This document shows, piece after piece, positions 1 through 34,193 of a stretch of DNA of 34,193 nt. Where the stretch lies: NCBI GenBank assembly GCA_017882715.1, contig JADGOY010000021.1:1-34193 (forward strand). Reading direction: 5' to 3'. Within the stretch, counting starts at the first letter, position 1; each line of letters opens with the position of its first letter. Both the position numbers and the translations under genes were made by a program. The notes beneath the pieces were generated by a model. It was not told the DNA's origin, made no database searches, and saw only the letters and a list, made by a program, of their open reading frames with translations. This stretch comes from Nakamurella sp. (lineage in GTDB: Bacteria; Actinomycetota; Actinomycetes; Mycobacteriales; Nakamurellaceae).

Positions 1-23
1 GGCGCCCGCCCCGGCGAGGCCCT

Positions 24-95
24 TGGGGTATGGTGTAATTGGCAACACAGCTGATTCTGGTTCAGCCATTCTAGGTTCGAGTCCTAGTACCCCAG
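24..95 (+). tRNA. tRNA-Gln (anticodon CTG)
   Basis: The sequence folds as a full cloverleaf. The 7-bp acceptor stem pairs 24-30 with 88-94. The D stem is GTGT/ACAC (33-36 with 45-48). The anticodon stem GCTGA/TCAGC (50-54 with 62-66) encloses loop TTCTGGT with anticodon CTG at 57-59, which reads CAG (Gln). The T loop contains TTCGAGT. Discriminator base is G95 and CCA is not encoded. The pairing is complete, so the call is firm. Confidence 0.96.
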
Positions 96-218
96 CGGAT
101 CTGACGCTGATCGGGCATTGTCGTCGTAGGTGGTCGCCGTCCGTCAGCGCCCGATCGTCATGTAGCATCGTGTACCGGAATGATGCGCTCGCGGCGTCGT
201 CATTCCGATTGTTTCTAG

Positions 219-291
219 GGCCCCGTCGTCTAGCGGCCTAGGACGCCGCCCTCTCACGGCGGTAGCGAGGGTTCGAATCCCTTCGGGGCTA
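219..291 (+). tRNA. tRNA-Glu (anticodon CTC)
   Basis: Full cloverleaf. The acceptor stem pairs 219-225 with 284-290, with a G-U pair at position 1-72. The anticodon stem CCGCC/GGCGG (246-250 with 258-262) encloses loop CTCTCAC with anticodon CTC at 253-255, which reads GAG (Glu). The T stem-loop is GAGGG-TTCGAAT-CCCTT. Discriminator base is A291 and CCA is not encoded. It lies 123 bases after tRNA-Gln on the same strand, so the two may be co-transcribed. Confidence 0.96.
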
Positions 292-426
292 CGCACGAAC
301 ACTTGTCCAGGCGCTGCGCGCCGCCGTGGGGGCGGAAGATGCGCTGCCGGGGTCGGCGGTGGGAGGGGTGCCGGGGGCGAATTTTCGTGTCACGTCAGGC
401 ACTCGCTGAGCGGCCGGCACACCGCA

Positions 427-446
427 GCGGCGGGATGCCCCGCCGC
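427..446 (-). terminator. Hairpin after the IclR-type gene
   Basis: A perfect 8-bp stem, GCGGCGGG paired with CCCGCCGC around a 4-base ATGC loop, begins 3 bases beyond the stop codon of the minus-strand regulator. There is no T tract on either side, so if it terminates transcription it is of the U-less type common in high-GC actinobacteria. It could also limit read-through from the tRNA genes on the opposite strand. Confidence 0.55.
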
Positions 447-449
447 GCC

Positions 450-1151
450 TCACAGCCGGGCCGTCAGCGCGTCAGCAGCTTCCACCAGGTCCCCGGCCCA
501 CCGGGCGCCAGGGCGCCGGCCGATTCGCTCGACGGGACCGGACACGGAAACCGCGGCGATCACCGACCCGTTGGGAGCGCGCACGGGTGCAGAGACAGAC
601 GCCACTCCGGGCTCTCGTTCCGCAACTGACTGCGCCCATCCGCGGCGGCGGACCTCCGCCAGCGTCCGTTCGGTGAAGGTGGCGTCGGGTAGCATCGCCC
701 GCTGCGTGGATCGGTCGGCCCAGGCCACCAGGACCTTGGCGCCTGAACCGGCATTCATCGGCAGTCGCGCACCGAGCGGAACGGTGTCGCGCAACCCGGC
801 GACCGGTTCGGCCACCGCGATGCAGATCCGCGCCAGCCCGTCGGGTCGGTAGACCTGGACGCTCTCACCGGTTCGGTCGCGCAGCCGCGGCAACACCTCC
901 GCCGACGCGTTGACCAGGGGATCGGGAGCGCCGGCGGCCAGCACGGCCAGATAGGGGCCGGGACACCAGCGGCCGTTGCTGTCCCGGGCCAGCAGTCCGT
1001 GTACCTCGAGCCCAACCGCCAGGCGGTGGGCGGTTGCCCGGGGTAAGCCCGTGGCGGCGCACAGATCGGCCAGTCCGGCGGGTGCTGCGGTCGTCGCCCG
1101 AAGCACTTGGACCGCTTTGTCCAACACGCCGATGCCGCTATGCTGTCCCAT
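450..1151 (-). CDS. IclR-family transcriptional regulator of leucine biosynthesis (NdgR/LtbR-like)
   Basis: The protein is 233 residues, typical for IclR regulators. Residues about 7-65 form the winged helix-turn-helix ([12 protein letters not shown], then [22 protein letters not shown]). Residues 75-230 match the effector-binding domain ([17 protein letters not shown]-like region, [15 protein letters not shown], and the [11 protein letters not shown] end). It is transcribed divergently from leuC. In Streptomyces (NdgR) and Corynebacterium (LtbR) the IclR regulator in this position controls leuCD and amino-acid metabolism, so the same role is inferred here. No Shine-Dalgarno sequence precedes the ATG, but a TAGTAT box lies about 6 bases before it, suggesting leaderless translation. 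The effector ligand is not evident. Confidence 0.88.
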
Positions 1152-1157
1152 GCAGCG

Positions 1158-1163
1158 ATACTA
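1158..1163 (-). promoter_or_regulatory. Putative -10 box (TAGTAT) for a leaderless IclR-type transcript
   Basis: On the minus strand TAGTAT lies 6 bases before the ATG at 1151, the spacing expected when transcription begins at the start codon. No purine-rich ribosome-binding site is present. A TTGGAC hexamer (complement of 1184-1189) is 20 bases further upstream, a long spacer for a -35 element. The same 135-bp gap must also carry the leuC promoter and the regulator's operator. Confidence 0.45.
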
Positions 1164-1286
1164 GTTTCCCGCATGCTGAGATGTCCAAAGACCGGGACGG
1201 CGCCCGGTGCCGACCGCGACAAGATGTCCCGGCTCTCATCGCCTCGCCGGATGGCAGTTGGCGCAGCGACATACGAAAGGTCGGCA

Positions 1287-2723
1287 ATGGGGCAGACACT
1301 CGCCGAAAAGGTATGGGCAGCACACGTGGTGCACGCGGCGCAGGGCGAGCCGGACCTGCTCTACATCGATCTCCACCTCGTGCACGAGGTCACCAGTCCG
1401 CAGGCCTTCGACGGGCTCCGGCAGACCGGCCGCCCGGTGCGGCGGCCGGATCTCACCCTGGCGACCGAGGACCACAACGTCCCCACCCTCGGGATCGACC
1501 TGTTGATCGCTGATCCGGTTTCGCGGACCCAGGTCGACACGCTGCGGGCGAATTGCGCCGAATTCGGCGTCCGGCTGTTCCCGATGGGGAATGCAGAGCA
1601 GGGAATCGTCCACGTCGTCGGTCCGCAACTGGGATTGACCCAGCCGGGAATGACGATTGTCTGTGGCGACTCGCACACCTCCACCCACGGAGCTTTCGGT
1701 GCCCTTGCCTTCGGCATCGGAACCAGCGAGGTGGAACACGTGCTGGCCACTCAGACCTTGCCGTTGAAGCCATTCCGGACGATGGCCATCACCGTCGAGG
1801 GTGCGCTCGCTCCCGGTGTGACGGCCAAGGACATCATTCTGGCGGTGATCGCCAAGATCGGCACCGGCGGCGGTCAGGGCTACGTGTTGGAATACCGCGG
1901 CGAAGCAATCCGGGCCCTGTCCATGGAAGGCCGCATGACGATTTGCAACATGTCGATCGAGGCGGGCGCCCGGGCGGGGATGATCGCCCCGGACGAGACC
2001 ACGTTCGGCTACATCGCGGGCCGCGATCACGCACCCAGCGGCGCGCTCTGGGACGAGGCGGTGGCGTACTGGTCGAGCCTGGTCACCGATGACGACGCGG
2101 TCTTCGACGCGGAGGTGGTGATCGATGCGGCGGCGCTGACCCCGTTCGTCACCTGGGGGACGAATCCGGGTCAGGGGCTGCCGCTGTCGGCATCGGTTCC
2201 CGATCCGGAGGCCATCGGCGACGACAACGAGCGGATCAACGCGGAGCGTGCGCTGGAATACATGGGGCTGGAAGCCGGCACGCTGCTGCGCGATATCCGG
2301 GTGGACACGGTCTTTTTGGGATCCTGCACCAACGGACGGATCGAGGATCTGCGCGCCGCGGCGGATATTCTGCGCGGTCGGCACATCGACCCGAACCTGC
2401 GGATGCTGGTGGTGCCCGGCTCGATGCGGGTCAAGGTTCAGGCGGAAGCGGAGGGACTGGACACGATTTTCACCGACGCCGGTGCGGAGTGGCGGAGCGC
2501 CGGTTGCTCGATGTGCCTGGGAATGAATCCGGATCAGCTGAGCCCCGGCGAACGCAGCGCCTCGACATCGAACCGCAATTTCGAGGGACGGCAAGGCAAG
2601 GGTGGCCGCACCCATCTGGTGTCGCCGCTGGTCGCTGCGGCCACGGCTGTCCGCGGCACCCTCTCGTCACCGGCCGATCTCGAACCGGTCGGCGCGTTGA
2701 CCTCGGCCGGGCCCGCACGCTGA
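1287..2723 (+). CDS. leuC: 3-isopropylmalate dehydratase, large subunit
   Basis: LeuC and LeuD form isopropylmalate isomerase, which converts 2-isopropylmalate to 3-isopropylmalate in cytoplasmic leucine synthesis. The protein is 478 residues, normal for bacterial LeuC. The three 4Fe-4S ligand cysteines are visible: C347 in GSCTNGR, and C407 and C410 in GCSMCLGMN. Aconitase-family motifs such as [20 protein letters not shown] are intact. The ATG at 1287 is chosen because GAAAGG sits 6 bases upstream and the product then begins [10 protein letters not shown], as in known LeuC. Starts further upstream would overlap the divergent regulator. leuD follows after 88 bases and is probably in the same transcript. 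Confidence 0.97.
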
Positions 2724-2811
2724 GCGGGCCGCACCGCTCCGGACGGCCCATGAACGCCCTCTGTACAGACCTGGATTTCCGGACGACCCGCAGCCGCCAC
2801 AGGAGACAACG

Positions 2812-3399
2812 ATGGACGCCTTCCACACCCACACCGGGGTCGGGATTCCGCTGCGCCGCAGCAACGTGGACACCGACCAGATCATCCCGGCGGTGTACCT
2901 CAAGCGGATCACCCGCACCGGCTTCGAAGACGGACTGTTCGCCGCGTGGCGCTCGGACCCCACCTTCGTGCTGAACCAGCCGGCTTTCTCATCGGGTTCG
3001 GTGCTGGTGGCCGGACCGGATTTCGGTACCGGCTCCTCGCGCGAGCACGCGGTCTGGGCGCTGTTGGACTACGGCATCAGGGTGGTCATTTCGTCCAGAT
3101 TCGCCGACATCTTCCGCGGCAACTCGAGTAAGGGCGGATTGCTTGCCGCAGAGGTGACTCAGGACGATGTCGAGTTGTTGTGGAAGCTGCTGGAGAACGA
3201 GCCCGGCGCCAGCGTGACGGTCGACCTGGAGCAGCAGACCATTGCCGCGAGGTCTCTGGTGATCGGTTTCAAGATCGATCCGTACACCCGTTGGAGGCTG
3301 CTGGAGGGGTGGGATGACATTTCCCTGACCCTGCGACATGCCGATGAGATCAGCGAATTTGAGATCGGTCGGCCCGCGTTCGCCCCGACGACGCGGTGA
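2812..3399 (+). CDS. leuD: 3-isopropylmalate dehydratase, small subunit
   Basis: LeuD is the swivelling small subunit that completes the isopropylmalate isomerase active site with LeuC. The protein is 195 residues, the usual length. The opening [24 protein letters not shown] and the active-site segment [13 protein letters not shown] are typical of the family. An AGGAGA ribosome-binding site lies 6 bases before the ATG. It is co-directional with leuC and presumably controlled by the divergent IclR-type regulator. After the stop codon a TTCGTCA/TGACGAA inverted repeat begins within 20 bases. Confidence 0.97.
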
Positions 3400-3414
3400 G
3401 CCGCATCCTCGCTG

Positions 3415-3438
3415 TTCGTCATCGGTTTAGCTGACGAA
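3415..3438. repeat. Inverted repeat TTCGTCA-N10-TGACGAA after leuD
   Basis: Two perfect 7-base arms (3415-3421 and 3432-3438) flank a 10-base centre. It may be a weak stem-loop ending the leuCD transcript or an operator in the 257-base gap before hup. No T run follows. The rest of the gap (3439-3656) shows no open frame that looks coding. Confidence 0.4.
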
Positions 3439-3656
3439 ACACAGTGCCCAGTAAGCAGTTTCGCGAAAGACTGGCCCTTCCAAGGAGTGCCGCCAGACGC
3501 GCCAGAACACCCCCAAGATGCCTCCAGAGGGCATGAGAACCCTTAGAACACACAGGATCCTGGGCGTGGCGGGCTGGCGCTTCAGCGATTTTGCGCCTAC
3601 CGTTTGCGGTCAATCGGCCCCCAACTGCCGTGGGCCGGAGAGTCCTGGGAGGGACC

Positions 3657-4271
3657 GTGAACAAAACCGATCTGATCAACCAGCTCGCCGAACGGTTGAA
3701 TGGCGACAAGAAGGCCGCCCAGACCGCGGTCGAAGGCTTCATCGACCTGGTACAGCGCGAGGTTCAGCGCGGCCGGAACGTCTCGATCTCAGGCTTCGGT
3801 GTCTTCGAAAAGCGGGCGCGCGCGTCACGGACCGCGCGTAACCCGCGGACCGGCGAGGCGGTCAAGGTCAAGAAGACCACAGTGCCGGCATTCCGTCCCG
3901 GAAAGTACTTCAAGGACGTCATCTCCGGGTCGGTGAAACTGCCGAAGGCGACCGGGAAGCCGACCAGCGCGCGGGCCGCCGCCGCAGCAGCCAAGGCTTC
4001 CGCGCCCGCGGCCGCGACCCCGAAGACCACCAGGGCTCCGCGGGCGACCGCCGCGGCGAAGCCCAAGACCGCACCGCGCACCCGCGCGGCCGCCGCCAAG
4101 ACGGCTCCGGCCGGCACCACCGCGCGCACCCGCGCCGCCGCCGCGAAACCGGCATCCGCTGCGGCCAATTCGACGACCACGCGGGCGACGCGCGCCACCA
4201 CGGCCAAAGCCGCCGCTACGGCCAAGGCGCCTGCGACCCGCCGGACGCCGGCGAAGGCCGCAGCCAAGTAG
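3657..4271 (+). CDS. hup: HU-type nucleoid protein with Ala/Lys/Arg-rich C-terminal tail
   Basis: This is a histone-like DNA-binding protein of the nucleoid. Residues 1-90 are a canonical HU fold: NKTDLINQLAERL start, the GFGVFEKRARASRTARNPRTGE beta-arm region, and the VPAFRPGKYFKD end. Residues from about 95 to 204 are a low-complexity tail of Ala with Lys, Arg, Thr and Pro, as in mycobacterial HupB/Hlp and some Streptomyces HU proteins; the tail probably contacts DNA and is disordered. The GTG at 3657 is chosen because it gives the conserved HU start and has GGGAGG 3 bases upstream. A longer frame upstream would add residues with no HU similarity. It lies between leuD and mutT1 exactly as in mycobacteria. 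Confidence 0.95.
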   Translation: MNKTDLINQLAERLNGDKKAAQTAVEGFIDLVQREVQRGRNVSISGFGVFEKRARASRTARNPRTGEAVKVKKTTVPAFRPGKYFKDVISGSVKLPKATGKPTSARAAAAAAKASAPAAATPKTTRAPRATAAAKPKTAPRTRAAAAKTAPAGTTARTRAAAAKPASAAANSTTTRATRATTAKAAATAKAPATRRTPAKAAAK

Positions 4272-4400
4272 TCGCACGGCGGATCCGCGGGGTCGAGCAC
4301 GCAAAGGATCCCAAGACGGTCATCTCACGCCGGCCGACGCCAGTTCAACAGGCGGCTGAGTCGGTGTCCGCCAGGGGGTGGTTTCCGCCAGCGGGCCGCG

Positions 4401-5318
4401 TCAGACGATCGGTGCCGGGTACGGATCTGCCTGCACCAGCCTGCGGTCCTCGAAACACAGGTACCAGTAGGCGGCTTTGGGGGTGCTCACCTGGCCCACC
4501 GCCAGATCCGAGCGTCCGGCCAGGGATTTCACCACGCCGGGGATGACGCCGCCCTGACTGCACACCACCGCGCAGGCGCCCGCCGGTTCGGCGCTCGCGA
4601 GTTCGACCAACAGCCGACGTGCGCCGGCCGGGTCGTCACGATAAGCATCTTCGGCCAGCAACGACCCGGTGCTGATGGGTAGCCCGAGCTTGTCGGCAAG
4701 CGGTGCGACGGTGGCCCGGCACCGTTCCAGTGGAGCGCTCAGCACCGCGCTCGGCGCAAAAACCGACAATTCCGCCACCAGCGCCTCCGCCTGCCGCCGG
4801 CCTTTCGCATCCAACGGCCGGGTTTCGTCGTCACCATCGTAGGACTCCCGATGACCCGCTCTGCCGTGTCGCAGCAGCACCACAGCGGGCAGGTCAGCGG
4901 GTTCCAGCGCGAAGGTGCCCAGCACCGCCCGATCGAACTCGTACGTCATCCGTTCCGTGGCCTTCGCCGGCGGCAACCATTCCAGTCGGTCCACCTCCTT
5001 GTTGGGGGTGAACGCTCCGCCGATGCTGCGAGCGGCGAAGTACTGCACTGTTTTCGGCCCGGTAGGCACCTGATAGGACACCGTGGTCAGCGACCGGCCG
5101 ATGGCCGCGGTGAATCCGGTCTCCTCCTGCACCTCCCGGGCAGCCGTGACCGGCGGGACCTCGCCTGCCTCGGCCTTGCCCTTGGGCAGCGACCAATCGT
5201 CGTACCGGGGCCGACGCACGAGCGCCACGCGGACGCCGTAACGCCGAGAAGGACGCCACAGCACCGCACCCGCAGCACGGATGACGGTGCCCGACCCGTC
5301 CGTGGGTGACGGACTCAT
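4401..5318 (-). CDS. mutT1: MutT1-like Nudix hydrolase fused to a histidine phosphatase domain
   Basis: The protein is 305 residues. Residues about 8-140 form a Nudix domain with the complete box GKAEAGE...REVQEETGF. Residues about 155-305 form a histidine-phosphatase domain with the RHG motif ([11 protein letters not shown]) and [10 protein letters not shown]. In mycobacterial MutT1 this arrangement degrades 8-oxo-GTP/8-oxo-dGTP and diadenosine polyphosphates. The second catalytic histidine of the phosphatase superfamily (SHG) is replaced by SQGGVIPG; from memory mycobacterial MutT1 also has glutamine here. The ATG at 5318 overlaps the ppk stop by 4 bases (ATGA), so translation is probably coupled. 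Earlier in-frame starts would lie inside ppk and add unrelated residues. Confidence 0.93.
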
Positions 5319-7681
5319 TCCGCCCGGGCGTTGCCCCGTCGGAGCAACTCCTCCTGGATGTCCTTGCCGGGTCCATCCGCCGGGGACATGGTCCAGCCGT
5401 CCGGACCCAGGATCCAGCAACGGGTATCCGCCCGGGTGATCATCTCGAACAGCGCCGCCAACCGGTCGGTGGCGGCCTTGTCCTTGACCTGCACCAGCGC
5501 CTCGACGCGGCGATCGAGGTTGCGGTGCATCATGTCGGCACTGCCGATCCAGTACTCCTCCTGGCCGGCGGCCAATTCGGCGGGATCGCCCTGGTCGGTC
5601 CGCTCACCCTCGCCGGCGGCCTGCGTGCCCGCACCGGAATCGACCGCGCTGCCGTGCCCGTTGCGGAAGAAGAAGATCCGGGAGTGTTCCAGGAAGCGGC
5701 CGACGATGGAGCGCACGGTGATGTTCTCGCTCAGCCCCGGCACACCCGCCCGCAAGGCGCAGATCCCGCGGACCGTCAGGTCGACGGTGACGCCGGCCCG
5801 CGACGCGCGGTACAGCGCGTCGATGACGCCTTCGTCGACGATCGAATTCATCTTCAACCGCACCAGTCCGCCCCGGCCCGCGCGCTGATGTTCGATCTCG
5901 CGCTCGATCCGCGCAACGATGCCGCTGCGGATGGAATGCGGGGCCACCAGCAGGTTGCGGTATTCGGTCTGCCGCGAATATCCGGTCAGGACGTTGAACA
6001 GGTCGGTCAGGTCGGCGCCGATATCGGCGTCGGCCGTCAGCAGTCCGAGATCCTCGTAGATACGGGCGGTCTTGGGGTTGTAGTTGCCGGTTCCGATGTG
6101 GCAGTAACGGCGCAGCGTCTTGCCCTCCTGGCGGATCACCAGGGCCGTCTTGCAATGCGTCTTGAGCCCCACCAATCCGTAGACCACATGCACGCCGGCC
6201 CGTTCCAGGGCCTTGGCCCAAGAGATGTTGGCCTGTTCGTCAAATCGCGCCTTGATCTCCACCAGGGCAACCACCTGCTTACCGGCAGCGGCCGCCTGAA
6301 TCAGCGCATCGACAATCGGGGAATCACCGGAGGTGCGGTACAGCGTTTGTTTGATGGCCAACACGCGCGGATCGGCTGCGGCCTGCTCGATAAATCGCTG
6401 CACGGTAGTGGCAAATGACTCGTATGGGTGATGCAGTAACACGTCCGTCTCGCGCAGGGTCGCAAAAACGCTCTTCGGTATCTCCCCTTCGGCGAAAGCC
6501 GGATTGGTGGCCGGCACGAACGGGGCGTCCTTGATGGCCGGTCGATCCAATCCGTACAACTGCCACAGGCTCGACAGATCCAGCAGGCCGGGCACTTCCA
6601 CCGCGTCGGCAGGGTCGACGTCCAGTTCCTGCAACAGCCGCGTCAACAGCCTCTCGCTGGTGGTGTCGGTGATTTCCAGTCGCACCGGCGGGCCGAACCG
6701 TCGTCGCGCCAGTTCCCGCTCCAGCGCCTGCAGCAAATCCTCGTCGCGGTCCTCCTCGACCTCCAGGTCGGCATTGCGGGTGACCCGGAAAACCTGATGC
6801 TCGGAGACATCCATGCCGGGAAACAGCTCGACGAGGTGAGCCGCGATGAGATCTTCCAGGGGCAGGAAATCGTCGACGCCCCGGGTAACCCTTACGAAAC
6901 GGTCCACATTGTTGGGCACCTTGACGCGCGCGAACCTTTCCAGACCCGTTTCCGGATCCCGCACCACGATCGCCATGTTGAGACTGAGTCCGGAAATGTA
7001 CGGGAAAGGATGAGCGGGATCGACGGCCAGCGGGGTGAGCACCGGGAAGATCTGCGTCGTGAAGTATTCAGCGAGTCGCTCCCGGCCGGCCACGTCGATC
7101 GACTCCCAGTGCACGATCCGGATGCCGGCCTCGACCAGCGCCGGCAGCACGTCGTCGGCGAAACAGCGGCCCTGGCGTTCCACCAGTTCCTGGGTGCGCG
7201 CCGAGATCAACGCCAACTGCTGGGAGGCGGTCAGCCCATCGGCACTGGTGACCGACAAGCCCATTTCCCGCCGGCGCTTCAGACCGGCCACCCGGACCAT
7301 GTAGAACTCGTCCAGGTTCGACGCGAAGATGGCCAGGAACTTGGCCCGCTCCAGCAATGGCTGGCTCCGGTCCTCGGCCAGGGCCAGCACCCTGGCGTTG
7401 AAGTCCAGCCAGCTCAGCTCCCGGTTGGAGAACCGGTCGGTGGGCAGCGGATCGTCATTGCCCGTCCCGGCGTCGCGGCGAGCGGGTGCGCTCGTCACCA
7501 TGTGGAACGGCTCGATGGCCTCCGCCTCGACGATGGTGGTCCCGCCACCGTTCCCCTCGCGCGGCACCGGGGTCGTGGTCGTCGCCCTCGCGGAGCCCGC
7601 GGTCGTCGCCTGGGCGGGTGATGACGATGCTCCCGCGGCGGAACTGCTGGTGGTCGACCCGGTCCCTCTGCTGGTGGTCAC
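5315..7681 (-). CDS. ppk: Polyphosphate kinase (PPK1)
   Basis: PPK1 reversibly polymerises the ATP gamma-phosphate into inorganic polyphosphate. With the GTG at 7681 the protein is 788 residues. Residues 1-82 are Ser/Thr/Ala/Gly-rich and probably disordered. The conserved protein begins at [16 protein letters not shown]. The autophosphorylated histidine is H528 in [20 protein letters not shown], and the second active-site histidine is H719 in [15 protein letters not shown]. The start is uncertain: no good Shine-Dalgarno precedes the GTG, although a GAGAAT box 6 bases upstream would fit a leaderless message, and an internal ATG (residue 61) would give a more usual length of 728. The gene overlaps mutT1 by 4 bases and diverges from plsC. 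Confidence 0.95.
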
Positions 7682-7847
7682 CCTGTCATTCTCACGTGTC
7701 CGGAGTGTCCAGTGCCACACCACCCGGTGAACGGCAGATATCGCCTGGCTCGGGTTCCGTGCCGGCAAGGCCATAGGGTGATCGGCAAACGCCGGCGCGG
7801 GCGCTCCGGCGTCTGGCCGCCCGCGGGCGCTGGAGAAGGAGCCGAGA

Positions 7848-8750
7848 GTGGCGCGCAGTCCCTGGTACGAGAAAGGCAACGCCTGGCTGACTTTTTGCCA
7901 GGTCGTCATGTATCCGTCGGCATTCCTGCTCGGCCGTAAGCGCGTCGTCGGGTCGGACAAGTTGTCCCGCAGCGGCGGGTACCTACTGGTTGCCAACCAC
8001 ATCTCGCACCTCGACCCGCTGTACGACTCGGTGGTGGTCCGGCAGGCCGGCCGGGTGCCGCGGTTCCTGGCCAAGGCGTCACTGTGGAAGGCGCCCGTGC
8101 TGGGCCGGGCACTGGCCAATACGGAGCAGATCCCGGTGAAACGCAGCGGCGCAGGCGCCGGCCAGGCAAGCCTGGAGAAGGCCACCGCAGCGCTGCGCAA
8201 CGGGAAGCTGGTGCTGATCTATCCGGAGGGCACCGTCACCCGCGACCCGGACCACTGGCCGATGAAGCCGCGCCCTGGCGTCGGTGCCCTCGCGCTGAGC
8301 GGCGACTTCCCGGTGATCCCCATGGCGCATTGGGGGACTCACCAGGTGTACAGCTCCTATGTCGAGGGCCGGCGGTTTCACCCGCTGCCGCGCAAGGACA
8401 TTCACATCGTCATCGGCGATCCGATCGATCTGACGGAACTGCGCTCGCGGCCGGTGGACACGCGAGCGATCCGCGACGCCACGTTGCTGATCATGAACGC
8501 GCTGCGCGACATGGTGGCCGAGATCCGCCACGAGCCGGCGCCCACGGCGTATTTCGACCTCAAGAAGTCCGAACGGCTGGCGAGCCGGCAGGCCGAGAAG
8601 GCGGCTGCCTCCGCCGCGGCGGTGACCGGTGGGGTCGGGACCGGTGCGGCTGGGACCGGTGCGGCTGGGACCGGTGCGGCTGGGACCACCGAGACGGTGA
8701 CGCCTGCTGTGGGCGGTGCGCAGCAGTCCGGAGATGAGGCGATCAGTTGA
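7848..8750 (+). CDS. plsC: 1-acylglycerol-3-phosphate O-acyltransferase (PlsC family)
   Basis: The enzyme acylates lysophosphatidic acid to phosphatidic acid at the membrane. It is 300 residues. Acyltransferase motifs are in order: NHISHLDP (the HX4D catalytic pair), a [16 protein letters not shown] block, [10 protein letters not shown], and VIPMAHWGT. The GTG at 7848 has AGAAGGAG 7 bases upstream. The last 60 residues are Ala/Gly-rich and include a 15-bp tandem repeat (GTGAA unit). The stop codon overlaps the TTG start of gpsA (TTGA), which makes glycerol 3-phosphate, so the two consecutive steps of phospholipid entry are translationally coupled. The exact acyl acceptor is inferred from the family. 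Confidence 0.92.
8637..8681 (+). repeat. 15-bp tandem repeat, three copies, in the plsC tail
   Basis: The unit GGGACCGGTGCGGCT is repeated exactly three times (8637-8651, 8652-8666, 8667-8681), followed by a 6-base partial copy. It is in frame and encodes Gly-Thr-Gly-Ala-Ala repeats near the C-terminus of PlsC, outside the catalytic fold. The identity of the copies suggests recent slippage. Confidence 0.9.
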
Positions 8751-9766
8751 CCGCACCCGGCAGGCCGATCGAGCGCGTCGCGGTTCTCGGTGCCGGCTCC
8801 TGGGGGACCACCTACGCCAAGGTGCTGGCCGACGCGGGTCGTTCGGTGGTGCTGTGGGCGCGCCGCGATTCCATCGCGAAATCGGTGCGCGCCAAGCACG
8901 TCAACTCCGAGTACTTGCCCGGGATCGAACTGCCGACCTCCGTCAGCGCCACGTCCGACTTCGACGCCGCGCTCGCGGAGGTCGACGCAGTGGTGCTGGG
9001 CGTGCCGAGCCAGGCGCTGCGGGAGAACCTGCGGGTGTTCCGTGATTCGCTGCCCGACGAGGTGCCGATCGTGTCACTGGCCAAGGGGGTGGAGATCGGC
9101 ACCGGCCTGCGGATGAGCGAGGTCATCGAGCGCGTGGGCCAGGTCGACCCCAGGCGCATCGTGGTGCTGACCGGGCCGAACCTGGCGGTGGAGATCGCGT
9201 TGGGCCGGCCCACCGCGACCGTGCTCGCCTGCACCGACCACGAGCGGGCCGTCGCGGTACAGGTCGCGAGCGCGAATCGCTACTTCCGGCCATACACCAT
9301 CACCGACGTGATCGGGGCCGAGATCGCCGGCACCGGGAAGAACATCATTGCGCTGGCGTGCGGCATCGCCGATGGTCTCGGGCTCGGGTTGAACACCGCG
9401 GCCTCGCTGATCACCCGCGGACTCAACGAGGTGAGTCGGCTCGGGGTCGAACTCGGGGCCCAGCCGGCCACCTTCGCCGGACTGGCCGGTCTCGGTGACC
9501 TGGTGGCGACCTGCTGGTCGCCGCTGTCCCGTAACCGGACGCTGGGCGGCCGGCTGGCCGCCGGTATCGGGCTGGAGGCAGCGATGGAAGCGACCGGCGG
9601 CCAGGTTGCCGAGGGTGTCGTCAGCTGCCGTTCGGTCCGCGATCTCGCGCTGCGGCACCAGGTGGACATGCCGATCACCGAGGGTGTCTACCAGGTCTGC
9701 TACCGCCACCTGCCGCCGATGCAGATGATCCGGTACCTGACCGACCGCCCCCACTCACCGGAGTGA
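8747..9766 (+). CDS. gpsA: NAD(P)+-dependent glycerol-3-phosphate dehydrogenase
   Basis: GpsA reduces dihydroxyacetone phosphate to sn-glycerol 3-phosphate for phospholipid synthesis in the cytoplasm. The protein is 339 residues, the normal length. The nucleotide-binding loop [17 protein letters not shown] is at residues 11-27, and the catalytic lysine is K198 in [32 protein letters not shown] is also conserved. The start is TTG at 8747 overlapping the plsC stop codon (TTGA). The coupled arrangement means gpsA expression probably depends on plsC translation. ddl follows after 121 bases. Confidence 0.96.
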
Positions 9767-9887
9767 GGTCGGCCCGATCTGCGGTGACGGCGGTGGCCGT
9801 CCGAGCAACGCGCTCGAAGCCCCGCTGCGGTGCTGAGTCGCGAGTCGGAGGCTCGACTGTGGCCTCGGGACCCTATGGTGGGACGCC

Positions 9888-11009
9888 ATGAGCCCAGCGC
9901 ACATCCGGGTGGCCGTCGTCTTCGGCGGTCGCAGCGGTGAGCATCCCGTCTCCTGCATCTCGGCCGCCGGCGTGCTGGCCAATATGGACACCGAACTGTT
10001 CGACGTCACGGCCATCGGCATCACCCCCGAGGGCAGTTGGCTGCAGATCGACCCCGCCGCGATCCCCGTGCGCGCCGGGCGGCAGCTGCCGGCCGTCACC
10101 GCCGGAACGTCCGTCGTGATGCCCGCCGACCCGACCGCCGCCGCTCTGGTGCCCCTGGACGCGAGCGGGACCAGGGCGACCGCCCGGGCATCGGCAGACG
10201 CCGGACCCGCCGCGGAGATCGACGTCGACGTGGTCTTCCCGGTCCTGCACGGGCCGTACGGCGAGGACGGCACGATCCAGGGCCTGCTGGAGCTCGCCGG
10301 GGTGCCGTACGTCGGGGCCGGGGTGCTCGCGTCGGCGGCGGCGATGGACAAGGAGTTCACCAAGAAGCTGCTGGCCGCGGAAGGGTTGCCGGTTGGCAAC
10401 TACGCGGTGCTCCGGCCGGGACGCGGCACCCTGACCGTCGACGAGCGCGAGCGGCTCGGACTGCCGGTGTTCGTCAAACCCGCTCGCGCCGGGTCGTCGT
10501 TGGGCGTCAGCCGGGTCGATCGCTGGGCTGACCTGGACGTGGCGATCGACCACGCGCGCCGCACGGATCCGAAGGTGCTCGTCGAGGCCGCAGTGCTCGG
10601 CCGGGAGATCGAATGCGGCGTGCTGGAGTACCCCGACGGTCGGGTGGAGGCCTCGCCGACCGCCGAGATCCATCTCAACGGTGACCACGACTTCTACGAC
10701 TTCGACGCCAAGTACCTGGACGACGTCGCCACCTTCGACATCCCCGCCGATCTGCCGGCGCCCGTCACCGCCCGCATCCAGGAGCTCGCCCGCAGGGCAT
10801 TCGCCGCATTGGACGCGCAAGGGCTGGCCAGGGTCGACTTCTTCGTGCGGCCGGATGGCGACGTGGTGATCAACGAGGTCAACACGTTGCCCGGCTTCAC
10901 CCCGATTTCCATGTACCCGCGGATGTGGGCGCAGGGTGGTGTGCCCTACCCGGAGCTGATCACCACGCTCATCCGGACGGCGCTGGCCAGGGGCACCGGC
11001 CTGCGCTGA
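9888..11009 (+). CDS. ddl: D-alanine--D-alanine ligase
   Basis: Ddl joins two D-alanines with ATP for the peptidoglycan pentapeptide. The protein is 373 residues, typical of actinobacterial DdlA. Motifs include [17 protein letters not shown] near the N-terminus, [17 protein letters not shown], the ATP-grasp lysine segment [39 protein letters not shown], and [10 protein letters not shown]. The ATG is chosen from protein alignment in memory. No Shine-Dalgarno is evident; TATGGT ends 8 bases before the ATG and may be the -10 box of a leaderless or nearly leaderless transcript. The gene converges on the DUF3515 gene across a 101-bp palindromic repeat. Confidence 0.96.
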
Positions 11010-11036
11010 CGGATCCGCTTCCAGCTCGCTCCTTTG

Positions 11037-11137
11037 GGCGCGGATCAACTTCTTCGGCGCGTGCGAACTCGCCGGTTTTGTGATGGAAGTGAAGGGAGTC
11101 GACGACTTTGTACGCGCGGGCGATGTTGATCCGCGCC
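11037..11137 (+). repeat. Intergenic repeat element, copy 1 (about 100 bp, perfect 13-bp inverted ends)
   Basis: The ends GGCGCGGATCAAC (11037-11049) and GTTGATCCGCGCC (11125-11137) are perfect 13-base inverted repeats, and imperfect pairing continues inward through GGCGCGTGC (11056-11064) and GTACGCGCG (11110-11118). The element fills most of the gap between convergent ddl and the DUF3515 gene. The sequence from GTGATGG at 11080 to the right end is closely similar to the complement of 18045-18101, defining a repeat family. Its folded RNA could serve as a two-way terminator. No transposase is present, so if mobile it is non-autonomous. Confidence 0.8.
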
Positions 11138-11176
11138 ACAGATGGGCCCGCGTGATCCCGGCGGTTGTTGGGACAG

Positions 11177-11818
11177 CTACTCGCCGTCGGCGGGGATCGG
11201 CAACCCGTCGGCGCAGATCGCCCGCTCGGGCAGGGCCCGGGCCACCGTCCGCGACATCTCCTGCCACGGACCGGTGGTGGTGATGCCGTCCGGCACCGTC
11301 AGCGCGACGCGCACGGAGCGGTCGACTGCCAGGTAGGTCGTCGCCCCCTGACCCGTCAAAGGCAGCCAGGTGACGCCGTCGACCACCTGCACCGGTGCCG
11401 AACAGGTCAGCTCGGCGGGGGTGGGCACACCGCACCGCAAGACCACCGGTGGGTCACCCCACGCAGCCACCGCAGCGGCATCGGTGTCGGCCGTCCCGGA
11501 GCCCTGGGCGCCGGTGGAGCCACCGTCGGAAGACCCGCTGTCGGCGCCCGCGAGCTGACGTCGATCGAGGCCGCCCAGCACGGTGGGCAGGTCCGCCATC
11601 AGCTGGGCGCAGGCGGGCGTCGCCGCGCCCGGCGCCTCGACCGCGGCCAGCACCAGCGGGGCGGATGCGTCGGTCGCGGGCTCCGAACCGACCATCCGCG
11701 CCAGCACCACGATGACCACGATGGCGATCAGCGGCACTGCGATGGCCGCGACCAACCGCCAGGCAGCGATCCGGTCGCCGTGCCGGGTTGGCGGCGGGTG
11801 GGGAGCCGGTTCAGTCAC
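11177..11818 (-). CDS. DUF3515 membrane-anchored protein
   Basis: The protein is 213 residues. One N-terminal membrane segment (about residues 20-43, WRLVAAIAVPLIAIVVIVVLAR) is followed by an extracytoplasmic domain with two cysteine-containing segments (TPACAQLMADLP; VVLRCGVPTPAELTCSAP) and a C-terminal PERAICADGLP. This layout matches the actinobacterial DUF3515 family (Rv2980-like), which sits beside ddl and thiL in other genomes. Function is unknown; the four cysteines outside the membrane could form disulphides. A Ser/Gly-rich insert lies at about 95-110. Start is GTG at 11818 without a clear ribosome-binding site. The AsnC-domain gene lies 37 bases upstream on the same strand, probably one operon. 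Confidence 0.88.
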   Translation of the reverse strand: MTEPAPHPPPTRHGDRIAAWRLVAAIAVPLIAIVVIVVLARMVGSEPATDASAPLVLAAVEAPGAATPACAQLMADLPTVLGGLDRRQLAGADSGSSDGGSTGAQGSGTADTDAAAVAAWGDPPVVLRCGVPTPAELTCSAPVQVVDGVTWLPLTGQGATTYLAVDRSVRVALTVPDGITTTGPWQEMSRTVARALPERAICADGLPIPADGE

Positions 11819-11855
11819 AACGCAGGGAGTGCACGTCGGAACACTGCTGGATGGA

Positions 11856-12089
11856 TCAGAGGTGCACTACGGGGCAGGTCAGTGTGCGGGTGATACCGGA
11901 TACGCTCTGCACCCGGGCCACCACGAGCTTGCCCAATTCGTCCACGCTGTTCGCCTCCGCGCGCACGATCACGTCATACGGCCCGGTAACGTCCTCGGCG
12001 CTGGTCACCCCCGGCAACTCGGCGATCGCCCTGGCCACTGCGGCGGCCTGGCCGACCTCGGTTTGAATGAGGATGAACGCCTGCACCAC
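11856..12089 (-). CDS. Stand-alone AsnC/Lrp effector-binding (RAM) domain protein
   Basis: The protein is only 77 residues and consists of the alpha-beta RAM domain of Lrp/AsnC regulators (MVQAFILIQTEV, then GVTSAEDVTGPYDVIVRAEA, ending SVSGITRTLTCPVVHL) without a helix-turn-helix. Such SraA-type proteins form ring oligomers and bind small molecules such as amino acids, sometimes pairing with full-length Lrp proteins. The GTG at 12089 is preceded by AGGGG at 6 bases. An open frame continues upstream but has no family similarity. The gene diverges from thiL and precedes the DUF3515 gene. The ligand cannot be told from sequence. Confidence 0.9.
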   Translation of the reverse strand: MVQAFILIQTEVGQAAAVARAIAELPGVTSAEDVTGPYDVIVRAEANSVDELGKLVVARVQSVSGITRTLTCPVVHL

Positions 12090-12243
12090 GGTGTGCCCCT
12101 TTCGTCTGACTGCTGCTCGCGGGTGAGCGTATCCCGGCGGGTGGCACCGCCGATGATCCGCCCGGCGCGGTGGCCGTCCCGGGCTTCGTCCGGGCGACCC
12201 GCCGCGGGACCCTGGCGACGCGCCGGGCCGCGGCTCGGGCACG

Positions 12244-13422
12244 ATGACGGAGCCGCCCGAGCCGCCCGAGCCGGTCTCCGGCGAGGGGACCCACGACCGA
12301 CCCGAGACCGTCACCTGCAACGAAGATCTGTACCACCCACCAACGAACCCACCAACGAACCCACCAGCGAGGTGCACCATCAGCACGCCCCACCACCCCG
12401 CGGATCGACCTGCGGCCAAGCCGTCGAGCCAAGGGCCGCCCGACTCGGCGGCCACCATCGGTCACACAGGTGAGTTCGCCGTGATAGACGTGGTGACAGC
12501 CGGGACGACCCAACCCGCAACCACCGTGATCGGACCTGGGGACGACGCTGCCCTGGTGTCCACCCCTGACGGCCGGGTCTTGGCCAGCGTCGACGTGCTC
12601 GTCGACGGGGTGCATTTCCGCACCGATTGGGCGACCGGCGAACAGATCGGCAGACGGGCCGCCCTGGCCGCGATGGCCGACATCGCCGCGATGGGTGCCG
12701 CGCCGACCGCGCTGCTGATCGGGCTCACCGCGCCACCGAGCACGCCGACCGAGTTGGTCGCCGCCATCGGCCGCGGGCTGAACGAGGAGGCCGTGAAGGC
12801 CGGCGCCGGCGTGGTCGGCGGAGATCTGACCCGCTCCGAGGTGCTGACGGTGGCGGTGACCGTACTGGGCGACCTGCGTGGCGCGGAGCCGGTTCGCCGG
12901 TCGGGGGCAAGGGCCGGCGACGTCGTCGCGGTGATCGGCCGGCTCGGTTGGGCGGCGGCCGGTCTTGCGGTGCTGTCCCGCGGGTTCCGCTCGCCGGCCG
13001 CGGTGGTGGGTGCGTACCGCGTTCCGGACCCACCGCTGCAGGCCGGCATCGTGGCCGCGGAGAGTGGCGCGACGTCGATGATCGATGTGTCCGACGGCCT
13101 GCTCGCCGATCTCGGGCACATTGCGCGCGCCTCGGGCGTCACGATCGACGTGATCACCACGCGGCTGCCGGTGAACCCGCGGCTGGTCGAGGTGGCTTCC
13201 GCGCTCGGCCGCAACCACCTGGAGTGGGCGATGACCGGCGGTGACGACCACGCCCTGGCGGCCACTTTCCCGCACGGCGCGGTGCTGCCTCCGGGCTGGA
13301 CCAACATCGGTACGGTCGGCACCAGCTCAGGGATCAGGGACGGCACGGGGGTCGTCGCCGGGGCCGTCACTGTCGACGGTGCGCCCTGGGAGCAGAGCGG
13401 CGGGTGGGACCACTTCGGGTGA
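12244..13422 (+). CDS. thiL: Thiamine-monophosphate kinase
   Basis: ThiL phosphorylates thiamine monophosphate to thiamine pyrophosphate, the last step of cofactor synthesis. Conserved segments: GEFAVIDVV (about residue 77), the metal-binding GPGDDAALV, VDVLVDGVHFRTDW, GAGVVGGDLTRSE, SMIDVSDGLLADLGHIA and TGGDDHALAATFP. The protein is 392 residues, longer than usual because of a roughly 75-residue N-terminal extension rich in Pro, Glu and Thr with a PPTN repeat. No ATG or GTG occurs in frame between 12244 and the conserved domain, so either the extension is translated or a rarer start such as CTG is used. No ribosome-binding site is clear at 12244. It diverges from the AsnC-domain gene. Confidence 0.92.
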   Translation: MTEPPEPPEPVSGEGTHDRPETVTCNEDLYHPPTNPPTNPPARCTISTPHHPADRPAAKPSSQGPPDSAATIGHTGEFAVIDVVTAGTTQPATTVIGPGDDAALVSTPDGRVLASVDVLVDGVHFRTDWATGEQIGRRAALAAMADIAAMGAAPTALLIGLTAPPSTPTELVAAIGRGLNEEAVKAGAGVVGGDLTRSEVLTVAVTVLGDLRGAEPVRRSGARAGDVVAVIGRLGWAAAGLAVLSRGFRSPAAVVGAYRVPDPPLQAGIVAAESGATSMIDVSDGLLADLGHIARASGVTIDVITTRLPVNPRLVEVASALGRNHLEWAMTGGDDHALAATFPHGAVLPPGWTNIGTVGTSSGIRDGTGVVAGAVTVDGAPWEQSGGWDHFG

Positions 13423-13437
13423 CGACTTCGCGCCGGC

Positions 13438-13514
13438 TGGTGATCGGACGGTGATCGGGCAGTGACGGGATGGTGATCGGGTAATTGATCGGGCGTGATC
13501 TTGCGGTGATCGGG
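13438..13514. repeat. Seven TGATCGG-like boxes at about 11-bp spacing
   Basis: TGATCGG or close variants begin at 13441, 13452, 13463 (TGACGGG), 13474, 13486, 13496 (TGATCTT) and 13507, giving steps of 11, 11, 11, 12, 10 and 11 bases. Four copies extend to GGTGATCGG. The array lies in the 178-base gap between thiL and ung, 75 to 160 bases before the ung start. The one-turn spacing would put all boxes on one face of the helix. It may be a cooperative protein-binding site or a diverged tandem duplication. Confidence 0.7.
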
Positions 13515-13588
13515 CGGCGCGGAGTGGGCCGCGCCCGCGACTTGCCGACCGGGACGACCGGACGGCCGAGGTGACTCGCCGGCGCCGG

Positions 13589-13594
13589 TAACCT
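13589..13594 (+). promoter_or_regulatory. Putative -10 box (TAACCT) for leaderless ung
   Basis: TAACCT fits TANNNT and ends 6 bases before the ung ATG, the placement expected when transcription starts at the start codon. No Shine-Dalgarno sequence is present in between. No convincing -35 hexamer is visible. Confidence 0.5.
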
Positions 13595-13600
13595 CCCGTC

Positions 13601-14272
13601 ATGCCGCAGCCGTTGAACAAGATCATCGATCCGGGCTGGGCCGAGGCCTTGCAGCCGGTCGCGGGGGGACTCACCCAAATGGGCGACTTCCTGCGCGCCG
13701 AGGTGGCTGCCGGGCGCCAGTACCTGCCCGCCGGTCCGCACGTCCTTCGCGCCTTCCAGCGGCCGATGGACCAGGTCAGGGTGCTGGTGGTGGGGCAGGA
13801 TCCCTACCCCACGCCGGGCCACCCGATCGGGCTGTCCTTCGCTGTCGATCGTCATGTCCGGCCGCTGCCCAGGTCGCTGGGCAACATCTATCGGGAGTTG
13901 CGCGACGACGTCGGCATCGCCCCGCCGCCGCACGGCGATCTGACCGCGTGGACCGATCAGGGGGTACTGCTGCTCAATCGGGTACTCACCGTCGCGCCGG
14001 GCCGACCGGCTTCGCACCGCGGCAAGGGCTGGGAACCCATCACCGAAGCGGCCATCCGGGCGCTGGTGGCCCGCGGTGGGCCGTTGGTGGCCATCCTGTG
14101 GGGACGCGACGCCCAGACTCTCACGCCGATCCTGGACGGCGTGCCGATCATCGCCTCGGCACACCCGTCACCGATGTCGGCCGACCGCGGGTTCTTCGGC
14201 TCCAGACCCTTCTCCCGGATCAATACCTTGCTGGCCGAACAGGGCGCGCCGGCCGTCGACTGGGCCCTGTGA
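13601..14272 (+). CDS. ung: Uracil-DNA glycosylase, family 1
   Basis: Ung removes uracil from DNA to start base-excision repair. The protein is 223 residues, normal for the family. The water-activating aspartate is D67 in GQDPYP, and the catalytic histidine is H188 in AHPSPMS (family HPSPLS). [11 protein letters not shown] matches the GVLLLN substrate-binding strand. The ATG has a TAACCT box 6 bases upstream and no ribosome-binding site, suggesting a leaderless message. Its stop overlaps the GTG of the MFS gene (GTGA). The thiL-ung order is the same as in mycobacteria. Confidence 0.97.
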
Positions 14273-15423
14273 GCCAACGCGATCTCCAGCACTCCCGCCG
14301 GCTCACCGTCGCGTTGTTCGCCGGCGGGATCGCCACCTTCGCCGAGCTGTATGCGGTGCAGGCCGTGCTGCCCGCGCTGGCGTCCGAGTGGCAGCTGTCC
14401 GAGTCCACGGCGTCGCTCGCGGTGTCCGTGGCCACCGGTGCCCTGGCCCTGTCGGTGCTGCCCTGGGCCGCGGTGGGGGACCGGATCGGCCGCGCCGGCG
14501 CCATGCGCGTCTCAGCCATCATCGCGGCAGTGGGCGGCGCCGCCCTGCCGTTGGCACCGTCGTTCGAGGTGCTGCTGGCGCTGCGGGCGGTGGCCGGGTG
14601 TGCTCTCGGCGCGCTCCCGGCCTTGGCCATCGCCCATCTGGTGGCGCGGGCGCCCGCCCGGCGGGTCGCCGGCATCGGCGGGCTGTACATTGCCGGCACC
14701 ACACTGGGCGGGCTGACCGGGCGGGTGGTCACCGGAGCGGTGGGTGGGCTGGCCGGTTGGCGGTGGGGTGTCGGAACGACGTCGGTGCTGGTCGCGGTCG
14801 CGGTCGTGGTGTTCGTCATCCTGCTGCCGGCCGATTCGCGGCCGACCATTCGGCCCGCGCCCGGGCGGATCCGGAAGACGATGGCCAACCGGGTGTTGTG
14901 GGTGTTCTACGCCCAAGCGTTCCTGCTGATGGGCGGGTTCGTCACGGTCTACAACATGCTGGCGTTCCGATTGCTGGACGCCCCGTACCGGCTGCCGGCC
15001 GCGGTCGTCAGCCTGCTGTTCCTGACCTATCTGGTGGGCACCGTCGGTTCGTCCGGAGTGGGCAGGCTGGTGGATCGCTGGGGCCGGCGGGCAGTGCTGG
15101 TCGCGGCCGGGTCGGGGATGGCGGTGGGGGTGGGCGTGACCCTGGCCACGCCGCTGTGGCTCGTGCTCTTGGGGCTGGTCATCGCGACGTTCTGTTTCTT
15201 CGTCGCGCATGCCATCGCGGCGGCCTGGGCCGGACAGGAGGTGCCCGCGGCGCGATCCCAGGCGTCCGCGCTCTACTCGCTGGCCTACTACGCCGGGTCG
15301 AGCCTGGTGGGCTTCGCCGGCGCACTGGTGTTCGACCGGGCCGGGTGGACGGGTGCGATGACCATGGTGATCATCGGCTGCCTGTCCGCCGCAGGGATCG
15401 CCGCGGTGGGCGCGCCGCGTTGA
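14269..15423 (+). CDS. MFS transporter, probable drug or metabolite efflux
   Basis: The protein is 384 residues with about 12 predicted membrane helices. It has the MFS loop 2-3 signature ([15 protein letters not shown]), a short basic central loop ([14 protein letters not shown]) between the two halves, and a second related motif [16 protein letters not shown]. The opening [25 protein letters not shown] resembles the YnfM/CynX-like efflux branch. The start is GTG at 14269, overlapping the ung stop by 4 bases. A longer frame in the same phase would lie within ung. The substrate is not predictable. It is co-transcribed with ung by position, which has no obvious functional meaning. Confidence 0.88.
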
Positions 15424-15549
15424 TTGGCGGGAAGCTGAACGCGGGGGGGCAGGATTCATCCAGATCGCGGCATGTCCGGTAACGGCGCACCGCTTACTGT
15501 GACGCACCCGGACTCGTGGCAGCGGGATCGGCTCGGGAGAAGGTCAACC

Positions 15550-16398
15550 ATGACGCAGGACGACTTGCCGGCGGTGCGGATACCTCACAAGGAAATGGTG
15601 CGGCTCGGCATCTGGATCGCGGTGCGGGTGACCGTCTCCATCGTCCTGCTGCTCGCCGCCTACTACTTGGTTCCGACGCCCGATGCCGGCACCCACTCGG
15701 ACCTTCCCTGGTTGTTGGTCGCACTGACGATCTTCGGCATCATCGTGGCGGTCCAGGTCCCGGCGATCGCGAATTCCAAGTACCCGAACCTGCGTGCTGT
15801 CGAGGCGCTGTCCGTGACGCTTCCGCTCTTCTTGCTGATTTTCGCCCGGATCTACCTCTCCAATTCCCTCGGTAACCCGGCGTCGTTCTCCGAGTCGCTG
15901 GATCACACCAAGTCGTTGTATTTCACCATCACGGTTTTTGCCACGGTCGGCTTCGGCGACATCACCCCGGAGACCAACCCGATGCGGCTGTTGGTGAGCG
16001 CGCAGATGCTGCTCAACCTGGTGTTCATCGGTCTGGTGATCAGGCTGCTGACCGGCGCGGCTCGGCGGGGGGTGGCCAAACGCCGGGCTCCGGCGCAGGT
16101 GGACGCGAAGGCCGCAGACGGTGGCGGTACCGGTGAGAAGACAAACGGCACCCCTGACGGGGGTGATGCCGCAGCTCGCCACCAACACGACGGTGAGCAG
16201 GATCCGCTCGACAACACTCCGCTCGACAACACTCCGCTCGACAACACTCCGCTCGACAACACTCCGCTCGACAACACTCCGCTCGACAACACTCCGCTCG
16301 ACAACACTCCGCTCGGGAAGAATCCGTCTCAGCACAACCAGCCTGACGACGAGGACGGCTCGGCAGGCGATTCCCCCGGCCGATCGAGATCCGATTGA
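15550..16398 (+). CDS. Potassium-channel-like membrane protein with PLDNT-repeat tail
   Basis: The protein is 282 residues. Four hydrophobic helices are visible: about 17-40, 56-78, 85-108, and 143-170. Between helices 3 and 4 a pore loop carries the selectivity filter TVGFGD (132-137), the hallmark of K+-selective channels. The cytoplasmic tail (about 175-282) is hydrophilic, with seven perfect PLDNT repeats and an acidic end. No RCK/TrkA-N ligand domain follows. The ATG at 15550 has GGAGAAGG about 6 bases upstream; an in-frame start at 15472 lacks one. It stands alone between the MFS gene and the convergent CobT-like gene. The gating signal is unknown. Confidence 0.88.
   Translation: MTQDDLPAVRIPHKEMVRLGIWIAVRVTVSIVLLLAAYYLVPTPDAGTHSDLPWLLVALTIFGIIVAVQVPAIANSKYPNLRAVEALSVTLPLFLLIFARIYLSNSLGNPASFSESLDHTKSLYFTITVFATVGFGDITPETNPMRLLVSAQMLLNLVFIGLVIRLLTGAARRGVAKRRAPAQVDAKAADGGGTGEKTNGTPDGGDAAARHQHDGEQDPLDNTPLDNTPLDNTPLDNTPLDNTPLDNTPLDNTPLGKNPSQHNQPDDEDGSAGDSPGRSRSD
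16204..16308 (+). repeat. 15-bp minisatellite, seven copies, in the channel gene
   Basis: The unit CCGCTCGACAACACT is repeated seven times without a mismatch, then an eighth copy breaks off after CCGCTC. It is in frame and encodes PLDNT. Complete identity, including third codon positions, points to recent expansion by slippage. Copy changes would keep the frame because the unit is 15 bases. Confidence 0.97.
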
Positions 16399-16461
16399 CT
16401 GGGGCCGGTCAGCCCGTCGGGGCCGGATGCTGCTGCTCAGCGTGTTCAAGGCCGCGGGCGG

Positions 16462-16479
16462 ACGTTGAGCGGTCAACGT
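16462..16479. terminator. Hairpin between convergent channel and CobT-like genes
   Basis: ACGTTGA (16462-16468) and TCAACGT (16473-16479) form a perfect 7-bp stem with a GCGG loop. It lies 63 bases after the channel stop and 20 bases after the CobT-like stop on the other strand, so it could end both transcripts. There is no T tract. Confidence 0.5.
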
Positions 16480-16499
16480 ATCGGTGCGGCCCGGTCAGA

Positions 16500-17651
16500 T
16501 CAGAGCAGGTCGGGATCCCACGCGTCGATGGCGTGTTCGGAACGGGTGACCGGCCGGGGTAACCCGACGCCCGCGGCGTCCGGGGCGAGGACAGCGTCCA
16601 CGGCCTGGGCCGCCGCCCGGAGTGATGGCACCACCAGCAACGCGGCGACGCCGGATCCGGCAGTGATCGACCAGTCCGTGAGCGGTTCCCGCCCGAGCAT
16701 TTCCAGGAGGCGGCGGTGCCCGCGCTCCGGTGAGACCGAGCTGGCCAGCAGGTAGCTGTCCGCGCCGGGCGCGATGCGGTGCGCCAGCACCCCGCACACG
16801 GTGGACGGCAGATCGTGGATCAGCACCGGGGTCCGGCGGATGGCGGCCTGTGCGATGAAACCGGTGAGTGCGGCGAGGTCGGCGCCACCGCCGGTGCGTA
16901 GCAGGGTCAGCACGTCGGTGCCGGCCCGCCGGACCCGGAACAGGGCGTCCCGCACGGCTGCGGCTTTGGTGATCCAGGCGGCGTCATCGATGCCCGATCC
17001 GCGGGTGGTCGCGTCCACCGGTTCCATCCCGGTCAGCGCGGCGACCAGGACGGAGACGGGGGTGCTGACGCCAACTCCGCAGACCGCGCCGATGAGCAGG
17101 TCGGCGCCCTCATCGATCTCGGTATCGGCGACCCGGCGGCCGGTGTCGATCGCCGCCGAGAGTTGCTCGTCGTCCAAAGCATCTTCGAGGTCGATGCGAC
17201 GGCTCGGTCGGGGTGCTACAGGTGGTGCTTCGTCGGCAGAGTCCTCGCTGCCTCCGGTGACCCCGCCGGGCCCCGACCCGGCGTTCGCGAGCTGCGCGGC
17301 GGGATCGGGGCGGATACCCACATCCACCAGCCGGACACCGACCCCGGCGACCGCGGCCAGTGTCGCGGTCAGCCCGACACCGGCGATGAGATCCGCTGCC
17401 CTGCGCCCGGTGTCGGCGGGAATCGCGGCCGACACACCCAATTCCGCGATCCCATGATCGGCGGCCATCACCACCAGTCGCGGGCGATGCGGTGCCAGCG
17501 GCCCGGTCGCCGAGCCACGGGCCGCGGCGATCGAGTCAAGGACCGCTCCCCAGACACCCAGCGCACCGGCGGGCAGCTGGTCTCGCCGGGCGGCCGCGCT
17601 CGCCGCCACGGTCGGATCCGGCGGGGGGACAGCCGGAAGATCCAGTGTCAT
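16500..17651 (-). CDS. CobT-like protein (nicotinate-nucleotide:DMB phosphoribosyltransferase family) with altered active site
   Basis: The protein is 383 residues and is recognisably CobT throughout: VVMAADHGIAELGVSA, SGIDDAAWITKAAAVRDALFRVR, GGADLAALTGFIAQAAIRRTPVLI, and SVSPERGHRRLLEMLG. CobT activates dimethylbenzimidazole for the lower ligand of cobalamin. Two acidic active-site segments are changed. The family GD/EMGIGNTT reads GAVCGVGVSTP, and LGEGTGA, holding the catalytic glutamate, reads ITAGSGVA. A roughly 20-residue Gly/Ser/acidic insert lies near residue 125. No other cobalamin genes are in the window and no cobalamin riboswitch is apparent upstream. It may be a non-catalytic or repurposed paralogue. 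The ATG at 17651 is chosen because it gives a normal CobT N-terminus. Confidence 0.85.
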   Translation of the reverse strand: MTLDLPAVPPPDPTVAASAAARRDQLPAGALGVWGAVLDSIAAARGSATGPLAPHRPRLVVMAADHGIAELGVSAAIPADTGRRAADLIAGVGLTATLAAVAGVGVRLVDVGIRPDPAAQLANAGSGPGGVTGGSEDSADEAPPVAPRPSRRIDLEDALDDEQLSAAIDTGRRVADTEIDEGADLLIGAVCGVGVSTPVSVLVAALTGMEPVDATTRGSGIDDAAWITKAAAVRDALFRVRRAGTDVLTLLRTGGGADLAALTGFIAQAAIRRTPVLIHDLPSTVCGVLAHRIAPGADSYLLASSVSPERGHRRLLEMLGREPLTDWSITAGSGVAALLVVPSLRAAAQAVDAVLAPDAAGVGLPRPVTRSEHAIDAWDPDLL

Positions 17652-17830
17652 GGGCTCTCTTCGGAGTGTCTCGGAGCGGGATCCGCGGGTTCCGGCCATG
17701 AGGCCGCAACAGATATGACCGTAAACGGATGTGAAAAGTCGTGTCCCGGCAGCCACCCGCGCGCCCCGCGGATACCGTCGGATCAACGGACCAGCGGCGG
17801 CGTCCGGACGAGCGGGATCGAGGAGCAAGA

Positions 17831-18028
17831 ATGGTCTACCTGTGGCGCTATGCCGACGAGGCGGGAGTCGTGGCGGACGGTCCGATGGTGGAGTTCACCT
17901 CGCAGGAAGCGGCCGAGAACTGGTTGGGCGAGGCCTACCCCGAGCTGCTGGAGGACGGCATCGCCGCGGTCAGCCTGTTCAACGACCACCAGGCTGTCTA
18001 CGGCCCGATGTCCCTGTCGCCCGCCTGA
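17831..18028 (+). CDS. Conserved small actinobacterial protein, 65 residues
   Basis: The product begins MVYLWRYADEAGVVADGPMVEF and ends AVYGPMSLSPA. It is acidic, with no signal peptide or membrane segment. Short proteins with this WRY...GP...F...AE.W....EL...G...V.L......YGPM pattern recur in actinobacteria, from memory, but no function is established. The ATG has GAGGAG 5 bases upstream. The gene diverges from the CobT-like gene with a 179-base gap between the two starts and is followed directly by repeat element copy 2. Confidence 0.8.
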   Translation: MVYLWRYADEAGVVADGPMVEFTSQEAAENWLGEAYPELLEDGIAAVSLFNDHQAVYGPMSLSPA

Positions 18029-18044
18029 CCTGCCCCCTCCTTAA

Positions 18045-18144
18045 GCGCGGGTCAACTTCGCCCGCGCGGCTGAAGTCGTTGACTTCCGCCACTCCCGTCA
18101 CATCGCGGGGGGACTTGATCCGCGCCGGCGATCTTGATCCGCGC
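18045..18144 (-). repeat. Intergenic repeat element, copy 2 (100 bp, inverted relative to copy 1)
   Basis: Read on the minus strand the element starts GCGCGGATCAAG at 18144 and ends AGTTGACCCGCGC at 18045, like copy 1. From GTGACGG (18101) to 18045 it aligns to copy 1 with no gap and only scattered mismatches. The distance from the left end to this GTGA box is 43 bases here and 42 in copy 1. The left-end motif GCGCGGATCAAG is present twice (outer copy ends at 18144, inner copy at 18125). It begins 17 bases after the small-protein stop and ends about 100 bases before the acyl-CoA dehydrogenase gene. Confidence 0.78.
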
Positions 18145-18168
18145 GAGAAACGCGCACGGTCGGGAGAC

Positions 18169-18206
18169 GTGACGCGCGTCACTGATGGTTGTTAACCACG
18201 GTTTAC
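18169..18206. promoter_or_regulatory. Two palindromes upstream of the acyl-CoA dehydrogenase gene
   Basis: GTGACGCGCGTCAC (18169-18182) is a perfect 14-bp palindrome. Nine bases later GTTAACCACGGTTTAC (18191-18206) is a 16-bp near-palindrome, with 6 of 7 arm positions matching. Both lie 45-80 bases before the ATG, where promoter and operator are expected. TTGTTA (18189-18194) and CATCCT (18213-18218), 18 bases apart, are a possible -35/-10 pair, which the second palindrome would overlap. The cognate regulator is not identified; no TetR or GntR gene is in the window. Confidence 0.5.
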
Positions 18207-18249
18207 ATCTGGCATCCTGAGCGTGTTCATTCATCCGTTGGGAGCCGCC

Positions 18250-19410
18250 ATGACCGACTTCGCCGAACCCGCTGAATATGCCGACTTACGTGCCGCCGTC
18301 CGGGAGATCACCCAGTCCCACGGCCCGGCCGCGTATGCCGAGCACGGGCGCACCTCCACCCCGATGTCCGGGCTGTGGAGTGACCTGGGCAAGGCCGGTT
18401 TCATCGGCATCAACGTGCCGGAGGAATTCGGTGGCGGCGGGGCCGGGATGAGCGAGTTGGCAGTGGTCGCCGAGGAGTCCGCTGCGGCCGGCTGCCCGCT
18501 GCTGACGCTGCTGGTGTCCAGCGCGATCGGGGTCGAGATCCTGCGCCGGCACGGATCGCCCGAGCAGCAACAGGAATGGCTGACCCGGCTGGCCGACGGC
18601 AGCACCAAGATCGTCTTCGCGATCACCGAACCCGACGCCGGCAGCAATTCCCATGACGTCACCACCGCGGCCAGGCCGGACGGCGGCGGCGGCTACCTGA
18701 TCACCGGACAGAAGTACTACATCTCCGGTGTCGACGAGGCCTCCGCGATCCTGACCGTCACCCGAACCGGCACCGATCCGGTGACTGGCAAGGCACAGAT
18801 CTCGCTGTTCATCGTGCCGGTGGACGCACCCGGGCTCAGCTGGAACCGGCTGGAGGTCGCCGCGCAGATTCCGGACCGCCAGTACACCGTCTTCTATGAC
18901 GACGTGTGGGTGCCCGCCTCCGCGCTGGTCGGCGGCGAGGGCCGGGGCTGGCAGTCGTTGTTCGACGGGCTGAACCCCGAGCGGATCACCGCGGCCGCGC
19001 TGGGCGTCGGCATCGGCCGGTACGCGGTCGCCACCGCCGCCGAGTACGCCCGCGGCCGCAGCGTCTGGGGCCAGCCGATCGGCGCGCACCAGGCAGTCGC
19101 CCACCCGCTCGCCAAGGCCAAGATCCAGGTCGAGCTCGCGGCGCTGATGACCGCCAAGGCGGCCTGGTTGTACGACCAGGGGCAGCCCGCAGGTGAGGCC
19201 TCGAACATGGCGAAGTACGCCGGTGCCGAGGCCGCCATCGCGGCGGTGGACGCCGCGATCCAGGTGCACGGCGGCAACGGCCTGTCCGTCGAATACGGCC
19301 TGATGCCGCTGTGGGGGATGGCCCGGTTGCTGCGGATCGCGCCGGTCAACAGCGAGATGGTGCTCAATTACGTCGCCCAGCACACCCTCGGCCTGCCCAA
19401 GTCCTACTGA
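18250..19410 (+). CDS. Acyl-CoA dehydrogenase family protein
   Basis: The protein is 386 residues with the full flavin-enzyme fold: helical N-terminal domain, beta domain with VFAITEPDAGSNSHDVTTAAR (FAD/substrate contact), and C-terminal four-helix domain with the VHGGNGLSVEYGL motif. The family oxidises acyl-CoA thioesters with FAD. The usual YEGT segment with the catalytic glutamate is replaced by LRIAPVNSEMVLNY, seen in some actinobacterial FadE-like subfamilies, so the base may be elsewhere and substrate class is uncertain. The ATG at 18250 has GGGAG 5 bases upstream; a GTG at 18223 is a less likely start. It stands alone with a palindrome-rich upstream region. Confidence 0.92.
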   Translation: MTDFAEPAEYADLRAAVREITQSHGPAAYAEHGRTSTPMSGLWSDLGKAGFIGINVPEEFGGGGAGMSELAVVAEESAAAGCPLLTLLVSSAIGVEILRRHGSPEQQQEWLTRLADGSTKIVFAITEPDAGSNSHDVTTAARPDGGGGYLITGQKYYISGVDEASAILTVTRTGTDPVTGKAQISLFIVPVDAPGLSWNRLEVAAQIPDRQYTVFYDDVWVPASALVGGEGRGWQSLFDGLNPERITAAALGVGIGRYAVATAAEYARGRSVWGQPIGAHQAVAHPLAKAKIQVELAALMTAKAAWLYDQGQPAGEASNMAKYAGAEAAIAAVDAAIQVHGGNGLSVEYGLMPLWGMARLLRIAPVNSEMVLNYVAQHTLGLPKSY

Positions 19411-19452
19411 GCGGCCGCACGCGCGCGTGAAAACCGACCCTCGCACCACACC

Positions 19453-19458
19453 TAAACT
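19453..19458 (+). promoter_or_regulatory. Putative -10 box (TAAACT) for leaderless valS
   Basis: TAAACT ends 6 bases before the valS GTG and there is no ribosome-binding site between them, the classic leaderless layout of actinobacteria. A TGAAAA hexamer 19 bases upstream is a weak -35 candidate. This would be the promoter of the whole valS-folC-DUF4233 run. Confidence 0.55.
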
Positions 19459-19464
19459 GGCCCG

Positions 19465-22182
19465 GTGACCACGACCGCCGAACGCGACGAACTGCCGAGC
19501 AGAGAACTGGCAACCCAGTACGACCCGGCGGCGGTCGAGGTACCCCTGTACCGGCGGTGGGTCGAGGCCGGCTACTTCCGCGCCGACGAGCAGCGGGTGC
19601 TCTCCGGTGAGCGCCGGCCGTTCTCCATCGTGCTGCCCCCGCCGAACGTGACGGGCAACCTGCACGTGGGACACGCGCTGGATCACACGCTGATGGACAT
19701 CCTGGCCCGCTGGCACCGGATGTCCGGTGACGAGGTGCTCTGGCTGCCCGGCATGGACCACGCCGGCATCGCCACCCAGACGGTCGTCGAACGCCAGCTC
19801 GCGGTCGACGGCAAGACCCGCCACGACTTCGGCCGCGACCTGTTCGTGCAGAAGGTCTGGGATTGGAAGCAGGAGTCGGGCGGGGCGATCCTGGGACAGA
19901 TGAAGCGTCTCGGCGACTCGGTCGACTGGGACCGCGAGCGGTTCACCCTGGACGACGGCCTGTCCGACGCCGTGCAGACGATCTTCAAGCAGCTGTACGA
20001 CGAGGGGCTGATCTACCGCGCCGAACGAATCATCAACTGGTGCCCGGGTTGTCGGACCGCGCTGTCCGACATCGAGGTCGAGCACAGTGAGGACGCCGGC
20101 GAGCTGGTCTCCGTGCGGTACGGCTCGCTCGACCCGGACGGCGACAGCATCGTGGTCGCGACGACCCGACTGGAGTCGATGCTCGGGGACACCGCGGTTG
20201 CCGTGCACCCGGACGACCGCCGGTATTCGCAGCTGGTCGGCCGAACGGTGCTGCTCCCGCTGGTCGGTCGGGAGATCCCGGTGGTGGCCGACGATCACGT
20301 GGAGCCGACGTTCGGCACCGGCGCGGTGAAGGTGACCCCGGCGCACGACCCGAATGACTTCGAGATCGGCCGCCGCCACGGCCTGCCGATGCCCACCATT
20401 TTGGACGAGTCGGCTCGTATCACTGATACCGGAACGCCTTTCGACGGCATGGACAGGTTCGAGGCCCGGGCCGCGGTCAAACAGGCGCTGCGCGAGCAAG
20501 GCCGTATCGTCGGCGAGCGGGTGCCCTACATCCATGCGGTCGGTCACTGCTCCCGGTCCGACGACGTGATCGAGCCGCGGCTGTCCACCCAGTGGTTCGT
20601 CAAGGTGGAACCGCTGGCGAGGGCCGCCGGGGACGCGGTCCGCGACGGCCGCACCGTCATCCACCCCCAGGAGTTGGCCGCCCGGTACTTCGACTGGGTC
20701 GACCACATGCACGACTGGTGCATTTCCCGGCAGTTGTGGTGGGGGCACCGGATCCCGGTCTGGTATGGCCCCGACGGTGAGGTCCGTTGCGTCGGGCCGA
20801 ACGAGGAGCCGCCGGGGGATGGCTGGACCCAGGACCCGGACGTACTGGACACCTGGTTCTCCTCCGCACTGTGGCCGTTCTCCACCATGGGCTGGCCGCA
20901 CCAGACCGACACGCTCAGGGCGTTCTATCCGACGTCGGTGCTGGTCACCGGCTACGACATCCTGTTCTTCTGGGTCGTCCGGATGATGATGTTCGGGCTG
21001 TATGCCACCCACGACGAGAACGGCGGACAGCACGTCCCGTTCCGCTCGGTCGCTCTGCACGGATTGGTGCGCGACCAGTACGGCAAGAAGATGTCCAAGA
21101 CCCGCGGAAACACCGTCGACCCCCTGCAGTGGATCGAGGACTACGGCGCCGACGCGGTGCGGTTCACCCTGGCCCGCGGGTCGAACCCAGGCGCCGACCA
21201 GGCGATCGCCACCGAATGGGTCGCCGGTGGCGGGAAGTTCTGTTCCAAGCTGTTCAACGCCACCAGGTTCGCCATGATCAATGGGGCCACCGTGCCGCAA
21301 ACCCCACTCGACGCGCGGGCGCTCACCGCCGCGGACCGCTGGATCCTGGACCGGCTCGACGAGGTGATCACCCAGACCACCGACCTGCTGGCCGATTTCC
21401 AGTTCGGCAAGGCGGCCGAGGGGCTGTACCACTTTGCCTGGGACGAGTTCTGCGACTGGTACCTGGAACTGGCGAAGATCCAGATCGCCGGCGCGGCAAC
21501 GGATACCACGGCCAGCAGCGGGCGAGTGGACACCACTCGTGCGGTGCTCGGGACGGTGCTCGATGGGCTGCTGCGGCTGCTGCACCCGTTCGTTCCGTAC
21601 GTCACCGAGACCCTGTGGACCTCGCTCACGGGCGGGGAATCGCTGGTGATCGCCGACTGGCCGCGGGCTTCCGGTCGGTCCACTGATCCGACCGCGACCA
21701 CCTGGGTCGCCGACGTGCAGGCATTGGTGACGGAGATCCGCCGGTTCCGCGCGGATCAGAACCTCGCGCCGTCCAGGAAGGTGCCCGCGACGCTGAACGC
21801 CGACGCCGAGGCGGGTCCGGGCGACCGGGCGCGTGCGCTGCTGACCACCGCGGCCGCGCTGACCCGGCTGGAGCCGGCGAGCGAATCGTTCACCGCGACA
21901 GCGGAGATCCGGCTGTCGCTGTCTGCGGGGCAAGCGGTGACGGTCCGCGTAGACACCTCCGGAACCATCGACACCGCGGCCGAGAAGACGAGGCTCAGCA
22001 AGGATCTCGTGGCTGCGCGGAAGGAGATCGCCGACACGGCAAGGAAACTGGGCAATCCGGAATTCATCGGAAGGGCGCCGGTCGTGGTCGTCGACAAGAT
22101 CCGGGCGCGCGCGGCGAAAGCCGCCACCGACGTGGACAGCCTGACGGCGCGGCTCGCCGCGATGGACGGGGCGGTGACGTGA
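19465..22182 (+). CDS. valS: Valine--tRNA ligase
   Basis: ValS charges tRNA-Val and edits threonine. The protein is 905 residues, within the family range. The class I signature HVGH is at 67-70 ([18 protein letters not shown]) and the KMSKS loop reads KMSKT at 542-546. The CP1 editing domain ([38 protein letters not shown]) is intact. The end carries the coiled-coil arm that contacts tRNA ([29 protein letters not shown] shortened here in description). Start GTG at 19465 is supported by the TAAACT box 6 bases upstream. The stop overlaps the folC GTG by 4 bases. Confidence 0.98.
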
Positions 22183-23789
22183 TCTCCGCGCCCGGCGACG
22201 GCTCCGGCGACCAGCCTGACGGCGTGCCGCTCGAGGACGGTGACCATTCTTGTGATCATTCTGGTGATCATTCAGACGTCGCCGAGGCCGGCGTGATCGG
22301 CTGGGACGCGGGGAATCTCGGCATCCCCGACCTCGCGGCAGACGAGTCGCTGATCGACCCCACCGGCGAGATCGCCGCAGCCACCGCCGATCTCGACGAC
22401 GATTCACCGGCCGAGGCGGCCGACCGGGTGCCGGACGCGCCGCCGTTGACGCTGCCGGTCGTCGAGGCGCTGCTGAACCGCCGGCGGTCGGAAGTGCAGA
22501 TCTCACCGACGTTGTCCCGGATCACCGCGCTGATGGACCTGTTGGGCAACCCGCAGCGCGCCTACCCGGTCATCCAGATCGCCGGCACCAACGGAAAGAC
22601 CTCGACGGCCAGGATGATCGACGCGCTGCTCACCCTGATGGGCCTGCGCACCGGCCGGTTCACCTCGCCGCACCTGCAACTCGTCACCGAACGGATCGCC
22701 ATCGACGGGGCGCCGATCCCCGTCGAACGCTACGTCGAGACCTACGCGGACATCGCTCCCTACGTCGACCTGATCGACGCGTCCAGCGCCCGCGAGGACG
22801 GGCTGCCGCTGTCGAAGTTCGAGATCCTCACTGCGATGGCGTTTTCGGCTTTCGGTGACGCGCCGGTGGAGGCCGCGGTGATCGAGGTGGGACTGGGCGG
22901 GACCTGGGACAGTTCCAACGTCGCCGACGCCGGCGTCGCGGTGATCACGCCCATCGGGATCGACCACACCGAATATCTGGGCGACACGCTGACCGAGATC
23001 GCCGGCAACAAGGCCGGGATCATCAAACGGGACGCCGTCGCGATCATCGGGCCGCAGGAACCGGAGGCGATGAACACCATCCTGCGACGGACGATCGAGG
23101 TCGATGCCAGCGTCGCCCGGTTCGGCAGCGAGTTCACCGTGCTCGACCGGGCGGTCGCGGTCGGTGGCCAACGGCTCACCTTGCAGGGTCTGGGCGGGGT
23201 CTACGAGGACGTTTTCGTGCCGCTCGCCGGCGAGCACCAGGCAGTCAACGCCGCGGTGGCGCTGGCCGCGGTGGAGGCCTTCTTCGGCGCCGGGTCCAGC
23301 CGTCAGCTCGACATCGCTTCTGTCCAAGATGGTTTCGCCGCGGTCGCCTCGCCCGGCCGGTTGGAACGGGTCCGCACGTCGCCGACGATCATGGTGGACG
23401 CGGCGCACAATCCGCACGGCGCGACGGCCCTGGCGGCGGCGCTGGCGGCCGAGTTCTCCTTCTCCCGGCTCGTCGGGGTGCTTGCCGTGATGGCGGACAA
23501 GGACGCCCTGGGAATCCTGCAGGCATTGGACGACACCTTCGACGAGATCGTGGTCACCAGGAACTCCTCGCCCCGGTCCATGCCGGTTGCCGACCTGGCC
23601 GACCTCGCGGCGGACGTGTTCGGCGAGGAACGGGTGCACACCGCGGCGCGGATGGACGAGGCGATCGCGCTGGCGGTGGACCTGGCCGAATCGGGATTCG
23701 AGGACTCGTCGGGCACCGGGGTGGTGATCACCGGGTCGGTCGTGTCGGCCGGTGACGGCCGCGCCCTCGCCGGTCTGGGGCCGGAATGA
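22179..23789 (+). CDS. folC: Bifunctional folylpolyglutamate synthase / dihydrofolate synthase
   Basis: FolC adds glutamate to dihydropteroate and extends folate polyglutamate tails with ATP. The P-loop is GTNGKTST at 136-143. Also present are [56 protein letters not shown] and [11 protein letters not shown]. The protein is 536 residues because of an acidic extension of about 90 residues (Asp, Glu, Ala, Gly) holding a DHS repeat near positions 22-33. The GTG at 22179 overlaps the valS stop, supporting translation of the extension. The valS-folC-DUF4233-ndk order is conserved in mycobacteria. Confidence 0.96.
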
Positions 23790-24229
23790 GCGAGTCAGGC
23801 GGCACGCGGGAGACCCGCCCCGATCCGTCACCCGCATCCCCCCGCGCCACCCGGCCCTACGACCCGGAACGCGGCCTGCGCGGCGTCATGTCCGCCGCCC
23901 TGGTGCTGGAGGCCGTCACGGTGCTGCTCGCCATCCCTGTCGCGGCGAACACCGGTGGCGGGGTCGGTCCGACCGGCGTGAGCATCATCTGCGTGCTGGC
24001 GGTGCTGCTGATCGGCGCCTGCGCGATCGTCTCCCGCCCGTACGCGGTGCCGGTGATCCTGACCCTGCAGGCCCTGATGATCGCGTGCTGGGTGATTACT
24101 CCGCCGCTGGGCATCATGGGCATCGTGTTCGGTTTGGTGTGGGCGCTCATCCTGTGGTTCCGTGGCGAATTCCGGCGGCGGCTCGCGGCCGGTACGGTGC
24201 CTGGGCCGCCGAAGACCGCGCCGCAGTAG
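23786..24229 (+). CDS. DUF4233 integral membrane protein
   Basis: The protein is 147 residues. After a Pro/Arg-rich N-terminus of about 30 residues, [23 protein letters not shown] begins a four-helix membrane domain (helices about 34-53, 62-80, 84-103, 107-126), with a basic C-terminal tail. The pattern and position between folC and ndk match DUF4233 (Rv2446c-like), which has no known function. The ATG overlaps the folC stop by 4 bases (ATGA), so translation is coupled. Confidence 0.9.
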
Positions 24230-24276
24230 CCGCGAGTCGACCCAGCACCTCGTCAACCCAGTCAGCCGACAAGAAC

Positions 24277-24297
24277 GATCCGCCGCCTTCGCGGATC
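24277..24297 (+). promoter_or_regulatory. Perfect inverted repeat in the ndk leader
   Basis: GATCCGC (24277-24283) and GCGGATC (24291-24297) pair perfectly around a 7-base loop. The hairpin ends 29 bases before the ndk GTG. It may be a leader stem-loop, an operator or a terminator of the folC-DUF4233 transcript; no T run follows. Confidence 0.4.
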
Positions 24298-24326
24298 CAC
24301 CGCCCGAAACAAGGGAGTTCCCGCTT

Positions 24327-24737
24327 GTGTCCGAACGCACGCTGGTCCTGATCAAGCCCGACGGCGTCGCCCGGGCCTTGGTCGGCGAGATCATCTCGAG
24401 GATCGAACGCAAGGGTTTGAGGCTGGTCGCCCTGGATCTGCGGGTTGTCGACGTCAGCGTCGCCAAGGTCCATTACGCCGAGCACGAGGGCAAGCCGTTC
24501 TACGATGCCTTGGTGGAATTCATCACCGGCGGGCCGCTGGTCGCCGCGGTGATCGAGGGGCCGCGGGCGGTGACCGCGTTCCGGCAGCTCGCCGGCGGCA
24601 CCGACCCCGTGGAGAAGGCCTCCAACGGCAGCATTCGCGGCGATTTCGGGCTGGAGACCCGCACCAACCTCGTTCACGGATCGGATTCGGTGGAATCGGC
24701 CGAGCGCGAGATCGGATTGTGGTTCCCCGAGCTGTGA
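24327..24737 (+). CDS. ndk: Nucleoside diphosphate kinase
   Basis: Ndk transfers the gamma-phosphate between nucleoside triphosphates and diphosphates. The protein is 136 residues, the normal length. It opens [21 protein letters not shown], carries [10 protein letters not shown], and the phosphohistidine is H117 in [16 protein letters not shown]. The GTG at 24327 is chosen because AAGGGAG lies 9 bases upstream and the Ndk fold starts immediately; the frame is open further upstream without similarity. The stop overlaps the next gene's GTG (GTGA). Confidence 0.97.
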
Positions 24738-25399
24738 GCGGACCCGTCGAACCATCGCCGCTCGTCAACGATCTACCCGGTCCGGACCAGGTCACCCTGC
24801 GCAGGGTCGGCCCCGGCGGGACCTGGGCGTCGGACAGCGCGTTCGGCGTCGCGCTGGTCACCCTGTGGCACCGGGTCGCCGAGGCCGGCGGAGCGGTCGG
24901 CTTCGCCCCGTCGGTGAGCCGCGCCGAGGTCGCGGCGGTGGTCGCGGGCCTGGTGGACGACCTGCGCTCCGGCCGGGCGTTCGGGTTCGCGTTGAACCGC
25001 AACCGGACGCTGGTGGGTGTCGGAGTGCTGCGGCCGGGGCGCGGACTGTCCAGTCACACCGGCGAGATCGTCGCGGTGATGGTCGACCCTGAGCTCCGCG
25101 GATCGGGGTCGGGGACGCGACTGATGACCGCGCTGATCTCACAGGCCCGCGACGGGGGCCTGCAGAAACTCCAGGCGGCCATCCGTGACGGAGAGGGACT
25201 GGACGGATTCTTCGGAAGATTCGGGTTCGTCGAGTGGGGCCGCCGCCCGGGGTGGATCCGATTCGGGCCGGCGCAGGATCGCGACGAGATCATCTTGGGA
25301 GCCGACCTGGGCGCAGCAGTCATCAGCACACCAGTCATCGAGACATCCGACCAGGGCACAGCCGGCGTGAACAGAGCCGACTCCGGACCAGCGCAGTGA
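24734..25399 (+). CDS. GNAT-family N-acetyltransferase
   Basis: The protein is 221 residues. The acetyl-CoA-binding motif is visible in the second half: [31 protein letters not shown] (R-G-x-G-x-G type), followed by the [32 protein letters not shown] end strand. The N-terminal part ([18 protein letters not shown]...) is less clear. The C-terminal 35 residues are variable. The GTG at 24734 overlaps the ndk stop, and its own stop overlaps the cyclase-like gene (GTGA), so ndk, GNAT and cyclase are one translationally linked unit. The acceptor substrate is unknown. Confidence 0.85.
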
Positions 25400-26148
25400 C
25401 CAGCGGAGCGACCGGCTCATCCCGACGGATCGTCGACCTGTCCCACCCGATTGCGGACGGCATGGTCACCTACCCGGGCATTCCCGCACCCGTCATCGGC
25501 ACCCATTTGTCGTTCGACGAGTCGGCATCCCACTACGCGGCCGGCACCGAGTTCACCATCGCCACCATCTCGATGGCTGCCAACACCGGGACGTACCTGG
25601 ACACGCCGGCGCACCGCTACCGCGGGGGTGAGGACCTCGCGGCGGTGCCCCTGGAGCTCATGGTCGAGTTGGACGGCGTGGTGGCCAGGGTGTTCGACGT
25701 CGACAGCCCGGCCCGCACGGACCTGACCGGCAGCTCGCCCGCGACGGGCGCCGGCTCCATCGGCCATCCGATCGACGAGGAGCAGCTGCGCTCGGCGCTG
25801 GGCGACGCCGATCTGAGCGGCCGGGCCGTGCTGGTGCACACGGGCCACGCACGCCTTTGGGGTGGGCCTGGATACTTCACCGCCCACCCCTATCTCACCG
25901 ACGACGCGGCGGAATTCCTGGTGTCAGCCCGACCGGCTCTGGTCGGGATCGACTCGCTGAACATCGACTCGACGCACACCGGTCGGCGGCCGGCGCACAC
26001 CTGGCTGCTGGCAGCCGGCATCCCGATCGTCGAGCACCTCACCGCGCTGGATCAATTGCCGGACAGCGGCTTTCGGTTCTCCGCCGCGCCGCCTGCGGTG
26101 CACTGCATGGGGACGTTCACGGTGCGTGCCTACGCCGTCGTGGGGTAG
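25396..26148 (+). CDS. Cyclase / kynurenine-formamidase-like hydrolase (PF04199)
   Basis: The protein is 250 residues. It begins IVDLSHPIADGMVTYPGIPAP, the standard opening of the cyclase family. The metal-binding motif HxGTHxDxPxH appears as NTGTYLDTPAHRY: the aspartate and last histidine remain but the first two histidines are Asn and Tyr. This form occurs, from memory, in an actinobacterial subfamily, so metal binding or chemistry may differ from KynB. LVGIDSLNIDSTHTGRRPAHTWLLAAGIPIVEHLTALD matches the later conserved region. The GTG at 25396 overlaps the GNAT stop. No other tryptophan-catabolism genes are near, so a kynurenine role is not supported. Confidence 0.85.
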   Translation: MTSGATGSSRRIVDLSHPIADGMVTYPGIPAPVIGTHLSFDESASHYAAGTEFTIATISMAANTGTYLDTPAHRYRGGEDLAAVPLELMVELDGVVARVFDVDSPARTDLTGSSPATGAGSIGHPIDEEQLRSALGDADLSGRAVLVHTGHARLWGGPGYFTAHPYLTDDAAEFLVSARPALVGIDSLNIDSTHTGRRPAHTWLLAAGIPIVEHLTALDQLPDSGFRFSAAPPAVHCMGTFTVRAYAVVG

Positions 26149-26459
26149 CTCACCGCGTCGCCGCATCCCATCACTGAGCTGGTGACATCTCGCATCGACC
26201 GCCCAGGTGAGATTCGATCGGGTGTCAAGCGGTGACAGTCTCCTCTGATTGGTCTTCGGTGCGCCCCGAGTTCCTGGACCTCAAGACGCCGTGGCTCGCC
26301 CATCCCCAGTAGGTCTGCGACCGCCAGCATGCCGCACGAATCACCGACGACCTTGCTCAGCGTGCAGTCACGTCCGCAAGCCGCTGAATCCGAGCACCGT
26401 GAGACCATTTCCGAATGCATGCGCTCATCGCCCATGAGGAGGAGGACCTGGCGGCGCCG
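26149..26459. other. Intergenic stretch without a recognisable gene
   Basis: No convincing gene is seen in these 311 bases. A minus-strand frame (26435 to 26130, 101 codons) is open but overlaps the end of the cyclase gene, resembles nothing known to me and has no ribosome-binding site that stands out. Base composition is less GC-rich than the flanking genes. It may be degraded sequence. Confidence 0.5.
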
Positions 26460-26771
26460 TCAGCGATGCGCGCGGCCTTGAAGGTCCTGCCGTCCGGTGG
26501 CCAGGAACGCCCAACCCACCATCACTGTGCCCAGGAACAGCAGACCCAGCCCGATGATCACCGGGCCGGCGATGTGCAGGCCGGTGCCGGCCAACATCAC
26601 GGGCGCGGACGCCGTCGGCGGTACAGAGGGGTGCTCGTGCAGGTCGGCTGACGCGGACGGCGCAGCGAGGACAGTGAAAGCCAGCGTCAGCAATGCGATG
26701 GCCACAGCGGTGAGGACAGTCTCCCGCGTGCGCGGTCGGCGACCGGTCGCGCGTCGCTTGACCATCGGCAT
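26460..26771 (-). CDS. Small secreted protein with LAGTG sortase-E-type anchor
   Basis: The product is 103 residues. Residues 5-16 are basic, 19-37 hydrophobic, and a signal-peptidase site is likely after ASA (42). A short segment of about 20 residues (DLHEHPSVPPTASAPVM) leads to LAGTG at 60-64, matching the LAxTG motif of class E sortases in high-GC Gram-positives. A membrane helix (about 69-93) and a polar, basic tail ending GRAHR follow. If processed, only about 20 residues would be linked to the wall. The ATG at 26771 has GAGG 5 bases upstream; GTG 26777 and ATG 26765 are alternatives. No sortase gene is in the window. Function unknown. Confidence 0.68.
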   Translation of the reverse strand: MPMVKRRATGRRPRTRETVLTAVAIALLTLAFTVLAAPSASADLHEHPSVPPTASAPVMLAGTGLHIAGPVIIGLGLLFLGTVMVGWAFLATGRQDLQGRAHR

Positions 26772-26773
26772 GC

Positions 26774-27358
26774 TCACCTCACAGACTCATGGCCCGAGCG
26801 GGCCGGCAACATTCCAGAATAGGACGCGCGGGCACCGAGGCGGGTTGCGGCGCCGCGATCGCCCGAACGTGTCGATTGCAGCGTATTCGCCTGGCCGTCG
26901 GAGTAGTGCAGCACGCGCCGTGGCGCCGCGAACATCGGCCGAACCCACGGTGGGGCATCCGCGAACTCCGCAGGTTCGCGGTCGAGCCTGAACGGACGAC
27001 GGTGAGCAAATACAACTCCGGGGTTGGTCGGCGAAAGGACCGCCGACCACGTCAAGCGGGCAGTTACCTTTTCCGGTGCACGTGGGAACCTCCCACCAGG
27101 CACAGCCAGTTTCGGACCGACCCACGCGAGGTGTCTTGCCCGGCTCAGGTCGACCACGGCGGTGCGCACTCTCGCGGCGAGCTGAGCAACCGGTTCACCG
27201 AATCGGTGGGCGGCCGAGGCTGAACGGCGGTCGCCGCCGAACTCGGGCAATGGCGTCGGTCGGTGCGCCGCATTCGAGTGCGCTGCACGCTGGGCCCGAT
27301 CAAGCACGTGGGCAGCCATGACCGCACGGTGTTGGTGACTGCTGTCGTCTGTCAACAT
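26774..27358 (-). CDS. Doubtful hypothetical reading frame
   Basis: This minus-strand frame of 194 codons starts at an ATG (27358) and its stop falls 2 bases before the ATG of the LAGTG protein gene, a spacing that would suit an operon. The predicted product (MLTDDSSHQHRAVMAAHVL start) has no recognised domain, signal peptide or membrane segment. Frames are often open by chance in DNA of this GC content, and its codon third positions look less GC-biased than those of neighbours. It may be a decayed gene or non-coding. Nothing else in 26780-27415 is convincing. Confidence 0.2.
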   Translation of the reverse strand: MLTDDSSHQHRAVMAAHVLDRAQRAAHSNAAHRPTPLPEFGGDRRSASAAHRFGEPVAQLAARVRTAVVDLSRARHLAWVGPKLAVPGGRFPRAPEKVTARLTWSAVLSPTNPGVVFAHRRPFRLDREPAEFADAPPWVRPMFAAPRRVLHYSDGQANTLQSTRSGDRGAATRLGARASYSGMLPARSGHESVR

Positions 27359-27415
27359 CGGTGGCTCCGGCAAACCGCGCGGCGGTCTTGGTGCCCGGCG
27401 GTAGCGTCGCACCCC

Positions 27416-28459
27416 ATGAGGGAACGGCGAGCGCCGCGCCGGATCGGGGACGACCCGTCGGTCACCCGGTCTGCTGACGCGATGCCACACCCGGCCGGCG
27501 CGAACGGGGAACCCGAGAAAGCCGCGCCGATGATCGCCGCTCGCAGGCTGTGCAAGACCTTCCCGACGGCGTCAGGTCGGCCCGTGGAGGCGGTCCGTGG
27601 CATCGACGTGCAGGTGGAACGCGGCGAGTCCTTCGGCTTCCTCGGCCCCAACGGCGCGGGCAAGTCCTCGACCATGCGGATGATCGCCTGCGTGTCCGCG
27701 CGGACCGGGGGAGAGTTGTCCATTCTGGGCATGGACCCCGACCTCGACGGTGTCCGGATCCGCGGTCGGTTGGGGGTGGTGCCGCAACAGGACAACCTGG
27801 ACGTCGAGTTGACCGTGCGGGAGAACCTCATCATTTACGGGCGCTATTTCGGCATTTCCCGGTCCGAATGCCGCCGGCGGGCCCAGGAGCTGGTGGAATT
27901 CGCGCAACTGACCGACAAGGCCGACACCAAGGTCGACGTGCTGTCCGGCGGGATGAAGCGCCGGCTGACCATCGCCCGCTCGTTGATCAACGACCCGGAG
28001 CTGCTGCTGCTCGACGAGCCGACCACCGGCCTCGACCCACAGGCTCGACATGTGTTGTGGGACAGACTGTTCCGGTTGAAGAACGAGGGCGTCACGCTGG
28101 TCGTCACCACGCACTACATGGACGAGGCGGAGCAGCTGTGCGACCGGCTGGTGGTGATGGACGGCGGCGTGATCGTCGCCGAGGGCTCGCCCAAGGCATT
28201 GATCGGCGCATACTCCTCCCGGGAGGTCTTGGAATTGCGGTTCCTGCCCGGCACCCAACAGCAGGCCGAACCGCTGGTCACCGATCTGGTGGAGCGGGTC
28301 GAGGTTCTCCCTGACCGGTTGCTGCTGTACACCGAGGACGGCGAGGCGACCCTGGAAGCCGCGCATTCTCGCGGGGTGCGGCCCCGATCGACGCTGGTGC
28401 GACGGTCCACCCTGGAGGACGTCTTCCTGCGGCTGACCGGCCGTAGCCTGGTGGACTGA
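27416..28459 (+). CDS. ABC exporter ATP-binding subunit (NodI/DrrA type)
   Basis: The protein is 347 residues. The Walker A is GPNGAGKSS at about 77-85, followed by the Q-loop (VVPQQDNLDVELTVRENL), signature LSGGMKRR, Walker B LLLLDEPTTGLDP and switch histidine in VTTHYMDEAEQLCDR. The C-terminal part (VLELRFLPG... to RRSTLEDVFLRLTGRSLVD) matches NodI/DrrA-type exporters. The first 40 residues are a variable extension. ATG 27416 is chosen tentatively; ATG 27482 is possible. TAGCGT 8 bases before 27416 could be a -10 box. The stop and the first permease start share one base (TGATG). Confidence 0.93.
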   Translation: MRERRAPRRIGDDPSVTRSADAMPHPAGANGEPEKAAPMIAARRLCKTFPTASGRPVEAVRGIDVQVERGESFGFLGPNGAGKSSTMRMIACVSARTGGELSILGMDPDLDGVRIRGRLGVVPQQDNLDVELTVRENLIIYGRYFGISRSECRRRAQELVEFAQLTDKADTKVDVLSGGMKRRLTIARSLINDPELLLLDEPTTGLDPQARHVLWDRLFRLKNEGVTLVVTTHYMDEAEQLCDRLVVMDGGVIVAEGSPKALIGAYSSREVLELRFLPGTQQQAEPLVTDLVERVEVLPDRLLLYTEDGEATLEAAHSRGVRPRSTLVRRSTLEDVFLRLTGRSLVD

Positions 28460-29289
28460 TGGCCACCCTCGACCACTCCCACACCCGCCCGAGCAGCAGC
28501 CCGAGTGTGCCGTCCGGTGGGCGGTTGATGGTCTGGGAGTACCTGCTTCGGTGCTGGCGCCGGTACGCGATCCCCAGCCTGGCGGAGGCGATCGGCACGC
28601 CGCTGCTGTACCTGCTTGCGCTCGGTCTGGGACTCGGCTCGTTGGTGGATGCAGGGCCGCAATCGGCGGCACTGGGCGGGGTGAGCTACCTGCAGTACAT
28701 CGCCCCGGCGTTGCTCGTCGCGGCCGCGCTGCAGATCGGGGTCAGCGAGGGCTCCTATCCCGCCTACAGCCGCTTCAAATGGAGCAGGGTCTTCTGGGGC
28801 GTGACAGCCACTCCGGTCACCCCGGGGCAGGTGTGCGACGGCGAGGTGTTGTTCATCGGTACCCGGCTGCTCGCCGCGTCCACGCTGTACTACCTGGTGC
28901 TGCTGATGTTCGGGGTGGCCGGCGGCCCAGCCGGGCTGTTGATGATCCCGTCCGGCATGCTCACCGGGATCGCCTGTGCCGTGCTGATACTGGCGCTGGG
29001 TGCTGTGCTGCAGTCGGACGGCGGCGCTTTCGCGATGGTCTTTCGTTTCGTGGTCGTCCCGATGACGCTGTTCTCCGGCTCGTTCTTCCCGATCACGCAG
29101 CTGCCGCTCGCGGTCCGCTGGCTGGTGTGGATCTCGCCGCTGTGGCACGGCAACGAGCTGGCTCGCGGGTTCGTGCTGGGCACCGCGGAACCCTGCTCGA
29201 CCATCGGTCATGCGGCGTTCCTGGCAGCGCTGTTCGTCGCCGGCCTGGTGCTGGCGCGCCGGCTCTACCGGCGGCGGCTGATCGTATGA
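28459..29289 (+). CDS. ABC-2 type permease, first (NodJ-like)
   Basis: The protein is 276 residues with about six membrane helices. Conserved ABC-2/NodJ features include LEYLLRCWRRYAIPSLAEAIGTPLLYLLALG-like opening, GGVSYLQYIAPALLVAAALQ, and the late SGSFFPITQLPLAVRWLVWISPLWHGNELARGFVLG. It lies directly between the ATPase and a second related permease, overlapping 1 base upstream and 4 bases downstream. The two permeases probably form a heterodimer exporting a lipid, glycolipid or drug-like molecule; the substrate cannot be read from sequence. Confidence 0.9.
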   Translation: MATLDHSHTRPSSSPSVPSGGRLMVWEYLLRCWRRYAIPSLAEAIGTPLLYLLALGLGLGSLVDAGPQSAALGGVSYLQYIAPALLVAAALQIGVSEGSYPAYSRFKWSRVFWGVTATPVTPGQVCDGEVLFIGTRLLAASTLYYLVLLMFGVAGGPAGLLMIPSGMLTGIACAVLILALGAVLQSDGGAFAMVFRFVVVPMTLFSGSFFPITQLPLAVRWLVWISPLWHGNELARGFVLGTAEPCSTIGHAAFLAALFVAGLVLARRLYRRRLIV

Positions 29290-30125
29290 CCGGCTCGACG
29301 GTTTCACCCCAACCGGCCGCGCCGACCACCCGGCGCCCTTCGACCCTGATCTCGCGGGTGCTGCCGCTGCAGCTCTACGCGGGCCGCGCTCATGTGGTTC
29401 TGGAGCGGTCCCTGCTGGTGAGCCGGCGGGTCTGGTGGATCGTGTTGTCCGGGTTCTTCGAGCCGGTGTTCTTCCTGTTCGCGATGGGCAAGGGGCTCGG
29501 TGCGCTGGTCGGCGACGTGGGCGGAGTCAGCTACGCCGCGTACATCGCGCCCGCGCTGCTGGCGACGTCCGCGATGAACGGCGCGCTGTACGACTCGGTG
29601 CACAACGTGTTCTTCGAGTTGCGGTACGAGAAGCTCTACGACGCCATGCTGGCCACCTCGCTGGGCCCGATGGACGTGGCACTGGGCAAGATCGCCTGGT
29701 CGCTGCTGCGCGGCGGTCTCTACTCCATTGCCTTCGTGAGCGTCATGGCCGCGATGCGTTTGCTCTCGTCGTGGTGGGCGTTGCTGGCGGTTCCCGCCGC
29801 ACTGCTCATCGCGCTCGGTTTCGGCGCGGTCGGTATGGCTGTCGCGAGCTTCCTCACCACGTTCCAGCAGCTGGATTGGGTGGACACCGCGATCCTGCCG
29901 ATGTTCCTGTTCTCGACGACGTTCTACCCGCTGGATGTCTACCCGCGGGGCGTTCAGATCGTCGTGGAGTGCCTGCCGCTCTACCAGGGCATCGAGTTGA
30001 TGCGCGGTTTGTGCCTCGGTCCGGTCTCGCCGAGTCTGCCCTGGCATGCGCTGTACTTCCTGATCATGGCGGTGATCGGCCTGGTGGTGGCCTCCCGCAG
30101 GCTCGGCACGCTGTTGCTGAAATGA
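29286..30125 (+). CDS. ABC-2 type permease, second (NodJ-like)
   Basis: The protein is 279 residues with about six membrane helices after a 30-residue Pro/Thr-rich cytoplasmic start. VGGVSYAAYIAPALLATSAMNGALYDSVHNVFFELRYEKLYD and FSTTFYPLDVYPRGVQIVVECLPLYQGIELMRGLCLG parallel the first permease. It starts at an ATG overlapping the first permease's stop (ATGA). A longer open frame reaching into that gene is in the wrong register for its product. With the ATPase it forms a complete three-gene exporter. Confidence 0.9.
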   Translation: MTGSTVSPQPAAPTTRRPSTLISRVLPLQLYAGRAHVVLERSLLVSRRVWWIVLSGFFEPVFFLFAMGKGLGALVGDVGGVSYAAYIAPALLATSAMNGALYDSVHNVFFELRYEKLYDAMLATSLGPMDVALGKIAWSLLRGGLYSIAFVSVMAAMRLLSSWWALLAVPAALLIALGFGAVGMAVASFLTTFQQLDWVDTAILPMFLFSTTFYPLDVYPRGVQIVVECLPLYQGIELMRGLCLGPVSPSLPWHALYFLIMAVIGLVVASRRLGTLLLK

Positions 30126-30451
30126 CCTGGGTTGGACTTCCTGGTGCGCGGTTCTGTCCGGTCATGCGAGCGGGCCGCCGGCCGTCGGCACGCCGTGTGG
30201 GATACTGACAGAGGTTCTGTGCCGAAACAGTCGGTAAAGAACCCGGGCCTGGTCGGTGCAGGAGCGGTCCTCGGCCCCGGTGAGTGAGACGCCGGGCCGC
30301 GTCGAGGACGGATCTCCGCGAGCCGATCGGCACGACGCTCACCAGACTTCCCGCCGCCGGTGACCACCGGGCTGCGGGTCCGAAGAATGTACGGGGTCCC
30401 TGTGCGGACGCGTCTTGTACGCGCCCGGGGGCCTCGGGGAGGACTACACGC
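30126..30451 (+). other. Long leader region upstream of the RNase E/G gene
   Basis: These 326 bases separate the exporter from rne and show no credible gene. A GATACT box at 30201-30206 preceded by TGTGG could be an extended -10 element, which would leave an untranslated leader of about 240 bases. Long leaders are known for E. coli rne, where they mediate autoregulation; whether that applies here is open. Confidence 0.35.
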
Positions 30452-33400
30452 ATGTCGATCACACCCACCCTCGAGAGCGCTCTCGCCGATCTGCCGGCCA
30501 AGCCGCGAGTGCACGAGCTGTCCAAGAGGATCGGGATCAGCAACAAGGAACTGCTCACCGCGCTGGCCGAGCGTGGTCTGACGATCAAGAGCGCCTCGTC
30601 CTCCGTGCCACCGGACGTCGCGCTCGAGGTCATCGAGGCCCTTCTGTCACCCGGCACAGTCGGCACAGCAGGCCAGAGCAGCGCGGATGACGCGACCGCC
30701 GATGCCGGTGCCGGTGCCGGTGCCGAGGAGCAAACGAGCGCCGAGCGCCCAGACTCGGAACCGGCCCGTCAACACCCGGACCTGCCGACCGGGACACGGC
30801 CGTTGTTCCTGCCACCCGAGGTCGTCGACGGCGACGCGACGACGGACTCCGGGCAGGCCGGCGACAGGTCCGGACCAGAGGACACCGACGGCTCGCAAGG
30901 TCGGCCCAGTAGCTCGGGTCGGCGACGGCGAGGCCGCTCGGGGCGGCGTGGCGGCGGTGGGCAGACCGGCGAGTCGGAGCCGACCCTGGTTGATCAGACC
31001 CCGGAGGTCACCGCCGACGGTCCCATCGGCGGCGGTGCCGACGCTGCGGCCGCAGGCGAGGGCAGTCCCGAAGGCGAGTCCGCCCAAAGCGAGTCCGCCG
31101 ACGACGACACCGCGGATGAGGGCACCGGCGAGGACCAGGCCGGTGCCGACTCGAGTGGCCGTGGACGGCGCCGTCGGCGTGGTCGCCGGGGACGTGGCCG
31201 GGTGACCGACGATGCCGCCGAGTCCGCGGACAGTGCCCGGGCCGAGGACACCGACGAGGACGGCGCAGCGGGTGGCGCAGACAGCGACACGGCGACCGAA
31301 CCGGAGTCGGGCGAGGCACCGGGGTCGGACGAAAGCGACGAGACCGACGAGCGGGCCACCGGCAGCACCGGTAATCGCCGCCGCCGTCGTCGTCGCCGTC
31401 GGGTGACCGGCGAGGATGGTCCACGCGAGGACGACCCGGACAACACGGTCGTGCATGTCCGCGAACCCCGGTTGTCGGGCGTGTCCGGCTCCATAGGCGC
31501 TGCCGGTTCCTCGGCATCTTCCGAGGTGCAGGGCGTCCGCGGCTCGACCCGGCTGGAGGCCAAGCGGCAACGGCGTCGCGATTCCCGTGACACCCGCCGC
31601 CGCCCGCAGATCCTGACCGAGGCCGAGTTCCTGGCCCGGCGCGAGTCGGTCGAACGCGTCATGGCGGTTCGGCAACGCGGCGACCTGGCTCAGGTCGCCC
31701 TGCTCGAGGACGGTATCCTGGTCGAGCACTTCGTCTCCCGGGCCGGGTCCGACTCGATGATCGGCAGCGTCTTCCTCGGCAAGGTGCAAAATGTGCTGCC
31801 CTCGATGGAAGCCGCGTTCGTGGACATCGGCCGCGGGCGTAATGCCGTGCTGTATGCGGGCGAGGTCAACTGGGACGCGGCCGGGCTGGCCGGCAAGGCT
31901 CGTCGCATCGAGACCGCGCTGTCCAGCGGCGACACCATCCTGGCGCAGGTGTCCAAGGATCCGATCGGACACAAGGGTGCCCGGCTGACCACCCAGATCT
32001 CGCTGCCGGGGCGGTTCCTCGTCTACGTCCCCAACGGCGGTGCCACCGGGATCTCGCGGAAACTGCCGGACACCGAGCGCAAGCGGTTGAAGTCGATCCT
32101 GGACCGGATCGTTCCCGACGACGCCGGGGTGATCATCAGGACCGCCGCCGAGGGCATCGCGGAGGACGAACTCGCCCGCGACGTGGAGCGGCTGAAGTCC
32201 CAATGGGAGGACATCTCCCGCGGAGCGGCGGCCAAGACGTCCGGGCCAACCCTGCTGTACGCCGAGCCCGGCACGTTGCTCAAGGTCGTGCGTGACCTGT
32301 TCAACTCCGACATCAGCCGCCTGGTGGTGGACGGGGACGACGCCTACGAGCCGGTCGCCGAATACATCAACGCGGTTGCTCCGGAACTGGCGGACCGGCT
32401 TTCCCGTTACGAGGCACCCGCGGGTGGCGGCGATGTCTTCGCCACTTACCGGGTCGACGAGCAGATCGGCAAGGCCCTGGAGCGCAAGGTTCATCTGCCT
32501 TCGGGCGGTTCACTGGTGATCGACCGGACCGAGGCCATGACGGTGGTCGACGTCAACACCGGCAAGTACACCGGATCGGGAGGCAACCTCGAAGAAACGG
32601 TCACCAGGAACAACCTGGAGGCCGCGGAGGAGATCGTCCGTCAGCTGCGGCTGCGGGACATCGGCGGGATCATCGTCATCGACTTCATCGACATGGTCCT
32701 GGAGTCCAACCGGGAACTGGTGCTCCGCAGGCTGACCGAGTGTCTGGGCCGCGACCGCACGCGGCACCAGGTCGCCGAGGTGACATCCCTCGGACTCGTG
32801 CAGATGACCCGCAAGCGGATGGGCACCGGGCTGCTGGAGGCGTTCTCCGAACCGTGCCCGCACTGCGGCGGTCGCGGGATCCTGTTGCACGATGCGCCCA
32901 TCGACCTGACACCGGGCGAGGACGCGCCGACCGAGCGGCGCTCGGGCAAGAACCGCCGCAACCGCGGTCGTGACGCCGAGCCCGCGGAGGACGTGGTCAC
33001 CAGGGTGCAGCACGCGCTCGGGCGCAAGCCCGATCCGCGGGGCCCCAAGCCACCGCCGGTCCTCGTGGGCGCGGACATCGGCGACGACCTCGACGTCGTC
33101 GCCCGGGGCGATACCGACGACGGGCCTGCTCACAACGGCGCTGCTCGTCACGGCGCCGGCGCCGAAGACCAGGCCCAGGGCGACGATCAGGCCGATGCTT
33201 CGCCCGGCGAGCAGCCCGCACCGGACACACTCGCCGACGCGGTCGGGGGCCGCGTCGACGTTCTCGACACCGCCGTCGTCGACGGCGACGTGCTGAATGC
33301 CGATATCGAGGTGGTCGCGCCGACCGCGTGGGCCGCAACGGCCGACGAAACAGCGTCAGAGCCGCGCCCACCACGACGGAGCCGCCGTGCGGCCGGCCGC

Positions 33401-33787
33401 CCGGCCGGCGCGCCCAGTGGGGCCGCGCAGGCGGTGGACATCATCGTGCGGCCCGTCAGCTCGGAGTCCGGTGCTGCCGAGTCCTCCGATGGTGATCACG
33501 GTTCCGGTGGCGGGTGGTCGGATGCTCAGTCGGACGAGAACGCATCCCACGTGATCACCGTCGATCCCGGCCAGCCGGACGCCGTCAACGGCGACTCGGA
33601 CGCACATGTGAACGGCGACGGCGCGACCGAACCGACCGCCCCAGCGGCACCGGTCCGGCGACGGGCGGCTCGCCGTCCAGCCGGTCCTGCGGCCGCGCCG
33701 ATCCCCGTCGACCGGGTTGACGAGACCGGGCCGACGGATCACCTGGAGCAACCCGACAACGCCGACGAGTCGGTGCCCGTTGTCTGA
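30452..33787 (+). CDS. rne: Ribonuclease E/G with N-terminal IF2_N domain
   Basis: This is the main endoribonuclease of RNA decay and rRNA/tRNA processing. The protein is 1111 residues. Residues about 17-66 (PRVHELSKRIGISNKELLTAL...) are an IF2_N domain, as at the start of initiation factor 2. Residues about 70-400 are disordered, acidic with basic RRRRGRRGRGR patches. The S1 domain is about 430-530 (VFLGKVQNVLPSMEAAFVDIG). Catalytic aspartates correspond to D700 in VVDVNTGKYTG and D744 in VIDFIDM. The Zn-link is C802/C805 in CPHCGGRG. The tail (815-1111) is disordered with Arg clusters. ATG 30452 has GGGGAGG 9 bases upstream and begins just before the IF2_N domain. Confidence 0.95.
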   Translation: MSITPTLESALADLPAKPRVHELSKRIGISNKELLTALAERGLTIKSASSSVPPDVALEVIEALLSPGTVGTAGQSSADDATADAGAGAGAEEQTSAERPDSEPARQHPDLPTGTRPLFLPPEVVDGDATTDSGQAGDRSGPEDTDGSQGRPSSSGRRRRGRSGRRGGGGQTGESEPTLVDQTPEVTADGPIGGGADAAAAGEGSPEGESAQSESADDDTADEGTGEDQAGADSSGRGRRRRRGRRGRGRVTDDAAESADSARAEDTDEDGAAGGADSDTATEPESGEAPGSDESDETDERATGSTGNRRRRRRRRRVTGEDGPREDDPDNTVVHVREPRLSGVSGSIGAAGSSASSEVQGVRGSTRLEAKRQRRRDSRDTRRRPQILTEAEFLARRESVERVMAVRQRGDLAQVALLEDGILVEHFVSRAGSDSMIGSVFLGKVQNVLPSMEAAFVDIGRGRNAVLYAGEVNWDAAGLAGKARRIETALSSGDTILAQVSKDPIGHKGARLTTQISLPGRFLVYVPNGGATGISRKLPDTERKRLKSILDRIVPDDAGVIIRTAAEGIAEDELARDVERLKSQWEDISRGAAAKTSGPTLLYAEPGTLLKVVRDLFNSDISRLVVDGDDAYEPVAEYINAVAPELADRLSRYEAPAGGGDVFATYRVDEQIGKALERKVHLPSGGSLVIDRTEAMTVVDVNTGKYTGSGGNLEETVTRNNLEAAEEIVRQLRLRDIGGIIVIDFIDMVLESNRELVLRRLTECLGRDRTRHQVAEVTSLGLVQMTRKRMGTGLLEAFSEPCPHCGGRGILLHDAPIDLTPGEDAPTERRSGKNRRNRGRDAEPAEDVVTRVQHALGRKPDPRGPKPPPVLVGADIGDDLDVVARGDTDDGPAHNGAARHGAGAEDQAQGDDQADASPGEQPAPDTLADAVGGRVDVLDTAVVDGDVLNADIEVVAPTAWAATADETASEPRPPRRSRRAAGRPAGAPSGAAQAVDIIVRPVSSESGAAESSDGDHGSGGGWSDAQSDENASHVITVDPGQPDAVNGDSDAHVNGDGATEPTAPAAPVRRRAARRPAGPAAAPIPVDRVDETGPTDHLEQPDNADESVPVV

Positions 33788-34147
33788 TCCGCTCGTCTTC
33801 GGCCCGGCAGTTTGCTCCTGCCGCCCGGCCACGCGTATCGTGGTCGATCGGCACGCTGCCGCGCAGCGCGCTTTGCGTTGCCCTGGTTCGGTCGTGTCGC
33901 ACGGACGGATCGGCCGAGTCGGCGGCGTTCGTCGGGGGCTCTGCTGATACCTGGCTGACACCGATCGTCTGAAACACCGCATTGGAGGGCCCAGCGGCTG
34001 GTACTGGCGGGTGTCGGCGGGCCAGGAATCACCGAGCACGCACCAGCAATGCAGAAGTACCGAGTCAAGAACCATGCAGTAGAGGCCACGCGGTAGACCA
34101 ACGCCCGGAGACCCCGGCACCACGACAGGCAGGAAGGCGCGTCCACG
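33788..34147 (+). other. Intergenic region before rplU with a hairpin
   Basis: No gene is evident in these 360 bases. CGGCAG (33806-33811) and CTGCCG (33819-33824) form a 6-bp stem with loop TTTGCTC starting 18 bases after the rne stop, a possible terminator without a T tract. The remainder should hold the rplU promoter and leader; no clear -35/-10 pair was identified. Base composition drops towards the rplU start. Confidence 0.45.
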
Positions 34148-34193
34148 ATGTACGCGATCGTCAAGACCGGCGGCAAGCAGTACAAGGTCGCCG
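34148..34193 (+). CDS. rplU: 50S ribosomal protein L21 (5' end only)
   Basis: The window ends 46 bases into this gene. The visible product MYAIVKTGGKQYKVA is the highly conserved beginning of L21. AGGAAGG (34131-34137) is a strong ribosome-binding site 10 bases upstream. rplU following rne matches actinobacterial gene order, where rpmA and obg usually come next. Confidence 0.95.
   Translation, partial: MYAIVKTGGKQYKVA

Follow-up and report, generated by a model that had tools for sequence, protein, structure and literature searches.

A CobT-fold protein of Nakamurella that has lost both catalytic acids and has probably taken on a new role

What does a protein with the fold of CobT do once the acidic residues of the CobT active site are gone? 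This question is raised by a gene in the 34,193-nucleotide stretch of Nakamurella sp. DNA that we analysed as a whole (the window), whose product belongs to an altered CobT form of this genus named here CobT*. The overall CobT fold, which the original prediction had assumed to be kept, is indeed recovered at two levels. The window protein covers the Pfam profile PF02277 over its full length (236.8 bits against a cut-off of 22.6, E = 5e-70), and its AlphaFold model (pLDDT 88.4, pTM 0.87) superposes on Salmonella CobT with a Z score of 42.6 and an rmsd of 2.3 over 327 residues (28% identity to 4kqi). By profile match and by fold, CobT* is a member of the PF02277 superfamily, and nearly the whole chain is shared with CobT proper (TIGR03160; Salmonella 1d0s, Thermus 1wx1). 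The NCBIfam cut-offs for CobT are missed (TIGR03160, 195.2 vs 319.3; NF000996, 229 vs 306). In-frame start codons lie further upstream, but the start of the relatives agrees with the ATG at 17651, which was retained.

The two active-site segments had been read as GAVCGVGVSTP and ITAGSGVA, with both acids missing, and profile alignment to 1d0s confirmed the readings and the losses. In this alignment, Salmonella E174 corresponds to V190 and E317 to S333, while L175 and N179 are further replaced by C191 and V195, respectively; G176 is preserved (G192) and the hydroxyl of T180 is kept by S196 (Table 1). In the Salmonella enzyme, E317 acts as general base, and the ribose 2'-OH is held by E174 (PMC9561151). 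None of the 17 Nakamurella copies of CobT* retains an acid at position 174, and position 317 bears a glutamate in none of them and an aspartate in one. Since every copy is changed at both positions, neither sequencing error nor chance accounts for the loss. A column-by-column comparison of the 17 copies with 43 canonical actinobacterial CobTs revealed that dozens of positions conserved in at least 90% of the canonical relatives bear a different residue in CobT*. The contrast with CobT is not limited to E174, N179 and E317: many actinobacterial invariants are gone as well and the protein also occurs without CobU and CobS. Mycobacterium CobT, encoded in a cobU-cobT-cobS locus (L153, L164, L180), has the RGxGIDDxxW, VRDALFR and GGADLAA segments in common with CobT*; unlike CobT*, it has a complete set of catalytic residues and scores above the CobT cut-offs (412 bits).

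Table 1. Coordinates of the CobT* gene, of its altered or newly conserved elements and of its neighbours in the window
Feature	Position	Strand	Description and basis
cobT* gene	16500..17651	-	ORF, 383 aa; PF02277 match; altered active site
Residues 190-199, VCGVGVSTPV	17055..17084	-	Counterpart of Salmonella E174-LGMANTT; alignment to 1d0s and 43 canonical relatives
Asp280	16812..16814	-	Acid in 14/17 CobT*; Gly in canonical relatives; aligns with Salmonella Gly264
Residues 329-335, ITAGSGV	16646..16666	-	Carries the E317 to S333 change; profile alignment to 1d0s
C-terminal tail RSEHAIDAWDPDLL and the residue preceding it	16503..16547	-	Conserved in 13/17 copies; alignment A1
ung	13601..14272	+	Conserved flank of CobT*; NCBIfam uracil-DNA glycosylase, 376.6 bits; synteny
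Acyl-CoA dehydrogenase gene	18250..19410	+	Divergent upstream neighbour in many Nakamurella; Pfam, synteny
valS	19465..22182	+	Conserved flank; ORF, named by eye; synteny

Besides these losses, CobT* displays conserved residues of its own: Arg292 (17/17), Arg314 (16/17), Asp280 and Arg310 (14/17 each), Cys191 (13/17) and Arg84 (11/17). According to the alignments, Arg84 and Cys191 occupy the positions of Salmonella Q88 and L175, which are altered jointly in the solved specificity variant S80Y/Q88M/L175M. The glycine and the hydroxyl of the phosphate loop are retained in most copies, which makes a phosphorylated or nucleotide-like ligand the best guess. At the other end of the protein, 13 of the 17 copies terminate with the pattern R....[AS][ILV]..WD..L[LF]. 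A search of the 17 genomes for WDxxLL followed by a stop gave 11 exact matches, nine of which are CobT*; of the two outside CobT*, one lacks the terminal stop, and the idea of a docking tail common to a family of partners was discarded. A divergent group of copies (G003, G004 and G012; those of G003 and G004 were assigned to the interval between the ung and valS groups by profile match and not by a simple gene caller) is devoid of Asp280, Cys191, the phosphate loop and the tail, and the loop and the tail are also missing from the G001 copy. The most divergent protein (G003, 292 residues) even lacks part of the pocket wall, and the fold is still predicted (pLDDT 86.0, pTM 0.88). Because such copies persist, the canonical pocket is not kept by selection in every species.

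These features bear directly on whether CobT* could still be an enzyme with a different chemistry, for instance a transferase or hydrolase acting on another nucleotide with Asp280 as acid or Cys191 as nucleophile. The conservation of both residues in CobT* only, together with the surviving phosphate-loop elements of most copies, speaks for such an activity, and the base can move within this fold, as reported for the enzyme of Methanocaldococcus jannaschii, MjCobT (PMC9561151). However, the three divergent genomes keep a CobT* that has neither candidate residue nor the loop, and we regard this explanation as unlikely. None of the observations points to the azole riboside that had been suggested as the ligand.

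The same archaeal enzyme is an argument for a CobT* that would still carry out the CobT reaction, its general base having moved elsewhere, since residue 317 of MjCobT is non-acidic as in the window protein, Asp52 substitutes for it as the base and the enzyme is active (PMC9561151); the intact predicted fold of CobT* points in the same direction. Yet MjCobT has kept the ribose acid (Glu150; PMC9561151), whereas CobT* has a valine (V190) at this position. The distribution of cobalamin genes is also difficult to reconcile with this idea. Profile searches detected CobT* in 17 of the 17 Nakamurella genomes examined and a second PF02277 gene in eleven, canonical in each case. CobS and CobU are confined to exactly these eleven genomes, all of which keep canonical CobT, and CbiC is present in nine of them. 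In the six others (G000, G001, G004, G007, G008 and G016, of which G007 and G016 are single-contig), the searches yielded CobT* only, with no CobU, CobS or canonical CobT found, so that no user of the CobT product is apparent. The co-occurrence with CobU and CobS that is expected of a functional CobT hence fails in 6 of the 17 genomes with CobT*. The six include the genome of the window itself, in which no second PF02277 gene, CobS, CobU or CbiC was found, an absence that is less sure there because the assembly is 88.6% complete. The second, canonical cobT that the original prediction had asked for is present in 11 of the 17 Nakamurella genomes and was not found in the genome that raised the question. 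As both acids are lost and CobU and CobS are absent in six genomes, the production of alpha-ribotides for cobamides is unlikely, and we judge a working CobT very improbable.

A further suggestion had been that CobT* is a subunit of another enzyme. A precedent is the ArsAB phenol/p-cresol phosphoribosyltransferase (4hdk), in which ArsB, itself a CobT homologue that has diverged in sequence but shares the fold, acts with ArsA, the arsA and arsB genes being in tandem (PMC6461909). The fold of CobT* matches ArsAB, and a non-catalytic partner of canonical CobT could be imagined on this model. However, CobT* is encoded singly at its locus and not in tandem with canonical CobT, and the six genomes mentioned above, two of them single-contig, contain no other PF02277 protein with which it could pair. 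As a general role, the heterodimer is thus not sustained, and we give it hardly any credence. Equally far-fetched is a decaying pseudogene, which the fast divergence between species and the lost catalytic residues might evoke, since the frame is open in 17 of 17 genomes, the new residues are conserved genus-wide and dN/dS lies between 0.11 and 0.22. These ratios are simple counts on four pairs, namely 0.11 (G013/G015) and 0.22 (G011/G014) for CobT*, and 0.19 and 0.20 for two pairs of altered CobT from Pseudonocardiaceae. Because they resemble those of housekeeping neighbours (ValS, 0.09 and 0.17 in the same two Nakamurella pairs), neutral decay of CobT* is unlikely; canonical CobT gave 0.165 for G013/G015.

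What the original prediction could not see is that the altered form is a selected subfamily that extends into the Pseudonocardiaceae. In a careful tree of 70 proteins, from which the long-branched copies of G001, G003, G004 and G012 were excluded, Nakamurella CobT* is monophyletic (100/100) and nested among altered Pseudonocardiaceae CobTs (clade support 100/99), and the copies of genus g33, whose motif is intact, branch just outside. The canonical CobTs of Nakamurella are placed apart from CobT* and in more than one group, and a single clade of all Nakamurella CobTs is rejected (AU test, p = 5e-5). A position of CobT* outside the altered Pseudonocardiaceae forms is also rejected, at p = 0.009 in a test picked after the tree had been seen. 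Since this test is post hoc and the stem is long, we consider a transfer into Nakamurella only as a possibility.

Gene order provides a second view of this history. The altered CobT of Pseudonocardiaceae occupies the position that cobT has in the Mycobacteriaceae locus asnB ... cobU-cobT-cobS ... ilvE-gcvT-pepB, and the cobU-cobT-cobS order of Mycobacterium is ancestral for these relatives of CobT*. The genes cobU and cobS still flank the altered copy in some genomes and are more often absent. At L141 (G187) and L145 (G034), the two genes still enclose the altered one at the ancestral locus; the operon may there have outlived the active site of its enzyme, as expected of an early stage. In Nakamurella, CobT* is bracketed by two gene groups, ddl-thiL-ung and valS-folC; profiles served to name ddl, thiL, folC and ung, and valS was named by eye from its sequence. 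The prediction that no cobalamin gene lies nearby holds for all window genes profiled with Pfam and NCBIfam. A search for a partner by neighbourhood yielded no gene that adjoins CobT* in both Nakamurella and Pseudonocardiaceae. Cobalamin riboswitches were detected with Rfam at four of the six canonical Nakamurella CobT loci scanned versus none of nine CobT* loci, and the Rfam scan of the window for an RNA control element near CobT* gave two tRNAs only.

In Pseudonocardiaceae, the number of CobT copies in a genome is associated with the alteration. When the best-matching, ancestral-type copy of each Pseudonocardiaceae genome was scored for D/E174, N179 and E317, it was altered in 0 of 24 single-copy versus 20 of 30 multi-copy genomes read (Fisher p = 1e-7, kinship ignored), and by genus in 0 of 10 single-copy versus 9 of 10 multi-copy genera (Fisher p = 1e-4, kinship ignored). 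The ten multi-copy genomes with an unaltered copy all belong to genus g33. The second copy was canonical in the six cases read out of the 30 multi-copy genomes.

Together, these observations are best explained by a CobT that was freed by replacement and then remodelled under selection for a function apart from nucleotide-loop assembly, probably a binding or regulatory one, a reading to which we assign a probability of roughly 0.6. The ancestor would be the CobT of the Mycobacteriales asnB-cobUTS-ilvE-pepB locus. The gain of a second, canonical CobT would have released the old copy from phosphoribosyl transfer, with active-site residues lost stepwise in Pseudonocardiaceae. The Nakamurella protein has shed not only E174 and E317 but also numerous residues that are invariant in CobT proper. 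Its gene now adjoins valS, it has acquired conserved residues and a C-terminal tail of its own, and it persists even in genomes where CobU, CobS and canonical CobT were not found. As a regulatory or accessory protein, CobT* may accommodate a metabolite in its reshaped pocket and/or use its body or tail to contact another protein. The loss of the CobT reaction, deduced from the alignment, the CobU/CobS-independent distribution and the lost invariant residues, is well supported; alpha-ribazole phosphate is presumably no longer made by CobT*, and the protein has probably taken on a new job in the genus. The output of ligand binding would be regulation or the binding of a partner. Methylmalonyl-CoA mutase and MetH are kept in 17 of 17 genomes. 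Nakamurella thus uses cobalamin, and CobT* may have a role connected with this cofactor. By analogy with MjCobT (PMC9561151), the main way in which this reading could be wrong is a moved general base, with Asp280 as first candidate.

On a broader scale, we tentatively propose that CobT* founds a non-cobamide family, in which the fold may have been recruited after replacement as a metabolite-sensing or partner-binding regulator and of which the Pseudonocardiaceae forms may be surviving intermediates. A literature search, mostly outside the subscription journals, turned up no description of altered actinobacterial CobTs. As genes of this type clear the Pfam CobT cut-off, they may be named CobT by homology, and such naming could inflate the predicted B12 synthesis or salvage in Actinobacteria. 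The passage from an intact to a partly and then a fully altered pocket also offers a graded natural series for the loss of a reaction under continued selection. It raises the question of what else the CobT fold does that is worth keeping where CobU and CobS are not found.

Finally, several minor observations were made along the way. CobT changes at 179 and/or 317 also occur at L108 (G217), L112 and L113 (family f2), and L187, L197 and L202 (Streptomyces). In a quick tree, these copies and further altered CobTs (from families f2 and f8, from Streptomyces and from other groups) fall outside the Nakamurella-Pseudonocardiaceae clade, which hints at additional independent alterations of actinobacterial CobT. 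The canonical CobT of G011 and G014 (L054:8897-10693 and L055:7966-9783) carries a fused nitroreductase-family domain at its N-terminus, resembling the BluB/CobT2 fusions described earlier (PMC4657239). In the window, the two tRNA genes are located at the left end (24-95 and 219-291, Rfam). A perfect 15-base tandem repeat of 7.5 copies (16203-16315) lies in the gene for an ion-channel-family protein (15472-16398, PF07885), where it gives rise to LDNTP repeats in the C-terminal tail.

Follow-up and report, generated by a model that had tools for sequence, protein, structure and literature searches.

A genus-restricted gene of Nakamurella predicted to encode a miniature class E sortase substrate

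Known class E sortase substrates and small LAxTG proteins

Sortases are seen as display machines for folded surface proteins. The closest described systems are substrates of class E sortase (SrtE): the available part of one report (PMC13251363) describes as SrtE-dependent the Actinoplanes proteins SspA, CwpA and CwpB and the long chaplins of Streptomyces, which combine a signal peptide, a sorting pentapeptide, a helix and a basic tail, as does the small protein studied here. The same portion of text gives LPVTG as the motif of the three Actinoplanes substrates, so that class E does not mean LAxTG alone. It also places the products of Actinoplanes cwpA-G at 219-762 aa, with disordered regions in CwpA-F, and names GN motifs, mostly with a Cys pair, as features of chaplin domains (PMC13251363). 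Small LAxTG proteins are likewise an already named kind, through the model NF058583 (LAXTG_small_WW, 54 positions), which resembles our protein in its small size and in a membrane helix that follows LAxTG.

The gene examined here lies in a window of 34,193 nt, the whole stretch of DNA that was analysed, from the draft genome of a Nakamurella sp. (G000 below; 403 contigs, 4.65 Mb, 88.6% complete). From sequence comparisons, we consider it reasonably probable that this is a true gene of Nakamurella and that its product is a miniature class E sortase substrate, one that would leave a short peptide bound to the wall. An earlier note on this DNA had proposed a sortase-E-type substrate of miniature size, and its frame, conserved motif and syntenic orthologues bear it out as a real conserved gene. 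Judged by sequence, it adds a genus-restricted member to a kind of surface protein already described, the class E sortase substrates; it differs from the large Actinoplanes Cwp proteins in an exported part of just 9-23 aa across the family.

Membership of NF058583 was rejected: five orthologues (genomes G001, G002, G006, G015 and G008) match the sorting-signal part of this model (E 1.6e-4 to 0.005), with 16.5-21.2 bits against a cut-off of 65, and neither the G000 protein nor its orthologue in G013 matches at all. None of 296 genomes of the phylum has a protein over that cut-off. Nine of 20 loci elsewhere with matches below it were analysed by script, seven giving an ORF and two nothing, and some of the seven ORFs are short LAxTG-type proteins of other lineages. 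Against the LPXTG anchor model TIGR01167 (cut-off 15.9), one of the seven orthologues scores high enough, that of G015 with 17.2 bits, and the G000 protein matches neither this nor any other sorting-signal model in NCBIfam or Pfam. No family in these two collections names the protein in the members scanned, three of which have no Pfam family over its cut-off, and a literature search by title and abstract start returned nothing on it or on small class E substrates.

A chaplin was rejected on the 9-23 aa of the exported part, the lack of Cys in all seven members and the lack of a Pfam family in the three members scanned. Sortase-assembled pilins carry an acceptor lysine in their exported part. 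Lysine is missing from the exported parts of all seven proteins, and we discarded a pilin on this ground and a disulphide or isopeptide partner on the joint absence of Cys and Lys. Within the genus itself, long LAxTG wall proteins have a sorting signal of the same style (LAxTG...P...G), but they have long exported domains and, in the four look-alikes compared, a helix ending in FFGTRG, as opposed to WAFL in the small protein.

Anatomy and conservation of the small protein

The reading frame is open from 26460 to 26777 on the (-) strand (105 aa, no inner stops in the translation; stop codon 26460-26462), and starts alternative to that in Table 1 are an ATG at 26771 (103 aa) and a GTG at 26777 (105 aa). 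We favour the ATG at 26765 because of the GAGGTG hexamer nine nucleotides before it, and the 101-aa form is thus the most likely one on the sequence. GC content by codon position (0.71/0.56/0.82) is as expected for a GC-rich coding frame; a scan for consensus promoters and terminators over 26100-27500 found none. The signal peptide, the LAGTG, the membrane helix, the basic tail and the approximately 20 exported residues of the earlier note can all be read in the translation, with 17 residues exported.

Table 1. Locations of the features discussed, in window coordinates unless a locus label (L) is given.
Feature	Location	Strand	Remarks
Gene for the small LAxTG protein	26460..26765	(-)	101 aa from ATG 26765; translation, and orthologues at one site
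GAGGTG, ribosome-binding-site-like	26775..26780	(-)	9 nt before ATG 26765; read from sequence
Signal peptide (basic n-region, hydrophobic core, ...SASA)	26646..26765	(-)	Sequence; model helix 17-38
Exported segment DLHEHPSVPPTASAPVM	26595..26645	(-)	17 aa, no Cys, no Lys; translation
LAGTG sorting motif	26580..26594	(-)	L, A, T and G kept in 7/7 orthologues
Membrane helix (..PV..G...L..G.....WAFL) and basic tail ending GRAHR	26463..26579	(-)	Alignment, AlphaFold model
DUF4233 (PF14017)	23786-24229		Upstream of GNAT
ndk (PF00334)	24162-24737		Upstream of GNAT
GNAT acetyltransferase	24719..25399	(+)	Conserved flank of site
Putative cyclase (PF04199)	25234..26148	(+)	At site in G000 and G002 of the seven genomes with the small gene; not counted in its system
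ABC transporter, ATPase and two permeases, NodI/NodJ-like	27263..30125	(+)	Divergent from the small gene
Ribonuclease E (rne)	30284..33787	(+)	Conserved far flank
Second small LAxTG protein	L355:4392-4700 (G000:C153)	(-)	About 103 aa, 37 exported, LASTG
Second small family, other members	L356 near 8225-8563	(+)
Second small family, other members	L359-L362

Seven orthologues, that of G000 included, keep L, A, T and G of the motif without exception, with G, T, S, T, Q, A and S at the variable position, in agreement with the expectation that LAGTG would be conserved. After the motif, I, P, V, G, L, G and WAFL are invariant (7/7), and all seven proteins have a terminal HR, RH or HH pair. Mean pairwise identity is 0.34 in the signal peptide, 0.21 in the exported part and 0.57 from LAxTG to the end, the borders of these segments being approximate and the signal-peptide cleavage sites having been set by eye with the A-x-A rule. 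The exported parts (9-23 aa) are 42% Pro, Ser and Thr when pooled, contain one to four acidic residues each, and lack both Cys and Lys in 7/7; no conserved motif precedes LAxTG in the seven orthologues.

A folded exported domain is unlikely on the AlphaFold model, which was built from seven sequences and has a mean pLDDT of 68 and a pTM of 0.36. The model places helices at residues 17-38 and 66-103 with low confidence in between; over residues 41-70, pLDDT by block is 47-57, from a shallow alignment. The suggestion that the exported peptide is too small for a folded domain thus agrees with the model. Substitution rates, which we estimated by the Nei-Gojobori method, unreliable in genes this GC-rich, gave a dN/dS of 0.33 for the closest pair (G001-G006) and 0.63-1.39 for four more distant pairs, with single segments up to 1.98. 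These values do not demonstrate purifying selection.

Class E sortase in Nakamurella

Two sortase-domain proteins are encoded in G000, one of which is a class E sortase, as the earlier reading demanded (239.3 bits; NF033747 cut-off 160). Class E sortases over the cut-off occur in all 17 Nakamurella genomes, each with the tyrosine of a GHY motif and a TLTTC active-site stretch. In the part of PMC5148588 available, the conserved Tyr229 of S. coelicolor SrtE1 is proposed to recognise the Ala of LAXTG; this tyrosine was located from codon context in the methods of that paper. With a signal peptide, the motif, a membrane helix and a C-terminal basic tail, our protein has the layout of a class E substrate in both sequence and model, and its sorting by a sortase is well supported as a prediction from sequence. 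Because the sortase occurs in 17/17 genomes and the small gene in 7/17, SrtE must have other substrates in Nakamurella, and long LAxTG proteins are indeed present in several of these genomes.

Locus and distribution

All seven genes lie at one syntenic site, flanked by valS, folC, DUF4233, ndk and GNAT on one side and by rne on the far side, and every one of them is encoded on the opposite strand from these conserved neighbours (neighbour gene names were checked on one representative each). After rne come rplU, rpmA and obg in the six other genomes; the G000 window stops earlier. The earlier note had placed the gene in the most irregular part of the window; its flanking genes are orderly and conserved, and the small gene sits between them in a gap of approximately 1.1-1.3 kb. 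In part of Nakamurella, an ABC-2 type transporter occupies the space that separates the GNAT/cyclase genes from rne. This transporter is at the site in five of the seven genomes with the small gene (not in G002 and G015) but also in five of the 10 without it, and we rejected a link between the two.

A first search of 61 genomes, including G000, found six clear homologues besides the G000 protein, all within Nakamurella, and the profile used for the genus and the order was built from all seven proteins. Strong matches (E 6e-28 or better) occurred in seven of the 17 Nakamurella genomes, and three further genomes had weak partial matches, two of which are long LAxTG proteins and one of which lacks a sorting signal. 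Across 298 genomes of the order, the strong matches were solely those in the same seven Nakamurella genomes, while weaker partial matches appeared in 13 others, one of them Nakamurella. The remaining 12 genomes belong to other genera (E 8e-8 or worse), and the two of these matches that were read (L074, L079) are not convincing members. Among these 298 genomes, then, sequence searches find the family just in Nakamurella.

The other 10 Nakamurella genomes retain both SrtE and the site, and none has a similar ORF there among the candidates passing our motif filter. Both the ndk flank and the transporter or rne flank were located in these genomes, and in seven of the 10 the sequence examined extended as far as rne. 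The gene is therefore dispensable. On a tree built from 1171 columns, with at most five proteins from each genome (rne was missing from five genomes and GNAT from two), the presence pattern needs four changes, at least three of them forced by well-supported branches, and 38 of 500 shuffles scored as low as the observed pattern. Because the site is fixed, an early origin followed by several losses is the simplest reading, although not a proven one.

Other small LAxTG proteins in the genus

To survey G000 for further substrates we used the codon pattern YTSGCSNNSACSGGS for [LF]AxTG, which had 147 matches (77 for a control pattern); all 98 places of CT type and 31 of the 49 of TT type, nine of these 31 being TTG (Leu), were examined by script. 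The pattern covers Leu/Phe-type LAxTG, with LPxTG, LSxTG and A/T-ending codons outside it, and three of the pieces stop at contig ends. Six ORFs passed the filter, four of which (L286, L290, L323 and L332) were dropped by eye as multi-helix frames or as not membrane anchors. Among the 98 CT-type and nine TTG motifs, at least two are in a convincing substrate layout, our protein included, a lower bound in view of the motifs that the pattern covers and of the incomplete assembly.

The second protein (G000:C153) is a similar short LAxTG protein of the kind that the earlier note had suggested looking for in the genome. It shares the bare-anchor anatomy, which thus recurs in a second small family, but differs in its longer exported part (37 aa in G000) and in a mature start of Tyr-Pro or Tyr-Val-Pro, and similarity between the two families is weak (E 0.005 in a single comparison). 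A relative in G016 has in common with it a PYPAPPVT stretch, and when both were combined into a profile, further small members with LAWTG or LSYTG motifs emerged in G013, G001, G008 and G006. This second family thus occurs in six of the 17 Nakamurella genomes, and in five of the six it lies immediately downstream of a DUF4012 gene of the same orientation. The available part of PMC5412050 names a DUF4012 gene among those of an EPS locus in Bifidobacterium longum, and a sortase link to an exopolysaccharide system is possible for the second family. In G000 the genes around the second small gene encode a UDP-glucose dehydrogenase, a PEP carboxylase and a 1314-aa protein. The two small families occur together in five genomes (P = 0.018 for co-occurrence, a weak result that ignores kinship).

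Two further observations concern this family. The 1314-aa protein that adjoins the G000 member (L355:329-4270, (-) strand) has a signal-like start, laminin-G and PKD domains and a propeller-like part. In addition, the exported part of the G013 member (L359) contains three APTSGSV-like repeats in tandem, as though the length of a stalk varied through such repeats.

Proposed function and competing explanations

As we picture it, the small protein would be exported through Sec and lose its signal peptide. The C-terminal helix would then hold it in the membrane until SrtE cuts between the Thr and Gly of LAxTG and joins the Thr to a stem peptide of the cell wall, cleavage and linkage that we infer because the motif is invariant and the sortase is present. 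The wall would keep approximately 13-27 residues (the 9-23 exported ones and LAxT), rich in Pro, Ser and Thr, net acidic and probably disordered. Such a covalent decoration might change charge, spacing or the availability of cross-links, and the peptide might perhaps be O-glycosylated. A match to the PMT family in G000 (7.4e-8) lends glycosylation little support, as it is weak and unspecific, the same family also responding in eight of 14 control genomes. Twenty residues, fully stretched, measure approximately 7 nm, which is less than a typical Gram-positive wall. The peptide is thus too short to cross a thick wall and probably acts inside or at it rather than as a displayed protein; we regard display to the outside as unlikely and a role within the wall, speculative as it is, as more likely.

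Several competing explanations bear on this reading. The membrane segment might itself be functional: the C-terminal remnant, or the small protein left uncut, could act within the membrane, for instance by signalling to a sensor, as sortase remnants reportedly do in Streptococcus gordonii. We think this unlikely, even though conservation is highest from LAxTG onwards (0.57, against 0.21 in the exported part) and this segment has the invariant WAFL and the terminal HR, RH or HH pair in all seven members. Over their first 32 columns, the sorting signals of the long look-alikes (G012, G002, G009 and G004) are more conserved still (0.79 against 0.64), so the helix may simply be a good sorting signal; moreover, His near the C-terminus is also found in some long substrates, and no sensor gene is among the neighbours common to the seven loci. 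Alternatively, the gene could be a relic, the bare anchor of a formerly longer surface protein that is drifting and being lost. Its patchy presence (7/17, with four changes on the tree), the very variable exported part and the dN/dS values of up to 1.39 in distant pairs would fit such decay; yet frame and sorting motif are intact at one site in seven divergent genomes, and dN/dS is 0.33 in the closest pair, which makes a relic rather improbable in our judgement.

That the wall-bound peptide tethers a polysaccharide or some other secreted protein appears more doubtful again, and we give this reading little weight. What speaks for it is the second family, downstream of DUF4012 in five of six genomes, together with the DUF4012 gene of the B. 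longum EPS locus (in the part of PMC5412050 available); but this link belongs to the second family, no named common neighbour of the small gene is secreted, and the exported part has neither Cys or Lys for a covalent link nor a conserved motif before LAxTG. Of the earlier interpretation, accordingly, the sortase-E-type substrate with a tiny exported part stands, and the developmental surface peptide or secreted-protein partner is not supported, the lack of Cys and Lys arguing against disulphide partners and pilus-type acceptors. As for the idea that the frame is open merely by chance in GC-rich DNA between genes, high-GC DNA is rich in spurious frames (6 kb here contain 52 ORFs of 50 aa or more), but orthology, synteny, conservation of the motif and GC by codon position refute this idea and we set it aside with next to no reservation.

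If the small protein is indeed a miniature class E substrate, SrtE could be viewed in this Nakamurella lineage as a wall peptide ligase, concerned with chemical modification of peptidoglycan by short peptides and not with display of folded proteins. We entertain this only tentatively and think it improbable: it draws on just two LAxTG substrates having been detected in G000, both bare anchors, and is made less likely by the LPVTG motif of the Actinoplanes substrates, which falls outside our survey pattern. Still, the two small families make it easy to test whether wall modification with plain peptides is also among the tasks of sortases, and the predicted product is small enough for direct detection as a modified muropeptide by mass spectrometry.

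The second sortase of the genome

The other sortase of G000 is class-F-like, with 134.7 bits, under the class F cut-off of 166. Encoded next to it is a protein that begins with a signal-like segment and ends in PAGTG plus a membrane helix (L002:1489-2214 and L002:2253-3140, both on the (-) strand), and these two are possibly a dedicated pair with an unusual motif.
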